Assembly: GCA_027003075.1 (NCBI GenBank) | Contig: JALWYV010000024.1 | Location: forward strand, 1-60,297 | Length of the DNA: 60,297 nucleotides | Origin: Caldifarciminota bacterium | GTDB taxonomy: Bacteria; Hydrothermota; Hydrothermia; LBFQ01 | Reading direction: 5' to 3' | In this document: piece by piece, positions 1-60,297 of the stretch | Numbering within the stretch: the stretch's first letter is position 1 | Layout of the letters: each line of letters opens with the position of its first letter | Program-made: the position numbers and the translations under genes | The notes under the pieces: generated by a model | What the model saw: the letters and a program-made list of their open reading frames with translations, nothing else | Told to the model about the DNA's origin: nothing | Database searches by the model: none

Positions 1-45
1 TTCTCCGGTGGCGGCGGAGGTGGTGGTGGCGGGGGTGGATGGTAG
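1..45 (+). CDS. C-terminal end of a Gly-rich-tailed protein (partial, TPM/YgcG-like?)
   Basis: Reading from base 1, the frame encodes Phe-Ser, eleven consecutive glycines, Trp and a TAG stop at 43-45. The stop lies one base before the stop of the convergent LptC-like gene. A poly-Gly tail ending in Trp is typical of TPM-domain (YgcG) and DUF2207 membrane proteins, whose C-termini are Gly/Ser-rich; that assignment is inference because only 14 codons are visible. The opposite strand would read as poly-Pro, but it has no start codon in this stretch and follows the LptC-like stop. Confidence 0.45.
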   Translation, partial: FSGGGGGGGGGGGW

Positions 46-46
46 T

Positions 47-562
47 TTACTTTTCAAACTCCTCTTCCTTCCCCTCCCCCCTGACGGGCGACAGGAACTT
101 TATGTAAGAGACCGAGGCGTCCGTCTCCATACCTCTGGCGTAGAGCGTACGGTCCCGTTTTTTGTCGTATATCTTAACCGAATCCTCCGTCCATATTATC
201 TGCCTCTTCTCGTCCCATCTCAGACTCCTGCTCCACATCTCCACGCTGTCCGATGATACGAGGTGAACCTTTCCGAAGGCCACCATGTTTCCGGAAACCT
301 GATCGTACTTACCTGAGTCCGCCGTAAGGACGGACGATACCTTCCCGCCCCTGTAGAACCTCACGCTCACACCGAACCCTATCAGGGTATCCCCCTTTTC
401 CTTTACCTTCGCCGCCTTCATCACCCATAGCTTACGCCCCTTCTTGGTGGTAATCACCTTCACGGAGTCGGCTCCCGGCTCCACCTGGGCCGCCTTTTCC
501 TTCTCCTCTCCCTTACATCCCGTTGCTATCAGGATAGGAGTTAAAAAGAGTATTCTCCACAC
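47..562 (-). CDS. LptC-like LPS-export lipoprotein
   Basis: A predicted lipoprotein of 171 residues. From the GTG at 562 the N-terminus is a short hydrophobic signal ending in a lipobox, I-A-T-G-C, with Cys16. The rest is a beta-rich domain resembling LptC/OstA: a Lys-Leu-Trp strand, then a repeated pattern of short strands (FGVSVRFY, TADSGKYD, GNMVAFGKVHLVSSD, LRWDEKRQIIW, EDSVKIY). LptC-family proteins carry lipopolysaccharide from the inner-membrane LptBFG pump to the periplasmic bridge. The frame is open to 640, but that extension runs into the upstream gene and precedes the signal peptide. The GTG at 562 is chosen because the hexamer TAAAAT lies 7 nt before it, built from the upstream stop codon. 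Family assignment rests on pattern only. Confidence 0.6.
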   Translation of the reverse strand: MWRILFLTPILIATGCKGEEKEKAAQVEPGADSVKVITTKKGRKLWVMKAAKVKEKGDTLIGFGVSVRFYRGGKVSSVLTADSGKYDQVSGNMVAFGKVHLVSSDSVEMWSRSLRWDEKRQIIWTEDSVKIYDKKRDRTLYARGMETDASVSYIKFLSPVRGEGKEEEFEK

Positions 563-569
563 GGAAACG

Positions 570-575
570 ATTTTA
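570..575 (-). promoter_or_regulatory. -10 element for the LptC-like gene, fused to upstream stop
   Basis: TAAAAT on the minus strand, 7 nt before the GTG at 562. Its first three bases (575-573) are the TAA stop of the upstream lipoprotein gene. Confidence 0.5.
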
Positions 576-1280
576 AAACCGACGTAAGGGGACCGTCGTA
601 TTCCCCACCCCGAACAGCTCTCCCCTGAACAGTAGTGCATAACCGGAGAGGGTGAGGGGAGTGTCCGCCCTCGCGACGAAGGTCCAGATGTCGTACCACT
701 CCTGATACATGTGGTACTGCCGTCCGTGGTATTTGGTCAGGAACTTCGCCCTCTCAACGGGTACGAGTTTGATGGTGTCCCTGCCCTTCACGGCGAGCAT
801 GGAAGGATAGTTGCGGGCGGCTGGAAGTGCCGTGGTGAAGACGTAGAGGTGGTACTTCCCTCTGAAGGTGTCCGACTTTACACTGTCCAGTCTTACGTGC
901 GGTTCCACGTGGCTCAGAGAGAGATAGACTATCCCTACGGCTCTGCCGAGCCGCTTCATCAGTAATTGCCCCTCTTCGGGGTTGCCACGTACCGGGTCGC
1001 TCACGAGAAAAGCCCTGCTGATCCTCCTCTGTTTGTCCATGGTAAGGACGTGGATGTCCGCATAAACGGGTACGGTGTCGGTAGATGAAACGAAGTAGAG
1101 TCGCAGAGGAGCCATAAGGACGAAGAAGTACGCCCTCTCCCTCAATATATCCGCCGGCAGGAAACCCACGACCCTCTTCCCCTCGGTTGTCCTAACCACC
1201 ATCATTTCGGCAGAAAATTCCTGCACCCTCCAGCATCCGGCGAGAAAAAGCGCAGAAAGTAAAGGGATTATCTTCCTCAT
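573..1280 (-). CDS. Hypothetical lipoprotein
   Basis: A 235-residue protein with a clear lipoprotein signal: MRKII, a hydrophobic stretch, then lipobox LAGC with Cys16. I do not recognise the mature domain, which alternates short beta strands and is rich in Arg, Val and Tyr, with no Cys after the lipobox. It lies 10 nt upstream of the LptC-like gene in the same direction, so an envelope role is likely. The start at 1280 is set by the signal peptide. Upstream, no clean -10 sits at the usual 5-11 nt; a TATTAT lies about 14 nt away, so this start departs from the window's promoter rule. Confidence 0.6.
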   Translation of the reverse strand: MRKIIPLLSALFLAGCWRVQEFSAEMMVVRTTEGKRVVGFLPADILRERAYFFVLMAPLRLYFVSSTDTVPVYADIHVLTMDKQRRISRAFLVSDPVRGNPEEGQLLMKRLGRAVGIVYLSLSHVEPHVRLDSVKSDTFRGKYHLYVFTTALPAARNYPSMLAVKGRDTIKLVPVERAKFLTKYHGRQYHMYQEWYDIWTFVARADTPLTLSGYALLFRGELFGVGNTTVPLRRF

Positions 1281-1348
1281 ACCTTAAAGTGCGGATAATA
1301 AGGTCGCTCCCTTGCAGAAAATTCCCAATATAACCGGTTTATCTCCCT

Positions 1349-1354
1349 TATAAT
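1349..1354 (+). promoter_or_regulatory. -10 element for isoaspartyl peptidase gene
   Basis: TATAAT 11 nt before the ATG at 1366. No TTGACA-like -35 is seen at the usual distance. Confidence 0.55.
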
Positions 1355-1365
1355 GAAAAACTTTT

Positions 1366-2280
1366 ATGAAGACCATCATAGTTCACGGTGGTGCTGGAAG
1401 GTGGGGGGAGGAGAGGTTGAGGAACGCTATACCCGTTCTGCGGAGGTCTGCGGAGGTCGGCTATTCCCTCCTTGAGGATGGGGACCCCGTGGGAGCGGTT
1501 GAGGAGGCCGTTAAGATCCTGGAGGACTCCCCCTACTTCAACGCCGGTAAGGGCAGCGTTCTCAGTATAGATGGCAGTTTAGAGATGGACGCCTGCATAG
1601 TGCAGGACGAACCCCGCACCGTAGGGGCGGTGATAGGGGTAAGCAGGGTAAAGAACCCCATAACCCTCGCCCGGATCGTGGCCGAGAGAACTTCCCACCA
1701 CATCATGTACGGGGAGGGGGCGGAGAGGCTGGCCCGCATCTTCAACCTTCCCGAAGGGGACCTTATAACCGACCACGCCCTCAAGAGGCTTGAGAAGGTG
1801 AGGGAGAAGCTCCTGAAGGAGGAGATAGGGGACGAACTCTCCCTCATGTCCCGTACCGTTGACATCATACGAAAGTACCCCCACCTCTTCATCGGGACCG
1901 TGGGGGCGGTGGCCACAGACGGAAAGGTGGTGGTAGCCGGGACCTCAACCGGTGGCACCTCCATTAAGTTGCCCGGAAGGGTTGGGGATACACCGATACC
2001 CGGAGCCGGAACGTGGGCGGAGGAGGGGTGCGGAGCCTCGGCCACGGGCATAGGAGAAGGCATAATCCAGATACTCCTGACCAAGACCCTGTGCGAGATG
2101 GTAAAGCGCGGCCTTCCCCTACAGGAGGCCGCAAACAGGGTGATAGGCATGACGAACTACCCCGTGGGAGTCATCGCAGTAAACAAAGAAGGTAGGGCAG
2201 TTTTCGCGTATAATACTGCCTCTATGCCGGTTGCCATAAAAACCGAAGAAAAAAAGGAGGTGGAGATCCATGGAATATAA
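1366..2280 (+). CDS. iaaA: Isoaspartyl peptidase / L-asparaginase (Ntn-hydrolase, T2 family)
   Basis: A 304-residue member of the plant-type asparaginase (peptidase T2) family, which removes beta-aspartyl residues from peptides and hydrolyses asparagine. The N-terminal VHGGAG motif (residues 6-11) and the YFNAGKGSVL segment are characteristic. The precursor is cleaved before the catalytic threonine in GTVGAVA (Thr178); the downstream TSTGG and GCGASATGIGE motifs line the active site. Length fits the family. It heads a short forward unit: the next gene begins inside its last 11 bases, and a strong Shine-Dalgarno (AAAGGAGGTGG) near its 3' end serves that gene. The long open frames antisense to it are shadows. 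Confidence 0.92.
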   Translation: MKTIIVHGGAGRWGEERLRNAIPVLRRSAEVGYSLLEDGDPVGAVEEAVKILEDSPYFNAGKGSVLSIDGSLEMDACIVQDEPRTVGAVIGVSRVKNPITLARIVAERTSHHIMYGEGAERLARIFNLPEGDLITDHALKRLEKVREKLLKEEIGDELSLMSRTVDIIRKYPHLFIGTVGAVATDGKVVVAGTSTGGTSIKLPGRVGDTPIPGAGTWAEEGCGASATGIGEGIIQILLTKTLCEMVKRGLPLQEAANRVIGMTNYPVGVIAVNKEGRAVFAYNTASMPVAIKTEEKKEVEIHGI

Positions 2281-2686
2281 GGCAAGGATCCTCGTTTTAG
2301 ACGAGAGAGTTTACAAGGGTAAACAGAGGCTATACGTCAGCGTCGCCGATGGCATAGGCGTGATAAAGATCATCGGGAAGAACCTCTCCATGCTCGGAGT
2401 CTACGACGTCCAGCTCAAGAAGGGACGCAACCTGTACTACCTCATGGAGTACGAACCCCTTCAGGACTACTCCTACATCCTCCGCAACCCCATAGTGGTG
2501 GAGAGCTACTCCCAGATCTACAGGGTAATAGCCGAGTCGTGGCCCCAGGACGGCTCCCTTTACGAACGCATGCTGAAGGTTATCAACCGCTTAGAGAGGG
2601 AACCCCGCACGACCCATAACATCCTCAAGGAGATCCTGACGGAGGACACGGACACGGAGGAGCTTCTTTCCGCCTTAGTATCGTAG
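2270..2686 (+). CDS. RecO-like N-terminal (OB-fold) protein
   Basis: A 138-residue protein whose first 70 residues follow the pattern of the RecO N-terminal OB-fold: a YKARILVLDERVY strand, a KQRLYVSVADGIGVIKIIGK pair, then a conserved-looking LYYLMEYEPLQDY segment and a helical part. RecO works with RecR in loading RecA on SSB-coated DNA. At 138 residues it is much shorter than canonical RecO (about 240) and lacks the zinc-binding region, so it would be a minimal or degenerate RecO. It is translationally coupled to iaaA (overlap 11 nt) with an excellent ribosome-binding site, and is followed after 2 nt by the next gene. The assignment is tentative. Confidence 0.45.
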   Translation: MEYKARILVLDERVYKGKQRLYVSVADGIGVIKIIGKNLSMLGVYDVQLKKGRNLYYLMEYEPLQDYSYILRNPIVVESYSQIYRVIAESWPQDGSLYERMLKVINRLEREPRTTHNILKEILTEDTDTEELLSALVS

Positions 2687-2688
2687 TT

Positions 2689-3072
2689 ATGCCAAAGCTG
2701 TTTAAAGCGGACGAAATAAAGGCTGTAAAAGAGGAGAAAACGCTCATTCTCTACCTCAAAGGGGATCAGGATATGACCCTACCGGAGGACGTATCCCCTT
2801 CGGTATCCATGGACGTTCTCTACGGTGAGGAAGACGACGTCCCTTACCTGCTCCTCAATATCGGGGTAGAGGATGTTGAGATCACGGCCGAAATCCCCTA
2901 CGGTGAGGCGTGGGAGGTTATAAGGGATGGGGATTACGTGGTGGCCGTACAACCGAAGGGGGACGACCCTAAAAACTGGCCCATGCTCGTCCTGGGGATA
3001 AACGATTTCATGCGGGGCGTGGTATTCGGGGCCGGGAGACTGTGGGAAGAGATATCCGCCACCTACGATTGA
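2689..3072 (+). CDS. Conserved-looking hypothetical protein
   Basis: A 127-residue, strongly acidic, soluble protein I do not recognise. It begins [17 protein letters not shown] and is mostly predicted beta strands with Asp/Glu-rich turns (EDVSPSV, GEEDDV, VEDVEIT), ending in a short helix. No signal peptide, Cys or catalytic motif is visible. It starts 2 nt after the RecO-like stop (TAGTTATG), so it belongs to the same transcript. Its last 10 bases overlap the 3' end of the convergent heptose adenylyltransferase gene. Confidence 0.6.
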
Positions 3073-3530
3073 GACCTCATCCTCTTCAGGATGGAGGTCG
3101 TGGAGTACCCTTCGCGGTACGGGAATACCTTTACCTCTCCACCGTAGGAGAGGACGAAATCTGCTCCCACGATCTCATCAAGGCTGTAATCTCCCCCTTT
3201 AACTAAGACGTCCGGCTTCAACTCCCTTATCAACCTCTCCGGCGTATCTTCGGAAAAGGGGACGACGAAGTCCACCCACCTTATGGCCAGGAGGACGGCT
3301 GCCCTGTCTATCAGCGTATTTACTGGTCTGTCTTGACCCTTGAGACGGCGAACTGAGTCGTCGGAGTTCAGGCCTACTATCAACACGTCCCCGAGGGAGC
3401 GGGCGAACTCCAGAAGCTCAACGTGTCCCCTGTGGATAACGTCAAAACATCCGTTCGTGAAAACTATCTTCAGCCCTGCCTCCCTTAAGGCCCTACCGAG
3501 TACCTCAGCGTTCTCAGTTAACCGCTTCAT
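3063..3530 (-). CDS. rfaE2: D-glycero-beta-D-manno-heptose 1-phosphate adenylyltransferase
   Basis: A 155-residue nucleotidyltransferase of the cytidylyltransferase-like fold. It shows the [12 protein letters not shown] signature (HxGH near residues 34-37), the [13 protein letters not shown] segment and the ISTTS-type C-terminal motif (here GYSTTSIL). The enzyme adds AMP to heptose 1-phosphate to make ADP-heptose for the LPS inner core. It is a stand-alone version of the HldE C-terminal domain; the kinase partner is not in the window. Its start overlaps the end of the upstream barrel gene by 4 nt (ATGA), so the two are translationally coupled. Confidence 0.9.
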
Positions 3531-5008
3531 CTCACGTAAAAGCGGACGCCGAGGCTCGCTGCCGCGGTAGGTTTCGTTGAGAACTCCTCAAACTTTCCAC
3601 CCGATAGGCCTTCGGCGAGGACCTGCACGAGATAGGACAGGAAACCACCCCTGAAACCGACATCTAACCGGTCTATGCCCACGTTCTCACTGCCCAGACG
3701 GGTCCGCAGGGAGACCCCTCCACCGGCGTAAAAGAGGGGGGAGGAGGGCAGGGCCGTCGTGCCGAAGAAGGCGTACCTCCACATGAACACTGCTCCGATC
3801 CGCCCCTCTATCGGCCCCAACGGAAGGACGAGGTTGGGGGTGAAGTAGTTCTTACCGTAGTAAAAGAGGTTGTCCCCGAACTCAACTGGAAACTCTAACG
3901 CCCCCGAGAGGGAGAAGAACAACAGTTTCACACCTCCCCTTATCCCCAGATATCGGGCGAGCCTGTACGTAGCGCTGAAGTCCCTGCTTATCGTCGTATC
4001 TCCCGTACGCTCAACCTTCAGGGTTAGATCCCCGGAGACGGTACGGGTAATACTGTCCACGGATACGCTGCTGGAAAGAACGGAGGCATCGGCGTCGTAA
4101 GGCAAAAGGAGGGAAGTGGAAAAGTTGGCCCCCGTACTTCCGGACAGACCCATCTCCGCGGCCAGGTTCAGGCCCAATACGAAGAGGTTGAGGTTAACGC
4201 CCACAACGGGGGCGATGTAGGTCGCCCTGAAACTTCCCGACGCCTTAGTACCGAGGAGTTGGGGATCGGAGCCGTAGACCAGATAGACGTTGAGGCCGCT
4301 GACGTCCCACGAGGGATCCGCAGGCCTGACACGGGCGTTCAGGGATGTACCGCTGTCCACGCTCAGCCTGCTATCAAAATCCAGCCTTCCCTCAATGTTC
4401 CTCACGTTCACGCCCACACCGGCCGCTATGACTCTGTTCCCTACGGCCGCACCGAAGAATACGGGGAACTCACCTACGCGGATATCAGCCTTCGGATAGA
4501 ACGATCCTCGCAACGTGCCGTAAGGGGTGATGTTAAGGTCAACGCTATCACCGTCCGTATCCCCCACGGTGTAGCCGAAGGTCATGAGACTGTCGCTCTC
4601 GTACTCAAGGGGAAGGGAACCGTCCAGAGAGGCGCCGAAGACGGCTGGGCGGAACAGGGATCCCCCGACCGTTATCGGACCGAGTTTCACGGCAGCACCG
4701 AAGTAATCCGCACCTCCGAGATCCGAAAATACCACGGAGGAGGAGACCTTCAGGTTGTAGGACAGACTGTCCATCTCAAGGGGGAGGTTGAGGTTGAAGT
4801 TCACCGGGGGCGTACTCGCGGACGTGGAGTAGCCGAAGTAGGCCTCAATACGGTTCCCCGTAGCGGACAGGACGGCGGGGTTGAGGTAGGCCCCGATTAT
4901 CCCCCTTGAGGCTCCCGGAGCCATAAAGCCCACGTGGTTGAAGAAGAGGTTCGCCATAGGCTCCGAGGCGTAGAAGTTCAAACTGAGAGCCGATACGACG
5001 AGGACCAT
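3527..5008 (-). CDS. Outer-membrane beta-barrel protein (hypothetical)
   Basis: A 493-residue predicted outer-membrane protein. After a short hydrophobic start ([14 protein letters not shown]) the whole sequence alternates hydrophobic and polar residues with Gly/Ser/Thr-rich turns, and it ends in an amphipathic strand finishing FYVR, close to the aromatic C-terminus of barrel proteins. The '[30 protein letters not shown]' type of opening resembles FadL/PorV-like proteins, in which an N-terminal Asn-Pro-Ala motif is common, but I cannot name a family. It is coupled to rfaE2 downstream. The -10 TAAAAT lies 6 nt before its ATG and overlaps the stop of the ABC ATPase gene. Confidence 0.65.
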
Positions 5009-5014
5009 TCAAGT

Positions 5015-5020
5015 ATTTTA
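5015..5020 (-). promoter_or_regulatory. -10 element for barrel gene, fused to upstream stop
   Basis: TAAAAT on the minus strand, 6 nt before the ATG at 5008. Bases 5020-5018 are also the TAA stop of the ABC ATPase gene. Confidence 0.5.
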
Positions 5021-6049
5021 AAGAAGACGCCTTCCCTCACCGTCAAACAGGTAGTACCGGTCAACCCACACGGCCACGTTCTCACCCACGGCCGGGGGGG
5101 CGTCGTAGTGCTTAACGCTCACGACCACGTCCCCGCCTATGTCCACGTAAACTATACTCTCATGTCCGAATATCTCCCTGTGTACGACCTTTCCCTTTAT
5201 CCCCCTGTCCTGAAGTTTCGCTCCCTCAGGACGGAAGCCTAAAAAGGCCTTCCCCCTGTAGGCCGTGGACACTGCCACCCACCATCCTCCCGGAGACCTG
5301 AACCTGCCCTCCTCAACTTCCCCCTCTACGAGGTTCATGGGAGGGGAACCCACGAAGGAGGCGACGAAGGCTGAGGCCGGCTCGTTGTACACCGTGATCG
5401 GATCGGCGAACTGCTCTATCTTCCCCCTGTTGAGTATGAGGATGCGGTCGGCCAGGCTCATGGCCTCAACCTGATCGTGGGTGACGTATATGCTCGTGGT
5501 TTTAAATTCCCTGTGGAGTCTCCCTATCTCGGCGCGCATCTCGGTACGCAGGTTGGCGTCAAGGTTGGAGAGTGGCTCGTCAAACAGGAAGAGCTTCGGC
5601 CTCTTTATGAGCGCCCTCCCCAGAGCAACTCTCTGTCTCTGACCTCCGGACAGCTGCTTGGGCCTCTTGTGAAGGTGCCGGTCTATCTTCAAAATGGTGG
5701 CTATCTCCTTCACGCGGCGGTCTATCTCATCCCGTGGTACCTTCTTCAATCTGAGAGGAAAGGCGAGGTTTTCGTAAACCGTCATGTGGGGGTAGAGGGC
5801 GTAGTTCTGAAAGACCATTCCTATATCCCTCTTCGCCGGCGGAAGGTGGGTGACGTCTGTACCGTCAAACAGTATGGATCCGGACGTGGGTCCCTCTAAG
5901 CCGGCTATTATCCTCAAGAGGGTCGTTTTACCGCATCCGGAGGGCCCCAGTATAACCACGAACTCACCGTCTCCTATGTTAAAGTTGAGGTCGCTGAGGA
6001 CCACGAAGTTGCCGAAGGCTTTGGTTAAGGACCTTACCTCTATCCTCAA
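5018..6049 (-). CDS. Sugar-type ABC transporter ATP-binding protein (MalK/UgpC family)
   Basis: A 343-residue ATPase counted from the TTG at 6049. Walker A GPSGCGKT is at 35-42, Q-loop Gln81, signature LSGGQ at 133-137, Walker B at 153-158 and the switch His at 191. The C-terminal 100 residues form the TOBE/MalK regulatory region (NLVEGEVEEG, FLGFRPEGAKL). MalK-type subunits energise import of sugars or glycerol phosphates and may be shared by several permeases. No permease or sugar-binding protein is nearby, so this is an orphan ATPase. An upstream ATG at 6106 would give 19 extra residues, but that segment contains the -10 TATAAT and overlaps the epimerase gene; the TTG lies 7 nt after this hexamer. 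Confidence 0.88.
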   Translation of the reverse strand: MRIEVRSLTKAFGNFVVLSDLNFNIGDGEFVVILGPSGCGKTTLLRIIAGLEGPTSGSILFDGTDVTHLPPAKRDIGMVFQNYALYPHMTVYENLAFPLRLKKVPRDEIDRRVKEIATILKIDRHLHKRPKQLSGGQRQRVALGRALIKRPKLFLFDEPLSNLDANLRTEMRAEIGRLHREFKTTSIYVTHDQVEAMSLADRILILNRGKIEQFADPITVYNEPASAFVASFVGSPPMNLVEGEVEEGRFRSPGGWWVAVSTAYRGKAFLGFRPEGAKLQDRGIKGKVVHREIFGHESIVYVDIGGDVVVSVKHYDAPPAVGENVAVWVDRYYLFDGEGRRLL

Positions 6050-6056
6050 GGGTGCT

Positions 6057-6062
6057 ATTATA
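6057..6062 (-). promoter_or_regulatory. -10 element for ABC ATPase gene
   Basis: TATAAT on the minus strand, 7 nt before the TTG at 6049; it lies just beyond the stop of the epimerase gene. Confidence 0.55.
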
Positions 6063-6080
6063 CGATGGGATGGGAGGTCG

Positions 6081-7046
6081 TTAAAGCCACCCCTTCCTGT
6101 GCGCACCCCCGTTCTCCCTGAAGTACTCCACCGTCCTCCTTATCCCCTCCTCAAGGGAGACCTGCGGCTCCCATCCGAGGATCTCCTTCGCCCTGCGGTT
6201 GTCGGATATCAGGTTGAAAACCTCCATTCGGGTGGGCCTGATCAGGCTCTCGTCCTGAACTACCCTCAGGTTTTTGCCCATGACCCTGCCCACGGTATCA
6301 ACGATCTCCAGAACGGAGTAGCTCTTACCTACACCTAAGTTTATCTCCTCTCCCCCTTTCGTCTCCGCCTTCAGGGCGAGGACAAGCGCCCGTGCGGTGT
6401 CCTTCACGTAGGTGAAGTCCCTGCGGGGCTTGAGGTTTCCGAGCCTCACCGTATCGCCCCTAAGGGCCTGAAGTATTATCCACGGTATGAGGGCGCGGGG
6501 GGACTGGCGGGGACCGTAGGTGTTGAAGGGTCTGATTATCAACGTATTCAGGCCGTAGGCGTAGTAGAAGCTCTTCACCATGGCATCCGCACCCACCTTG
6601 CTGGCGGCATAGGGAGATCTGGGAAGCCGCGGTGAGGTTTCGGAGAGGGGTGAATCGCTCCCACCGAAGATCTCGCTGGTGGAGACGTGGACGAGTTTTT
6701 TTATCCCGGCGTCCAGAGAGGCCTTGAGGACGTTCGTAGTGCCAACGACGTTGTTCATGGCGAAGTCTATGGGGTTCTGGAATGAGTAGGGTACGGATAT
6801 CTGGGCGGCCAGATGCAGGACGGCGTCAACTCCTTCAACTGCTCTAACAACGGACGTGAAGTCCCGTATATCACCCCAGTACATCTCCAGCTTATCAAGG
6901 ACCTCCGACGGAACCTTTGAGAGGTTGCCGACGTACCCGGTGGAGTTGTACCTGAGGAATACCCTGACCCCGTACCCTTTCCTTACCAGCTCCTCAACCA
7001 CGTGGGAGCCTATAAAACCGCTGGCCCCCGTAACGAGCACCTTCAT
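6081..7046 (-). CDS. NAD-dependent nucleotide-sugar epimerase/dehydratase (extended SDR)
   Basis: A 321-residue extended short-chain dehydrogenase. The NAD-binding GASGFIG is at residues 7-13, the catalytic Ser/Thr cluster at 122-124 and Tyr146-x3-Lys150. The RYNSTGYVGNL segment after the second strand, and NTYGPRQSPRALIPWII later, match the GDP-mannose/UDP-GlcNAc 4,6-dehydratase-like group (LegB-type) better than GalE; substrate is unknown. It is the last gene of a seven-gene reverse operon and starts 4 nt inside the end of tpiA. With the Wza-like and flippase genes nearby it probably makes a sugar nucleotide for surface polysaccharide. Confidence 0.85.
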   Translation of the reverse strand: MKVLVTGASGFIGSHVVEELVRKGYGVRVFLRYNSTGYVGNLSKVPSEVLDKLEMYWGDIRDFTSVVRAVEGVDAVLHLAAQISVPYSFQNPIDFAMNNVVGTTNVLKASLDAGIKKLVHVSTSEIFGGSDSPLSETSPRLPRSPYAASKVGADAMVKSFYYAYGLNTLIIRPFNTYGPRQSPRALIPWIILQALRGDTVRLGNLKPRRDFTYVKDTARALVLALKAETKGGEEINLGVGKSYSVLEIVDTVGRVMGKNLRVVQDESLIRPTRMEVFNLISDNRRAKEILGWEPQVSLEEGIRRTVEYFRENGGAHRKGWL

Positions 7047-7741
7047 CCGGCGAGGGCCTCCCCTATCTTTCTAAACTCCTCCGGTTTTAGGCTCGCCCCT
7101 CCTACCAGAAAACCGTCCACGTTGGGTACTCTGGCCAGTTCTCCGGCGTTGTGGGCCTTCACGCTTCCGCCGTACAGCACCTTCAGACCCGTTTTATCCT
7201 TTATAAAGGCGTGCATCTCCTCTATCTGATCCGGCGTGGCGTTCCTGCCCGTCCCTATAGCCCATACCGGCTCGTAGGCTACGACGAGGTCCTCCGATAC
7301 CGGGACGTAAGACAGCTGATTTTCCACCACGGCGAAGTGTCTGTCAGCCTCCCTATCCTCCAGCTTCTCTCCCACGCAGTATATCACCTTCAGACCGGCC
7401 TTTAGGGCCGCCTCGGCCTTCCTCCTTATCACCCCGTCCGACTCGCCTATGACGTTCCTCCTCTCGGAATGTCCCACTATAACCCATTTCGCACCGACGC
7501 TCAGGAGCATGGGGGGGGATATTTCGCCCGTGAACGCACCCTTCTCCTCGTAGAAGACGTCCTGAGCACCGAGGGTGAGGTTCTTCACCTTCAGGAGCGG
7601 GATGTACACGAAAGGGGGAAAGAGCAGTTTCATAAGGGGAAGATCCCTCAAAAGGTCGTCTATCTCTCCCGCCAGTTTTATGGCTTCCTCCTTCGTGGCG
7701 GGGTTCATCTTCCAGTTGGCGGCTAAGATCCTTCTTTCCAT
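7043..7741 (-). CDS. tpiA: Triosephosphate isomerase
   Basis: A 232-residue TIM-barrel enzyme interconverting dihydroxyacetone phosphate and glyceraldehyde 3-phosphate. The substrate-binding Lys11 is in AANWKMN, the catalytic His91 in VGHSERR and the catalytic Glu157 in AYEPVWAIGTG; the phosphate-binding LYGGSV and GFLVGGASL motifs are present. It is slightly shorter than the usual 250 residues, close to archaeal and thermophile versions. It overlaps the PqqD-like gene by 19 nt at its start and the epimerase by 4 nt at its end, so the unit is tightly coupled although its members are functionally mixed. Confidence 0.95.
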   Translation of the reverse strand: MERRILAANWKMNPATKEEAIKLAGEIDDLLRDLPLMKLLFPPFVYIPLLKVKNLTLGAQDVFYEEKGAFTGEISPPMLLSVGAKWVIVGHSERRNVIGESDGVIRRKAEAALKAGLKVIYCVGEKLEDREADRHFAVVENQLSYVPVSEDLVVAYEPVWAIGTGRNATPDQIEEMHAFIKDKTGLKVLYGGSVKAHNAGELARVPNVDGFLVGGASLKPEEFRKIGEALAG

Positions 7742-7992
7742 ATTACGTTTACCTCCTCAAGTTCCTTTAAAAACTCGGCGACGTCCCCTTCCACCTCCTC
7801 ACGGGGAACGCCGTACTCCCCTGCCACGGCCTCAACTATACCCTCGTAGGTGTTCACGCCGGAGTCTATGAGGTAGAGGACGTACCACCCCGTATGGTTG
7901 AGAACGACGGTATGGCCGTTCTCCGGGTTCCAGATTACCATCTTGTCCTCCATAGACTGGAATACGGCCTTCGGATTCAGGACGTACCTCAT
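7723..7992 (-). CDS. PqqD-like peptide chaperone (RRE domain) protein
   Basis: An 89-residue protein matching the PqqD family: NPKAVFQSMEDKMVIWNPENGH (opening strands), the NHTGWYVLYLIDSG helix, then EGIVEAVAGEYGV and EEVEGDVAEFLKELEE. PqqD-like domains bind leader peptides of RiPP precursors for radical SAM enzymes, but stand-alone copies are also common in polysaccharide and PEP-CTERM-like clusters. No radical SAM protein or precursor is visible in the window. It sits between the Wza-like gene (4-nt overlap) and tpiA (19-nt overlap). Confidence 0.75.
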   Translation of the reverse strand: MRYVLNPKAVFQSMEDKMVIWNPENGHTVVLNHTGWYVLYLIDSGVNTYEGIVEAVAGEYGVPREEVEGDVAEFLKELEEVNVIWKEGS

Positions 7993-8531
7993 TTTTTCAG
8001 GAAGGTGTTGTACACGAGTATTCCAAGGCTCAACCCGCTCATAAGGACGGGAAGCACCTCCCGCGCTGAGGCCCAGAAGGATTTCGGAACGATTATCCGG
8101 TCCCCCGGATTGAGTCTGGGATTCTCCCGTGTGAGGTCCACCCTCTTACCGTTGAGGGATATGTTTGAAACATCGGCAGTCGGCATGGCCCCGGCGAGGG
8201 TGAGGGCGTCAGCCACAGTCATGCCCTTAACGTACTGTACCATCCCCGGTTTCTGAACTTCTCCGAGGACCATAACACCGAGAGGTTTGATGTTCTTAAA
8301 GGTGACTATAACCGGGAGGTCGTAGTAAGGTTTGAGTAGAACGGACAGGGTATCGGAAAGGGAGTCCGGCGTCATCCCACACACCGTAAGGTTCCCGACA
8401 AGGGGAAAGAAGGCCGTACAGTCGTCCAGTACAGGAGCCTCAAAGGAGTACTCGTCGCTCCCGAAGACCCCCACGACCAGCACGTCCCCCCTCTCTATAA
8501 CGATGGAGGAGAGCAGGAGCAGAGCTGTCAA
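7989..8531 (-). CDS. Polysaccharide export protein (Wza/SLBB type)
   Basis: A 180-residue periplasmic or outer-membrane export protein. It opens with a short hydrophobic stretch, then the poly_export pattern IERGDVLVVGVFGSDEYS, a PVLDDCTAFFPLVGNLTVCGMT segment and an SLBB domain (GVMVLGEVQKPGMVQYVKGMTVADALTLAGAM). The C-terminus is a hydrophobic helix (VLPVLMSGLSLGILVY). Wza-family proteins form the conduit for capsular or exopolysaccharide; this copy lacks a lipobox and is about half Wza's length. Start is a TTG at 8531, overlapping the stop of the upstream barrel gene (TTGA); the initial stretch may be longer if another start is used. Confidence 0.8.
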   Translation of the reverse strand: MTALLLLSSIVIERGDVLVVGVFGSDEYSFEAPVLDDCTAFFPLVGNLTVCGMTPDSLSDTLSVLLKPYYDLPVIVTFKNIKPLGVMVLGEVQKPGMVQYVKGMTVADALTLAGAMPTADVSNISLNGKRVDLTRENPRLNPGDRIIVPKSFWASAREVLPVLMSGLSLGILVYNTFLKK

Positions 8532-9373
8532 TACCTTTCCTTGGCCCAGGTAAGTCTTATGCCTGCCTTTACGGACGCGTTGTTGTACCCGGCCCGGACC
8601 TGATCGTAGTAATCCTTATAGCCGGGGTTTATACCGGACAGGAGCATGTTGGACTCAAAGGAGGTGTATCCGCCCTCTATGAAGAAGCCGAGCCACGGGG
8701 CGATGTAGAAGTCCAGCCCGAGGGAGGCAGAAAAGTAGATCGTGTTCGCAGTTCCGGAGGTCCTGCCCAACGGGTCGTCCGACTGGAAGGAGACCTGGGC
8801 CCACGCGACGTGCCCACCTACCCACGGGAGGAATCCCCTTCCCTCGGAGTATAGGTTCTCCACCTCAAGGTAGAGCCTTCCGGATACACCCATAGACAGG
8901 TAGCGGACGTCCGAGTTGGGTACAGGCCAGTTCTCGCTGTTCTTCACTATTTCGCTGGATGTGTCGGGGAAGGGTATTCCGTACCCGAAAGCGAACCTCC
9001 GGGTCGTTACGGTGAACCCGACGTGGGTCCAGGAGTACGGATTGCGGTAGTGAGCCAGTGTTACGGCTATATTCTGGAAGAAGGACGTGTCCGTATAGGT
9101 CGTATCGGCGAAGGAGGGTTTCCACTTATAGAAGTATCCCTCCTGAAAGTCAACGGTAAGCCCCCAGGTGTTCCAGCGCACGAACGCCCCTCCCCCGAAG
9201 TGGGAGGAGGAGGACGACAGTCCCTTTGCCGTATACGTTGACTTAAAGCTGTACACGTTGATAATGCGCTCCTCGTAATCTACAGCCCCGTAACCGTAAA
9301 GCCCAACGTACAGGACGTTGGGACCGGTCATCCACGGGGGAAGATTTGAGGCTGCCAGGAAAAGTCCGATCAT
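8528..9373 (-). CDS. Outer-membrane beta-barrel protein (hypothetical)
   Basis: A 281-residue predicted outer-membrane protein: short signal (MIGLFLAAS), then alternating aromatic strands such as LYVGLYGYGAVDY, GGAFVRWNTWGLTVDF and FYIAPWLGFFIEGGYTSF, ending in AGIRLTW. The repeated 'YxGxxG' and 'RLTWxxE' patterns are typical of barrels but no family is recognised. A Shine-Dalgarno (AGGAGGT) precedes its ATG and the gap to the dihydroorotase gene is 3 nt. Being cotranscribed with a Wza-like gene suggests an envelope or polysaccharide role. Confidence 0.6.
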   Translation of the reverse strand: MIGLFLAASNLPPWMTGPNVLYVGLYGYGAVDYEERIINVYSFKSTYTAKGLSSSSSHFGGGAFVRWNTWGLTVDFQEGYFYKWKPSFADTTYTDTSFFQNIAVTLAHYRNPYSWTHVGFTVTTRRFAFGYGIPFPDTSSEIVKNSENWPVPNSDVRYLSMGVSGRLYLEVENLYSEGRGFLPWVGGHVAWAQVSFQSDDPLGRTSGTANTIYFSASLGLDFYIAPWLGFFIEGGYTSFESNMLLSGINPGYKDYYDQVRAGYNNASVKAGIRLTWAKERY

Positions 9374-9376
9374 ATT

Positions 9377-10624
9377 CTACCTCCTGTAAACTAAGTTGCC
9401 CTTCGCGAAGGTCATGATTACCCTACCCCTGAGGGTACTGCCCAGAAAGGGGTTGTTCCTGCTCTTTGACCTTATATCCCCCTCCGAGACTTTCCAATCC
9501 GCATCCTGATCAAAGACGAACAGGTTGGCCTCATGACCCTCTGCTATGCCCACGTCCACACCCAGAAATCTGGCCGGTTTCTCCGACATAACGCTCACCA
9601 GCTCCCTCAGGGATAGATCCCCGGTTAGCACTGTATAGGTATAAAGGGCTGAGAAGGCAGTCTCCAGACCCTCTATTCCCGGAAGGGCGTCCGTCAGCGG
9701 CGCCTCCTTCTCGTAGTAGGCGTGCGGGGCGTGGTCGGTGGCAACGAAGTCTATCACCCCTTCCTTGAGAGCCGAAAGGAGAGCAAGACGATCTTCCTCC
9801 GACCTTATAGGTGGGTTCACCCTGAAGGTGGGGTCGTAGAAAGGTACCTTATCGGTTGAAAATACGAGATGGTGGGGCGTAACCTCGGCTGTAACCTTTG
9901 CTCCCCGACCCTTAAACTCTCTTATCAGGTACACAGTTTCCTTTGCGGATACGTGGGCTACGTGGAGATGGGCGCCGGTTATCTCGGCCATGCGGGCGTC
10001 CCTGTAAACGGCCAGTTCTTCGGCCAGGGCCGTGCGGAACCTCATGCCGTACTTGAGGTTAACGGGGTCGTAATGGGCGAAACCTCCAGCGAGTTCCGGC
10101 ACCTCCGCGTGCGTGATTACAGGTACCTTCAGATGGGAAGCGTAAATTAAGGCGTTGAACATGACTGCGGGGTCGGCCACCCAATTCCCATCGTCGGAGA
10201 ACGCTACGGCACCCTCATCCTTCATCAGGCCCATCTCCACTATCTCCCTTCCCATTCGGCCCTTCGTTATGACCCCCACGAAGTGAACGTAAACCGGGAG
10301 TTCCTCTGCTCTGAATTTCAGGGACCTCAGGACCTCCGGCGTATCCACGGGTGGATCGGTGTTGGGCATAACGGCTATGTGGGCGTATCCTCCGGTGGCC
10401 GCTGCCTGCGACACGCTCGTCAGGTCCTCCTTGTACTCCTGGCCCGGTTCGCGGGCGTGGACGTGAGGATCAACGAGAGCGGGCAGAACGTACCTCTCCC
10501 TTAAGTCTATAACCTCGTCCGCCCCTTCGGAAACATCACCTACCTTTACTATACGACCATCCTCTATAAGTATATCCACGGGGGTCTCCCCGTACAGGAG
10601 ACCCCTCTTCAGAAGGTACCTCAT
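9377..10624 (-). CDS. pyrC: Dihydroorotase
   Basis: A 415-residue amidohydrolase of the class I dihydroorotase type, closing carbamoyl aspartate to dihydroorotate in pyrimidine synthesis. Zinc ligands His54 and His56 are in DPHVHAREPG; Asp in SDDGNW, His in ITHAEVP and LHVAHVSA, and the catalytic Asp in ATDHAPH follow in order. The C-terminal beta segment (EANLFVFDQDADW) is intact. Its ATG overlaps the stop of the substrate-binding lipoprotein gene by 4 nt. No other pyrimidine gene except pyrH is in the window. Confidence 0.95.
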   Translation of the reverse strand: MRYLLKRGLLYGETPVDILIEDGRIVKVGDVSEGADEVIDLRERYVLPALVDPHVHAREPGQEYKEDLTSVSQAAATGGYAHIAVMPNTDPPVDTPEVLRSLKFRAEELPVYVHFVGVITKGRMGREIVEMGLMKDEGAVAFSDDGNWVADPAVMFNALIYASHLKVPVITHAEVPELAGGFAHYDPVNLKYGMRFRTALAEELAVYRDARMAEITGAHLHVAHVSAKETVYLIREFKGRGAKVTAEVTPHHLVFSTDKVPFYDPTFRVNPPIRSEEDRLALLSALKEGVIDFVATDHAPHAYYEKEAPLTDALPGIEGLETAFSALYTYTVLTGDLSLRELVSVMSEKPARFLGVDVGIAEGHEANLFVFDQDADWKVSEGDIRSKSRNNPFLGSTLRGRVIMTFAKGNLVYRR

Positions 10625-11754
10625 ATCGTGGGAGATATCGCCAGCCTTCTTATAAACTGGAACCCTATGTCCGAAAAGCGCATCATAACCACGCTCTTGG
10701 TGTCGGGGTCCCTCGTCTCGTCGGAGAGCTCTATGTTACCCGTTACGCCCTTCACGTCTATACTGGACGCGGCCGTCTTTATATCTTCTGCCGTGAGGGT
10801 TGCCCTTGCCCGCTTTACTACGTCAGCGACCACTAAGAAGGCGTCGTATCCAAGGGCGGCGAAAGAAGAAGGTTCCTCGTTGTACTCGCTCTTGTACATT
10901 TCGGCGAACTCGGTTGATATGGGGTCGTAGGGGTTGAAGTGGGTTATGTAGTAATTTTCGCCCGCCGGCTTTCCAACCTCTTTGGCCAGATTTGGTACGT
11001 CCCATCCGTCCGCTCCTACCACGTATCCGGTGTAGGCGGAATCCCTGAGCGTTCGTATGATCTTTGCGGCTTTATCGTAGTAGAACGGTGCCAGAACGGC
11101 CGTACTCTCCTGCGGTACCGTAAAGGAGGAGAGTATTTCGCCCACCCTGGATGCGAAGTCGTTGTTCTTCAAAGTAATGACTTTAACGACCTTCAGGCCG
11201 TGCTTATCCGCCCATTTCTTGAAGTAGTCCCCTATCTCCTTGGAGTACGCATCCCCTTCTTTTTCAAGGATCACGACCTCCCTGGTGTTAAGGAAGCTCT
11301 GGGACATGTAAGCGGAGGCTACCGCCATGTGTTTGTTGGTGACGCATATCCGCCATATCCATTCGGTGTTTTTGGTTATGTCGTTGGCCGTGGCCGTTGG
11401 CACAAACGTTGGGATCTTCATCCGTTCAACTTCCTGTTTAATTGCAAGGGCCTCGGAGCTCGTCAGGGGGCCTATAATGATCTTTGCACCTTTCTCCTTC
11501 AATTCTTTAAGGGCTTTAAGCGTGGACGAAGGGCTACCATCGTACTTCTCCGGTAATATAAACTCTACCCTGCGGCTGTCTATGCGAAAGTTGGTGTGTT
11601 TGGCTGCGAGATATATGCCGTTCTTGACCTGTTTGGAGTACGTGGCTATGTCGCCCGATGCGTTCGTTGGAAGGAGAAGTCCAACTTTAATCACCTTTTC
11701 GGCAGGTTGACAACCGAGCATTACCACGCTTAACGCTAAAAGGAACCTTCTCAT
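10621..11754 (-). CDS. ABC transporter substrate-binding lipoprotein (LivK-like, Peripla_BP_6)
   Basis: A 377-residue lipoprotein counted from the ATG at 11754: MRRFLLALSVVMLGC gives a lipobox with Cys15. The mature part is a type I periplasmic binding protein: KVGLLLPTNASGDIATYSKQVKNGI, IIGPLTSSEALAIKQE, PTFVPTATANDIT and GADGWD. Such proteins capture branched-chain amino acids, amides or other small ligands. No Liv permease or ATPase is adjacent, so it is an orphan receptor. The frame continues 37 codons upstream, but the -10 TATAAT lies within that part and the lipoprotein signal fixes the start. It is the first gene of the reverse operon that runs to 6081. Confidence 0.85.
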   Translation of the reverse strand: MRRFLLALSVVMLGCQPAEKVIKVGLLLPTNASGDIATYSKQVKNGIYLAAKHTNFRIDSRRVEFILPEKYDGSPSSTLKALKELKEKGAKIIIGPLTSSEALAIKQEVERMKIPTFVPTATANDITKNTEWIWRICVTNKHMAVASAYMSQSFLNTREVVILEKEGDAYSKEIGDYFKKWADKHGLKVVKVITLKNNDFASRVGEILSSFTVPQESTAVLAPFYYDKAAKIIRTLRDSAYTGYVVGADGWDVPNLAKEVGKPAGENYYITHFNPYDPISTEFAEMYKSEYNEEPSSFAALGYDAFLVVADVVKRARATLTAEDIKTAASSIDVKGVTGNIELSDETRDPDTKSVVMMRFSDIGFQFIRRLAISPTI

Positions 11755-11764
11755 ATTGGACGGT

Positions 11765-11770
11765 ATTATA
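11765..11770 (-). promoter_or_regulatory. -10 element for the 11754-6081 operon
   Basis: TATAAT on the minus strand, 10 nt before the ATG at 11754. This is the likely promoter for the seven-gene reverse operon. Confidence 0.55.
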
Positions 11771-11843
11771 GACCCGAAAGGGAAAGGAATACGGGGAACA
11801 GTTAAAAATAGCAAAGCAGGACAAAGATCACTGCTTCCTACCA

Positions 11844-11849
11844 TAAAAT
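11844..11849 (+). promoter_or_regulatory. -10 element for secreted esterase gene
   Basis: TAAAAT 5 nt before the ATG at 11855, the shortest spacing in the window. It is divergent from the -10 at 11765-11770. Confidence 0.45.
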
Positions 11850-11854
11850 ATTGG

Positions 11855-14053
11855 ATGGTAGACACCCTGTTAATCCTCGGCCCTTTCCTCGCAGGTGTAA
11901 GGGAAGGTTTTGTTGACTACCTCTACCCTCCCATGAAGGAGTACAGATCCCCCATAACACATGTACCTATCCGCTGGAAGCCCGTAGTTGCGGATACGGA
12001 CGGGTACTTCCGCATAAGCGTAGACACCCAGAACCTCAAACTTCTCAACGAGGAGCACGGTCTGGCCGGAGTAAACCTCCTCTTCTACGTTAAGGGAATT
12101 GTGAAAGTGGATACACCGGGAGTATATCTGATAAGAGGAAAACATGTGGGAAGTTTGAAGGTAGGAAAAAGGAGGTACACCCTGAACTACTACGGGGATT
12201 ACGAAGGACTCGTACCTCTAAACGGCAAGGACACTGTCCTCTTCGCCGTAGGTGGCCTTGGGGGTGTTAGGCCTTTCAAAATAGAGGTGCGGAAGGCACC
12301 GGATACGCCTTTCGTTTATATGGAAGATCTGACCCTCCCCGATCTCTTGCGGGGAGAGGCTTTCAACGGATACGTGGGTATAACCGTCGCGAACCCCACT
12401 CTCAAACCCGTAAAGGTGCGGATAAACGGACGACCTTACAACCTTGAACCTCTATCCTTCCTTAAGGTTCCGGTTGAGATACACGTAAAGGCTCCCCGAA
12501 AGGGGGACAGCGTAAAGGTAAGGTTCTACTTCAACGGAAGACCTTTTGCAATTAAACTGGCCGTAAAGGGGACGAATGCCCCATACGTAAGGAGGACGTA
12601 CCTTTCCTCCGTGGACTCCTCGGTCCAGTACTACGCCGTAAAGTTCCCCGTAAAGTTCAATCCCCGGAAGAGGTACGGTCTCGTCCTCAGCCTCCACGGT
12701 GCGGCCGTAAGGGCCGAAAACAGGTGTAGGAACCACAAACCGAGGAAAAAGGAGATAGTCGTGTGCCCAACGAACAGACGCAGGTGGGGGTTTGACTGGG
12801 AGGACTGGGGAAGGGTAGATGCTCTGGAAGTGCTTGAGGAAGTGCAGAGGAACTTTAAAGTAGATCGCAGGCGTATTTTCCTCATGGGGACGTCTATGGG
12901 TGGACACGGGGTATGGCACCTGTGTACCTCCTACCCCTCCGTCTGGAAAGCCTGCATGCCAGCTGCGGCGTGGTTATCAATAGACCTGTATATCCCCACA
13001 CACCTTCAGAGATACCGGCTCTTCGGAAAAACCCCCTTCGTTGAAATTCAGGAGAGGTTGTACCAGCAGGCCCGCACCACACAACTCTTTAAGAACCTCC
13101 TGAACGTCCCCGTCGTCATCCTTCAGGGGGGAAAGGACGACAACGTCCCCCCCTTCCACGCCCGTCTGGCTTCCGACCTCCTCTCCCGCCTTGGGGCTAC
13201 CTTCCGCCTCGTATGGCGAGCGGACAGGGGACACTGGTGGGACGGCTCCCTTGACGACCCCGACCTCTGGAAGTGGGCGTACCGCCTGAAGGTCAAAAGA
13301 AAGGAGAGGTACTTCTACACTTACGACCTGTCCGTGAGCGATTCCGCCTACGGCGTGAAGATCCTTGAGGTTAGATCACCGTTCTACAGGGCGGGGTTCG
13401 TGATCAGGAGACGCAGAGGTAAGCTCTTCATCACGACGGAGAACGTACGGGCCCTCGTAATACCGGGGTACAGAGGGAAGGTCACAATAGACGGTGATAC
13501 CCTGAAGTACGACGGAGAGGTCCTGGTAAAGTACCGCAGGTGGCGCAAGATGAAGAGGTACGTGTACAGGAGGCCCGTTCTAATACGGGACGTCTTCATG
13601 AGGCCCTTCGTCTTCGTCTACTCCACATCCGAGCCGTGGGCGAGGGACGTGGCCGTATTCTACGCAAACGCGTGGTGGTCCTACGCCAACGGCCGCGCTC
13701 CCGTTCTTCCCGATACCGCCATCACGGAGAGATGGGTAAAGTCCAACGACCTGAACGTGGTGGTTATAGGGTCAAGAGCCAAGTTGCCACCTTTCCTATC
13801 CAACCCATACTCCCGTGCCAGAGAGAACGCCGTGGAGGTCGTACCCCTTACGTACGACAGACTCCTGCTGACCTATAAGGTGAGCGACACTTCCCTCGTA
13901 CCTCTGCTCTACTCCCTCGTGCCATCGTCCATAAGGTCGGTGAGGGCCATGCCGTCGTGGGTAGGTCTGAGGAAGGAGGCCCGTATGTACGGGATACACG
14001 CCCTTGAGGGAGGTTTGAAGTTCCGGGCGGGGATATGGCCGATACGGAGGTGA
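11855..14053 (+). CDS. Secreted alpha/beta-hydrolase (prolyl-oligopeptidase/esterase-like)
   Basis: A 732-residue protein with an N-terminal hydrophobic signal (MVDTLLILGPFLAGV). Residues about 30-230 are beta-rich domains of unknown type. The catalytic domain starts near residue 260 (KFNPRKRYGLVLSLHGAA), with nucleophile elbow GTSMGG (Ser347), acid Asp428 or Asp429 in QGGKDDNVPP and His460 in DRGHWW, so the triad is complete. The final 250 residues, rich in Arg, Lys and Tyr, are unrecognised. The arrangement resembles secreted peptidases or feruloyl/polysaccharide esterases; substrate is unknown. A start 33 codons upstream is possible in frame, but the -10 TAAAAT and the signal favour 11855. 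Confidence 0.75.
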   Translation: MVDTLLILGPFLAGVREGFVDYLYPPMKEYRSPITHVPIRWKPVVADTDGYFRISVDTQNLKLLNEEHGLAGVNLLFYVKGIVKVDTPGVYLIRGKHVGSLKVGKRRYTLNYYGDYEGLVPLNGKDTVLFAVGGLGGVRPFKIEVRKAPDTPFVYMEDLTLPDLLRGEAFNGYVGITVANPTLKPVKVRINGRPYNLEPLSFLKVPVEIHVKAPRKGDSVKVRFYFNGRPFAIKLAVKGTNAPYVRRTYLSSVDSSVQYYAVKFPVKFNPRKRYGLVLSLHGAAVRAENRCRNHKPRKKEIVVCPTNRRRWGFDWEDWGRVDALEVLEEVQRNFKVDRRRIFLMGTSMGGHGVWHLCTSYPSVWKACMPAAAWLSIDLYIPTHLQRYRLFGKTPFVEIQERLYQQARTTQLFKNLLNVPVVILQGGKDDNVPPFHARLASDLLSRLGATFRLVWRADRGHWWDGSLDDPDLWKWAYRLKVKRKERYFYTYDLSVSDSAYGVKILEVRSPFYRAGFVIRRRRGKLFITTENVRALVIPGYRGKVTIDGDTLKYDGEVLVKYRRWRKMKRYVYRRPVLIRDVFMRPFVFVYSTSEPWARDVAVFYANAWWSYANGRAPVLPDTAITERWVKSNDLNVVVIGSRAKLPPFLSNPYSRARENAVEVVPLTYDRLLLTYKVSDTSLVPLLYSLVPSSIRSVRAMPSWVGLRKEARMYGIHALEGGLKFRAGIWPIRR

Positions 14054-14071
14054 GTTCTGGATATACCGGCG

Positions 14072-14077
14072 TATAAT
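14072..14077 (+). promoter_or_regulatory. -10 element for 14087 barrel gene
   Basis: TATAAT 9 nt before the ATG at 14087. Confidence 0.6.
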
Positions 14078-14086
14078 ACCGGTGTC

Positions 14087-14755
14087 ATGAAAAGGTTAAG
14101 CGTTTTAGCCGGTATCATGCTCGCGGTTTCCCCTGCGTACGGGATAGGTTTCTGGGGAGAGTTCGGAGCGGGTATGGGCAACTTCTCCCACGGGGACGTG
14201 AGCGTAAAGGTTGAAAGTGGGGGTAGTGTGAGCGAGACCACACTCGATTACAGCGGCGGCGGTATGCTCATGGGCGCGAACATGGCGGGTGGTGTGAGCC
14301 TCGCCCCCATACCCCTGATCGTGGGGGTCGGTGTGGGTTATAGTGCCGGGTCCGGTAGCTCAAAGATCACGGTAGAAGGTGAGGAAATCACGTCCGACTG
14401 GGATATGACCCGGTTTAACGTGAAGGTTCCGGTGGCCTACAGGATGAGCATCACGGCAGCGCAGGTACTCCTGGGTGTGGCACCCGGTATGAACTCCGTA
14501 ACCTTCAAGGATAAGGACAGCAACGATGAGAGTACCTACACGGGTATGGATTTCGGTATCTTCGCTAAGGGTTACTTTATGCTCGGAGCCTTCGGTATAG
14601 GCGGAGGCGTCTCCGTTGACTTCATCCCGGCTCTCAGCAACACGGAGGAGACCGACGTCCTCGGCACTACGGTGACCACCACCACGACCTTCAAAGGGAA
14701 CACCAACATAGGTCTGAACTTCGGTGTATTCTTCCTGTCCGGTCTACTTGAGTAG
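14087..14755 (+). CDS. Small outer-membrane beta-barrel protein
   Basis: A 222-residue protein with a classical signal peptide (MKRLSVLAGIMLAVSPAYG, cleavage after Ala-Tyr-Gly) followed by Gly-rich amphipathic strands: FWGEFGAGMGNF, LIVGVGVGYSAGSG, MDFGIFAKGYFML and GGGVSVDFIPAL. It ends with a NIGLNFGVFFLSG strand. This matches the 8- to 10-strand OmpW/OMP_b-brl type, with no further assignment. It is monocistronic: its own -10 stands 9 nt upstream and a strong intrinsic terminator follows 24 nt after the stop. Confidence 0.7.
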   Translation: MKRLSVLAGIMLAVSPAYGIGFWGEFGAGMGNFSHGDVSVKVESGGSVSETTLDYSGGGMLMGANMAGGVSLAPIPLIVGVGVGYSAGSGSSKITVEGEEITSDWDMTRFNVKVPVAYRMSITAAQVLLGVAPGMNSVTFKDKDSNDESTYTGMDFGIFAKGYFMLGAFGIGGGVSVDFIPALSNTEETDVLGTTVTTTTTFKGNTNIGLNFGVFFLSGLLE

Positions 14756-14778
14756 GTAAAACCTGAACGTAAGGTGAG

Positions 14779-14802
14779 CGGGGGGCTAAGCCCCCCGTTT
14801 TT
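14779..14802. terminator. Intrinsic terminator (bidirectional)
   Basis: A perfect 8-bp stem, CGGGGGGC / GCCCCCCG (14779-14786 and 14790-14797), with a 3-nt loop and a run of five T. It ends transcription of the 14087 barrel gene and lies 4 bp from the end of the convergent pyrH gene, so the GC stem can serve both strands. It is the only convincing intrinsic terminator I see in the window. Confidence 0.9.
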
Positions 14803-14805
14803 GTC

Positions 14806-15519
14806 TCAGGTGTGGATTATCGTACCCACATCTTCACCCGATACTATCCTCTTCAGCTCCCCCCGTTTCGTCAGGTTGAAGACGATTATGGGTATACCCG
14901 ACTGCCTTGCTATGTCTACGGCCGAGGCGTCAAGTACCTTCAGGTCCCTCACCAGAAAGTCCGTATAGGACAACTTCCGCAACTTCTTTGCATCTGGATT
15001 TTTCACCGGATCGTCCGTATACACACCGTCCACCTTCGTACCCTTGAGGATGACGTCGGCACCTATCTCGGAGGCCCTCAGGGCGGCGGCGGAGTCGGTT
15101 GAGAAGAAGGGGTTACCGGTTCCACCGGCGAATATAACTATCCTCCCCTTCTCAAGGTGCCTTATGGCCCTACGCCTTATGTACGGTTCCGCAACACGGG
15201 AAACCTCTATTGCGGACATGACGCGGGTTTGGGCCCCTTTCTTCTCAAGGATGCTCTGGAGGGCGAGGGCGTTTAGTACGGTGGCCAGCATGCCCATGTA
15301 GTCGCCCGTCACCCTGTCTATGCCGAGGGTTTCGCTCTGGGTGCCGCGGAGTATGTTCCCACCACCAACGACGAGCGACACCTCAACCCCCATGTTGTAG
15401 ACCTCAAGGATCTCGTCAGAGAGGATGTCCAGTACCGGTGCGTCTATGCCGAACCCTTTCTTCCCCGCGAGTATTTCCCCACTCACCTTGAGGAGGATAC
15501 GCCTGTACTTAATTTCCAT
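14806..15519 (-). CDS. pyrH: Uridylate kinase (UMP kinase)
   Basis: A 237-residue amino-acid-kinase-family enzyme phosphorylating UMP to UDP. The N-terminal RILLKVSGE, the phosphate loop VVGGGNILRG, the GDYMGMLATVLNALAL helix and FAGGTGNPFFSTDSAAALRA are all diagnostic. The ATG at 15519 (MEIKYRR) gives the canonical length and lies 10 nt from the -10 TAGAAT; an in-frame upstream extension of 51 codons has no support. It stands alone, without the frequent tsf/frr neighbours. Confidence 0.96.
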   Translation of the reverse strand: MEIKYRRILLKVSGEILAGKKGFGIDAPVLDILSDEILEVYNMGVEVSLVVGGGNILRGTQSETLGIDRVTGDYMGMLATVLNALALQSILEKKGAQTRVMSAIEVSRVAEPYIRRRAIRHLEKGRIVIFAGGTGNPFFSTDSAAALRASEIGADVILKGTKVDGVYTDDPVKNPDAKKLRKLSYTDFLVRDLKVLDASAVDIARQSGIPIIVFNLTKRGELKRIVSGEDVGTIIHT

Positions 15520-15529
15520 ACGGGTCGGG

Positions 15530-15535
15530 ATTCTA
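15530..15535 (-). promoter_or_regulatory. -10 element for pyrH
   Basis: TAGAAT on the minus strand, 10 nt before the ATG at 15519. Confidence 0.55.
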
Positions 15536-15564
15536 CGGGGGTAGAGTCCCACAGCCTCCGACGA

Positions 15565-15570
15565 TAAAAT
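15565..15570 (+). promoter_or_regulatory. -10 element for 15578 gene
   Basis: TAAAAT 7 nt before the ATG at 15578, divergent from the pyrH -10 with 29 bp between them. Confidence 0.55.
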
Positions 15571-15577
15571 AGGTGCC

Positions 15578-16192
15578 ATGAGGGATCTGGTCAGGGTACT
15601 TCGGGAAGGCTGGAAGGGTTTTAAGGTCGTGAACGTAACACCCGGAAGGTTCGTATGGGAGGAGAACCTCACCGTTCACCTTGACGGCAGGTTCGTTATG
15701 TTCCTGAAGGTCTTTTACGGTTACGGTTATTACAGGCCCTGGGTTGAGGCCTTTGAGATAGATCCGTCCTTTCACGGAGATAGGCGGGAGCCGGAGTTTT
15801 ACTCCCTGTTGTACGAAAAGTCCCCTCCCCTTTCAAAGGTCTTCGTTGAGTACACTTCCGACCCCGAAACCGATAGGGCGCTCCGACTCGGCACACCACC
15901 GGAGTTGAGCCGTATGGGGTACCTGCTCCTGAAGGCCGGCTACCGTAACCTGCGGAACTGGTACTACCCGGAGGGTCTGAAGGAGGGAGGCCCCAAACTT
16001 CAGGGGGAGAAGGTCCCGGAAGGTTATACACCGCGGGACCCGTCCGATGAGATAAGGAAGTTTTTGAAGAACGCCCCGGTTGAATACCCGGAGGTCAGGA
16101 GGGCCGTGGAGAGGGCGGAGGAGATCCTATCCCTCCTCGGGAACGCGAACCTTCAGGAAGTCCAGCGCCCCCAGACTGCGGAACAGGAGTAA
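15578..16192 (+). CDS. DUF1122-like protein
   Basis: A 204-residue soluble protein. The segment RALRLGTPPELSRMGYLLLKAGYRNLRNWYYPEG and EGGPKLQGEK recall DUF1122, an uncharacterised GNAT-like family found mainly in thermophilic archaea and bacteria; this is from memory of the motif and not searched. The last 50 residues are a charged helical tail. It has its own promoter. Its final 66 bases overlap the 3' end of the convergent flippase gene, one of the longest tail overlaps here, so the two C-termini share DNA. Confidence 0.6.
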   Translation: MRDLVRVLREGWKGFKVVNVTPGRFVWEENLTVHLDGRFVMFLKVFYGYGYYRPWVEAFEIDPSFHGDRREPEFYSLLYEKSPPLSKVFVEYTSDPETDRALRLGTPPELSRMGYLLLKAGYRNLRNWYYPEGLKEGGPKLQGEKVPEGYTPRDPSDEIRKFLKNAPVEYPEVRRAVERAEEILSLLGNANLQEVQRPQTAEQE

Positions 16193-17506
16193 TTCAAGGG
16201 AAAGCGTGAACAACGGAAGGGATAAAGCGGATAGAACGGCTGACACAGGATAGAGAAGGAAAGAGATCAACAGGGCGATAACGAAGGGAAGGAGAGGTCT
16301 GAGGATATAGGGGAAAGGTACACCGGATATACGGGTCCCATGGAAGGAAAACGGTACGGATGCGAGGTACCCGGCTGCGAGGCTCCAGGCTATCCATACC
16401 CCGTCCTTCAAATTGAACACCGCCATTATTCCGAAGACCACGGGTATAACGGATAGGCGCATAACGTCAAGCCGTGGCATACGCCTTCCCTGAGATATGG
16501 GGCTTACGGTGTTGGAGATCATGGCCAGAAGGCCAGCGAGGGAAAGGGGACGCAGTATCTCCGCCGCGTACTCCCAGCCCGGTCCCAGAAGGAGGTTGAT
16601 GAGACCACGGTTCCAGAAGAACATGGGTGCGAAGAATACGGACCCTATCAGGAGGACTGTCCTCATGTATATGCCGAAGACCCTGCGGGCGTCCTCGTCA
16701 GGGGCCGTTACGAAGTACGGAAAGAGGACACGGGAGAGCATGGAACTTATCTGGGGAGGAGCGAGGAAGGCGAACTTCTGGGCGTTGGAGTAGTGGCCGA
16801 GGGCGGTCTGACCGGCGAACCTTCCCACTATGGTGCGGTCCATGTACATGAGGATAAAGTTCAGGACGAAGGTCAGGTTAACCCATATTCCGAAGGAGAA
16901 CATCCGTTTGAGCCACCTCAGACTGAAGGAGAGAGGGGGAAGGTAGGGCCTAACGATGTAGGATAGGACGAACTTGGTGAACCCGGCAGCCACGAACCCG
17001 AAGACCAGCGCCCTGTAGTCCCTGAAATAAAAGGAGAGGAATAGGGCTGTAAGGAAGTAGGCGAAGGCCTCACCTAGCTCAACGATGAAGATCTTCTCAA
17101 ACCTGAAGAAGCGTGAAGCCTCAACCACCATAACCGGGTTCACAAGGGAGTAGGGGACGAAGGCCAGAGCCACGAGGCGGCTAGTATAGGCCACGTTCGG
17201 ATCCTTAAAGAACTTCCCTATGGCATCGGAAAAAACGTACAGGAGCAGGGCGAGGATCAACCCTCTCACGACGGTACTCCACCAGAGGGTCGGATACCCC
17301 TCCCGGAAATTACCCTTCTGGGCTGTAAGGGCGGTGGTAAATCCGGTAAAGGTCATCATATCAAGCATCTGATAGGCTATGAAGGCCGACGTGGCGACGC
17401 CGAAGTCGTACGGTGTGAGTATGCGGGCAAGGATAACCGTACGCAATAGGGCGAAGACCTGAATCCCCACACGGGAGGATAGCGTCCAGAAGAGGGGACC
17501 CTTCAA
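16127..17506 (-). CDS. Polysaccharide flippase (MOP superfamily, Wzx-like)
   Basis: A 459-residue integral membrane protein with about 12-14 hydrophobic segments. The N-terminus (VFALLRTVILARILTPYDFGVATSA) is the typical opening of lipopolysaccharide-biosynthesis flippases (RfbX/MATE-like), and the central FGIWVNLTFVLNFILMYMDRTIVGRFAG motif is also typical. It would flip lipid-linked glycans to the periplasm, which fits the Wza-like and epimerase genes at 6-9 kb. Start is TTG at 17506 (reads Met-Lys-Gly-Pro), with a TAGAAT 8 nt upstream. Confidence 0.85.
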   Translation of the reverse strand: MKGPLFWTLSSRVGIQVFALLRTVILARILTPYDFGVATSAFIAYQMLDMMTFTGFTTALTAQKGNFREGYPTLWWSTVVRGLILALLLYVFSDAIGKFFKDPNVAYTSRLVALAFVPYSLVNPVMVVEASRFFRFEKIFIVELGEAFAYFLTALFLSFYFRDYRALVFGFVAAGFTKFVLSYIVRPYLPPLSFSLRWLKRMFSFGIWVNLTFVLNFILMYMDRTIVGRFAGQTALGHYSNAQKFAFLAPPQISSMLSRVLFPYFVTAPDEDARRVFGIYMRTVLLIGSVFFAPMFFWNRGLINLLLGPGWEYAAEILRPLSLAGLLAMISNTVSPISQGRRMPRLDVMRLSVIPVVFGIMAVFNLKDGVWIAWSLAAGYLASVPFSFHGTRISGVPFPYILRPLLPFVIALLISFLLYPVSAVLSALSLPLFTLSLELLLFRSLGALDFLKVRVPEEG

Positions 17507-17514
17507 GAGTGCGT

Positions 17515-17520
17515 ATTCTA
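17515..17520 (-). promoter_or_regulatory. -10 element for flippase gene
   Basis: TAGAAT on the minus strand, 8 nt before the TTG at 17506. Confidence 0.5.
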
Positions 17521-17534
17521 AGGACTAAGTGCGT

Positions 17535-17918
17535 CTACCTGTTACCGTACCTCTCGCGAAATGCCTTCATGAGTTCACTTTCAAGCCTTTCCATCTTTGG
17601 GGCTTTACTTTTGACCTTGTGATCGTATCCGATGGCGTGGAGTATACCGTGGAATACCCTTCGGGCTATCTCGTGGGGGTCGTAGTTGAGATGTGACGGA
17701 CAGATTACGACCTCCTTAACGTCGTCGTAGACGAAGGTCAGAACGTCCGTGGTCCGCCTCTCCCCGAAGAACCTCTCTTTAAGTTCGGCCATGTAGTCCC
17801 CGGTTACAAAGGCGACGGTTATACCTTCCGTATTTATCTCAAACTCCCGCAGGATATCCTCAATTACCCTCATAAATCCCCCCGGAGAGTTCCATTCGGA
17901 AAGGTTAACTATTTCCAC
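17535..17918 (-). CDS. ybeY: Endoribonuclease YbeY (rRNA maturation factor)
   Basis: A 127-residue zinc metallo-endoribonuclease involved in 16S rRNA 3' maturation. The zinc motif H-x3-H-x5-H is His90, His94, His100 (HGILHAIGYDH), and the preceding TTDVLTFVYDD strand is conserved. The usual basic N-terminal segment is short, as in many thermophiles. Start is GTG at 17918 with a TAAAAT 6 nt upstream. The phoH and era neighbours often found with it are absent. Confidence 0.93.
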   Translation of the reverse strand: MEIVNLSEWNSPGGFMRVIEDILREFEINTEGITVAFVTGDYMAELKERFFGERRTTDVLTFVYDDVKEVVICPSHLNYDPHEIARRVFHGILHAIGYDHKVKSKAPKMERLESELMKAFRERYGNR

Positions 17919-17924
17919 GGGTGT

Positions 17925-17930
17925 ATTTTA
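17925..17930 (-). promoter_or_regulatory. -10 element for ybeY
   Basis: TAAAAT on the minus strand, 6 nt before the GTG at 17918. Confidence 0.5.
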
Positions 17931-17961
17931 AAGGGGGATAGGTAACGCTTTCTTTCTTCCG

Positions 17962-17967
17962 TATAAT
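17962..17967 (+). promoter_or_regulatory. -10 element for the Cmr operon
   Basis: TATAAT 8 nt before the cmr2 ATG at 17976. It is the only clear promoter seen for the eleven-gene CRISPR operon, and lies 31 bp from the divergent ybeY -10. Confidence 0.6.
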
Positions 17968-17975
17968 TCCCTTTC

Positions 17976-20627
17976 ATGCCGATGCTAAACGATGTGAAGT
18001 ATGCCTTGAAACAGTTAGGACTGTCGTCGGAAAATGTAATTGATCGCTCCGTAAAGATAGCCCTCGCCCTTGATTTCATAATAGAGGAGGAGAGTGAGGG
18101 AGACGGTAAATGGCTCAATCCCTTCAATATAGGCGGCAGCAGTACGGAGAGGCCTAAAAGTGTATCCATTAATGCGGATGACGTTAAGAATTTCATAGAG
18201 AAGTACGGGAAAGATCCCCTCTTCGTCTGGAGATTCCTGCCCGAAGCCTATCCCGAAGTCCTTAGGGCCACCGTCGTCCCTATGTATAACCACTCCTTCT
18301 ACGACCTCTTATTCCTCTCCTTGGCCATAGGGAAGATTCTTAAAGATGGGGACAAGCCCGCCTTCCTACTCTTCACCCTCGGCCCCGTCCAACGGTTCAT
18401 AAGCACCGCCCGAAAGACCTCCGACCTCTGGGCGGGGAGCTACCTCCTCTCCTACCTGACTTGGACGGCCATCCGGTACGTCGTAAAAAACTGGGGGCCG
18501 GAGAACGTCGTATTCCCCAACCTCCTCCGCCAACCCCTAATGGACCTCTATCTGGAGAACTCCCTAAGAGACCTTTTAGGCGAAAAGGTCGGCGATAAGA
18601 CGGCGAGGGACATACTGCAGGAAAACACCGGCCTTGACAGGATCACCATCGCCAATATGCCGAACAGGCTGTTTGCTATAGTGCCTTACGGGGAGGCTAC
18701 GGACGACAAGGAGAAAGGGGAGTGGGAGAGGAGGGTTAAGGACGAGATAGTGCGGATAGGCAGGGAGACCTTGAGGCAGATAGAAGATAAACTATCCGAA
18801 CAGCCGGGATGGGACAAATCGGTATGGGACAGGTGTCAGGTGCAGGAGAAGTTGATGGAGGCCCTCCTGAACCACTTCCAGACGTTCTGGGTCGTTGTGC
18901 CATGGTGGGGGGATGGGGACGAGGGGAATATTGACGACATTATGGAGGATTACGAGAGGCTTGTGGAGGGTGTTTCTGATAACGGCCAAAATTCTGAAGA
19001 GACAAGGGGAAATGGTCAAAATTCTAATAAAAACCATCAGAACTCTAAAAATAGCAAAAGTACGTACGAAACCATACGTGAGGTTGTAGAACGCCTGAAA
19101 GACATCAGGAAAACCCCCAACGTCGGATACGCTTACCCCCTGCTCTACGAGGCGACGGAGAGGTTCCTCGCGGCCCGGAAGTCCGTAAGGGACTTTGAGG
19201 ACGTAGTTAGCTCGGCCAAACACAAGTGTTCCCTGTGCGGTGAGTACGACCCCCTCCCCCTTGGCGATGGGTGGGCAAAACTCACGAAGGGCTGGGTCTC
19301 CCACGATGGACAGAGGACGGAGAGGTTGTGCGGTGTGTGTATGACCAAGAGGCTCTTTCCCAGAACCTTTAAAACTATCGTGGGTGTGGAAGTTCTGGGC
19401 GAGGAGATCAAATACCCCTCAACGTCGGAGATGGCCGCCACCCTGTACAAGGCGAGGATACCGGATGAAAATGCCAGACGTATAAAGGAGTTTTTGAGGT
19501 GCTACATTCCGGAAGTGGCGACGTGTGTTCCCAAACTGCGGGCTTCAAATCCCCTGTGCAACATAGATGGCCAATGGCTGATGCGTGAGAGCTATCGGGC
19601 GGAGTACATTAATAGGGAATATGATTCGAACATTACCGAGGGGGAAGCAAATAAGCTTTGGAGGAATATTGAGAAAGAGTTGAAGAGTATAAACCTCGGC
19701 TCTCCCCCCACGTACTACGCCATCCTTATGATGGACGGGGACAATATGGGGAGGTGGTTGGGGGGTGAGTATATGGGGTACGTTGAAGACTTCCTTTCCG
19801 AGTCGTTGAAGGAGAAACTACGGAAGGATATGGCTTTATCCTCCATCCTTCACTCCCGCCACCCTATGACCCCCGCCCTCCACGGCACCTTCTCCCGTCT
19901 CCTTGGTGAGTTCGCCTTGTACAAGGTCCGACATAAGGTTGAAAACAACTACGGCGCCCTCGTATACGCTGGAGGGGATGACGTCCTCGCCCTATTGCCG
20001 GCGAAGATGGCCCTGAAGACCGCACGGGAGTTAAGGGAAGCCTACAGGAATACCCTGTCCAGAAGGGCGGATATGAGCGGAGGACTCGTCTTCGTCCATC
20101 ACAAGTACCCCCTTAGCCTCGCCCTTGAGGAGGTTAGGGATGCCGAGAAGAAGGCCAAACGGGTCTACAACAGAGGGAGCCTATACATCAAGTTCATAAA
20201 ACGTTCCGGTGAGGTCAGGGAGATGGGCATAAAGTGGAGATACCTTGAGGAGTTTGAGAAGTTGGTTTGCGACTACGCTCATGACAAGATAACTAAGAGG
20301 TTCGGCTACGAGTTGGGCCGGCTTTTCAACGAGCTTTTCCTGACGGAGAGGGAAAAAGATGAGGACCAAAAGGAACTGGATGAGGGGCTAAAGAAGGTTA
20401 TAAGGGGAGAGTTCAGGAGACTCCTCGGCCGTAAGCAAAAGGTAGATGCCGATGTCCTCAAGAGGGCGAAGGGGTTCCTGGATATCTATACGAAGTCGGA
20501 TGAGGATGAATGTAAGGATAAACACGAAAATGAATGCGAGGAGGAACGCTCCCATCATCGCCACCTACCGAACGTCTTCATAATAGCGAGCCTGATAGCG
20601 ACCGAATCCGAAGGAGGGAAAAGTTGA
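17976..20627 (+). CDS. cmr2: Type III-B CRISPR Cmr2 (Cas10), no HD nuclease domain
   Basis: The 883-residue large subunit of the Cmr effector. The diagnostic LFTLGPVQRFISTARKTSDLWAGSY segment is near residues 131-155. A four-Cys zinc site is Cys418/421 and Cys452/455; the first palm has DGDNMG near 586 and the second palm the cyclase GGDD at 666-669. In type III systems this site makes cyclic oligoadenylate when target RNA is bound. Only about 125 residues precede the first diagnostic motif and no HD pair is visible, so the DNase domain is probably missing. Residues about 335-360 form an Asn/Gln/Ser/Lys-rich low-complexity insert. It heads the operon and its stop overlaps the TTG start of the first cmr1. 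Confidence 0.94.
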   Translation: MPMLNDVKYALKQLGLSSENVIDRSVKIALALDFIIEEESEGDGKWLNPFNIGGSSTERPKSVSINADDVKNFIEKYGKDPLFVWRFLPEAYPEVLRATVVPMYNHSFYDLLFLSLAIGKILKDGDKPAFLLFTLGPVQRFISTARKTSDLWAGSYLLSYLTWTAIRYVVKNWGPENVVFPNLLRQPLMDLYLENSLRDLLGEKVGDKTARDILQENTGLDRITIANMPNRLFAIVPYGEATDDKEKGEWERRVKDEIVRIGRETLRQIEDKLSEQPGWDKSVWDRCQVQEKLMEALLNHFQTFWVVVPWWGDGDEGNIDDIMEDYERLVEGVSDNGQNSEETRGNGQNSNKNHQNSKNSKSTYETIREVVERLKDIRKTPNVGYAYPLLYEATERFLAARKSVRDFEDVVSSAKHKCSLCGEYDPLPLGDGWAKLTKGWVSHDGQRTERLCGVCMTKRLFPRTFKTIVGVEVLGEEIKYPSTSEMAATLYKARIPDENARRIKEFLRCYIPEVATCVPKLRASNPLCNIDGQWLMRESYRAEYINREYDSNITEGEANKLWRNIEKELKSINLGSPPTYYAILMMDGDNMGRWLGGEYMGYVEDFLSESLKEKLRKDMALSSILHSRHPMTPALHGTFSRLLGEFALYKVRHKVENNYGALVYAGGDDVLALLPAKMALKTARELREAYRNTLSRRADMSGGLVFVHHKYPLSLALEEVRDAEKKAKRVYNRGSLYIKFIKRSGEVREMGIKWRYLEEFEKLVCDYAHDKITKRFGYELGRLFNELFLTEREKDEDQKELDEGLKKVIRGEFRRLLGRKQKVDADVLKRAKGFLDIYTKSDEDECKDKHENECEEERSHHRHLPNVFIIASLIATESEGGKS

Positions 20628-21745
20628 AACTCCTTGAATACAGAGCGGTGATTAAGCTGAAAACGATAACCCCCCTATTTATGTACGGGGCGACTGACCA
20701 GAGGGCGGAGATAAGGGCAGCGAGCATAAAGGGTGTTATGCGATGGTGGTGGAGGGCGGTAAAGGCTTACGATGATATGGAGAGGCTCTTTAAAGAGGAG
20801 AGCGAAATTTTCGGCTTCGCGGATAGCGGGGCCTCCAAGGTCCGGTTAGAGGTACGGCCGTCTTACGGGGTGAATAACGAGCCTTTGGAGGTAAGGAGAC
20901 AATACGATAGACATTTACGACAGCACCAATACACTACCAGAATAGGAGATGCATCCCTCAACTGGACGAGCCGAAGGAAGGTATTGGATGGGCGACATTA
21001 CGGCATAGCCTACCTACTCTACCCCCAACTTATGTTGCTCAAAGGATCTATCCCCTACGTTCCTCCCAATACGGAGTTCTCCCTTGTCCTAAGGTCAAGG
21101 TATAAGGACAAACTTGACAAGGCCCTCGCGTCCCTCTGGTGCGCCGTATGGTTTGGGGGATTCGGTAGGAGGAGCCGGAGGGGAGGGGGGAATTTGACTT
21201 TCCTACCGGTAGAAGAAAAAGAAGAAAACTACCGTCCAGATGGTCTGGACTTCGTATTCAACGGCTCTGGAGTGCAGGGTTTCCGGGATTGGCTTGAACG
21301 GAACTTTAGAGTCTGTCGCAACCTTCTAAGCGGTTCGGAGGGAACGGATAAGTACTCCAACATCTCAACGCTTCGGGTGGTGATCAGCCAGCGAGGTTTT
21401 AGGGAGTGGTACGAGGCCTTGAACGATATAGGGAAGATTTTTTACAATTTTAGAAGGCGCACGGATCATAGGGCGAACTGTATTTTTGGCCTTCCTCATC
21501 CGCACTCTAGGACATGCACCGGTTCTTCCTCGCGGAATCAGGGAGATCCAGTAAGTAGAAGAGCCTCGCCCGTGATAATAAAGGTTGTTAAGGTGGGCGA
21601 TAGATTCCACTGGATGGTTTTGAGACTGAACGGGAAATTCCTGCCCCGTAGAAGAGGGGACTTTAGACCCATAGACAGATTCTGGGCAGAGATACAACCG
21701 CATGGAATTGAGATAAACGAAAGGAGGGTAGCCTATGAGAGATAA
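20624..21745 (+). CDS. cmr1: CRISPR RAMP protein Cmr1, copy 1
   Basis: A 373-residue RAMP subunit that caps the 3' end of the Cmr backbone. The N-terminus IKLKTITPLFMYGA and GVMRWWWRA (near residue 35) are hallmarks, with the Gly-rich loop FGGFGRRSRRGGGNL near residue 185. The open frame extends 30 codons upstream inside cmr2, but the TTG at 20624 has a good Shine-Dalgarno (GGAGGG) and overlaps the cmr2 stop as TTGA, giving the expected MKLLEYRAV start. It is followed by a second Cmr1-like gene overlapping by 11 nt. Confidence 0.88.
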   Translation: MKLLEYRAVIKLKTITPLFMYGATDQRAEIRAASIKGVMRWWWRAVKAYDDMERLFKEESEIFGFADSGASKVRLEVRPSYGVNNEPLEVRRQYDRHLRQHQYTTRIGDASLNWTSRRKVLDGRHYGIAYLLYPQLMLLKGSIPYVPPNTEFSLVLRSRYKDKLDKALASLWCAVWFGGFGRRSRRGGGNLTFLPVEEKEENYRPDGLDFVFNGSGVQGFRDWLERNFRVCRNLLSGSEGTDKYSNISTLRVVISQRGFREWYEALNDIGKIFYNFRRRTDHRANCIFGLPHPHSRTCTGSSSRNQGDPVSRRASPVIIKVVKVGDRFHWMVLRLNGKFLPRRRGDFRPIDRFWAEIQPHGIEINERRVAYER

Positions 21746-22835
21746 ATACACCTTTAACCTACGGGTTATAACGCCCCTATTTATGGGCGGGGCGAATCAC
21801 GAGCCGGAGATAAGGACCCAGAGCCTTAACGGTGTGTTCAGGTGGTGGTTCCGGGTCGCCGGGGGAAGTAGGAAGGATGAGGAACGTATTTTCGGCTCCG
21901 CCAGCGATGCAAGTGGGCGTAGGGGTCTGGTGGATTTGATTCTAGAGAAAAATAACGCTTACAGGGGAAATATAATAAAAGTGAAAAAATTAGGAGAGGC
22001 GGAAAATGAAACCTTTAAAGCTTCAAGGATAAAAGGTTCCGGTTTAAGGTACCTCGCCTTTGCCTTACGGATGGGGAAGCGTACCGGAATTAAAGAGGGA
22101 TTTGATTTTCGCCTTAAAGTATCCTTTCATCCTCTGGCCAGCGAAGACGACAAAAAGAAGTTCCTTGCAGCGATGTGGTTGGCGCTCAATCTGGGGAACT
22201 TCGGGGCGAGAGCGAGGAGAGGGTTCGGGTCTATCGGGGTGGAGAGTGTGGTAGATGAGGAGGGTAAGGTAAAAGAGAACATCTTTGGATTGAAGTTCAA
22301 GGTACCTACGACTCCAGAGGATATTGACCGTTGGGTGAAGCAGAATATTAAATTGGTTAATGAAATGCTTAAGCAAGAAATCACACATCAAGAAAAATCT
22401 CCAGAGTTTAAAATATTTACATTTGTATGTAGTTTTGGTAGTTATGAATTAGCCATGAACTATATTGGGAAAATATATCGGGATTTCAGGCGAGGTTTGG
22501 AGATAAAGAATAGGATCTTTTTTGGCCTCCCTCTTGTACTCCATTCAAAAAGGATAGTTCCGGAAATACAGGTAAATAGTAGGCAGGAAAAAACACGTCG
22601 GGCATCACCGATGATTTTCAAAATCTTAAGAGTGGGGAATAGGTATGTGGGTCTGGTTGTAGTTGTAGTGTATGAATTTTTACCTTCAGATGCAGAAATT
22701 GTCGAGCTTCCTGCAGATCTTCCTATAGATGCGGACATTAACGAATATCGTAAAATTGTAGATTTGAAGAAAGTTATTCAGAAAGTTATTCCGAATTTTG
22801 AAGAAGGCTTGAACCTAAGGAGGATATACCCATGA
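21735..22835 (+). CDS. cmr1: CRISPR RAMP protein Cmr1, copy 2
   Basis: A 366-residue second Cmr1-like protein. It repeats the plan of its neighbour: FNLRVITPLFMGGANHEPEIRTQSLNGVFRWWFR at the N-terminus, the GNFGARARRGFGSIG loop near residue 165, then a divergent C-terminal half. A Shine-Dalgarno (AAAGGAGGG) precedes the ATG. Bases about 22350-22800 are clearly richer in A+T than the flanking genes. The two copies differ widely in sequence, so the duplication is old or one copy was acquired. It may replace copy 1 in some complexes, or extend the 3' cap. Confidence 0.85.
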   Translation: MRDKYTFNLRVITPLFMGGANHEPEIRTQSLNGVFRWWFRVAGGSRKDEERIFGSASDASGRRGLVDLILEKNNAYRGNIIKVKKLGEAENETFKASRIKGSGLRYLAFALRMGKRTGIKEGFDFRLKVSFHPLASEDDKKKFLAAMWLALNLGNFGARARRGFGSIGVESVVDEEGKVKENIFGLKFKVPTTPEDIDRWVKQNIKLVNEMLKQEITHQEKSPEFKIFTFVCSFGSYELAMNYIGKIYRDFRRGLEIKNRIFFGLPLVLHSKRIVPEIQVNSRQEKTRRASPMIFKILRVGNRYVGLVVVVVYEFLPSDAEIVELPADLPIDADINEYRKIVDLKKVIQKVIPNFEEGLNLRRIYP

Positions 22836-23938
22836 TCAAACTCACCGTAGAGCCTTACGACGTCCTCTTCTTTGGCTCTGGCAAACCCTTCAACATGGGG
22901 GATGTGGCGAAGAGTCTTTACCTCCCGATGCCTCACACCGTAGCCGGAGCCGTAAGCGCCTTTGTGTATGAAAACCTTGCTAAAATTCCCTTCATATCCG
23001 CCATATACGGGCCGTTTCTGGAGTACGAGGGGACCATCTACGTCCCGGCCCCTGCCAACCTTTTAACGGGACGCAAAGGCGAGGGTGGAGTCTTCCTAAG
23101 CTTCCCCGAAGGCGGCTTCAGACTCCTGAACATAGGAAACACGAACGTTGAGGGGGTTAAAAAGCTCTTCTTCTACCGCGGAAGGGAGAAGGTTGAGGGC
23201 TTCCGTGGGTTTATATCCTTAGAAGCCCTGAAAGAGTATATACAGCATGGGAAAATCAAGTTCAACAAGGACGACGAAAAAGAGAAGGATAAGATCAAAA
23301 CTTTGGGCGACTTCGTCCTAAGCGAGGGACGGGTAGGCATAAAACTATCACCCGAAAGCGGCACGACGGAAGAGAACGCCCTCTATCGCATATGGTTCAG
23401 TAGGTTTAAGAAGAACGTCCGTTTGGTTGTTTGGCTCAAATTCGGCGATAAAGATGGATTCGCCCCTTCCGAGGCGGTTATGAAGCTCCTCCGGGAGACC
23501 GCGAAGGCCGGAGTGATGAAGTTGGGCGGGGAGATGCGGATGGTCAGGTTTGAGGCCGAGGAAGGCGACCCCCACCCCGTATTCGGCGGAATATCCGAGT
23601 GTAAAGAGGACACAGTTTGCAACGTCCTCTTCCTAACCCCCGGAGTCTTCGGCACATGGAACCCCTTCGGTGAGGTTGAGGCGGCTGCTGTCCCCGGCTA
23701 CGTACCCGTTGGGATAAACCTGAAGTATATGGGAAATTTCAAGAACACCATCCAACGCGCCATTCCCAGCGGTAGCGTCTTCTTCGGCGTTAAACTATCG
23801 TCCGTGGAGGGTAATCCGGGGTTCTTAACCGTAGATAATGGGGACGTTAAGGTCGTAAAGGAGTACAACGGTTTTGTTCCCTACATCGGTGGGGGACAGG
23901 TTCTGCTATGGGGGTACAAAAACGGAGGTAGAAAATGA
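22832..23938 (+). CDS. cmr3: CRISPR RAMP protein Cmr3
   Basis: A 368-residue Cas5-group RAMP that binds the 5' handle of the crRNA next to Cmr2. The opening VEPYDVLFFGSGKPFNMGD, the LYLPMPHTVAGAVSAF helix and YGPFLEYEGTIYVPAPANLL are characteristic; the C-terminal Gly-rich loop is GFVPYIGGGQVLLWGYKNGG. It overlaps its neighbours by 4 nt on each side and has its own Shine-Dalgarno (AAGGAGG). Confidence 0.93.
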   Translation: MIKLTVEPYDVLFFGSGKPFNMGDVAKSLYLPMPHTVAGAVSAFVYENLAKIPFISAIYGPFLEYEGTIYVPAPANLLTGRKGEGGVFLSFPEGGFRLLNIGNTNVEGVKKLFFYRGREKVEGFRGFISLEALKEYIQHGKIKFNKDDEKEKDKIKTLGDFVLSEGRVGIKLSPESGTTEENALYRIWFSRFKKNVRLVVWLKFGDKDGFAPSEAVMKLLRETAKAGVMKLGGEMRMVRFEAEEGDPHPVFGGISECKEDTVCNVLFLTPGVFGTWNPFGEVEAAAVPGYVPVGINLKYMGNFKNTIQRAIPSGSVFFGVKLSSVEGNPGFLTVDNGDVKVVKEYNGFVPYIGGGQVLLWGYKNGGRK

Positions 23939-24885
23939 AGGCCAAACTTTTGACGTTTAGGACGCTTACTCCCCTGCACGTGGGAAGTGGAACGAGCGTC
24001 TCGTACATAGACCTCCCTATCGCAAGGGAGAGGCACACCGACTACCCCGTCATACCGGGGAGCGGTATAAAGGGCGTAATCCGAGACGTTGCAAAAAGGG
24101 AGGAGGAAGGAAACCCCTGCTCGGTTGAGAACGTCTTCGGACCAGAACCCGGTTCTAAAGAGCTTCACGCCTCCCTCGCGGCTTTTACGGATGCCAAGAT
24201 CCTCTTCTATCCCGTCAGATCCCTACGAGGCGTCTTCGCCCTGATCACGTCTCCCTACGTCCTAAGGAGGTTCGCCGAGGATATGAGGTCCGCCATGGGA
24301 TTTAACAAAATTTTGGGAGATCTACCTGATGTTTCCGATAAGTGCATTCATATCCATCCGAATGACAGTCTCTTAGAATTCAATCGCCACGTTGTTCTTG
24401 AGGAATTCCGTTTTGATGTCGTACGAAACGTAGGGGTTTTCACGGCTCTTAAATCTGAACCGTTCAAAGCTTTTCTCACCGACGAAGACATCAAGCGGAT
24501 CGCCATAGTCTCGGACAACGTCTTCCGGGACATGGTGAAGTACGCCGTTGAAGTACGCACCCGCATACAGATAGATCAAACTACGGGAACGGCGAAGGGT
24601 AAAGCCCTCTTCTCCCTTGAGATGGTCCCCGCCGAGGCCATATTCTACTCCTTTGTCTTTACAAAGAGCCTTAACAACGGATCGTCCTGCGACGACAAAA
24701 AGGCTATGGAGTTCATAGAAGAGATCCTCCCGGACGACAGCGTCCTTCAGGTGGGCGGCGACGAGACCGTAGGCCTTGGCTTCGTAAAGGTGAAAACGTA
24801 TCCTCCTCCGAGTGAAACCAAGAGTGCGGGCGGAGAGGATAAAGGTCTGAGCAACGGCACAACGGCGGAGGTTAAAGATGAGTAA
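23935..24885 (+). CDS. cmr4: CRISPR RAMP protein Cmr4 (Cas7 backbone, target RNA nuclease)
   Basis: A 316-residue Cas7-type backbone subunit. FRTLTPLHVGSG opens the RRM fold, and the catalytic-loop aspartate is Asp26 in SYIDLPIARERHTDYPVIPGSG, the same number as the RNA-cleaving Asp26 of Pyrococcus Cmr4. So ruler-type target RNA cleavage every six bases is expected to be active. The C-terminal loop GGDETVGLGFVKVK is typical. A weakly structured Ser/Gly/Asp-rich tail ends the protein. It overlaps cmr5 by 8 nt. Confidence 0.94.
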   Translation: MKAKLLTFRTLTPLHVGSGTSVSYIDLPIARERHTDYPVIPGSGIKGVIRDVAKREEEGNPCSVENVFGPEPGSKELHASLAAFTDAKILFYPVRSLRGVFALITSPYVLRRFAEDMRSAMGFNKILGDLPDVSDKCIHIHPNDSLLEFNRHVVLEEFRFDVVRNVGVFTALKSEPFKAFLTDEDIKRIAIVSDNVFRDMVKYAVEVRTRIQIDQTTGTAKGKALFSLEMVPAEAIFYSFVFTKSLNNGSSCDDKKAMEFIEEILPDDSVLQVGGDETVGLGFVKVKTYPPPSETKSAGGEDKGLSNGTTAEVKDE

Positions 24886-25324
24886 GATAGGCTTCAAGAC
24901 CCTGAATCAGGAGCGGGCGAAGTTCGCTTCAAAGAAGATCCAAGCCGTTAAGGACGGCAAGCTAACATTCAAGAATAAAAAAGGCCAAGAAAAAAGAGCA
25001 GACAAAAAGAAGTTCGCCACGTACGCCAAAAGACTCCCCGCCCTCATTATAACCAACGGACTCCTCCCGACCCTCGCCTTCCTCGCTTCCAAGGACGACT
25101 CAAGGGCGGTGTATGAGACTCTCGTAGAGTGGCTTGTAAAAACCGGCTTCCTTCATAAACCCGAGACTATAAATGACCCGTACAAAGCCATAAATGAAGT
25201 AGCAGGTATGGACGCCTCAAAGCTCCGTGCCATCACGACCGAAGCGCTCGCCTTCGCAGACTGGCTGAAACGCCTATCCGAGGCCTACCTTAGCGACGAA
25301 GAGGGCGATGGTCAAGAATCCTGA
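24878..25324 (+). CDS. cmr5: CRISPR small subunit Cmr5 (Cas11)
   Basis: A 148-residue all-helical protein of the Cmr5 family. It opens with LNQERAKFASKKIQAV, a lysine-rich stretch (TFKNKKGQEKRADKKKFATYAKRLPALIITNGLLPTLAFLA) and ends with ALAFADWLKRLSEAYL, all typical of Cmr5, which forms the inner filament and contacts target RNA. The overlap with the next gene is 17 nt, so an unrelated gene pair is translationally coupled to it. Confidence 0.9.
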   Translation: MSKIGFKTLNQERAKFASKKIQAVKDGKLTFKNKKGQEKRADKKKFATYAKRLPALIITNGLLPTLAFLASKDDSRAVYETLVEWLVKTGFLHKPETINDPYKAINEVAGMDASKLRAITTEALAFADWLKRLSEAYLSDEEGDGQES

Positions 25325-25547
25325 ACTCCTACGCCGCTTTGAGAGGGAGATGATCCGTCGCAGCAAACTCACCCCGGAGGAGGTCTGGGAGCTGTACGAC
25401 CACATGCTCGCGTGGGCCAAGGAGCTTGGCGTTTTCCCGCCGAAGGACCCCCTTGAGGGCATAGAGGTTGATATAAAGATAGCGAGGGTTTTAAATGCGG
25501 TTAAAGGAACTCCTTTGGAGGATAGCGAAGATGATGGAGACGCTTAA
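25308..25547 (+). CDS. Small partner of nucleotidyltransferase (antitoxin-like)
   Basis: A 79-residue acidic helical protein starting inside cmr5. The pattern of an N-terminal basic helix (NPELLRRFEREMIRRSKL), EEVWELYDHMLAWAKELGVFPPKDPLEGIEVDIKIARVLNAV is one I recall as a common partner encoded upstream of MNT/AbiEii-type nucleotidyltransferases in thermophiles. It is likely a cognate partner or antitoxin, by analogy. It has no recognisable Cas domain. The NTase gene begins 53 nt before its stop. Confidence 0.6.
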   Translation: MVKNPELLRRFEREMIRRSKLTPEEVWELYDHMLAWAKELGVFPPKDPLEGIEVDIKIARVLNAVKGTPLEDSEDDGDA

Positions 25548-26043
25548 CGTACCCTATATGATAATCGGCGGCCAGAGCGTCGCCGTTCACGGGGAGCCGA
25601 GATTTACAAAGGATGTGGATATTACGGTGGGGGTGGGTCTGGAAAGGTTGGAGGACATCTTGGACGTGGCGAAAGAATTTCAACTTTTACCTCTACCCGA
25701 AGATCCGAAATCCTTTGCCCATAGGACCCTTGTACTTCCCCTTAAAGACCTGAAGAGCGGCTTTAGGGTGGATATAATATTCTCCTACACGCCTTATGAG
25801 AGGCAGGCCATACGAAGGGCGATTGAAATCAACGGGGTAAAATACGCTTCCGTGGAGGATACCATAATCCTCAAGATGGTAGCGGGAAGGCCCAGGGATA
25901 TTGAGGACGTAAAGACCATACTCCTCCGTAATCCGGAGAGGGATGAGGACTATATCCTTCGGTGGCTTGAAGAGTTTTCTGGGGTCGTAGGCGAGGACCT
26001 TGCAGACAAGTACAGGAAAATAAAAAAGGAGGTGGAAGGATGA
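25495..26043 (+). CDS. MNT/AbiEii-type nucleotidyltransferase embedded in the Cmr operon
   Basis: A 182-residue pol-beta-fold nucleotidyltransferase. Gly25-Gly26 in IIGGQSVAVHGEPRFTKDVD, the metal ligands Asp40 and Asp42 and a third acidic residue Asp93 in FRVDIIF form the complete catalytic triad. The C-terminal part (EDTIILKMVAGRPRDIEDV) matches the AbiEii/DUF6036-like group, in which toxins or their antidotes transfer nucleotides to tRNA or protein. It sits between cmr5 and cmr6, overlapping its partner by 53 nt and the next small ORF by 4 nt. Its role in the CRISPR response is unknown; it may be a passenger toxin-antitoxin pair or a true accessory. Confidence 0.8.
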   Translation: MRLKELLWRIAKMMETLNVPYMIIGGQSVAVHGEPRFTKDVDITVGVGLERLEDILDVAKEFQLLPLPEDPKSFAHRTLVLPLKDLKSGFRVDIIFSYTPYERQAIRRAIEINGVKYASVEDTIILKMVAGRPRDIEDVKTILLRNPERDEDYILRWLEEFSGVVGEDLADKYRKIKKEVEG

Positions 26044-26177
26044 GAACCAACGGGAGCAAAAAGATCAGATTCACAAGGAACGGGGCGTATATAAACGCCT
26101 TAAACCTCCGCACTCTCGCAGTTCCAGCCAACGCCGATGGGTGGGGACGCTTGAGAAACAAGGAGGGATTGAGATGA
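26040..26177 (+). CDS. Small coupled ORF, 45 residues
   Basis: An uninterrupted 45-codon frame starting at an ATG that overlaps the NTase stop (ATGA) and ending with TGA overlapping the cmr6 ATG. It follows a GGAGGTGG Shine-Dalgarno. The product is basic (Arg/Lys-rich ends) with RFTRNGAYINALNLRTLAVPAN in the middle. I recognise no family. Coupling on both sides supports translation; it could also be a leader that hands ribosomes to cmr6. Confidence 0.45.
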   Translation: MRTNGSKKIRFTRNGAYINALNLRTLAVPANADGWGRLRNKEGLR

Positions 26178-27313
26178 GAAGGGGAAGGAGGAAATTTTTC
26201 CGTATTATGGTAGATTTTATAAGATTGGGGCAATATTTACAGAGCGGTGGCCATAAAGATGTTGAAAAACATTCCCAAATAGAAAAGGCCGTAGCCGAAA
26301 TAATTGAGGCATCAGTATCAAATTTTGAAATAGCAAACGCTTCTCTTCTTCTGAATAAGTACGTCCTTATATCACCTGTTAGATACAGGATTGGTTCCCG
26401 AAGTGAAGAGTTTAAGGATACGAAACATCCATATTTATCAGGAGCCACAAAAAATAGGTACATACAACGATCTTTCACAGAGGTACAAAAACGCCTTAAT
26501 TCTACCACCTCCACCATAATATCCTCCTTAGAGTCCCAAGGCTACAAGAATCTCCTTGATTCCATCTTCAGAACCTCCTCCCGCCTCATCGTCGGCCTCG
26601 GTGCAGCTCACGCCCTTGAGACCTCCATAACCCTCCACCACACCTACGGCATACCCTACATTCCCGGCTCCTCCTTCAAGGGCGCCGTCCGGGCCGTAGC
26701 CTTCTGGAGGATAGTTGAGAAGTGGAAAGAATCCTTCGGAGAAGACGATTTCATCGCTCATATAACCGAAGAACTATCAGAATACAAAGGTAAAAGCCGC
26801 CTTGAAAAACTACAAGACGCCTTCAACGGCTCTCCCATCTGGAGCGAAAAGAAACCCAAAATCTTAGAAGAACTTCCGGAGGAGGCTCAAAAACTCGTCG
26901 CCCGCTACCAGCTATTGTTCGGAGTTGCGGGGTTCAAGGGACTTCTGACCTTCCTTGACGTTTATCCCAAGTTAGAGGGTGATGCCAAAGTACTTGAGAT
27001 GGACGTTATGACACCTCATTATGCCAAATATTATCAGAAACCCTCCGAAAACCCTCCCGCCGACTGGTACAATCCTACTCCTATACCGTTCCTGACGGTG
27101 AAGCCGGGGGTACCCTTCAGGGTGGTAGTCCTCTACGACGAGTGGAGGGCCGGGCTACTCCAAAGCGACGAGGCTATAAAGCCGTACGCGGGTCTCATGA
27201 AAAACTTGGATGAGGCAAGAAAGGACGTAGAATCGCTTATAGAGGATGCCTTCACAGACCTTGGCATAGGGGCGAAGACGAGGCTCGGATACGGGAGGTT
27301 TAGGGATGCGTAA
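26174..27313 (+). CDS. cmr6: CRISPR RAMP protein Cmr6
   Basis: A 379-residue RAMP, counted from the ATG at 26174, that lies next to Cmr1 at the 3' end of the crRNA. The diagnostic core RLIVGLGAAHALETSITLHHTYGIPYIPGSSFKGAVRAV is near residues 140-180, followed by LFGVAGFKGLLTFLDVYP and the C-terminal Gly loop GIGAKTRLGYGRF. The chosen ATG has a GGAGGGA Shine-Dalgarno; an upstream in-frame GTG/ATG at 26141 is less likely. The N-terminal third is A+T-rich (about 26200-26520) compared with the rest. It ends 8 nt inside csx1. Confidence 0.9.
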   Translation: MRRGRRKFFRIMVDFIRLGQYLQSGGHKDVEKHSQIEKAVAEIIEASVSNFEIANASLLLNKYVLISPVRYRIGSRSEEFKDTKHPYLSGATKNRYIQRSFTEVQKRLNSTTSTIISSLESQGYKNLLDSIFRTSSRLIVGLGAAHALETSITLHHTYGIPYIPGSSFKGAVRAVAFWRIVEKWKESFGEDDFIAHITEELSEYKGKSRLEKLQDAFNGSPIWSEKKPKILEELPEEAQKLVARYQLLFGVAGFKGLLTFLDVYPKLEGDAKVLEMDVMTPHYAKYYQKPSENPPADWYNPTPIPFLTVKPGVPFRVVVLYDEWRAGLLQSDEAIKPYAGLMKNLDEARKDVESLIEDAFTDLGIGAKTRLGYGRFRDA

Positions 27314-28571
27314 GATCCTCATCCTCCCTTGGGGTAGTCCGTGGGGTTGGAGGACGGTTGAGTACGCCTACGAAGGGAACAGTCTCCTTTCAAAGACCAC
27401 CCTCCCTCTGCTTTACGAGGTCATAAATCCTGATAGGGCAGTGATAATAGCCCTTGATTCACTGGCGAAGCAGGGGGAGAACTACGGGGAGATCAAACAC
27501 AACGCCAGAACCGATATTCTGCACTTTCTATGCCTGAACGCCCCACAGGTTCCAAACGAAAAGGTGGAGGTTGTAATATCCTACTCCGTCGGTAAGTTCA
27601 GGAATGCACCCTTCTCCTTTGATAGGGACCTATCTGACTTCTACCCCCACGTCCTGTGGGAACTTGGGAAGCATATCTGGGATGTCGCCAAAGGCTCGAA
27701 TAAGGTTGAAATTTACCTTGACCTCACCCACGGCCTCAACTTCATGCCTACCCTCGTATATAGGGCCGTACGTAAGCTCGGAAGCATCCTCTCACTGACG
27801 AAAGACGTCAGACTCGTCGTCCTCAACAGCGAACCGTTCCATGCCGAGGGGCAGGAGAGCCACATTCACACCGTTTCGGACGTCCGTCTTAGGCCCTACT
27901 TCCTGATAAGGAGGATTGCCAAAGATATTGGGGATGATGGCAGTAATACGAAGTTCCTCGTTGATAGGAACGATGACAATAACGGGATCTCGGCGAAGGC
28001 CTTCGGCTTTCCAAGTATAACGGAACTGGATGCCTTCTCCGCCTCCGTACAGAACGGGTTCCTTGTAGGTCTATATCAATTTTTCCCCGATATGGATAAA
28101 CTTACCAAAGCGATTGAGAAGACGTTTTTAACCTACGAGAAAAGGGGAAAAATCTCCGGTTCCACTTTATCGTTCCCTTACAGATTCGGATTTACGTTTT
28201 CTAATGTAATTCAGGTTCATTTCATTGCAAAAATTACGAAAGAATACTTCGGAAGCATTGGAACGTTTGATTTCAGGATAAAAAATTGCAGGGACAAGTT
28301 GGCAAGTCTTTATAAAAATAACAATAGACTTCAGGCTATCGTTCAGTACGGATTGATAGATGGAGAAAAAGAACTAAAAAAGTGTAGATTAGAGGGTAAT
28401 TGCGAGAGATCTGAAGGTAAGGATGCGTTTATACGGAATTTCATAGCACATATAGGCCTGTTGAGGGGTATTTTCAAGCGTGCCTATAGGCTGGAATACT
28501 GCGACAGAATTAAAATATCCGGGGTTGATTACAACATTACCCACCTCATCCAAGAAACCCTGGAGGAGTAG
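27306..28571 (+). CDS. csx1: Csx1-family CARF-HEPN ribonuclease
   Basis: A 421-residue effector with an N-terminal CARF domain and a C-terminal HEPN RNase. The CARF signature YLDLTHGLNFMPTLVYRAVRKL is near residues 137-158. The HEPN catalytic motif R-x4-H is Arg377 to His382 in RNFIAHIG. In type III systems, cyclic tetra- or hexaadenylate binds the CARF domain and turns on non-specific RNA cleavage. The two catalytic residues are intact, so it is presumed active. Bases 28180-28560 are A+T-rich. It lies directly after cmr6 and before csx3. Confidence 0.88.
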   Translation: MRKILILPWGSPWGWRTVEYAYEGNSLLSKTTLPLLYEVINPDRAVIIALDSLAKQGENYGEIKHNARTDILHFLCLNAPQVPNEKVEVVISYSVGKFRNAPFSFDRDLSDFYPHVLWELGKHIWDVAKGSNKVEIYLDLTHGLNFMPTLVYRAVRKLGSILSLTKDVRLVVLNSEPFHAEGQESHIHTVSDVRLRPYFLIRRIAKDIGDDGSNTKFLVDRNDDNNGISAKAFGFPSITELDAFSASVQNGFLVGLYQFFPDMDKLTKAIEKTFLTYEKRGKISGSTLSFPYRFGFTFSNVIQVHFIAKITKEYFGSIGTFDFRIKNCRDKLASLYKNNNRLQAIVQYGLIDGEKELKKCRLEGNCERSEGKDAFIRNFIAHIGLLRGIFKRAYRLEYCDRIKISGVDYNITHLIQETLEE

Positions 28572-28573
28572 CC

Positions 28574-28879
28574 ATGAACAGCCCCATAAAGTTCTCCTTA
28601 AACCTCAAGGAAGACCGGGCGATTTTGGAGTTTGAGCTGGCGAGACCTCTCGTCCCCCACGACCTCAAGTTGGCCACCCCTCCCGACCCCGTCAAAATGG
28701 GCTTCGCAGACCGCCTCCTCATAATCTCCGGCAGGGGGCCGATATGGTTCTACGGGTACCTCCTTGAGTACTACCACCCCGTCAAAGCCGTCGCCTTTTA
28801 CGACCCTCGCCTCAACGGGGCCGTCGTAGTGGCGTCTCACACACCGGAGTACGAGGTAGGGGACTTGATAGAAGTTTAA
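28574..28879 (+). CDS. csx3: Csx3 (Crn3) cyclic oligoadenylate ring nuclease
   Basis: A 101-residue stand-alone Csx3. The ISGRGPIWFYGYLLEYYHP and AFYDPRLNGAVVVASHTPEY motifs are characteristic. His68, Asp77 and Arg79 keep the same spacing as His60, Asp69 and Arg71 of the Archaeoglobus protein, whose tetramers degrade cyclic tetraadenylate. Here it would switch off Csx1. It has a Shine-Dalgarno (TGGAGGAG) and ends 9 bp from the convergent ligA gene. It is the last gene of the CRISPR operon. Confidence 0.9.
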   Translation: MNSPIKFSLNLKEDRAILEFELARPLVPHDLKLATPPDPVKMGFADRLLIISGRGPIWFYGYLLEYYHPVKAVAFYDPRLNGAVVVASHTPEYEVGDLIEV

Positions 28880-28888
28880 TCTACTCGT

Positions 28889-30907
<2,019 letters not shown>

Positions 30908-32821
30908 CTACCGGACTATTACGACCTTTTCAACCCTGCCCTTTCCGACGCAGAAGTAGGCCCCTCTACCCCTCGGCTCCACCCTGCGACCGGAGACGTC
31001 GTAGTACGACGAACATTCCCCCGGCCCTCCGACCGGCCTTGAGGATACACTAAGGGGTAGCCGGAAGCGGAAGGCGTGGACCCCAGCCATACGGAAGAGG
31101 GCGTAGATGTGGCCGTCGTGGAGTTTTATGGGGTCGGTTGCGGCCGTCTCAAGGAAGTCGTTCAGGTTCGTCTGATAGGAGTAGTATCCGAGGAGGTCAA
31201 GGGTGCTGGCCCTGTAAGCCCTGACGTACCCTCCGGGGCTTCCGAGGACGAAAACGTAGTCGTACGCCCCGTCTACGTAGGTGCCGGAGATGTCGGAAAC
31301 GTGTACGGGGGATGAGGGGTCGGAGACATCGTAGACCTTAACCATATCGGAGGCTACCCCAACGAAGAGGAGGGTGTCGTACAGGTACGCGTCCCTGACG
31401 TTTGAGAGGCCGAGGGAGGAGAGGAAAGTAGGGGCGGAAGGGTCCGTTATATCGTAGAGGGCGTCCCCGACTACCAACAGGTTCCCCCGTACTGACAGCG
31501 GGCCGCCAGCGGTGAGGGTGGAGAGGAGGTAGGGGGCGGAAGGATCGGCTACGGAGATGACGTAGGCGGAGGAGGGGGAGGAGAGTAGCAGGAGGGTATC
31601 CTTGGCGGCGAGCCACGTACCGCCTATGGGTAGGGAAGACAGGAGGGTGGGGTTCAGGGGGTCGGCTATGGAGTAAATCTTCAGCGTATCGCCGGGGAGG
31701 AACAGTAGGGTGTCCAGGGCCATTAAGTTCCCCGGAAGGCCCGTCCTGAAACCGGCTATGCACCTCTCCCGCCTTATGATGTGGGGGTCGCTTACGTCCA
31801 AGATGCAGAGGCTGTCCGGGTAGCCCACGTAGTAGAGGTGGCTCCCGCTGAAGGTTATGGAGGACATGGGGATCGCCGGGTTGTAGGTCGCCAGCCTAAT
31901 GCTGCCCTTGAGGATGGCCAGCCTCCTCACCGAGTCCACTATCCCAAAGAGGAAGACCGTATCACCCAAGAGGTCCACCGCAAAGCCCATCCCTACGACC
32001 GTAGTATCAAAGGCCACCGTAGAGTCAAGGGAGGGAACGGCCGGATCGGACAGGTCTATGAAGTCCAGGTTCCCGTCGTACCGGTAGGCTCCCACCAACA
32101 GGCCGTTCCCCGCCTTCATGCTGCTGTAAGGTGTAAGGAGTACGCCGTAGGTCCGACTTAAGGTGCCTATATCGTAGGCCTCAAGCCCGCCGTAGGAATA
32201 CGAGAGGTAGAGGTATCTCCCGTAGGAGGCGGAGGATATAATGTCCTGTACAAATACTCTGGCCAGAACCGTAGGGGAGGAGGGGTCGGAGAGGTCAAGG
32301 GCTATAAGGGTATCACCTCCAGAGGTTACGTCGGTTATGGCTACAGCCGTATCCCCGTAGAGATGCACCGTGCTTATGGGCGATGGGTAGGTGAATACCG
32401 GGGAGAGGGAGCTGTCAAAGACCGTAAGGCCGCAGGTGGTGGAGAGGAGGACGTACCCCCTGTGGAGGGCGATGTCCCTGGCTATGCCACATGGGGAATT
32501 CCAGAGGGAGACCCTCGTAGGGTGGAGGGGGTCGGAGACGTCCCAGACCTCATATCCGAACCTGCCCGTGGCGACGTATAGCCTGTAGCCGTAGAGTTTG
32601 GCCGAAAGGACCGTACCGCGGGTGTGTATCGTAGAGAATTTGGCCGGCTCGTAAGGGTTGGAGATGTCCATCACCTCAACTGCCCCGCCGAAGGGGACGA
32701 AGGCGAGCCTCCTGTCCGGTGCTACAAACTGGGTATAGGGAGATACAGGGGCTATACCGTAGGCGTGCGCCCCCACGAATGTGGCGTTCAGAGAGTCTAT
32801 AACGCTAATTAAGATGATCAT
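30908..32821 (-). CDS. Secreted LVIVD-type propeller protein with T9SS-like C-terminal signal
   Basis: A 637-residue protein of about a dozen repeats with the consensus 'LxVxDVSDPxxPxxLS' (LVIVD repeats forming a beta-propeller), for example VMDISNPYEPAKFS, VWDVSDPLHPTRVS and VYDVSDPSSPVHVS. The N-terminus is a short hydrophobic segment. The last 45 residues (SSYYDVSGRRV ... GRGAYFCVGKG ... EKVVIVR) resemble the type A sorting domain of the type IX secretion system, so it is probably exported to the surface. The role is unknown. Upstream, the nearest TATAAT is 22 nt away, so this gene may have a real 5' leader. Confidence 0.75.
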   Translation of the reverse strand: MIILISVIDSLNATFVGAHAYGIAPVSPYTQFVAPDRRLAFVPFGGAVEVMDISNPYEPAKFSTIHTRGTVLSAKLYGYRLYVATGRFGYEVWDVSDPLHPTRVSLWNSPCGIARDIALHRGYVLLSTTCGLTVFDSSLSPVFTYPSPISTVHLYGDTAVAITDVTSGGDTLIALDLSDPSSPTVLARVFVQDIISSASYGRYLYLSYSYGGLEAYDIGTLSRTYGVLLTPYSSMKAGNGLLVGAYRYDGNLDFIDLSDPAVPSLDSTVAFDTTVVGMGFAVDLLGDTVFLFGIVDSVRRLAILKGSIRLATYNPAIPMSSITFSGSHLYYVGYPDSLCILDVSDPHIIRRERCIAGFRTGLPGNLMALDTLLFLPGDTLKIYSIADPLNPTLLSSLPIGGTWLAAKDTLLLLSSPSSAYVISVADPSAPYLLSTLTAGGPLSVRGNLLVVGDALYDITDPSAPTFLSSLGLSNVRDAYLYDTLLFVGVASDMVKVYDVSDPSSPVHVSDISGTYVDGAYDYVFVLGSPGGYVRAYRASTLDLLGYYSYQTNLNDFLETAATDPIKLHDGHIYALFRMAGVHAFRFRLPLSVSSRPVGGPGECSSYYDVSGRRVEPRGRGAYFCVGKGRVEKVVIVR

Positions 32822-32957
32822 AGGATGAAAATCGTATAGCTGAATTATATTAAAAATCTACCCACCCTCCGGATTGACGGGCTCAGTGTTATCAGCCTTC
32901 ACTTCAATTCGTTGCATACGACGTTGAAAACAACGGGTCTTTGACGAATGGGTAACC
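32822..32957. other. Short intergenic region
   Basis: 136 bp between two minus-strand genes. It holds a TATAAT 22 nt before the propeller gene and a small hairpin (CGTTG-AAAA-CAACG) around 32920-32935. Nothing else is supported. Confidence 0.35.
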
Positions 32958-33329
32958 TTACTTAAGGCTATTGCCTTTCACGTACTCCCCTTTAAACCGC
33001 CCCACCTCATCGGCTATCGTCTGTAGGACGTAGGTTAGGACAGCAGCATCGTCCACATATCCGAGAAATGGCACAGCATCAAACAGGGCGTCCGTGGGTA
33101 TAAGGAAGTACAACAGGGCCGCGGCGAGGGTAAGGACGGTTTTGTTTTTCAGTCTGTACCTCCCCCTCAGGGCCTCCCTCAACATCTCAACGGCGAGGAG
33201 GAGATCGGAGATCATCCCCTTCGGACCTTCCCCTTTTCTTAATCTCTCCTCCGTCGCCTCAAGTATCCACCACACGTCCCTTAAACCCTTCACCCGCGAA
33301 AGCGCCCACTTTAAAAGTACCCTTACCAC
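32958..33329 (-). CDS. DUF1232 (YkvA-like) membrane protein
   Basis: A 123-residue protein of the DUF1232 family. The signature KTVLTLAAALLYFLIPTDALFDAVPFLGYVDDAAVLTYVLQTI (about residues 64-105) contains two hydrophobic segments joined by a Pro/Asp motif. Function is unknown. The N-terminal half is a basic amphipathic helix. Start is GTG at 33329 with TAAAAT 6 nt upstream. Confidence 0.82.
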   Translation of the reverse strand: MVRVLLKWALSRVKGLRDVWWILEATEERLRKGEGPKGMISDLLLAVEMLREALRGRYRLKNKTVLTLAAALLYFLIPTDALFDAVPFLGYVDDAAVLTYVLQTIADEVGRFKGEYVKGNSLK

Positions 33330-33335
33330 AGGGAG

Positions 33336-33341
33336 ATTTTA
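33336..33341 (-). promoter_or_regulatory. -10 element for DUF1232 gene
   Basis: TAAAAT on the minus strand, 6 nt before the GTG at 33329. Confidence 0.5.
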
Positions 33342-33349
33342 AGGCCGTT

Positions 33350-34528
33350 TTATATCACCTTACGCAGAGCGTCCACCGTTTTGAGACGGGCCGCCATGGT
33401 GGAAGGCACATAGGCAGCCACGAGGGATATGACGAGGGTGAGAAGAAGTATTATAACCCAGTCCAGTAGTTGCGGTTTAATGGGGACGTAATCTATCATG
33501 TACACGTCCGCGGGGATCTTAACGAGTTTGTACGTATCGGCTACGTAGGAGATCCCCCATCCGAAAACGGAACCGATGGCGGCACCGAGGACACCGAGTA
33601 TGCCCCCGACCCCCGTAAAGACCGAGGTTATATCCCACCGGGTGAAACCGAGAGCCTTCATGAGGCCTATCTCCCACCTCTTCTCAAGGGTCAGCATGGT
33701 TATGCTCACCACCACGTTTATAGCCGATATCAGGAGGATGAGGGCGAAGGACAGGCTTATGGCCAGTCTCTCCATTTTGAGGGCGGCGAAGAGGGTCCGG
33801 TTTATAGTCTGCCACGACGTGCAACCGTAGTTAAGTTTCACGACCTTCTTGCAGTACTTTCCCGCATCGTAGGGGTTGGGGACGTAGCCGAATACGAGAG
33901 GGGTCTCGTCGTCCTTCAGGCCCACGATCTTACGCGCCTCTTTTATGTCCATTATTACGGTCTGGTCGTCGTGCATCATTAATCCGGTCTCAAATATCCC
34001 GGAAACCTTTACCTTACGGGGTACCATCTGGGGGCCGAAAGGGGTCTGGCGGAGACTTACGATCTCCACGTCCATCCCCGGATCAACGCCGAGTCGGGAG
34101 GCGAGGCTCGTCCCGATAAGTACCCCGTCCCCTATCTCTCCAAGGACCATATAATCCTTAAGTTCACGTTTTATGTGTTTTACGTCCTGCGCCCGGAGGA
34201 CCACGCCGTCCAGAGAGTTCCCCTCCCTGACTATGACCTTCGTCAGGATGGCTGGAGAGGGATCTATACCCAGACTCCTCAACTCCTTCATCACGTCTTC
34301 AACGTTACGGAACGGTACGCCGAGAGGGTGGGTTATGTGGAGATGGGGCTGAAGTATGAGTATGCGACGTTTGAGTTCCGACTGGAAACCGTTCATTATC
34401 CCGGTCACGATTATCAGGATAGATACACCGAGGGCTATGGAGAGGACACTGAGGAGGGCAAAGACGGAAACTATCCTGCTACCGCTGGTGAAGATGTACT
34501 TCCGTATTAAAAATAGATGGGCGCCCAC
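33350..34528 (-). CDS. Lipoprotein-releasing ABC permease (LolC/LolE family)
   Basis: A 392-residue permease with an N-terminal transmembrane helix (YIFTSGSRIVSVFALLSVLSIALGVSILIIVTGIMNGF), a large periplasmic MacB-like domain (residues about 50-255) and three C-terminal helices that include the FtsX motif. The LEKRWEIGLMKALGF segment is diagnostic. LolCDE lifts lipoproteins from the inner membrane for transfer to the outer membrane. The ATPase LolD is not adjacent, and only one permease gene is seen, so a homodimer or a second locus is likely. Start is GTG at 34528 with TAGAAT 10 nt upstream. Confidence 0.88.
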   Translation of the reverse strand: MGAHLFLIRKYIFTSGSRIVSVFALLSVLSIALGVSILIIVTGIMNGFQSELKRRILILQPHLHITHPLGVPFRNVEDVMKELRSLGIDPSPAILTKVIVREGNSLDGVVLRAQDVKHIKRELKDYMVLGEIGDGVLIGTSLASRLGVDPGMDVEIVSLRQTPFGPQMVPRKVKVSGIFETGLMMHDDQTVIMDIKEARKIVGLKDDETPLVFGYVPNPYDAGKYCKKVVKLNYGCTSWQTINRTLFAALKMERLAISLSFALILLISAINVVVSITMLTLEKRWEIGLMKALGFTRWDITSVFTGVGGILGVLGAAIGSVFGWGISYVADTYKLVKIPADVYMIDYVPIKPQLLDWVIILLLTLVISLVAAYVPSTMAARLKTVDALRKVI

Positions 34529-34538
34529 GGAGTCTTTT

Positions 34539-34544
34539 ATTCTA
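34539..34544 (-). promoter_or_regulatory. -10 element for LolC/E gene, fused to upstream stop
   Basis: TAGAAT on the minus strand, 10 nt before the GTG at 34528. Its first three bases (34544-34542) are the stop of the cupin gene. Confidence 0.5.
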
Positions 34545-34985
34545 CGGTAGTTTTACCCTTTTTGAAAGTACGGGATCTTCCTTAATCGCCCTTATCTCGT
34601 CCTCGGATAGGGGAGTGGGTCTGTCCCTTTCAACGTCCACTATACACAGGAACCCGAGGGGTTGGCCCTTGTCGGCTATTAACTGGTGGGGGGTCCAGGA
34701 GGGAATCCACACGACATCGTAGGGCTTGACGTCGTACACCCTGTCCTTTACGAAGACCGAACCCTCACCCTTCAATATCATAACTGCGTGCTGATGCTCG
34801 TGCTTCTCAAGGGATGAGGCGTATCCGGGCTGTATCTCAAAGTACCTGACCTCAAAGTTAAGTCCGTTCCTTTTACCTAAGAGGACGACCTTTTTCACGT
34901 AGGGGCGGTAGCGCATGGGGTAGCCGTCGGGCCAGGTCTCGCCGTCGTACGGCATGTAAACCGGCCATTCCTTCTTCTTTTTCAC
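34542..34985 (-). CDS. Cupin-domain protein
   Basis: A 147-residue single-domain cupin. The first metal motif is KHEHQHAVMILKGEGSV (H-x-H ... Glu) and the second PYDVVWIPSWTPHQL ends in the last His ligand. The substrate is unknown; the fold covers sugar isomerases, dioxygenases and binding proteins. Start is GTG at 34985 (reads MKKKKEWPVY), with TAAAAT 8 nt upstream. It lies in a tail-to-head arrangement with the lolC/E gene, whose -10 uses the cupin stop codon. Confidence 0.8.
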   Translation of the reverse strand: MKKKKEWPVYMPYDGETWPDGYPMRYRPYVKKVVLLGKRNGLNFEVRYFEIQPGYASSLEKHEHQHAVMILKGEGSVFVKDRVYDVKPYDVVWIPSWTPHQLIADKGQPLGFLCIVDVERDRPTPLSEDEIRAIKEDPVLSKRVKLP

Positions 34986-35374
34986 GGCCGGCGATTTTAA
35001 GGACGAAGTTTAATTGATAACGTCCCCGATATTACAGATAGAGGGGTGATAGTACTCTTTCCGTCCCTATCTTTAACCGGATACACGGTGCAATCAGGCA
35101 TTGTAATAAAAATTCGTCAAATAGACTTACTGTGGGTGGACACTATGTGGCTGTATGGGATGAACCTCTATTCAACATTCAAAGATGGCATTAGGGGGAT
35201 ACCGGGATGTGATATGAAGGATGTACCGTTTAAGGTTGCCGATTTACGATCGCCGTTAAACCGATCAAAGGCTCAACCTCGCGAGCATCCGTAGATCCGG
35301 TACATCACACCAACGGGGGAAAACGTTATCCTGGACCGTAATTGTTGCGGAAATACGTGCCAAAGTGGGATCTT
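34986..35374. other. Intergenic region of 389 bp
   Basis: The longest non-coding stretch in the window. Apart from the cupin -10 at 34994-34999, I see no RNA gene, repeat or strong inverted repeat. A plus-strand frame from GTG 35046 to 35294 could encode 82 residues, but its codon use is unlike the neighbours and it lacks a Shine-Dalgarno or a -10 at the usual spacing. It may be a decayed gene or carry an unrecognised RNA. Confidence 0.4.
34994..34999 (-). promoter_or_regulatory. -10 element for cupin gene
   Basis: TAAAAT on the minus strand, 8 nt before the GTG at 34985. Confidence 0.5.
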
Positions 35375-35971
35375 TTACAGATACCTGACCATCCTCAGGA
35401 ACTTCAACCGGCGTCCTTTCAATACAGTTTCCCTCACGCCCACATTAACAAAACCCATCCTCCTGTATAGATTAAGGGCAGAGGTATTATCCTCCTCAAC
35501 GTCCAACGCCACGGCTCTGGTTCCCTTCCTCCGGGCGAGAGCAAAGGCCGTTTCCATCAACTTTTTACCTATACCCATCCCCCTGTACTCCGGGGCTACG
35601 GCCACGTTACTTACGTAGTACTCACCTCTATTCACGTACCCTGTCACGTCTCTAAGTTTCCACAGATAAGGCAGGCTCCTGACAAAATGCCCCCTCCCGT
35701 GCAGGAACATACGCATTCCGCTTGCCACGTCCTCAAATAAAGAACGTTCCTTCCACGCGTACCCCAGAAGCATGCCGACCACCTTACTACCCACCTCGGC
35801 CAGTCTCACGTACTTCCACGAGAATACGCTCCACCGGGATCTGATAAGGGCAGTAAGTACAGGTTCCACTCTATTTCCGAAGATATACCTAAGGTAAGGG
35901 GTGGATGCCAGTATAAAACGGCCTATATGCCCCACATCGTCGGGAACGGCTGCCCTGAGGACGATCTCCAT
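35375..35971 (-). CDS. GNAT-family N-acetyltransferase
   Basis: A 198-residue acetyltransferase. The acetyl-CoA-binding motif A is VAVAPEYRGMGIGKKLMETAFALARRKG (near residues 125-152), followed by ALDVEEDNTSALNLYRRMGFVNVG. The substrate is unknown; the layout resembles RimI-type enzymes, but the N-terminal domain is longer. Its ATG overlaps the stop of sppA (TGATG), so the two genes are coupled. Confidence 0.88.
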   Translation of the reverse strand: MEIVLRAAVPDDVGHIGRFILASTPYLRYIFGNRVEPVLTALIRSRWSVFSWKYVRLAEVGSKVVGMLLGYAWKERSLFEDVASGMRMFLHGRGHFVRSLPYLWKLRDVTGYVNRGEYYVSNVAVAPEYRGMGIGKKLMETAFALARRKGTRAVALDVEEDNTSALNLYRRMGFVNVGVRETVLKGRRLKFLRMVRYL

Positions 35972-36831
35972 CAGAAGTAGGCTTTGGGTATGAGCCAGTC
36001 CTCCAGCATCTCACCGAGGGAGGACGAGTTTTCAAGTATCTGCTTGAGGAGGTTCTGCTTCTTCGGTCTCTTTATGAAGCGTACCTTCTTTATACCGGCC
36101 ATCTTTTTCAGGATCTCCACGGCATCGTATCGGGTGCCGAGGGTATCCACAAGTCCCCATTCAAGGGCCTGAAGAGCGGTCAAAACGCGCCCGTCGGCTA
36201 TGGGAAGCAGATCCTCAGGCTTTTTCCCTCTGCTCTCCGCCACCCGCTTAAGGAAAACTTTCCAGATGTCCCTGGCCAGTTCTGTCAAAAGCACGCTATC
36301 TTCCGGTGTCCTCTTACGGAAGGGCTGGGTCAGGTCCTTGTTCTTCCCGGACTTGTAAATATCCCACGATACACCGAGTTTCCTGGACAACTCCGTAACC
36401 TCCGGCAGGATTATTATGGCTCCTATGGACCCGGTGAGGGCGGCCGGATTGGCCACGATCTTATCGGCCCCGGACGCTATGTAATAACCTCCGGATGCCC
36501 CTATAGAGTGTATATAGGCTACGACCTTTTTGCCTTTCTTATGGGCAAATCGCAGAACCTGATACATCTCCTCGCTGCTTGCCGCACTACCTCCGGGGCT
36601 GTTTATATAAACGAAAACCCCTTTGATACGGTTGAGTTTATCGTCTTTTAACTTTTTGTACGCCCACTCGGTTATCTCGGGAATCTTTTTGTCGTCAATG
36701 TTGCCATCAATTTCAACGTAGAGGACGTTCCCCATGGTGAAACCCTGACTCTTAACTATCAGACGGATAACGAGCAGTATGCCCACAAGGGAGGCGAAAA
36801 ATACAAACAGCCAAAACCACAGATTCCTCAT
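35971..36831 (-). CDS. sppA: Signal peptide peptidase SppA (S49 family)
   Basis: A 286-residue, short-form SppA with one N-terminal transmembrane helix (residues 4-26). The nucleophile Ser113 is in GASGGYYIA and the general base Lys163 in KSGKNKDL; the oxyanion motif NSPGGS is at 78-83. The enzyme degrades cleaved signal peptides in the membrane. It is the half-length, tetrameric or octameric type found in Bacillus and archaea. TAGAAT is 7 nt upstream of the ATG at 36831. Confidence 0.93.
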   Translation of the reverse strand: MRNLWFWLFVFFASLVGILLVIRLIVKSQGFTMGNVLYVEIDGNIDDKKIPEITEWAYKKLKDDKLNRIKGVFVYINSPGGSAASSEEMYQVLRFAHKKGKKVVAYIHSIGASGGYYIASGADKIVANPAALTGSIGAIIILPEVTELSRKLGVSWDIYKSGKNKDLTQPFRKRTPEDSVLLTELARDIWKVFLKRVAESRGKKPEDLLPIADGRVLTALQALEWGLVDTLGTRYDAVEILKKMAGIKKVRFIKRPKKQNLLKQILENSSSLGEMLEDWLIPKAYF

Positions 36832-36838
36832 GGCTCCT

Positions 36839-36844
36839 ATTCTA
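36839..36844 (-). promoter_or_regulatory. -10 element for sppA
   Basis: TAGAAT on the minus strand, 7 nt before the ATG at 36831. Confidence 0.55.
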
Positions 36845-36908
36845 AGGCCGTCTTCCCATCTCTCCCTTCAGAGCGTACCGTTCCCGGTGCGCGTTCCTGA
36901 AGTTGAAG

Positions 36909-37244
36909 TTATAGCCCCAGACTGTCCGCTATATCCCCGACCACGGGAAGTTTTGTCACCTTTCCGGTTATGGCGTTTATAAACCCCATGATCTTCAGAA
37001 CGAAGAGGAGAATGAACAGGACAAACGAAATGAATCCCCACATGGGTATCAGGTCGCCGGCAAGACGGCCGACGATCCAGAGGACGAGATCCGAGAGGAA
37101 TATAACCAGAGACTGCTTAGCGTGGAACTTCACAAAGGGGCTGTCCACTATCCAGTAAAGGATAAACAGTATCCACAGATAGCTGAGTGCAGCGAGCAGT
37201 TTGTTTTTCTCTATATCATCCTGCGGTATGGTGATGTTCTTCAT
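36909..37244 (-). CDS. Small DUF4870-like membrane protein
   Basis: A 111-residue membrane protein, counted from ATG 37244. The opening DDIEKNKLLAALSYLWILFILYWIV, the KFHAKQSLVIFLSDLVLW motif and IMGFINAITGKVTKLPVVGDIADSL match the Tic20/DUF4870 group of small three- to four-helix proteins of unknown function. Open frame continues 20 codons upstream without support. A TAGACT is 7 nt before the ATG. Confidence 0.65.
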   Translation of the reverse strand: MKNITIPQDDIEKNKLLAALSYLWILFILYWIVDSPFVKFHAKQSLVIFLSDLVLWIVGRLAGDLIPMWGFISFVLFILLFVLKIMGFINAITGKVTKLPVVGDIADSLGL

Positions 37245-37251
37245 CACGGCA

Positions 37252-37257
37252 AGTCTA
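37252..37257 (-). promoter_or_regulatory. -10 element for DUF4870-like gene
   Basis: TAGACT on the minus strand, 7 nt before the ATG at 37244. Confidence 0.4.
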
Positions 37258-37399
37258 AGGGGGATAATCCAGAAGGTACGATCCCTTTGCCGGTGGTTCT
37301 GCAAACCGTGGACGTCGTTATGGTGGTCGCCATTTGCCTGCCTTTCCGGTGTATCTCCATCCCGTTCGTTTTATACCCACCCTGCTCCCGTTTCAGGTC

Positions 37400-37405
37400 T
37401 ATAAT
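37400..37405 (+). promoter_or_regulatory. -10 element for the 37414-41166 operon
   Basis: TATAAT 8 nt before the ATG at 37414. Confidence 0.6.
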
Positions 37406-37413
37406 ATCAGCCA

Positions 37414-37671
37414 ATGAAACGTATCATCTTCCCCGTTTTTATAGGGTTATCTCTGTTGTTCACGGGATGTATGACGGCAAGGGATGCCAGGAAGTTTGAG
37501 AAGCGTTTGACGAGGCTTGAGAAGGAGGTAAACCGCCTTAGAACCGAGGTATTGGAGGCGAAGGGAGAGGTGTCTTCCTCGGCGGGGATGGTCAAGGCTC
37601 TGGAGGAGAACTACCGGATCCTTCTTAAGGAGGTTGAGAAGTTAAAGAGGTCTAAAAAGAGGAAGAGGTAA
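37414..37671 (+). CDS. Small coiled-coil lipoprotein
   Basis: An 85-residue lipoprotein with signal MKRIIFPVFIGLSLLFTGC (Cys19). The mature part is a continuous heptad-rich helix with Leu/Val spacing (KFEKRLTRLEKEVNRLRTEVLEAKG) ending in a basic tail. The form recalls Lpp-type or tol-associated tethers, but the sequence is too short to name. It is the first gene of a forward operon and is followed, 2 nt later, by the next membrane gene with a GAGGAAGAGG Shine-Dalgarno. Confidence 0.7.
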   Translation: MKRIIFPVFIGLSLLFTGCMTARDARKFEKRLTRLEKEVNRLRTEVLEAKGEVSSSAGMVKALEENYRILLKEVEKLKRSKKRKR

Positions 37672-37673
37672 CC

Positions 37674-38375
37674 ATGCTGGAGATCTTCGGAGTATGGCTG
37701 GCGGCCTTTCTTACACTCGCAATCCTTTCACTCGTAATAAAGGAGAACCCGGTATACAGGTTCGCGGAGCATATATTCGTGGGGGTATCCGCCGGATACG
37801 GCATAATGAACGCCTTTAACCAGGCTATCTGGCCCCAGATCGCTCAGGGTATACGGGATAGCAAGTACGTTATCTTCAAACTCGGCACCTTCAACTTCTT
37901 TGGTCAGGAGGTTCCCTTCCTCACCCTCGGTCAGCTCGTCGTGCTTATAGGGGCTATCCTCGGTATCATGATGCTCACCAAACTGGAGATATTCGGCTAC
38001 ATAGCCCCCAACCTCAGGTGGCTTTCCCTCTATCCTCTCGCCGTTACCATTGGTATTTACACCGGTATAGGTCTCACGGCCACGTTTCAGGGTTTCATCT
38101 TCCCCCAGATTAAGGCCTCCTTCCTGCCCCTGTGGACGAACGACGCCTTCGTTACCTTTTCCAACTGGGTTTTCCTTATCGGTGTCATCACCTCCATTCT
38201 CTACTTCTTCTTCTCCACCGAACAGAAGGGTATAATGAAGCCGATCGTGAATATCGGTATAGTCTTCATAATGGTGGCCTTTGGGGCGTCCTTCGGATAT
38301 ACGGTGATGGGACGAATATCGCTCCTCCTCGGAAGGATATACTTCCTGCTCCACAACTGGCTACACGTGATATGA
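37674..38375 (+). CDS. Conserved-looking multi-pass membrane protein
   Basis: A 233-residue protein with about seven transmembrane helices, beginning MLEIFGVWLAAFLTLAILSLVIKENPVYRFAEHIFVGVSAGYGIMNAFNQAIWPQI and ending with an amphipathic LGRIYFLLHNWLHVI. Conserved-looking charged loop residues (E-N-P-V-Y-R-F-A-E-H) suggest a functional membrane protein rather than a pore. I recall this protein type near DUF6754 genes in other deep-branching bacteria, but that is memory and not a search. It is coupled to the upstream lipoprotein. Confidence 0.55.
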   Translation: MLEIFGVWLAAFLTLAILSLVIKENPVYRFAEHIFVGVSAGYGIMNAFNQAIWPQIAQGIRDSKYVIFKLGTFNFFGQEVPFLTLGQLVVLIGAILGIMMLTKLEIFGYIAPNLRWLSLYPLAVTIGIYTGIGLTATFQGFIFPQIKASFLPLWTNDAFVTFSNWVFLIGVITSILYFFFSTEQKGIMKPIVNIGIVFIMVAFGASFGYTVMGRISLLLGRIYFLLHNWLHVI

Positions 38376-38376
38376 G

Positions 38377-39342
38377 ATGGGGGAGCAAAGGTACTACCTG
38401 TTAGCTGTCTCCAGATGGGACTACCTCCAGACGTGCATCAACTACGGATGGGCGGGTTTTACCAATAGTACGAGGGGTTTCTGGGCGTACGTTGATATAG
38501 AGGTGGGAGATTACGTTTCTTTCCTGTACGGGGCGAGGATAATCAATCTGTACGAGGTTGTTGAGAAGGTGGCATACAGGAACGCCGAAAATCTACCTCC
38601 ATGGTCGGTCATAAGGTTTAAGGAGAGCAGGAAAACTTATTATTTCCCCTTCAGACTCAAGTTGAGAAAACTCAGAGAGGTTAACGAACCCATGATCAGG
38701 CCGGAGTTCTTCTACGTAGCCGAGAACCTGCTACTCCGGGGAGGGTACTGGAAAACCCACTTTCAGAGCGATAGGTTGAGCCTTAACATCGTCTCCCAGC
38801 GTGGGAGACCTGAGGTCGTACCCCCTTCTGACGAAAACTTCTCCGCTGAAAGATTTACACCCCTCATAACGTTCAAGAAGGATCGTGCAAACCCTCCGTA
38901 CGTCTATCCCTTTACGGAGGTAATACTGCAGGCCATGATAAAACGCCGTCTTAACTATGTCCTTGGGGACGTGCTGAAGGCACTTGGATCCGGAAGGAAA
39001 CCCGAGGAATACGAGGTGCTCTCCGAGAAAGCCCTGATGGAGGGGTACGTTGATATCTTCGTCAAGCTCAAGGATCCTGTGGGTTCTGTTGAGGCCGTAC
39101 CCTTTGAGGTTAAGAGGGGGAACCTTACCGGCAGGGACCTGGAACAGGTACTCCACTACGTTGAGCGGCTGAGCGGAGATGCCATAGGTGGGGGGTTGGT
39201 CGGATCCGGACTGGGGAGGAGATTCCCAAAGACTCACGAAGGTGTGGCCGTTGTCCTATACGAATTCAGGGATCTGGATAAACGACACGATCATACCTAC
39301 GGCGAGATGCTTGAGGCTCTCAGCCTTACTGTAATATCATGA
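38377..39342 (+). CDS. EVE-like (modified-base binding) domain fused to a PD-(D/E)XK nuclease
   Basis: A 321-residue two-domain protein. Residues 5-105 (YYLLAVSRWDYLQTCINYGWAGF ... DIEVGDYVSFLYGARIINLYEVVEK) have the PUA-like layout of EVE/YTH domains, which bind modified bases. After a linker, residues 215-265 carry a RecB-like nuclease core: Asp226 in EGYVDIF, the FEVKRG motif (Glu244, Lys246) and a QxxxY motif (Gln257, Tyr261), similar to NucS/EndoMS. Together this suggests a modification-dependent or mismatch nuclease. It is transcribed with a lipoprotein, a membrane protein, aspartate kinase and sfsA. Its start lies 1 nt after the preceding stop. Confidence 0.65.
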   Translation: MGEQRYYLLAVSRWDYLQTCINYGWAGFTNSTRGFWAYVDIEVGDYVSFLYGARIINLYEVVEKVAYRNAENLPPWSVIRFKESRKTYYFPFRLKLRKLREVNEPMIRPEFFYVAENLLLRGGYWKTHFQSDRLSLNIVSQRGRPEVVPPSDENFSAERFTPLITFKKDRANPPYVYPFTEVILQAMIKRRLNYVLGDVLKALGSGRKPEEYEVLSEKALMEGYVDIFVKLKDPVGSVEAVPFEVKRGNLTGRDLEQVLHYVERLSGDAIGGGLVGSGLGRRFPKTHEGVAVVLYEFRDLDKRHDHTYGEMLEALSLTVIS

Positions 39343-40502
39343 CCCCCTGCGTCCTTAAGTTCGGTGGCTCCTCCGTGGCTACGCCGGAGCGGATCCGGGC
39401 GGTGGCCGAGTTGATCAAGCGCAAGGCCGAAGTCTGCCACCCTGTCGTTGTCGTCTCAGCCATGGGAAAGACCACGGACGAACTCCTAAACCTCGCCTAC
39501 AGCGTATCAAAGAACCCTCCTCCTCGTGAATTGGACATGCTTCTAACGGTCGGGGAGCGCATTTCCATGGCCCTTCTGTCCATGGCCCTACACGACCTCG
39601 GCCTGAAGGCCGTATCCTTTACGGGGTCTCAGGTGGGAATAATAACGGAAAACAGGTTCAACAGGGCGAGGGTGCTTGAGATAAAACTCTACCGCATAAC
39701 GGACGCCCTGAAGGAGGGTAAGATCCCCGTCGTCGCCGGCTTTCAGGGGGTCAGCGTAAGCAAGGAGATAACCACCCTCGGAAGGGGTGGGAGCGACCTC
39801 ACGGCCGTGGCTCTGGCCATCTCCCTCGGCAAGGTACCCTGTGAGATATACACGGACGTCCCCGGAGTCTTCGCCCTTGATCCGAGGAAGTTCCCCGCAG
39901 CCAGACGGTACGAGAGGATGGACTACATCGTTCTGTCCGAGATGGCCTCATCCGGGGCAAAGGTCATGCACTCACGGGCCCTAAATCTGGCGGCAAAGTA
40001 CGACCTTCCCTTCCTTATACTCTCATCCTACGAACCGGAAAAGGGAGGTACACTGGTGGAAAAGAGGGAACATCTTGAAAGTCCCGGCGTTAAGGCCATA
40101 ACCACCATGCCCGTGGTAATGTTTGACGTTGAGGGAAGGGAGGGGATCCCCCTGCTGGCAAGAATGGTTGAGGCCGTAAGAGTTTTAAACTTCTCCCACG
40201 ATGCCACGGGCAGACACCTCGTCCTCTTCGTACCTGTGGAGGAGAGGGAAAGGGCGTTGGAGACCCTCTCGGAACTGGGGGTAAGGTTCGCCCTGAGGGA
40301 GGATCTGGCCATGGTGTGCGTCATAGGATGGGGTGTGAGCGCCCCGGAGATAATGGATACGATATTCTCGGTGGTCGGATGGGAACATATCTTCATGATG
40401 GGATCTTCTGACACCAAGGTCTGTATTGCGGTTGAAAGGGAAAGGGAGGGAGTGGTAGTTGAGAACCTCGCCAGAAAGTTCGGGCTATACGGTACTGCTT
40501 GA
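39339..40502 (+). CDS. lysC: Aspartate kinase
   Basis: A 387-residue aspartokinase, first step of Lys/Thr/Met synthesis. It shows the KFGGSS nucleotide motif (7-12), the LLTVGERISMALLSMAL segment and the conserved GRGGSDLTAVALA. Two C-terminal ACT domains (residues about 255-387) provide feedback regulation. dapA lies elsewhere in the window at 51.8-52.7 kb. Overlaps the EVE-nuclease gene by 4 nt and sfsA by 44 nt. Confidence 0.94.
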   Translation: MTPCVLKFGGSSVATPERIRAVAELIKRKAEVCHPVVVVSAMGKTTDELLNLAYSVSKNPPPRELDMLLTVGERISMALLSMALHDLGLKAVSFTGSQVGIITENRFNRARVLEIKLYRITDALKEGKIPVVAGFQGVSVSKEITTLGRGGSDLTAVALAISLGKVPCEIYTDVPGVFALDPRKFPAARRYERMDYIVLSEMASSGAKVMHSRALNLAAKYDLPFLILSSYEPEKGGTLVEKREHLESPGVKAITTMPVVMFDVEGREGIPLLARMVEAVRVLNFSHDATGRHLVLFVPVEERERALETLSELGVRFALREDLAMVCVIGWGVSAPEIMDTIFSVVGWEHIFMMGSSDTKVCIAVEREREGVVVENLARKFGLYGTA

Positions 40503-41166
40503 GGTACCCGTAAAACCCTGCGTATTCTTAAGGAGGCTCAACAGGTTCGTCTCCGAAGTCCTATCCGAAGGGGAGATAATAAAGGTTCATACGAACAATA
40601 CGGGCAGACTCCTTGACCTCCTTATTGAGGGAAGGGAGGTCCTCTGCACACCCATAGAGGGGAAAAAGTTGTCCCACAGGATAGTCGGTACGGCGGTTGA
40701 GGGGAGTAAACTTTACACGCTCATAGACACGTCCCTTCAGGAGAAGGCGGTTGTCCGGGCGATAGAGATGGGGGCCATAGAGAGCCTGAAAGGGTACCGC
40801 GTGGTTGGAAAACACGTGGACGCAGGGGGATCAAAGTTTGACCTTTTGCTCCGGGGTCCCAAAGGGGACGTCTTTGCTGAGATAAAGAGTGCCGTATTCT
40901 ACTTCCCGGAGGACAGGAGTGCCAGATACCCCGACACCGTCACCCTCCGGGGCCGAAGGCACATAGAGGAACTGGGGAAGAGGAAAGGTATCCTGATATT
41001 CGTTGCCGCACATCCTCTGGCCGAGAGTTTCCGTCCCTGCAGCCTTGATCCGGAGATACCCGAACTGCTGTCCAGATTTGAAGGCAGAATGGTGGCCGTG
41101 AAACTCGCCCTCGCGGAGGGGGGAGAGGTCGTACTCCTGAGGGGTAGCCTGCCTGTGCTACTCTAA
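40459..41166 (+). CDS. sfsA: SfsA family protein (putative nuclease)
   Basis: A 235-residue SfsA protein. The N-terminal OB-like part FLRRLNRFVSEV, TNNTGRLLDLLIEG and the PD-(D/E)XK-like core KFDLLLRGPKGDVFAEIKSAVFYF ... RYPDTVTLRGRRHIEEL are diagnostic. First named for sugar-fermentation stimulation, the family has a RecB-like nuclease fold. The gene begins 44 nt inside lysC in another frame, at a TTG with a GGGAGGGAG Shine-Dalgarno-like stretch; the exact start could be a few codons later. Confidence 0.88.
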   Translation: MRTSPESSGYTVLLEVPVKPCVFLRRLNRFVSEVLSEGEIIKVHTNNTGRLLDLLIEGREVLCTPIEGKKLSHRIVGTAVEGSKLYTLIDTSLQEKAVVRAIEMGAIESLKGYRVVGKHVDAGGSKFDLLLRGPKGDVFAEIKSAVFYFPEDRSARYPDTVTLRGRRHIEELGKRKGILIFVAAHPLAESFRPCSLDPEIPELLSRFEGRMVAVKLALAEGGEVVLLRGSLPVLL

Positions 41167-41185
41167 ATTATCCAATGCACCACCC

Positions 41186-41191
41186 TATAAT
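41186..41191 (+). promoter_or_regulatory. -10 element for the V-ATPase operon
   Basis: TATAAT 9 nt before the ATG at 41201. Confidence 0.6.
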
Positions 41192-41200
41192 ACCCACTTC

Positions 41201-43066
41201 ATGCACGTCCCCATAGCAAAGGTAGAGATAGCCGTTCCGAAGGGAAAGTGGAGAGAACTTCTGGATTCCCTGACGTACTGGGGCAACTTTCACGTTGAGG
41301 AGTACGATGGGGAACACAGGTTTCCCCTAACACCTGAAGAGGAGGAGGAGCGCAAAACGGCCCGGAGGGTTTTGAGTATGATATCCGAAGTGGAGAACCT
41401 TCTGGGTGCCATAGAGGAGTCTCCGGTGGACGTAGACCTTGATTACGATGGTGTAAAGAGGATAAGGGACGAAGTGGTGGAGATCGGGAGGGAACTTGTA
41501 AAGCTCCGTGAGGAGCAGAAGAGACTTTCCGATTACATGGCCCTCTCGGAGGCGATCAAAGGGTACGCTTCGGAAGGGGAAACCCCTCTGGGGATAGTGC
41601 TTTCCCGTAGTGAGATAGGTTCAAAGGCCCTGCTTATAAACCTCATAGAGAAGGAGGGACTGACCCACCACGAGGTGGTCGTGGGAGATAGGACGCTGGT
41701 GGTAGTTCTCGTTCCGAAGGACAGGGTTGAGGAGTTCACCGAAAAGGTTCAAAAGAGGGGGTTCACGGTACTCAAACCTCCAAAAGGGTACGCTTCACTT
41801 GAGGAGGTAAGCCGCGCCCTGACATCCGGGATACCCCAGAAGATAGCCGAGCTCACACGGAAACTCAACGAGATCAAAGAGAAGTACCTCGGATTCCTTA
41901 AGGCCCAGAAGTTCGTCGCCAGAGATATCATCAAGGTTCTCCGGTTGAAGGAGAAGAGCTTCTCTGCTTCAAAGTTCCTCGCCTTCCTGAAGGGATGGAT
42001 TCCGGAAGAGAGGCTGGGGGAATTGAAAACCCTGCTCCACGCGGTGGACAGGGACGCCGTCGTTAAGGTTGAGGAGCCGAAAGTTGAAGAGTACGAGAGG
42101 GTACCGGTAGCCCTCAGGAACTCCCCTCCCCTCTCGTGGTTCCAGAGTCTCCTTGACATCTACGCCCCTCCCGTCTATAAGACCTTTGATCCAACGGTAA
42201 TGATAGCCATCTTCTTCCCCCTGTACTACGGTTTCATGCTCGGAGACGCCGGGTACGGTATAGTGGGCATGTTCCTATTCTGGATGCTCGCCCAGATAAC
42301 GAAGCCCGGCGGTGCCGCCCACAACCTCTCTATGGTTTACTTCATAAACTCCTTCATGGCCGTGATCTTCGGCCTCCTCTTTGGGGAGATATTCGGGGAC
42401 TGGGGCATAAAGATGGGACTCATAGAACCCCTGTTCCACAGGACTCACAACGGTATGGACCTGCTCTTTATCGCCATAGGGTTCGGCTTCCTGCAGGTAC
42501 TCCTGAGTATGCTCCTCGGCGTCTGGAACAACCTCGTCCTCAAACACAGGGAACACGCCCTGTTTGAGTTGGGCAGGTTCTTCGCCATCCTTGGAATCCT
42601 CCTTATGATCGTACCCAACCTGAAGGCCATAGGCATAGACAGGCCGTGGCTTTCGGCCATTTCTTCCCTCTCTGGCGTACTTACCCCCGCAGGTGCCATC
42701 TCCTTCCTTATAGGTGCGGTGCTGGTCTTCATCGGTGAAATGAAGTCGGGAGGAGTCATAAAGGGTATAGTGGGGCAGATAGAGATATTCTCCGCCTTCG
42801 GTAACGTACTCTCCTACGCCCGACTTGCGGCGGTAGGTCTGGCATCGGCCATTCTCGCCGAGATAGCCAACCACTTTGCCGATATAGTGCCCATTCCCAT
42901 ATTTGCTATAACCGTGGTGGTGGCCTTCCATATACTCGCCTTTATCCTTGGCATAGTGGATCCCACCATTCAGGGAATGCGTTTACAGTTTGTTGAGGCT
43001 TTTACGAAGTTCTTCCTGCCTGCGAGCAGGATATTTAACCCGATAAGAAAAGGAGGTAGAATATGA
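41201..43066 (+). CDS. atpI: V-type ATP synthase subunit I (a-type stator)
   Basis: A 621-residue membrane subunit. The first 315 residues are a soluble, coiled-coil-rich arm; the remainder holds about eight transmembrane helices, including the FFPLYYGFMLGDAGYGI motif and GNVLSYARLAAVGLASAILAE with the conserved Arg that works with the rotor Glu. It forms the proton half-channel and stator. It is the first gene of a partial V-type operon. Confidence 0.93.
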   Translation: MHVPIAKVEIAVPKGKWRELLDSLTYWGNFHVEEYDGEHRFPLTPEEEEERKTARRVLSMISEVENLLGAIEESPVDVDLDYDGVKRIRDEVVEIGRELVKLREEQKRLSDYMALSEAIKGYASEGETPLGIVLSRSEIGSKALLINLIEKEGLTHHEVVVGDRTLVVVLVPKDRVEEFTEKVQKRGFTVLKPPKGYASLEEVSRALTSGIPQKIAELTRKLNEIKEKYLGFLKAQKFVARDIIKVLRLKEKSFSASKFLAFLKGWIPEERLGELKTLLHAVDRDAVVKVEEPKVEEYERVPVALRNSPPLSWFQSLLDIYAPPVYKTFDPTVMIAIFFPLYYGFMLGDAGYGIVGMFLFWMLAQITKPGGAAHNLSMVYFINSFMAVIFGLLFGEIFGDWGIKMGLIEPLFHRTHNGMDLLFIAIGFGFLQVLLSMLLGVWNNLVLKHREHALFELGRFFAILGILLMIVPNLKAIGIDRPWLSAISSLSGVLTPAGAISFLIGAVLVFIGEMKSGGVIKGIVGQIEIFSAFGNVLSYARLAAVGLASAILAEIANHFADIVPIPIFAITVVVAFHILAFILGIVDPTIQGMRLQFVEAFTKFFLPASRIFNPIRKGGRI

Positions 43067-43362
43067 AGAGGATCCTTGCAACTTTCTTCAGCGTAACGCT
43101 TTTGCTGATGTTCAGCGTCGGCTTCCTTATGGCCGCTGAGGCCGGTGCCGGTAAGGGCTGGGCAGTCTACATAGGTTCCGGTCTGGCCATGGGGCTTTCC
43201 GCTCTCGCTACCGGGTACGCACAGGCCAAGATAGGTGCCGCGGGTGCTGGCGCTCTCGCCGAGGATAAGACCCTCCAGACCCCCATCCTGATCCTTCTGG
43301 CCCTTCCCGAAACGATCGTGATTCTCGGGTTCGTTATAGCGTTCCTTATCCTGATTTTCTAA
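43063..43362 (+). CDS. atpK: V-type ATP synthase subunit K (rotor ring proteolipid)
   Basis: A 99-residue proteolipid: an N-terminal hydrophobic signal-like segment (to about residue 25) and two transmembrane helices. The ion-binding Glu83 is in LALPETIVILGF. The GLSALATGYAQAKIGAAGAGALAEDKT segment is very like the Thermus thermophilus subunit L, a proton-translocating ring, whereas many bacterial V-type K subunits are the fused four-helix form. A strong AAAGGAGGT Shine-Dalgarno precedes the ATG. Confidence 0.93.
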   Translation: MKRILATFFSVTLLLMFSVGFLMAAEAGAGKGWAVYIGSGLAMGLSALATGYAQAKIGAAGAGALAEDKTLQTPILILLALPETIVILGFVIAFLILIF

Positions 43363-43365
43363 GGC

Positions 43366-44007
43366 GTGGCTTTGAAAGAACTCATAGAGAGGGAGGTCCG
43401 CAGAGCAGCCGAGAAGATACTTCAGGAGGCTTACGAGCGGGCCTCCCGCATCCTTCATAAGGCGGAAATAGAGGCCGACGATATCCTCAGGGAGTACCGT
43501 CCCCTGGCCGACAGCGTATATACCCAGAGTTTCCACTCCTACCTCTCCGAGTACTACAACCGTGCCAGGGCCGAAATCCTGTCCGCCCAGATCCGGATCC
43601 TGAACGGTGCCAGAAAACGGGCTCTGGAGGAACTGTCCTCCATAGTTGAGGACCGTAAACGCTACAGGGACATTCTGAAAAGGCTCATAGAGGAGAGTCT
43701 TGAGTACGTGGGGAAGAGGGCCACGGTTTACGTGAACCCGAGGGACGAGGGGCTGGTCAGGGAGGTTTTGAAGGAGCTCCCTCAGGAGTGGGTACTCAAG
43801 CCACCGAAGGACGTCCACATGTGGGACGTAAACGTGGCGGAGTGGAACGTGGTACCCGACGACACCGTCTGGGCTGGGGTCGTGGTCAGGGACGAGGAGA
43901 GGAACTTCATCCTGAACAACGACCTCTCCATAAGGCTGGACAGGGCCTACCAGTCCCTCTTAGAGGAGTTCCGGAAAGAGGTGGAGTACGTTGAGGAAAG
44001 AGTTTGA
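43366..44007 (+). CDS. atpE: V-type ATP synthase subunit E (peripheral stalk)
   Basis: A 213-residue subunit E. The N-terminal 90 residues are one long charged helix (ELIEREVRRAAEKILQEAYERASRILHKAEIEAD) that pairs in the peripheral stalk; the C-terminal globular part ends with the family pattern WAGVVVRDEERNFILNNDLSIRLDRAYQSL. The start is GTG at 43366. No subunit G/H is seen, and subunits C, F, A, B and D, usually next, are absent; a MoxR gene follows. Confidence 0.85.
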   Translation: MALKELIEREVRRAAEKILQEAYERASRILHKAEIEADDILREYRPLADSVYTQSFHSYLSEYYNRARAEILSAQIRILNGARKRALEELSSIVEDRKRYRDILKRLIEESLEYVGKRATVYVNPRDEGLVREVLKELPQEWVLKPPKDVHMWDVNVAEWNVVPDDTVWAGVVVRDEERNFILNNDLSIRLDRAYQSLLEEFRKEVEYVEERV

Positions 44008-44935
44008 GGCCCTGAGGAGAGAGGTCGGTCGGGCCGTCGTAGGCTTTGATAAGGTCATAGAGAAGTTAAGTGTTGCCATAGTCACGGACGGCCACGTCCT
44101 CATCGTGGGGGTTCCGGGTCTGGCCAAGACCCTCGTCGTCAGGGCCTTCGCCCGGGCCCTCGGCCTCTCCTTTAACCGTATCCAGTTCACACCGGATCTC
44201 ATGCCCGCCGATATAACGGGGACGGAGATATTCCGCGGTGACGGTTTCGTGTTCATGAAGGGGCCGGTCTTCGCCAACGTCGTGCTGGCGGACGAGATAA
44301 ACAGGGCACCGCCAAAGACTCAGGCCGCCCTCCTTGAGGTTATGCAGGAGAAGAGGGTGTCCTACGGTGGTAATACCTACAAGGTGCCGACGCCCTTCTT
44401 CGTCCTTGCGACCCAGAACCCCATAGAGCAGGAGGGTACCTACCCCCTCCCCGAGGCCCAGCTTGACCGTTTTATCATGGAGATAGACGTAACCTACCCG
44501 TCGTACGAGGACGAGGTCAGGATAGCCCTTCTGAAGGGATTTTCTGCTCTTGAGAACGTCTCTCAGGTGGTCGGAAAGGAAGATATAGTCCGTTTTCAGG
44601 AGGAGGCATCCCGTATCCCCGTGCCGGATCACGTCGTGGAGTACGCCGTAAGGCTGGTGAGGAACACCCGTCCGCAGGAGGAGAGTGCGCCGAAGATAGT
44701 GAAGGAGTTCGTGAGGTACGGGGCGGGTCCGCGGGCCTCCCAGTTTCTCGTATGGGCGGCGAGGTCACTGGCCTACATCAGAGATAAGGCCGTTCCCACG
44801 ACGGAGGAGGTTAAGGAGCTCTTTTACGACATTTTGAAACACAGGGTGATCCTCCATTTCAGAGCCGAGGCCGAGGGTATAGCCGTTGGGGACGTTCTGA
44901 GGGAGGTTCTCAAATCCACACCGGTGAAAGGTTAG
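43991..44935 (+). CDS. MoxR-family AAA+ ATPase
   Basis: A 314-residue MoxR ATPase. Walker A GVPGLAKT is at 40-47, Walker B VVLADEINRA near 98-107, with the ATQNPIEQEGTYPLPEAQLDRF motif around sensor I. MoxR proteins work as chaperones for metal-centre or membrane complex assembly, often beside VWA-domain genes. Its TTG start (43991) overlaps the end of the V-ATPase E subunit by 17 nt. No VWA partner is in the window; a role in ATPase assembly is only an inference. Confidence 0.93.
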   Translation: MRKEFEALRREVGRAVVGFDKVIEKLSVAIVTDGHVLIVGVPGLAKTLVVRAFARALGLSFNRIQFTPDLMPADITGTEIFRGDGFVFMKGPVFANVVLADEINRAPPKTQAALLEVMQEKRVSYGGNTYKVPTPFFVLATQNPIEQEGTYPLPEAQLDRFIMEIDVTYPSYEDEVRIALLKGFSALENVSQVVGKEDIVRFQEEASRIPVPDHVVEYAVRLVRNTRPQEESAPKIVKEFVRYGAGPRASQFLVWAARSLAYIRDKAVPTTEEVKELFYDILKHRVILHFRAEAEGIAVGDVLREVLKSTPVKG

Positions 44936-45088
44936 ATCCTGCACCTTTTAAAATTATCCTTACTGTAAAATGGAGAGTGTCCCCGTTCTCCCAACATGCT
45001 GGGGAGGGATTTGGAGTGTGGAAAATCGTCCCTCAACGATTCATCCCACGAGAGCGGGGCCTTCTACAACTGCAGGTTCCCCAGAGGT
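44936..45088. other. Intergenic region between convergent genes
   Basis: 153 bp between moxR and the patatin gene. It has a TAAAAT (44966-44971) followed by small frames starting at 44970 (61 codons) and 44977 (43 codons), both running into the patatin gene; neither is well supported. No terminator hairpin was seen. Confidence 0.3.
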
Positions 45089-45940
45089 TCAAAGCACCTT
45101 ACGGTTAAGGACGTCCATGGCAGCCCTGTACCCCCTCTCCCTCAGATTCTCGTAATTCTTAAGGTCAAAGTCCAGAAGGCCCACGTCCCCGGTGTAGGGT
45201 TCAATCAGAACGTCCGGAGGGTTGGCCTCAAGGAGGTACTCAACGAGCGCCCCCTGGTAGGCCGTAAAGGATTCTGCCATGACCCTGAGAGCGTTTTTCC
45301 TGCGTATTGATAGGAGGCGGGAGATACCCGATATTATGCCTTTCTTTCGTCTGAAATATGGGAGTTTGACTTCAACCTCTCCCTTCGGAAACCTCTCAAG
45401 CAGGTTTACGGCTACGACGAAGTCCGCCCCTAACTTTCTTGCCACCCTTACCGGGACGGGGTCAACCACGCCTCCGTCCACGAGGGTCATACCCACAGAC
45501 CTGAAGGTTATGGCCTCAAATATGCCGGGAAGGCTGGCCGACGCCCTCATGGCGGCCATGAGACTGCCGGAGGATACTATAACCTCCCTGTGGGTCAGGA
45601 TATCGTAGGCGTTCGCAACGTACCTTATGGGAAGTTCCTCTATCTTCAGGTCTCCCACGTACCTGCGCAAAAAGTTCTCCAACTTTTCTGAGTTCAGGAT
45701 CTCCACAGGTGTGAACGAAGGGGCGAGAAACTCCCTCGTGGGGGCGGCTGCAATCTCCCTTCCGATCCTCTCTATCAAAGGAACGGAGTACCCGGCGGCG
45801 TAGAACCCACCGATTATCGCGCCTATGCTACACCCCACTACCATATCAAACTCCACGCCGGCCTCGTGGAAGGCCCTGAGTACACCTATATGGGCCATCC
45901 CCTTGGCCCCTCCACCACCGAGAACGAGGGCTTTTACCAT
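45089..45940 (-). CDS. Patatin-like phospholipase (RssA/YchK type)
   Basis: A 283-residue acyl hydrolase counted from the ATG at 45940. The oxyanion GGGGAKG (8-14), nucleophile Ser38 in GCSIG and catalytic Asp155 in VDGGVVDPVPV form the Ser-Asp dyad. Patatin-like enzymes release fatty acids from lipids and are often linked to membrane homeostasis. The frame continues 73 codons upstream, but the -10 TAGAAT lies in that part and position 45940 fits the GGGGxxG start. The gene is divergent from the exonuclease. Confidence 0.9.
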   Translation of the reverse strand: MVKALVLGGGGAKGMAHIGVLRAFHEAGVEFDMVVGCSIGAIIGGFYAAGYSVPLIERIGREIAAAPTREFLAPSFTPVEILNSEKLENFLRRYVGDLKIEELPIRYVANAYDILTHREVIVSSGSLMAAMRASASLPGIFEAITFRSVGMTLVDGGVVDPVPVRVARKLGADFVVAVNLLERFPKGEVEVKLPYFRRKKGIISGISRLLSIRRKNALRVMAESFTAYQGALVEYLLEANPPDVLIEPYTGDVGLLDFDLKNYENLRERGYRAAMDVLNRKVL

Positions 45941-45947
45941 GCACGGT

Positions 45948-45953
45948 ATTCTA
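45948..45953 (-). promoter_or_regulatory. -10 element for patatin gene
   Basis: TAGAAT on the minus strand, 7 nt before the ATG at 45940. It occupies the place where a -35 for the divergent exonuclease gene would lie. Confidence 0.55.
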
Positions 45954-45969
45954 TCCCCGCCTACGGGTT

Positions 45970-45975
45970 TAGAAT
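45970..45975 (+). promoter_or_regulatory. -10 element for exonuclease gene
   Basis: TAGAAT 7 nt before the GTG at 45983; only 16 bp from the divergent patatin -10. Confidence 0.55.
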
Positions 45976-45982
45976 TTCCTCG

Positions 45983-46759
45983 GTGAACGAAAGGGTAGTT
46001 TACGATCTCGTCATTGACATTGAGACCGTGGGGGCGGATCTCTCCGACGAGGAGTGGGAGTACCTGATCAGAAGGGAGAAGGAGTTTCCAGAGGGAGAGA
46101 GGGAGTTTTACAGGAATAAGGTTAAAAAGCAGGTGGCCCTGTGGGGTCTTACCGGTCACGTTGTCAGTGTGGCCATGGGAGTGGTAGCCCGGAAGGAGGA
46201 CGGTGCCTCCCTCGCCAAGGTCAAGGTGATGTACCTCGCCGACGGGAACGGGGAGAGGACGGAAACCGTACCCCTTAACGGTGAGGATTATACCGTCCAG
46301 TTCGTGAGGTACGACCTCTCCGGCGGTATTGAGGGGGCAGAAAGGGAGATAATAAGGGAAGTCTGGTACACCCTGACGAAGGTACGGGGAAGGTTAGTAA
46401 CCTACAACGGCAGGAGGTTTGACCTCCCTTTCCTGATGCTCCGTTCCCTCGTACTTGACCTGCCCATAAGTAAGTACCATCTGGGGAACCGTTTTGACTA
46501 TACCGGCCATATTGACGTTATGGACGTCCTCTCCTTCCACGGCCTCGGTAGGTTCTCATCCCTTGACTTCGTATGCAAGAGACTGAGGATACCTACCCCC
46601 AAGGTGAGCATGGACGGGAGCGAAGTGGAGAAGTACTTCCATAATGGGAGGTACGACGATATAGCAACCTACAACTTTTACGACGTCTGGGCCACCACGG
46701 CCGTTTACGACAGGGTACTGAGGATCTTAGGCCCCATGCTCCAGAACGGGTACAGGTAA
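45983..46759 (+). CDS. Predicted 3'-5' exonuclease (DnaQ/PolB-like)
   Basis: A 258-residue RNase H-like exonuclease, starting GTG at 45983. The first acidic motif is Asp12-Ile-Glu14 (VIDIETVG); motif II is TYNGRRFDLPFLMLRS (Asn and Asp), and motif III YDDIATYNFYDVWATTAVYDR supplies the final acidic residues. This matches the 'PolB-like 3'-5' exonuclease' proteins often found free of a polymerase. It probably has a role in DNA repair or RNA processing. Its last 33 bases overlap the convergent HAD gene. The GTG start, 7 nt after TAGAAT, makes an upstream ATG start unnecessary. Confidence 0.82.
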   Translation: MNERVVYDLVIDIETVGADLSDEEWEYLIRREKEFPEGEREFYRNKVKKQVALWGLTGHVVSVAMGVVARKEDGASLAKVKVMYLADGNGERTETVPLNGEDYTVQFVRYDLSGGIEGAEREIIREVWYTLTKVRGRLVTYNGRRFDLPFLMLRSLVLDLPISKYHLGNRFDYTGHIDVMDVLSFHGLGRFSSLDFVCKRLRIPTPKVSMDGSEVEKYFHNGRYDDIATYNFYDVWATTAVYDRVLRILGPMLQNGYR

Positions 46760-47530
46760 CACGGAGGCGAGATCTTCGGCGTAGTACGTGGGTTCTATAG
46801 ATAGCCGCTTTACGTCCTCAAGGCCATGGACACCGGTGAGGACGAGGAGGGTGTCCAGTCCGGCCCGGTTCCCTCCGAGGATGTCCGTATTCAGGCGGTC
46901 CCCGATGAAGAGTACCTTTCCCTTTATGCCTGACGTGGCCATACGGAAGATGGTGGGGTTGGGTTTGCCCACGACGACGTCCGGGTCCCTTCCGGCGGCG
47001 GCGGATATGGCGGCTATCATGGAACCGGCTCCGGGGAGTACCCCGTCCTCAACGGGAAGGGAGGTATCCGGGTTGGTGGCGACGAACCCCTTCCCCCTGT
47101 AAACGAGAGACGCCGCCCTCCGTAGTTTCCCGTACGTAAACCGGGGATCCATACCCACGACCACCACCTCCGCCTTCTCCGGGGAGAACCTGACACCGTA
47201 CCTCCTGAGAACCTCCCGCAGGTCCGGAGAACCTACAACGTAGGCCCTTCTTATCCCTCTCCCCTTAAGGTACATGCCCGTGGCCACACTGCTCGTTATC
47301 ACGTCCTCGGGAGACACATCAAAACCCATACCTCTCAACTTCCCGGTGTACCTCTCAGGTGTGCGGGTGGAGTTGTTCGTCAGGAACCGGATAACCTTGC
47401 CCATCCTCTGGAGGTAGATCAGGGGTTCAACGTTCCGTCGTATGGTACGCTTTCCCCTGTAGATCACACCGTCCATATCGCAGACGAAGGCGTCGTAAGA
47501 CAGGAGTTCCTCCGCGGTTATCCTCTTCAA
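46727..47530 (-). CDS. HAD-IIA family phosphatase (NagD-like)
   Basis: A 267-residue haloacid-dehalogenase-type phosphatase. The nucleophile Asp18 and acid/base Asp20 are in VCDMDGVIYRG; FLTNNSTR is motif II, VGKPNPTIF the Lys motif and IGDRLNTDILGG motif IV. The group includes phosphoglycolate, NMP and 4-nitrophenyl phosphatases; the exact substrate is unknown. Start is TTG at 47530, and its -10 TAGAAT begins with the stop codon of the DnaA-like gene. Confidence 0.88.
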   Translation of the reverse strand: MKRITAEELLSYDAFVCDMDGVIYRGKRTIRRNVEPLIYLQRMGKVIRFLTNNSTRTPERYTGKLRGMGFDVSPEDVITSSVATGMYLKGRGIRRAYVVGSPDLREVLRRYGVRFSPEKAEVVVVGMDPRFTYGKLRRAASLVYRGKGFVATNPDTSLPVEDGVLPGAGSMIAAISAAAGRDPDVVVGKPNPTIFRMATSGIKGKVLFIGDRLNTDILGGNRAGLDTLLVLTGVHGLEDVKRLSIEPTYYAEDLASVLPVPVLEHGA

Positions 47531-47536
47531 GGGGCG

Positions 47537-47542
47537 ATTCTA
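47537..47542 (-). promoter_or_regulatory. -10 element for HAD gene, fused to dnaA-like stop
   Basis: TAGAAT on the minus strand, 6 nt before the TTG at 47530. Bases 47542-47540 are the TAG stop of the DnaA-like gene. Confidence 0.5.
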
Positions 47543-48700
47543 CAGGAGGTCCTTACGGATCAGTTTCAGCTTACCGTTGAACTCCGACGCCCTGTCGGGG
47601 TCGTTCTTCAGGATCTCCTTCGCCCGCTTTATGTAGTTGTAAACGCTGGCGCGGGAGCATCCCACCCTCTCTGCAATCTCCATAACACCGAAGCCCACCA
47701 ATCTCATGGCGTAGACCGCGAGGTAGAGGTTCGTACCCTTCCTGCGGGTATCCCTGACTCCGAAGAGGGACAGTATATCCACCCCATCGTCGTTTACGAG
47801 GTCGGCTATCAGGTCCTTAAAGGTGCCGAAGTCGGGTAGGGAACCGTACACGTCAATATGGGCCCTCACCCTTACGGCCACGCCTATGAGGGCCCGCGGG
47901 TTGTGCACCTTATCCACGACGTAGTCCTCGTACTCTGGAGGCAGGTTTATGCCCTGAAGTCTAAGGCGGGAGTGGAGTATACGTTTCCGGATAAGTTTGG
48001 GGTACGGATGGATGCGCAGAACGAGGTTGGACATTAGGCGGTTGCGGAAGGCTTTCGGCTTCCTGAAGCTCCTTGGTCCCATCTCGGAGGCCATCACGAC
48101 CACCCTGCCCGTTGAGGAGGCCCTGTCCATAAGGCGTGCCAGAAACTCAAGGGCGAAGGTGCGCCCCTTAAGGGTGTGGACGTCGTCTATCAGTACAACT
48201 TCGGCATCCTTAAGGCTGGAGAAGTCGGGAGTTCCCCCGTTGCGGTAGGATCCCACGAGCTTTTCCATTATCTTACCGGCCGTCAGGTAAACGGCCTTTC
48301 TTCCGGTAAAACTGGCGAGGTTAGCCGTGGCCTTCAGGAGGTGGGTCTTACCCATTCCGGCTTCGGCTACGAGGAAGACAGCGGACAGGAAACCCCCTCC
48401 TATCGCCACGCTCCTTAAGGCGGCGACGGTGAACTCGTTCTCTTTGCCGTAAAAGAAGTTATCAAAGCTCTCCCTGAAAACCACCTCCTTAGCCTTCGGA
48501 TAGACGAACTGCACCTCTATACCGAGTCTCTCTCTGACGTCGTTTATCTGCTCCGCGAACCTCTCCTGAAGCATCCGGGCCAGAAGCTCGTTCCTGCACC
48601 TGAGAACTATACCGTTTTGACTCTCCTCCACGGAGTCCACAAAGGAAAGGAGCGATCCGAGTTTATGCAGCTTCAGGAGGCCTAAGAGGGTCCGGTTCAA
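47540..48700 (-). CDS. DnaA-family replication initiator with divergent DNA-binding domain
   Basis: A 386-residue AAA+ protein. ESFDNFFYGKENEFTVAAL (near 77-95) is the typical lead into DnaA domain III; Walker A AEAGMGKTH is at 112-120 and Walker B VVLIDDVHTL at 168-177. Domain IV is helical with LYLAVYAMRLVGFGVMEIAERVGCSRASVYNYIKRAKEIL, but it lacks the GRDHTTV signature that contacts the DnaA box in most bacteria. It is a divergent DnaA or a DnaA-like paralogue. Start is TTG at 48700 with CATAAT 9 nt upstream. Confidence 0.8.
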   Translation of the reverse strand: MNRTLLGLLKLHKLGSLLSFVDSVEESQNGIVLRCRNELLARMLQERFAEQINDVRERLGIEVQFVYPKAKEVVFRESFDNFFYGKENEFTVAALRSVAIGGGFLSAVFLVAEAGMGKTHLLKATANLASFTGRKAVYLTAGKIMEKLVGSYRNGGTPDFSSLKDAEVVLIDDVHTLKGRTFALEFLARLMDRASSTGRVVVMASEMGPRSFRKPKAFRNRLMSNLVLRIHPYPKLIRKRILHSRLRLQGINLPPEYEDYVVDKVHNPRALIGVAVRVRAHIDVYGSLPDFGTFKDLIADLVNDDGVDILSLFGVRDTRRKGTNLYLAVYAMRLVGFGVMEIAERVGCSRASVYNYIKRAKEILKNDPDRASEFNGKLKLIRKDLL

Positions 48701-48709
48701 GGGAAAGGT

Positions 48710-48715
48710 ATTATG
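48710..48715 (-). promoter_or_regulatory. -10 element for DnaA-like gene
   Basis: CATAAT on the minus strand, 9 nt before the TTG at 48700. Confidence 0.4.
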
Positions 48716-48855
48716 CCGTTGAACGCCCTGAAGGTGTGGAGGGTGAGATCCCCGATCGTTCCTTTATGGCCGACTCCAGACGCAAAATTGTGGCACTTGG
48801 GGGGCAGTTTAACTCGCATGTTCAAATCACCTGGCATTTCGGGCGGAAACACCTT

Positions 48856-48861
48856 TATAAT
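48856..48861 (+). promoter_or_regulatory. -10 element for 48871 gene
   Basis: TATAAT 9 nt before the ATG at 48871. Confidence 0.55.
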
Positions 48862-48870
48862 AAGAAACCT

Positions 48871-49560
48871 ATGATTCAGAAAATAGGGAGAATTGCCCTG
48901 ATAGTCGTTGCGCTCGCGGTGGCTGTGGTGTGGTTTAAGGTGCCGTACATTACCCCGTACGTACTTGCTGCTCTACTGTTCCTTGTCGCGGCTCTATGGA
49001 CATATAAGGCTTTCAACGAGCTCGGCATAGACAACGTAAGAGGTCAGTTCTACGTCATAATGGCGGTGGCCTTCGTATTTCAGGGTATAGGATTCGCTCT
49101 TACGAACGTAGGTAACGTAATAACCCTCTCTCTGGGAGGCATAATAACGTACATCCTTGCGAGGTTCTTCTTCTTCGTTTCAAATCTAAGGTACATCGTC
49201 TACTTCCAATCCCTCGGTTACAGATTGAACCTCACCCGTGCGCTCATCGTCCTCTTCTCAACTCTGGCCTTCACCGTCCTTACCCTGTTCATACCCAACG
49301 TGGTCCGTATCTTTTTGAGTCTGTCCCCTTACATCATCTTCATCCTTCTTGACGTGTTCATGGTCTTCATAGTTATATACAACCTGTTCCTCCTGTGGGG
49401 GAGTGAAATAGCGAAGAAGTGGGCCATAGGTTCAATAGTCATCGTTTCCTTCCTTATGGGAGATGCCTTCTTTATCGGTGGAGCCTCGCCGGGTATCAGC
49501 ATCTTCTTCTGGACTCTGGCCTCAACCCTCATGGGTATAATAGCGACCATAAGGGGATAG
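48871..49560 (+). CDS. Hypothetical multi-pass membrane protein
   Basis: A 229-residue protein with about seven hydrophobic helices, starting MIQKIGRIALIVVALAVAVVWF. The loops are short and mildly basic (SNLRYIVYFQSLGYRLNLTR). I do not recognise a family. A longer frame would add 45 codons upstream but would include the -10; the ATG at 48871 is 9 nt beyond TATAAT. asnB follows 1 nt later in the same direction, so they are probably cotranscribed. Confidence 0.65.
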   Translation: MIQKIGRIALIVVALAVAVVWFKVPYITPYVLAALLFLVAALWTYKAFNELGIDNVRGQFYVIMAVAFVFQGIGFALTNVGNVITLSLGGIITYILARFFFFVSNLRYIVYFQSLGYRLNLTRALIVLFSTLAFTVLTLFIPNVVRIFLSLSPYIIFILLDVFMVFIVIYNLFLLWGSEIAKKWAIGSIVIVSFLMGDAFFIGGASPGISIFFWTLASTLMGIIATIRG

Positions 49561-49561
49561 G

Positions 49562-51316
49562 ATGTGCGGAATATTCGGAGAGATAGGAGGAGAAGATGAG
49601 ACCGTTCCGATAGGGGTTATATCCCACAGAGGGCCGGACGGTTCTGGGGTGTGGAGGGATGGGAACGTGGTGTTTGGCCACTGCCGGCTCGCCGTGATAG
49701 ATCTTGAGGGGGGAAAGCAGCCGTGGGTTGAGGGGGGGAGCGCCCTCACCTTCAACGGTGAGATATACAACTTCCGGGAACTGAGGCGGGAGCTTGAGGG
49801 GAAGGGAGTTAAGTTCAGGAGCAGGTCGGATACGGAGGTTCTTTTTAAAGTTCTGGAGACGTACGGTGAAGAGGGTGTGAGGATGTTGGACGGTATGTTC
49901 GCCTTCGGTTACTGGGATGGGCGTCGCCTTATCCTCGCGCGCGACCGCTTCGGTGTGAAGCCCTTATACTGGACCCGAAAGGGGAACCGTTTCGCCTTCT
50001 CCTCCGAGATAAAGGCCCTCCTCTCCCTCGGATGGGTCCCGAAGAGGCCGAACCTGAAGACCCTGCGGTATCACCTCGCCTTCCTGTGGTCCCCCTACCC
50101 GTATACGGCCTTTGAGGGTATACACAAACTTCCACCCGGCCACCTCCTCGTATGGGAGAACGGTGAAGTCCGTATAAAGAGGTACTACGACCCCCACAAA
50201 GACTACGGAGTAGGGGACGTACACCCTGAGGAGGTTCTGGAAACTCTCAGGAGGAGCGTACACGCCCAGATGGTGGCAGACGTTGAGGTGGGTATATTCC
50301 TGAGCGGTGGGGTGGACTCCTCGGCGATAGCCGCCCTGACCGGAAGGAGCCTCAGAGCCTTCACCCTACGTTTCAGGGATGAGGACATGAGGGCGGAGAT
50401 ATTTTCGGGTGAGGAGGAGTACGCCCGTGAGGTGGCCCGACTCCACGGCCACGACCTCATAACCGTTGAGGTGTCCTTTAACCCGGAGGTCTTCCGGAGG
50501 GTGGTCTGGCACCTTGAGGAACCGATAGGGGACGGTGCGGCCGTTTCCAACTTCCTCCTGTCGGAAGGGGCCAGAAAGGCAGGGTTAAAGGTGGCCCTCG
50601 CCGGTACGGGTGGGGACGAGCTCTGGGGAGGGTATCCGAGATACAGGGCGCTCCTTTTATCCCGCAGGTTCCCCTTCCTGAGGTTCCTCCCGGACCTCCC
50701 CTTCTCGTCAGGCCGTCTCGGAAGGCTGGCGAGGGACGTAAGGAAGTTCAGGGAGGCGGCTTCCCTGCCTTTCCCCCTGAGGTACCTGAGATGGATGGGG
50801 TACCACGACCTCCCCGACGTCTACGGGGAGATGGTGGAGAGATTTCCGGTTTTATCCGACTGGCTGGACTCGGCCATGCTCTTTGATATCCTGTACTTCC
50901 TCCCGGAACATAACCTGCTGTACACGGATAAGACTTCCATGGCCCACGGCCTTGAGATAAGGGTACCCTTCCTATCCAACGATCTCCTCAGACTCGCCCT
51001 GCGTACGCCCTCAAAGTTGAAGGTTGGCCTTACGGGTGGGAAGTTGATCCTGAAAAGGAGCCTTGAGGACGTACTTCCCCGGAGGATCCTGTACAGAAAG
51101 AAGGCGGGTTTCGGTGCGCCCGTTAAGGGATGGATGGCGGGACCTCTAAGACCCTACCTGCACGATACCCTGCGGGATCCCCTGCTCCGTGAGATCCTGC
51201 CCGGGGAGGTGATACGGGAAACGGTTAACGAGAACCTTAACGGTAGGGGCTTTAAGTACCTCCACGCTTACGAGATGATGACGGTATCCGTATGGCGGGA
51301 AGTGTTTGGGTTATAA
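49562..51316 (+). CDS. asnB: Asparagine synthase (glutamine-hydrolysing)
   Basis: A 584-residue class II glutamine amidotransferase. Cys2 is the glutaminase nucleophile (MCGIFGEIG), SHRGPDGSG and LTFNGEIYNFRELR follow, and the synthetase domain has the PP-loop SGGVDSSAIAAL near residue 247. It makes Asn from Asp and Gln, or amidates related substrates: the shorter C-terminal domain is typical of bacterial homologues, some of which modify polysaccharides or peptides. Its TAA stop overlaps the ogt ATG. Confidence 0.92.
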   Translation: MCGIFGEIGGEDETVPIGVISHRGPDGSGVWRDGNVVFGHCRLAVIDLEGGKQPWVEGGSALTFNGEIYNFRELRRELEGKGVKFRSRSDTEVLFKVLETYGEEGVRMLDGMFAFGYWDGRRLILARDRFGVKPLYWTRKGNRFAFSSEIKALLSLGWVPKRPNLKTLRYHLAFLWSPYPYTAFEGIHKLPPGHLLVWENGEVRIKRYYDPHKDYGVGDVHPEEVLETLRRSVHAQMVADVEVGIFLSGGVDSSAIAALTGRSLRAFTLRFRDEDMRAEIFSGEEEYAREVARLHGHDLITVEVSFNPEVFRRVVWHLEEPIGDGAAVSNFLLSEGARKAGLKVALAGTGGDELWGGYPRYRALLLSRRFPFLRFLPDLPFSSGRLGRLARDVRKFREAASLPFPLRYLRWMGYHDLPDVYGEMVERFPVLSDWLDSAMLFDILYFLPEHNLLYTDKTSMAHGLEIRVPFLSNDLLRLALRTPSKLKVGLTGGKLILKRSLEDVLPRRILYRKKAGFGAPVKGWMAGPLRPYLHDTLRDPLLREILPGEVIRETVNENLNGRGFKYLHAYEMMTVSVWREVFGL

Positions 51317-51807
51317 TGAGGCTGAATCTCTTTGGTTTTCACGTTGAAGTCATCTTCGCCATATCGGGTAATCAACCTGTTGCTTACGCATGGCACTACA
51401 GCAGAGATAAGGCCCTCATACACCTTCGTAAAATAACGGAGTACCACGAAATAACCGGAGATGTAGTGGAAGACGGTGACCTTTTAAAATGGCTGGAGGG
51501 TGAACTGAAAGCGGTTGTCCTTGAGGGAAAGCGGTTTATCCTACCCGAATTTCCGTACAGGAATAGGGAAGTATACGAGGCCGTACTGCGGATACCGAGG
51601 GGAAAGACGAAAACCTACGGGGAGATAGCGAAGGAGAGCAGTGTACCCTTCCCCGTCCTCCTGACCGTTCTTCTCAGGAATCCGTTTCAGATCCTGATAC
51701 CGTGTCATAGGCTTCTCACAAAGAAAGGGACGCTCATGGGATTTTACCCTCTGGGCAAGGGCGTAAAAAGGAGATTACTTGAGATTGAGGGTATAAGGGC
51801 GAGCTAA
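51316..51807 (+). CDS. ogt: Methylated-DNA--protein-cysteine S-methyltransferase
   Basis: A 163-residue O6-alkylguanine-DNA alkyltransferase counted from the ATG overlapping the asnB stop (TAATG). The acceptor Cys130 is in ILIPCHRLLTKKGTLMGFYPLG, with the IPRGKTKTYGEIA helix-turn-helix before it. The usual RNP arginine-finger region is replaced by VPFPVLLTVLLRNPF (commonly A-R-A-V-G-x-A), so the DNA-contact helix is unusual and activity should be verified. A frame 8 codons longer is open inside asnB. Confidence 0.85.
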   Translation: MRLNLFGFHVEVIFAISGNQPVAYAWHYSRDKALIHLRKITEYHEITGDVVEDGDLLKWLEGELKAVVLEGKRFILPEFPYRNREVYEAVLRIPRGKTKTYGEIAKESSVPFPVLLTVLLRNPFQILIPCHRLLTKKGTLMGFYPLGKGVKRRLLEIEGIRAS

Positions 51808-51819
51808 CACTAACGGTAC

Positions 51820-52668
51820 CTATGCCCTTCCCCGTATGTCCTCAATAACCCTTTTAACGGCCTCTTTTGTCCTCTCCGATGGCTCCACGAGGGGGAGCCT
51901 GTACGGACCCATACGGTACCCGAGGAGTTCCATGGCGTACCTCACGGGTATGGGGTTCGGCTCAACGAAGAGTACCTTGAAGAGGGGGTACAGGAGATGG
52001 TGCAGCTCTCTGCTCCTCTCCCGGACCATCCTGACGACGAGGTGGGGGAAGACGTTGCTGGCAACGGATACGACCCCCACAGCACCGATGGAGAGGAAAG
52101 GGAGGGTCTTTGAGTCGTCCCCGGATAGGACGATGAAATCGTCGGGAGTACCGCCCACGATCTCGGAGACGGCGTCGTCGCTCCCGGATGCCTCCTTTAT
52201 CCCCACGATGTTCGGTACATGAGAAAGGCGGATTACCGTATCCGGTGCCATGTTGGTACCCGTACGGCCGGGGACGTTGTAGAGGACTATCCTCGCATCC
52301 GTCTCCTCCGCTACCCTCTTGAAGTACCTGTAAAGGCCCTCCTGAGAGGTCTTCAGGTAGTAGGGTACGACCACCAGGGCGTACTCGTAGCCCATCTCCA
52401 TCACCTTCCGGGTCCAGTACACGGTCTTTTTCAGGTTGTTCGTTCCGGTGCCTGCCATGAGCTTCAGGCCTTTCGGCGCGTTCCTTACGGCGAACTCGTA
52501 CAGAGCCATCTTCTCCTCATCGCTGAGGGAAGGGGCCTCCCCGGTAGTACCGAGGACGAGGACACCGTCCACACCCGCCCTGTGCTGGTCCTCAAGGAGA
52601 CGGGCGTACTCGTCGTAGTTTATACTTCCGTCCTCCCTGTAAGGGGTGACCAGAGCCGTCCAGACCAT
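51820..52668 (-). CDS. dapA: 4-hydroxy-tetrahydrodipicolinate synthase
   Basis: A 282-residue TIM-barrel aldolase condensing pyruvate with aspartate semialdehyde, first committed step of lysine/DAP synthesis. The Schiff-base Lys158 is in VGIKEASG, Tyr130 in LYNVPGRTG and the substrate motif GTTGE at 40-44. Slightly short at the C-terminus. It stands alone rather than in a dap operon, and follows the ogt gene in a convergent arrangement. TAAATT lies 7 nt before the ATG. Confidence 0.93.
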   Translation of the reverse strand: MVWTALVTPYREDGSINYDEYARLLEDQHRAGVDGVLVLGTTGEAPSLSDEEKMALYEFAVRNAPKGLKLMAGTGTNNLKKTVYWTRKVMEMGYEYALVVVPYYLKTSQEGLYRYFKRVAEETDARIVLYNVPGRTGTNMAPDTVIRLSHVPNIVGIKEASGSDDAVSEIVGGTPDDFIVLSGDDSKTLPFLSIGAVGVVSVASNVFPHLVVRMVRERSRELHHLLYPLFKVLFVEPNPIPVRYAMELLGYRMGPYRLPLVEPSERTKEAVKRVIEDIRGRA

Positions 52669-52675
52669 GGATGCA

Positions 52676-52681
52676 AATTTA
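52676..52681 (-). promoter_or_regulatory. -10 element for dapA
   Basis: TAAATT on the minus strand, 7 nt before the ATG at 52668. Confidence 0.4.
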
Positions 52682-52689
52682 AGGGGGAA

Positions 52690-54333
52690 TCAGAGGCTAC
52701 CCAGAACGTCCCCGTGTATGACCCCGTCCTTGATACGGAGGGACGTGACCACGATATCCCCGCTCAGGTCGGTATGGGGGTTAACCAGCCTTAGCCTGAA
52801 GCGGTGTCGCCTCTCGTAATGTTCAAGATAGGTAGCGTACCCGTTAGACGTGAGTACGGGTTTTCCCTTCAAACGCAGGACGAAGACCGGAGGGTTGAAC
52901 CCGTGACCGTAGGGCTGGAAGTGCCTCATATCCATCCAGAAGTCCGGTCCTATATCTTCCGGGGACAGTTCGGCGTCAACTATCACGGTGCGGGTGAACT
53001 CCCCGTCAACCGAGACCCTGTGGGCGTAGGAGACGAACTTCCTTCTCAAGACGTCCAGTTTCTCCTTCCTTATGGAGAACCCCCCCGCGAGCGTATGCCC
53101 TCCGAAATTCTCGTCCTCGCTGAACAGATCCCCGGCGTTTAAAAGGGCCTCGTAAACGTTGAAGGGTTCAATACCCCTTATGGATCCTCTGGCCATCCCC
53201 TCGGACAGGGACACGACTACAGCGGGACGGCCGAACTCCTCCATGAGCTTGCTGGCGAGTATGCCGGCCACCCCCTCGTCAACCTCCTCGCTAACTACGA
53301 AGACTATCGGTTCGGACGGATCCACCCTATCTCTGATGATCCTCATCAGACGGCTCTGCTTGTTCTGCCTCTGCCTGTTGAGGTTTTCCAGTTCCCTCAC
53401 GAGGGAGGATATACGGCGCGGGTTCTTTGATATGAGCAGCTCCATGGCGAGGTTTACCCTGCCCATCCTCCCCGCGGCGTTTATTCTCGGTGCTATGAGC
53501 CAGCCTATCTGCCACGCACCTATCGGGACCCCGGCACGGGCGCTCTCGGCTATGGCCTTAAGTCCGGGGTTGGCGGCCGCCCTCACGTTCCCCTCCCAGT
53601 TGCTGTTGAGTACCCTCAACCCGTGTTTTACCAGAAGGCGGTTTTCTCCGAGCATGCTCCCCACGTCCGCCACCGTTCCCACGGCCACCAGATCCAACAG
53701 GTGGTAAAGTGCTTCCCGCTTTAAGTTCAACCTGTCGTAAAGGGCGAGGGCCAGCTTCAGGGCGACCCCCACACCCGTAAGCCCGTGGTCCGGATAATCC
53801 CCCACCTGAGGGTGGACGACTACAGCATCCGGAAGATCCTCCGGAAGTTGGTGATGATCCGTTATTATCACGTCTACGCCCATCTTCCGGGCAACGTCTA
53901 CCTCCCTGTGGGAAGAAACGCCACAGTCCACAGTCAGTATCAGGCTTGCCCCTGCGTCTTTTGCGTACCGTACCCCCCTCTCGGATAGGCCGTAGCCGTC
54001 GTTGAAACGGTCAGGAACGAAGGGGATAACGTCAGCCCCCGCCCATCTCAGTGCGTAGTACATGAGTGCCAGAGCCGTAAGGCCGTCGGCGTCGTAATCT
54101 CCATGAATGAGTATCCGCTCACCGTTCACGATCGCCCTGCTCAACCTCTCAACCGCCTCCCTCATTCCGGCCATGAGTGTAGGGTCGTACCCCTTTTTCA
54201 GGTTCAGTGCGTTTAGATCAAGGCCGGATCTTACCCTGTTGTAGAGGAACTGTTTGAAAGGACGCGTGAGTTTTCTCTCCTCGTGGTCGTGTTCTCCGGG
54301 GAGAGGGGGAACTATGACGTACTTAAAGGGCAT
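52690..54333 (-). CDS. recJ: Single-stranded-DNA-specific exonuclease RecJ
   Basis: A 547-residue DHH-family 5'-3' exonuclease. Motif I HGDYDADG (Asp79, Asp81, Asp83), motif II VDCGVSS, motif III ITDHHQLP and motif IV VVHPQ are clear; the DHHA1 domain has GRMGRVNLAMELL. The C-terminal OB fold completes it. It acts in recombination and mismatch repair. TACAAT is 8 nt before the ATG at 54333. Confidence 0.94.
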   Translation of the reverse strand: MPFKYVIVPPLPGEHDHEERKLTRPFKQFLYNRVRSGLDLNALNLKKGYDPTLMAGMREAVERLSRAIVNGERILIHGDYDADGLTALALMYYALRWAGADVIPFVPDRFNDGYGLSERGVRYAKDAGASLILTVDCGVSSHREVDVARKMGVDVIITDHHQLPEDLPDAVVVHPQVGDYPDHGLTGVGVALKLALALYDRLNLKREALYHLLDLVAVGTVADVGSMLGENRLLVKHGLRVLNSNWEGNVRAAANPGLKAIAESARAGVPIGAWQIGWLIAPRINAAGRMGRVNLAMELLISKNPRRISSLVRELENLNRQRQNKQSRLMRIIRDRVDPSEPIVFVVSEEVDEGVAGILASKLMEEFGRPAVVVSLSEGMARGSIRGIEPFNVYEALLNAGDLFSEDENFGGHTLAGGFSIRKEKLDVLRRKFVSYAHRVSVDGEFTRTVIVDAELSPEDIGPDFWMDMRHFQPYGHGFNPPVFVLRLKGKPVLTSNGYATYLEHYERRHRFRLRLVNPHTDLSGDIVVTSLRIKDGVIHGDVLGSL

Positions 54334-54341
54334 GAACGGAA

Positions 54342-54347
54342 ATTGTA
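54342..54347 (-). promoter_or_regulatory. -10 element for recJ
   Basis: TACAAT on the minus strand, 8 nt before the ATG at 54333. Confidence 0.5.
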
Positions 54348-54358
54348 CGGTGGACGGT

Positions 54359-55360
54359 TCAATCCCACAGGGTCCAGAGGACCGAGGCCCTGACGCCGTT
54401 GTCGTAGGTGCCGATGTCGTAAAATAGCGAGAGGGTCAGGTCGTTGTAAAAAGTCAGGGACAGGCCGGCGGAGTACCACCCGTTAAATTGCGTCTCGTAC
54501 GCAATAACCTTCGGTTCCAGAAGAACCACGTCCCCGATGAGGAGGGGGAGGGGTACGATTTCCACCCGGTAGGTGTACGAGGTATCGCTTCTCACGCTGA
54601 AGGCTCCCTTGAGTTTCAGGAGACGCCAGTTGAGGTTTAAGAAGGTCTGGACCTCGTATCCGGAGTACCCCAGCCACTCACCGGCCACCACCCCCACACC
54701 GACGGAGGGAAACCACAGGGCAAGCCTTCCCACGTTCAACTTCCGGCTTTTGGTGTACTCGGCAAGTAAGCTTATACGGCCGGAGTAAACTCCCCTTGTC
54801 AGTATACCGTCACCGGCGACGAAGAAGAGGTCGTAGTCTTTCCCCGTTACTCCGGCTCCTCCACCTAACAGGGTGTCTATCCCTGTGTAGGCCAGACCTC
54901 TCAGGTAGTACCTGTCCCCTATCTGTACCCCGGCCGAAGGTCCCCCCTCGGCCCATCCCCCCGTCAGATACAGGGATCTCCATGCCATAGACAGGAAGGT
55001 GCCGGATCCGGAGAAGGGATACTCGCTTCCCCTGTAAACGTACGCTCCGAGTCCCTTCCACCTCCCGTAAACGCCGAAGGCGTAGTCCTCTGTAAGGCCG
55101 TTCCGACGGGTAAAGGCCTCCCCCACGAGGTTGGGAGCCGAGAACCTTACCCCCACCTTCTGGTACTGGCGATCCGTAGTGATGGGGAAGAGTTTGTAAG
55201 TGTAAACGTCCGTCCTGACCCTTCCCGTAAAGGCGGGTAGATCCACGAAGCTCTCAGTCAGGAGGTAGGCGGCGTCGTTGTAAAAGGAGTAGGAGTAGGT
55301 CTCACAGGCGGAGGCACCAAATACGGGATGTACGGGATTACAGAAGGGCAGGAACAACAC
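54359..55360 (-). CDS. Outer-membrane beta-barrel protein (hypothetical)
   Basis: A 333-residue predicted outer-membrane protein. The short signal runs through MLFLPFCNPVHPVFGASA, and the body alternates strands such as YAFGVYGRWKGLGAYVY, VGVGVVAGEWLGYSGYEVQTFL and SAGLSLTFYNDLTLSLFYDIG, with a final ASVLWTLW strand ending in aromatic residues. No family name can be given. Start GTG at 55360; its -10 TAGAAT is fused to the upstream stop. Confidence 0.6.
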   Translation of the reverse strand: MLFLPFCNPVHPVFGASACETYSYSFYNDAAYLLTESFVDLPAFTGRVRTDVYTYKLFPITTDRQYQKVGVRFSAPNLVGEAFTRRNGLTEDYAFGVYGRWKGLGAYVYRGSEYPFSGSGTFLSMAWRSLYLTGGWAEGGPSAGVQIGDRYYLRGLAYTGIDTLLGGGAGVTGKDYDLFFVAGDGILTRGVYSGRISLLAEYTKSRKLNVGRLALWFPSVGVGVVAGEWLGYSGYEVQTFLNLNWRLLKLKGAFSVRSDTSYTYRVEIVPLPLLIGDVVLLEPKVIAYETQFNGWYSAGLSLTFYNDLTLSLFYDIGTYDNGVRASVLWTLWD

Positions 55361-55366
55361 GGGTGT

Positions 55367-55372
55367 ATTCTA
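55367..55372 (-). promoter_or_regulatory. -10 element for barrel gene, fused to upstream stop
   Basis: TAGAAT on the minus strand, 6 nt before the GTG at 55360. Bases 55372-55370 are the TAG stop of the preceding gene. Confidence 0.5.
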
Positions 55373-55960
55373 CGGAAGACTACCGTCCCACACTACAGAG
55401 ACCGTCCCTCCGAGGGTCTGCCCCATGAGGGGGGACCAGAGGTAGTCACTGCCCCGGTAGAGGGTGAGGGGGGAGAACTCTATTAGCAGGTTGCCTCCTA
55501 TTCCCAGTCCTTTATAGAAACGGTAGTATATCCCTCCGAGACCCTTTACAACCGCCCCGTACCCCCTCATCCTCTCGGCCTCATCGCCCACGAAGTCGGG
55601 GGGGTCGTAAAACCCGGAAATCCTGAAGGCCAGAGAGAGCGAAACGTGGGATATGAACCACCGGTTCATGGGAAACCTCCACCTCCTGCCCAGAGCCACG
55701 TCAACCGTCCACATTGAGTTTCCCGTATCGGCGTATATCCCCTGTCCCGTCCGCCACACCCTCACGACCTTCCCCCTTCGGTAGTCCAGAACGAGGATCC
55801 ACCCCCTCCTTACGGCGATATGGACACCCACCGGGTAGAATGCTCCTCTTCCCCAGGATTCGTTTCCGCTGAGAGTGTAAGATTCCCCTCCGTAGCGGTA
55901 GAGGACACCCGAATACGAGTACGAGGATACACCCATGAACAGGTTAATCCACAGTGGCAT
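55370..55960 (-). CDS. Hypothetical outer-membrane-like protein
   Basis: A 196-residue protein with amphipathic, aromatic-rich strands (VGVHIAVRRGWILVLDYRRG, SLSLAFRISGFYD, GLGIGGNLLIEFSP) and a final GGTVSVVWDGSLP. The opening MPLWINLFMGVSSYSYS could be a weak signal peptide. It may form a small barrel and could act with the next barrel gene downstream, 9 nt away. No known family. Confidence 0.5.
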   Translation of the reverse strand: MPLWINLFMGVSSYSYSGVLYRYGGESYTLSGNESWGRGAFYPVGVHIAVRRGWILVLDYRRGKVVRVWRTGQGIYADTGNSMWTVDVALGRRWRFPMNRWFISHVSLSLAFRISGFYDPPDFVGDEAERMRGYGAVVKGLGGIYYRFYKGLGIGGNLLIEFSPLTLYRGSDYLWSPLMGQTLGGTVSVVWDGSLP

Positions 55961-55968
55961 AACCCTCT

Positions 55969-55974
55969 ATTCTC
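55969..55974 (-). promoter_or_regulatory. -10 element for 55960 gene, overlapping upstream TGA stop
   Basis: GAGAAT on the minus strand, 8 nt before the ATG at 55960. It shares two bases with the TGA stop of the upstream gene (TGAGAAT). Confidence 0.4.
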
Positions 55975-56320
55975 AGGCCAGTACGCTGGTGAGCTCATCC
56001 CACCACCAGTGGTCGTAGGGGATTATCGCGTTTGATAGGGTCTCCATCTCCCTCTTCAGGAAGGCCAGTTCTCCTACAGTAAGGTTTTTGAGGTATCTGG
56101 GCAGATCCGACGCCAGTTCGTCCAGGAGCCTTCTGGAAAACGTACCACCTTTACTTAACCTGCGGGATAGATCAAGGAGTAAAAGGAGAAGGTTCTCGTA
56201 GTTGCCCACTTTTATACAATAGAGGATCGTGAGGATCCTCCAGTCCACTCTTGACTTCTTTCCCTCTTTGAGGGCCCTTGCCTCGGCTTCAAGCCTTTCC
56301 ATCACTTCGTTGAACATCAT
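55973..56320 (-). CDS. Hypothetical helical protein
   Basis: A 115-residue all-helical soluble protein: MMFNEVMERLEAEARALKEG, then a leucine-rich middle (YENLLLLLLDLSRRLSKGG) and a C-terminal YDHWWWDELTSVLA. No signal peptide, metal motif or family is recognised. It could be a regulatory or adaptor protein. TAGAAT lies 11 nt before the ATG. Confidence 0.5.
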   Translation of the reverse strand: MMFNEVMERLEAEARALKEGKKSRVDWRILTILYCIKVGNYENLLLLLLDLSRRLSKGGTFSRRLLDELASDLPRYLKNLTVGELAFLKREMETLSNAIIPYDHWWWDELTSVLA

Positions 56321-56331
56321 GGTATATCTAC

Positions 56332-56337
56332 ATTCTA
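56332..56337 (-). promoter_or_regulatory. -10 element for 56320 gene
   Basis: TAGAAT on the minus strand, 11 nt before the ATG at 56320. Confidence 0.45.
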
Positions 56338-56464
56338 AGGCAGATAGTATGCGATGTCAACCGGAAACGGCAATATTATTACTACGCGAACTTACATGGG
56401 CGGTATGCGACTTTTACGTCAGACCCGATCGTGGAGAACTACCGTACGGTTATACCTTCTGGGG

Positions 56465-56470
56465 TATAAT
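56465..56470 (+). promoter_or_regulatory. -10 element for DUF6754 operon
   Basis: TATAAT 8 nt before the ATG at 56479. Confidence 0.6.
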
Positions 56471-56478
56471 ACCTTCCC

Positions 56479-57645
56479 ATGTTCCTTCTTGCCTACATAG
56501 GAATAGCAAGGGTGTCGGTTGATACTCTCAACGGTAGTAATGTGGTAATGTGGGCTTACTCCGACGTGAAGGTGGACTCCGTTAAGGTATTTCGGGCGGA
56601 CACCATGCACCCCAAGGAGTCTCCCCTACTTCTCGGCGTGCTATCGCCGGAGGATACCGCATTTATAGATACGCTCGGGGGAAAGGCGGAGTATATCCTC
56701 AGAACGTTCGTGGGTAAGGACAGTAGTGACACCGACTGGATAGGTGTTGGACAGTCTATAGGTATAGCCCCCGAAAGGAGATCTCCTCCACCTCCCGAAC
56801 CCACGAAGGAGGTAACGGAGAAGCCACAAGGGAAGAAGGCGATGTTTTTTGATACGAAGAAGCTCAACATACTGATAGCCATACTCTTTTTCATGGCAAT
56901 TTTCTTCTACCTACTTGATAGGGCGAGGAAGGACCCCAACATCTTCATAAGGAGGATAGCCGGCCTTGACGTCGTGGACGACGCCGTGGGAAGGTCCGCC
57001 GAGATGGGAAAGCCCATAATGTTCACAACGGGTATAGGAGATATAGACGCTCTAGCCGTTCTTGCCGGTCTGACGGTACTGAAGCAGGTGGCGAAGAGGG
57101 CCGCGTTATACGAGGTTAAAGTGCTGGTACCCAACAGTTACCCCCTCGTTCTGGCGGCGGCCCGCGAGGCGGTAAAGGAGGCCTACACCGAGATGGGGAG
57201 ACCCGACCTCTACAACGAGAACGACGTCTTCTTCCTGACCACGTCCCAGTTCGGCTTCGCCTCCGGAATGAGCGGTATGATGAACCGTCTCAGACCCGGT
57301 GCCGTGTTCCTGATGGGTCTGTTCGCTGCCGAGTCCCTCATACTCGCGGAGAACGCCTACGTGAGCGGTGCCATATCCGTTGCGGGTACCACGTCCATAG
57401 ATCAGTTGCCTTTCTTCATAGCCGCCTGTGACTATACCATCATAGGGGACGAGCTCTACGCCGCATCGGCGTACATATCCAGAAACCCCCTTGAGGTGGC
57501 CGGCGTAAAGGCCAGTGACTGGTTCAAGGCCCTCAGCGTTGCTCTCATCATCGTGGGGGTGATTCTCGCCACCCTATCCCAGATAAATCCCGAGTTTAAG
57601 GGCGTGCTTGAAGCGTACGAAAGACTCTTTTCAATGGGGAGGTAA
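56479..57645 (+). CDS. DUF6754-like membrane protein
   Basis: A 388-residue protein. The first 125 residues are a signal-like segment and a fibronectin-like region (VEKVDS... type strands, a Pro-rich linker), followed by a transmembrane helix (LNILIAILFFMAIFFYLL). The DUF6754 domain has GIGDIDALAVLAGLTVLKQVAKRAALYEVKVLVPNSYPLVLAAAREAVKEAY, SGMMNRLRPGAVFLMGLFAAESLILAENAY and GTTSIDQLPFFIAACDYTIIGDELYAASAYISR, then a terminal helix. Function is unknown. It is followed 3 nt later by a second membrane gene, then hisC, forming one operon. Confidence 0.65.
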   Translation: MFLLAYIGIARVSVDTLNGSNVVMWAYSDVKVDSVKVFRADTMHPKESPLLLGVLSPEDTAFIDTLGGKAEYILRTFVGKDSSDTDWIGVGQSIGIAPERRSPPPPEPTKEVTEKPQGKKAMFFDTKKLNILIAILFFMAIFFYLLDRARKDPNIFIRRIAGLDVVDDAVGRSAEMGKPIMFTTGIGDIDALAVLAGLTVLKQVAKRAALYEVKVLVPNSYPLVLAAAREAVKEAYTEMGRPDLYNENDVFFLTTSQFGFASGMSGMMNRLRPGAVFLMGLFAAESLILAENAYVSGAISVAGTTSIDQLPFFIAACDYTIIGDELYAASAYISRNPLEVAGVKASDWFKALSVALIIVGVILATLSQINPEFKGVLEAYERLFSMGR

Positions 57646-57648
57646 GCC

Positions 57649-58434
57649 ATGCAGAGACATGGACCCATCATAACCGTAATGGTAACGTCCATCCTTACGG
57701 TCGCACTTTTCTTCCTTCCTCAGGCCGAGGAAGTTCAGACCTACCTGTTTATAATGGCCATAGTCATATCGGGTTTCGCCATGCTGATAGGTATGGACAG
57801 CCTCATCCTCTTCCACATGAGGAGGGTCCAGCAGGGGGAGAGGGTGTTCTACAGTGCCACGCTTCTGACGGTGTTCTTCATAACCGTTATATGGGGAATA
57901 GTTGACTGGTACAGGTTCGGGTCTCCCTTTAACCCGCAGGCTTCGTTCATGTGGCTCTTCCGTAACGTCTACCTGCCCTTAGATGCCACGATGTTCTCCA
58001 TTCTCGCCTTCTATATAGCATCCGCCGCTTACAGGGCCTTCCGCGCCCGTAACTTCAACTCCTTCCTCCTTCTGGTCTCCGCAACCGTCGTGATGATAGG
58101 TAGGGTCCTGTACGCCCAGATCATCTTTCCCATAGCCCTGTCCATATTCCTTCTGCTTATGGCGGCATGGCTCTGGAAGAGCAGCAGGAGGATGTACGGC
58201 GGAGAGAAGGCTGTCAGGTTATCCCTCGCCGGCATAATGGTGGTTGGGGCGATAGTGGTCTTCTACCCTGTGGTATTCAAATTTATAGGGGGAAGCATAT
58301 ACGGCCTGACGGACTGGATACTGAACGTACCTCAGAACGCCGCCAAGAGGGGAATGATACTGGGCCTCATGTTCGGTGGTGTGGCCTTCAGCCTGAGGAT
58401 AATGTTCGGTATTGAACGTTCCTGGACGAGGTAG
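57649..58434 (+). CDS. Multi-pass membrane protein, partner of DUF6754
   Basis: A 261-residue protein with about seven transmembrane helices (for example IITVMVTSILTVALFFLP, LFIMAIVISGFAMLIGM, FSILAFYIASAAYRAF). A charged SSRRMYGGEKAVR loop precedes the last helices. It has a GGAGGT Shine-Dalgarno and is coupled to the DUF6754-like gene. I recognise no named family. It probably forms a complex with that protein. Confidence 0.6.
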   Translation: MQRHGPIITVMVTSILTVALFFLPQAEEVQTYLFIMAIVISGFAMLIGMDSLILFHMRRVQQGERVFYSATLLTVFFITVIWGIVDWYRFGSPFNPQASFMWLFRNVYLPLDATMFSILAFYIASAAYRAFRARNFNSFLLLVSATVVMIGRVLYAQIIFPIALSIFLLLMAAWLWKSSRRMYGGEKAVRLSLAGIMVVGAIVVFYPVVFKFIGGSIYGLTDWILNVPQNAAKRGMILGLMFGGVAFSLRIMFGIERSWTR

Positions 58435-58437
58435 GCT

Positions 58438-59478
58438 ATGCTCAGGGAAGATATAGAGTTCAAATCCTCCTTTACGGTGAGTCAGAAGCCCTTTAAGGCC
58501 AAACTGGATCAGAACGAGAGTCCGTACGACCTCCCGGACGATACCAAGGCGTACCTCCTTGAAAGGGTGAGGGAGGTGGCATGGAACAGGTATCCCCAGC
58601 CCCTGACCTACTCTAACGTTAAGGAGAGGTTCGCGGCCGAAATCGGTGTGGAACCTGAGAGAGTGGCCCTGACGTTCGGGGGGGATCAGACTATCCTCTC
58701 CGCGTTCCTGATAGCCGGAGGACCCGGAAGGAAGGCCATTATATTTGAACCGACGTACCCCATGTTCCGGCACTACGCCGTGGCCACGGGTACGGACGCT
58801 GACGTCGTAGTCTTAGGTGAGGGCTACAGACCCTCCCCGGAGCATTTCCTCGGCAAGGGGTACCACATCGTAACCTTCGTATCTCCCAACAACCCTACGG
58901 GGAACCTGGTGGACGAAGACGTGGTGAAGGCGGCCCTGGAGACCGGCGCTCTGGTCTTCGTGGACGAGGCCTACTACCCCTTTGCCCGCACCTCCGTCTG
59001 GGATAGGTTTAAGGATTACCCCAACCTCATGGTGGGCAGGTCCCTCAGTAAGTCCATGCTGGCGGGTATGCGTATGGGGTACGTCCTCTCCTCCGAAAAG
59101 GTAATAAACGCCGTGGATCACATGAACTTCGCCCCCTACAACCTTACCCACGTCCACCTCGTTCTATTCAACGAGTACGGTGTAATAAAACCCCACCTCA
59201 ACCGTGGGGCAGAAACGGTCATACGGGAGAGGGAGAGGATAACGGAGTTCCTGCGTGATAGGGGACTTAACCCGTTCCCGTCCCGTGCCAACTTCGTAAT
59301 GTTCAAAACGGAGGGACACAGGGAGCTTTATGAGTTTCTCGCCGATTCCGGTGTCCGTATAAGGGACGTTTCGGGTCTTCCGGGACTGTCCAACCATCTG
59401 AGGGTGACGGTGGGCCTCCCGGAGGAAAACGACCTCTTCATGCAAGCCGTGGACAGGTGGCTGGAAAGTAAAGGTTAA
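58438..59478 (+). CDS. hisC: Histidinol-phosphate aminotransferase-like enzyme
   Basis: A 346-residue class II (fold type I) aminotransferase. LDQNESPYDLPDD, the FEPTYPMFRHYA and SPNNPTGNLV motifs and the PLP Lys205 in GRSLSKSMLAGMRMGY match HisC, including the typical C-terminal Arg region (LRVTVGLPEEND). It would convert imidazole acetol phosphate to histidinol phosphate; other aromatic aminotransferase roles cannot be excluded because no other his genes are present. It follows the DUF6754 pair after 3 nt. Confidence 0.85.
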   Translation: MLREDIEFKSSFTVSQKPFKAKLDQNESPYDLPDDTKAYLLERVREVAWNRYPQPLTYSNVKERFAAEIGVEPERVALTFGGDQTILSAFLIAGGPGRKAIIFEPTYPMFRHYAVATGTDADVVVLGEGYRPSPEHFLGKGYHIVTFVSPNNPTGNLVDEDVVKAALETGALVFVDEAYYPFARTSVWDRFKDYPNLMVGRSLSKSMLAGMRMGYVLSSEKVINAVDHMNFAPYNLTHVHLVLFNEYGVIKPHLNRGAETVIRERERITEFLRDRGLNPFPSRANFVMFKTEGHRELYEFLADSGVRIRDVSGLPGLSNHLRVTVGLPEENDLFMQAVDRWLESKG

Positions 59479-59509
59479 CAGAAAAAACGCCCATAATTCC
59501 CCGTAACGT

Positions 59510-59540
59510 GTAACCGGGTGCCGATTTTTAATCCGGTTAC
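59510..59540. promoter_or_regulatory. Inverted repeat upstream of pntA (possible operator)
   Basis: A perfect 8-bp inverted repeat, GTAACCGG / CCGGTTAC (59510-59517 and 59533-59540), separated by 15 bp. It lies 15 bp upstream of the pntA -10 TACAAT, where a regulator could bind. It lacks the T-run of a terminator after the stem. Confidence 0.35.
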
Positions 59541-59554
59541 CCCCCTCCCCACCG

Positions 59555-59560
59555 TACAAT
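59555..59560 (+). promoter_or_regulatory. -10 element for pntA (leadered)
   Basis: TACAAT 24 nt before the ATG at 59585, giving a short leader that contains AGGAGG at 59572-59577. This is the exception to the leaderless rule of the window. Confidence 0.4.
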
Positions 59561-59584
59561 TGCCGCCTAATAGGAGGAAAAAGT

Positions 59585-60297
59585 ATGGCCACTGTTGTAG
59601 GTCTTCTCAAGGAGACGTGGGAAAACGAAAGGAGGGTGGCCCTCGTCCCGCTTGAGGTTAAGAAACTGGTAAAGAAGGGCTTTCAGGTGCTGGTGGAGAA
59701 AGGGGCCGGTGCCGGAGCCTACATAAGCGACGAGGAGTACTCGGAGGCGGGTGCCACCCTGACTGACAGGAAAGACGTGCTTTCACGGGCGGACATAGTC
59801 GTAAAGGTGCAACCGCCCGACGATACCGACATCTCAGCCCTCCGCGAAGGATCCGTGTTCGTAAGCCTTATGTTCTGGTGGAAGAACAAGGACAGGATAA
59901 AGGCCCTCGCCAAACGTAAGGCCACCGTTATAGCCCTTGAGAGGGTACCCCGTACGACCAAGGCGCAGTTCGTGGACGTCCTCTCCTCGCAGGCTACCAT
60001 AGCCGGGTACAAGGTTGCGCTTCTGGCCGCGGATCTGGCTCCCCGCCTCTTCCCCATGATGACAACGGCCGCCGGAACGGTTAAGCCGGCCCGCGTTCTG
60101 GTTATCGGTGTGGGGGTGGCCGGCCTTCAGGCCCTCGCCACGGCCAAGCGCTTAGGCGCCCGCATATACGCCTACGATATCCGCCCCGCCGCCAAGAAGG
60201 ACGCCGAGAGCGTGGGGGCGAAGTTCCTTGAGTCCCCCGTGTGGGCGGAGGGTGAAGGTGGGTACGCCCGTGAGCTGACGGAGGAGGAGAAGAAGAT
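59585..60297 (+). CDS. pntA: NAD(P) transhydrogenase alpha subunit (partial, runs off window)
   Basis: 237 codons of a PntA protein, open to the window edge. VGLLKETWENERRVALVPLEVKKLVKKG and the GAGAYISDEEYSEAGA segment open the alanine-dehydrogenase/PntA fold; LVIGVGVAGLQALATAKRLGA is the NAD-binding Rossmann motif, followed by VYDIRP-like AYDIRPAA. The transhydrogenase couples proton movement to hydride transfer from NADH to NADP+. The ATG at 59585 has a perfect AGGAGG Shine-Dalgarno. Confidence 0.9.
   Translation, partial: MATVVGLLKETWENERRVALVPLEVKKLVKKGFQVLVEKGAGAGAYISDEEYSEAGATLTDRKDVLSRADIVVKVQPPDDTDISALREGSVFVSLMFWWKNKDRIKALAKRKATVIALERVPRTTKAQFVDVLSSQATIAGYKVALLAADLAPRLFPMMTTAAGTVKPARVLVIGVGVAGLQALATAKRLGARIYAYDIRPAAKKDAESVGAKFLESPVWAEGEGGYARELTEEEKK

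Follow-up and report, generated by a model that had tools for sequence, protein, structure and literature searches.

DnaA is the protein that starts the copying of the chromosome in nearly all bacteria. The stretch of DNA analyzed here (the window, 60,297 nucleotides) is an entire contig of a 2.1-Mb, 93% complete genome of candidate division WOR-3, and it encodes on its minus strand a DnaA homolog whose domains and upstream features are listed in Table 1. Relatives occur in the candidate division WOR-3 assemblies WFXS01000117 (98%), WGAN01000119 (77%), and JALWZG010000073 (63%). Pfam places Bac_DnaA (PF00308) on residues 77–226 of the protein with 74 bits (cutoff 23), and the top NCBIfam model is TIGR00362 (DnaA) with 114.8 bits, below its equivalog cutoff of 343.9. 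Bac_DnaA_C is missing from the Pfam list even when this is extended to E 1, and several generic helix-turn-helix (HTH) families score weakly at residues 329–366. The solved structures nearest by sequence are DnaA proteins (2z4r, 8bv3, 8btg, 1l8q, and 2hcb), with Hda next. For the full-length predicted model, the six highest-ranking PDB matches are also DnaA (Z 21.5–22.8), followed by Hda at 21.0, a near tie (within 1 Z of the sixth match) that is owed to the AAA+ domain of Hda; A. aeolicus DnaA aligns with the model across residues 72–386. Hda, DnaC, and DnaI share a related AAA+ core with the protein, and Hda nearly equals DnaA in whole-model comparison, but all three score lower than DnaA by sequence and are not known to carry a domain IV.

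Table 1. Coordinates of the dnaA-like gene, its domains, and its upstream features in the window
Feature	Position	Strand	Description
DnaA-like putative initiator gene	47540..48700	(-)	386 aa, TTG start, stop codon included
Putative domain I, residues 4-66	48503..48691	(-)	Predicted helix-helix-strand-strand-helix-helix-strand
AAA+ domain, residues 73-304	47789..48484	(-)	Walker A, Walker B, arginine finger R221, sensor-2 R269
Shortened domain IV, residues 308-386	47543..47779	(-)	DnaA domain IV fold predicted; sequence outside Pfam Bac_DnaA_C
Replaced recognition helix CSRASVYNYIKRAKEILKN, residues 348-366	47603..47659	(-)	CSR[AS]SVYNY in 8/8 orthologs
ATAATA, -10-like hexamer	48709..48714	(-)	Immediately before the TTG start; spotted by eye
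Conserved upstream element AAGTGCCACAATTT	48785..48798	(-)	First base 98 nt from first base of start codon

By eye, no Shine-Dalgarno-like stretch was seen before the TTG start (48700–48715); a loose test finds such a stretch in 37 of the 55 ORFs of the window. Several orthologs have a similar ATAATA-type start region that is free of a Shine-Dalgarno-like stretch, and a leaderless transcript is possible for this gene.

Sixty genomes of the phylum, all of them incomplete assemblies, were searched: the eight of the family to which the window belongs (f1; G000–G007, from two genera, with G000 the genome of the window itself) and 52 others. The remaining seven f1 genomes are 57–92% complete, and together with the four genomes of the sister family, f2, the f1 genomes make up the 12 of their order in this set. 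Orthologs of the 386-aa protein are present in all eight f1 genomes, with identity down to ~41%. For a census of functional residues, these eight rows and 36 other WOR-3 rows were aligned to E. coli DnaA, the reference sequence being that in the accessible part of PMC4661922. In E. coli numbering, Walker A K178, Walker B D235 and D236, and the arginine finger R285 are kept throughout f1; sensor-2 R334 is kept in seven of eight sequences (it is G in G005, while the window protein retains R), and position 211 is hydrophobic in every one. Box VII R281 is kept in none of the f1 proteins versus 29 of the 36 other rows, and R245 is F in all eight, at a position that varies elsewhere too (R in 4 of 36). 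The f1 proteins have therefore retained most of the residues used for AAA+ catalysis and assembly. The 74-bit Bac_DnaA match and the first place of TIGR00362 bear out the statement of the first-pass annotation that the AAA+ core is DnaA-like. At the N terminus, DnaA_N has no Pfam match in the 386-aa protein; the predicted fold of residues 4–66 presumably resembles that of DnaA domain I, and hhalign pairs f1 with WOR-3 DnaA N termini over 49 columns (E 8e-6, probability 83.7; a single pairwise comparison).

The first-pass annotation had further claimed that the GRDHTT-type helix of DnaA is replaced. This is what the alignment shows: the window protein has GCSRASVYNYIKRAKEIL where E. coli DnaA has GGRDHTTVLHACRKI (E. 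coli sequence again from the accessible part of PMC4661922), and the pattern [RKN].?H[STA][STV][ILVM], found in 39 of 39 DnaAs of the phylum outside f1 that combine AAA+ with domain IV, occurs in none of the eight f1 proteins. The substitutions R432C, D433S, H434R, T436S, L438Y, and H439N are each present in all eight; T435 has become A (S once), and in place of the basic-loop R399 there is D, S, or a gap. Hence, D433, H434, T435, and R399 are each kept in 0/8 f1 rows, compared to 36/36 for H434, 32/36 for D433, and 31/36 for R399 in other WOR-3 rows. The helix signature does drift across the phylum (RSHSTV in f6, RHHTTV in f5, and RNHSTI in G010), yet its His is retained. The accessible text of PMC5043019 lists positions 399, 423, 432–435, and 438–439 as contacts to the DnaA box, and that of PMC5742627 describes roles for R399 and T435 in box binding. 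The change goes beyond the helix named in the first-pass annotation: in the alignment, f1 also lacks the basic-loop arginine and, by the E. coli count, ~17 residues where domain IV begins.

Within the f1 C terminus, the replaced helix is the best conserved part, with C348, S349, R350, S352, V353, Y354, N355, Y356, R359, and A360 invariant in the eight sequences; such invariance at identities down to 41% argues for a conserved DNA target rather than decay. A precedent for a change of box specificity through the N terminus of helix 5 is provided by epsilonproteobacterial DnaA, which, in the portion of PMC5043019 available, has an altered helix 5 and boxes with a TTCAC core. That change is partial and leaves R399 in place, whereas f1 alters R399 and all of 432–436. 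Overall, the f1 protein resembles bacterial DnaA (TIGR00362; PF00308 plus PF08299) in its Walker A, Walker B, and arginine finger, and in its predicted domain IV fold and domain-I-like N terminus, but differs in its replaced or lost base-contact positions, its shortened domain IV, and a TIGR00362 score of one third of the cutoff.

The C terminus has the predicted fold of DnaA domain IV and gives the impression of a diverged domain IV rather than of a swapped-in domain. When the f1 C terminus was aligned by hhalign with WOR-3 domain IV, an E-value of 6.9e-8 was obtained over 94 columns (probability 94.6), with 1.5e-5 when only f2 was used and 3.3e-10 when WOR-3 domain IV and f2 were combined; each of these is a single pairwise comparison, made without an unrelated-HTH control. 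Modeled alone (pLDDT 87.3), the C terminus has 3pvp (two chains) and 1j1v at Foldseek ranks 1–3, but with E-values of 0.12–0.34. In VIA-align, six DnaA rows score Z 9.0–11.5 (3pvp, 11.5; 1j1v, 10.8 with an rmsd of 1.9 over 78) and the first other match, Spo0J/ParB, scores 6.2; although Z below about 13 is attainable in helical bundles through a common arrangement, the DnaA rows are well separated from the remainder and span the whole C-terminal domain. The idea, hinted at by the Pfam scores, that an HTH of the sigma-region-4 or homeodomain-like type had been swapped in was rejected: DnaA domain IV outranks the listed sigma factors as a match to the complete C-terminal fold, and the C terminus aligns end to end with the domain IV of relatives. 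A phage or plasmid origin was likewise rejected: PHROGs returned three families (the best a DnaC-like helicase loader, 40.3 bits) and the viral scan no relative, and the 50 plasmid records matched all fell below 60% identity, none reaching 80% query coverage.

Exactly one PF00308 match is found in each of the eight f1 genomes, always the ortholog of the 386-aa protein, which is itself the one match in the genome of the window. PF08299 has no match in that genome or in any of the eight (E 0.1). A search for a second dnaA with these two models thus returned none in f1, and of the two possibilities raised by the first-pass annotation, that this is the only DnaA or that it is a paralog, the genome searches favor the former. 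In f2, there is likewise one PF00308 match per genome; PF08299 is present in the DnaAs of G009, G010, and G011, and DnaA_N and DnaA_C in both proteins scanned. The replicative helicase, DnaB, is matched in all 12 genomes of the order (above cutoff in 11, below it in G007), and dnaN, the clamp gene, is present in all eight f1 genomes, in two pieces in G007.

Elsewhere in the phylum, other unusual DnaA complements were seen. PF00308 is absent from G045 (f17; locus L073), a 91% complete genome with six PF08299 matches on six contigs, three of them above cutoff; its DnaA may be missing or unassembled. In G023 (f4), the ORF L038:5527-6774 carries a DnaA-type AAA+ domain behind MshEN (PF05157, 66.7 bits) and has no domain IV match, and DnaA-like ORFs of similar length are present in other families of the class. 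At least two PF00308 stretches lie in ORFs of 626–891 aa at G043:C63:3138-4679, G044:C177, G046:C13, G049:C38, and G055:C23, which are therefore possible tandem DnaA-type AAA+ proteins.

The canonical DnaA box motif TTWTNCACA occurs twice in the window (3431 and 45017; 1.81 expected), neither copy within 2 kb of the gene, in agreement with the earlier observation that no box cluster flanks it. With one mismatch allowed, 65 sites are found versus 47.0 expected, a mild excess (none of 100 shuffles had as many); they are scattered along the window, and two lie inside the gene. For comparison, 15 canonical WOR-3 dnaA loci (L058–L072; the shorter L013–L034 were left out) contain 82 TTWTNCACA sites versus 15 in the reversed control, with at least two within 500 bp in 12 of the 15; two f5 loci among them have one site each. 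The corresponding counts are 2 versus 4 in control for seven f1 dnaA loci, 8 versus 3 for seven f1 dnaN loci (one of which has two sites less than 500 bp apart), and 8 versus 12 for six f2 dnaA and dnaN loci. Genome wide, TTATNCACA is present 38 times in G000 (27 in control), with one pair 108 bp apart and no triplets within 1 kb among the 38 sites. It exceeds the reversed control in G006 (123 versus 44), G003 (66 versus 27), G001 (21 versus 6), and the f2 genome G008 (67 versus 13), and no pairs within 500 bp are present among all 21 positions in G001 or the 100 of 123 listed for G006. No TTATNCACA cluster is seen at the gene, in the 14 f1 dnaA and dnaN loci, or in the positions listed for G000, G001, and G006.

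In 9 of 11 other genomes of the class that were compared, dnaN directly adjoins dnaA, but it was found beside dnaA in none of the 12 genomes of the order (the two genes are on different contigs in 11 and ~34 kb apart in G009). In the loci compared, a HAD phosphatase gene lies directly downstream in five of eight f1 genomes, while other neighbors are common only pairwise. The cumulative GC-skew minimum within the 60-kb contig is near 12 kb, away from the gene. Neither an origin nor a new binding motif emerged in f1 when the dnaN loci, the canonical boxes, and the upstream element were used to look for one. The proposal that the f1 origin does not use TTATCCACA boxes fits the loss of base contacts and the lack of box clusters in the loci and position lists above. 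The f2 DnaAs are like f1 in belonging to the same order, having a single PF00308 match per genome, not being found beside dnaN, and showing no box cluster in six loci; they are unlike it in keeping RDHST, RDHSS, or RNHST with PF08299, and DnaA_N in the two scanned. These f2 loci (L102, L103, L104, L112, L113, and L114) combine RDHST-like helices with no canonical box cluster around dnaA or dnaN, and a change of box may therefore predate the f1/f2 split.

The conserved upstream element is located 97–99 nt before the start codon in seven of the eight f1 genomes, the exception being G007. In G001, G005, and G006, it forms a dyad of AAGTG and CACTT, 11–12 nt apart (in G006, TTAAGTGggctaatttaaaCACTTAA), which is degenerate in G003; in G000, G002, and G004, only the left half-site is present, together with AATTT. 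The motif AAGTGNNNNAATTT matches the element, on either strand, in six of eight f1 genomes, several of whose flanking genes differ. Genome wide, it occurs at chance level in f1 (2–9 copies each versus 0–8 in control). Another 27 copies lie elsewhere in the f1 genomes; among the 16 of these that were inspected (15 loci), 10 fall within ORFs and 6 in the gaps between ORFs, and they form no cluster. One copy, with no dyad, is common to G000, G002, and G005, where two ORFs of similar length flank it. In f2, AAGTGNNNNAATTT is in excess in G009 (42 versus 5) and G011 (47 versus 11), unlike in f1, G008, and G010. The element may be a site of f1 DnaA or of another regulator, and, more speculatively, it is a candidate autoregulatory site.

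With a single DnaA homolog per f1 genome, it has to be asked whether a canonical DnaA exists in the family but was lost from the assemblies, and whether the protein descends from dnaA at all. The incompleteness of the genomes (93% for that of the window, 57–92% for the other seven) leaves some room for the former, but PF08299 is absent from eight of eight f1 genomes, whereas it is above cutoff in 47 of the 52 others, and the five without it comprise G008, in which a contig end truncates dnaA, and four genomes (G030, G032, G036, and G055) that are 77–85% complete; an overlooked canonical DnaA is highly improbable. As for descent, the protein might have arisen from a WOR-3 DnaA-like paralog (AAA+ without domain IV) that gained an HTH, with the canonical DnaA lost later. 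Two AAA+ trees were built, both leaving out L053, L054, and L055; in the second, 66 rows were reduced to 62 by removing four very long ones (three paralog or unplaced, one f5 DnaA), and the group labeled f2 domain IV in the first, which also included f20–f25 with two paralogs among them, was regrouped. In the AAA+ tree, f1 is one clade (100/100) on a long branch (1.63). The first tree joins f1 with f6 DnaAs (92/88), a pair for which both trees carry a long-branch warning. Constraining f1 with f2 costs 3.6 log units (p 0.15, not rejected), as against 12.0 log units for f1 with the paralogs, which the AU test nevertheless leaves unrejected (p 0.176). Once the four long rows are removed, the paralogs of WOR-3 form a separate clade excluding f1 (98/96). 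On these sequences, the tree does not settle the placement of f1, and a paralog origin gains some credit from the HTH scoring by sequence with Sigma70_r4_2 and HTH_23 instead of Bac_DnaA_C. However, as far as their tails were read, the paralogs of other WOR-3 families end after the AAA+ domain, with no domain IV visible by eye, and the entire predicted C-terminal fold of the f1 protein, beyond the HTH, best matches DnaA domain IV. Descent from dnaA is preferred on the basis of this domain architecture, and the paralog route appears distinctly unlikely.

The f1 protein is probably the chromosomal replication initiator of its family, a vertical descendant of dnaA whose domain IV has kept its fold but now bears a new recognition helix and lacks the arginine of the basic loop. 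Counting against this reading are the loss of box VII R281, the sensor-2 change in G005, the excess of TTATNCACA over control in several genomes and of one-mismatch boxes in the window, the weak Foldseek E-values of the C terminus, the unsettled tree, and a gene position not seen next to dnaN. The main rival to this reading is that f1 gave up DnaA-dependent initiation and that its former DnaA now regulates transcription or restarts forks, acting on a target of its own. The same sequence facts would fit such a regulator, for which there is a precedent: according to the accessible part of PMC7198777, dependence on DnaA and oriC has been lost in some cyanobacteria that retain dnaA. It is also in line with dnaN not being found beside dnaA, with no DnaA-box cluster having been seen, and with the only conserved candidate site found being a single element at the gene's own promoter, as would suit a regulator. 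Yet the protein retains its Walker motifs, its arginine finger, and a predicted fold like that of domain I, the presence of the gene in 8/8 f1 genomes down to ~41% identity implies that it is under selection, and the cyanobacterial losses are said, in the same part of PMC7198777, to accompany higher ploidy. A noninitiating role is thus considered rather unlikely, and the initiator reading the likelier of the two.

If the f1 protein is the initiator, its domain IV would bind a site other than TTATCCACA at the origin, and its ATP-bound subunits, joined through their arginine fingers, would then unwind the duplex and load DnaB in the manner of other DnaAs; the element ~98 nt upstream could, speculatively, be one of its sites and serve autoregulation. 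Should AAGTG-N11/12-CACTT be such a site, the protein would bind inverted repeats as a dimer, in place of single directional boxes. Among the literature matches listed, with most subscription journals and bioRxiv preprints outside their scope, there is no report of an f1-type WOR-3 DnaA.

The pairing of DnaA with its box is commonly regarded as near-universal in bacteria. In f1, the usual reader of the start signal is replaced by a different, conserved one, suggesting that the start of replication is probably marked by another DNA word. A bolder and more doubtful proposal is that the initiator has been retargeted to a word unrelated to TTATCCACA while keeping its AAA+ unwinding machine, making it one half of a natural orthogonal DnaA-origin pair. 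In that case, a search for origins by TTATCCACA would fail in this family. With the motor kept, the reader rewritten, and the relatives standard, f1 would show that the DnaA-box pair is exchangeable as a unit, and would be a test case for how origins move.
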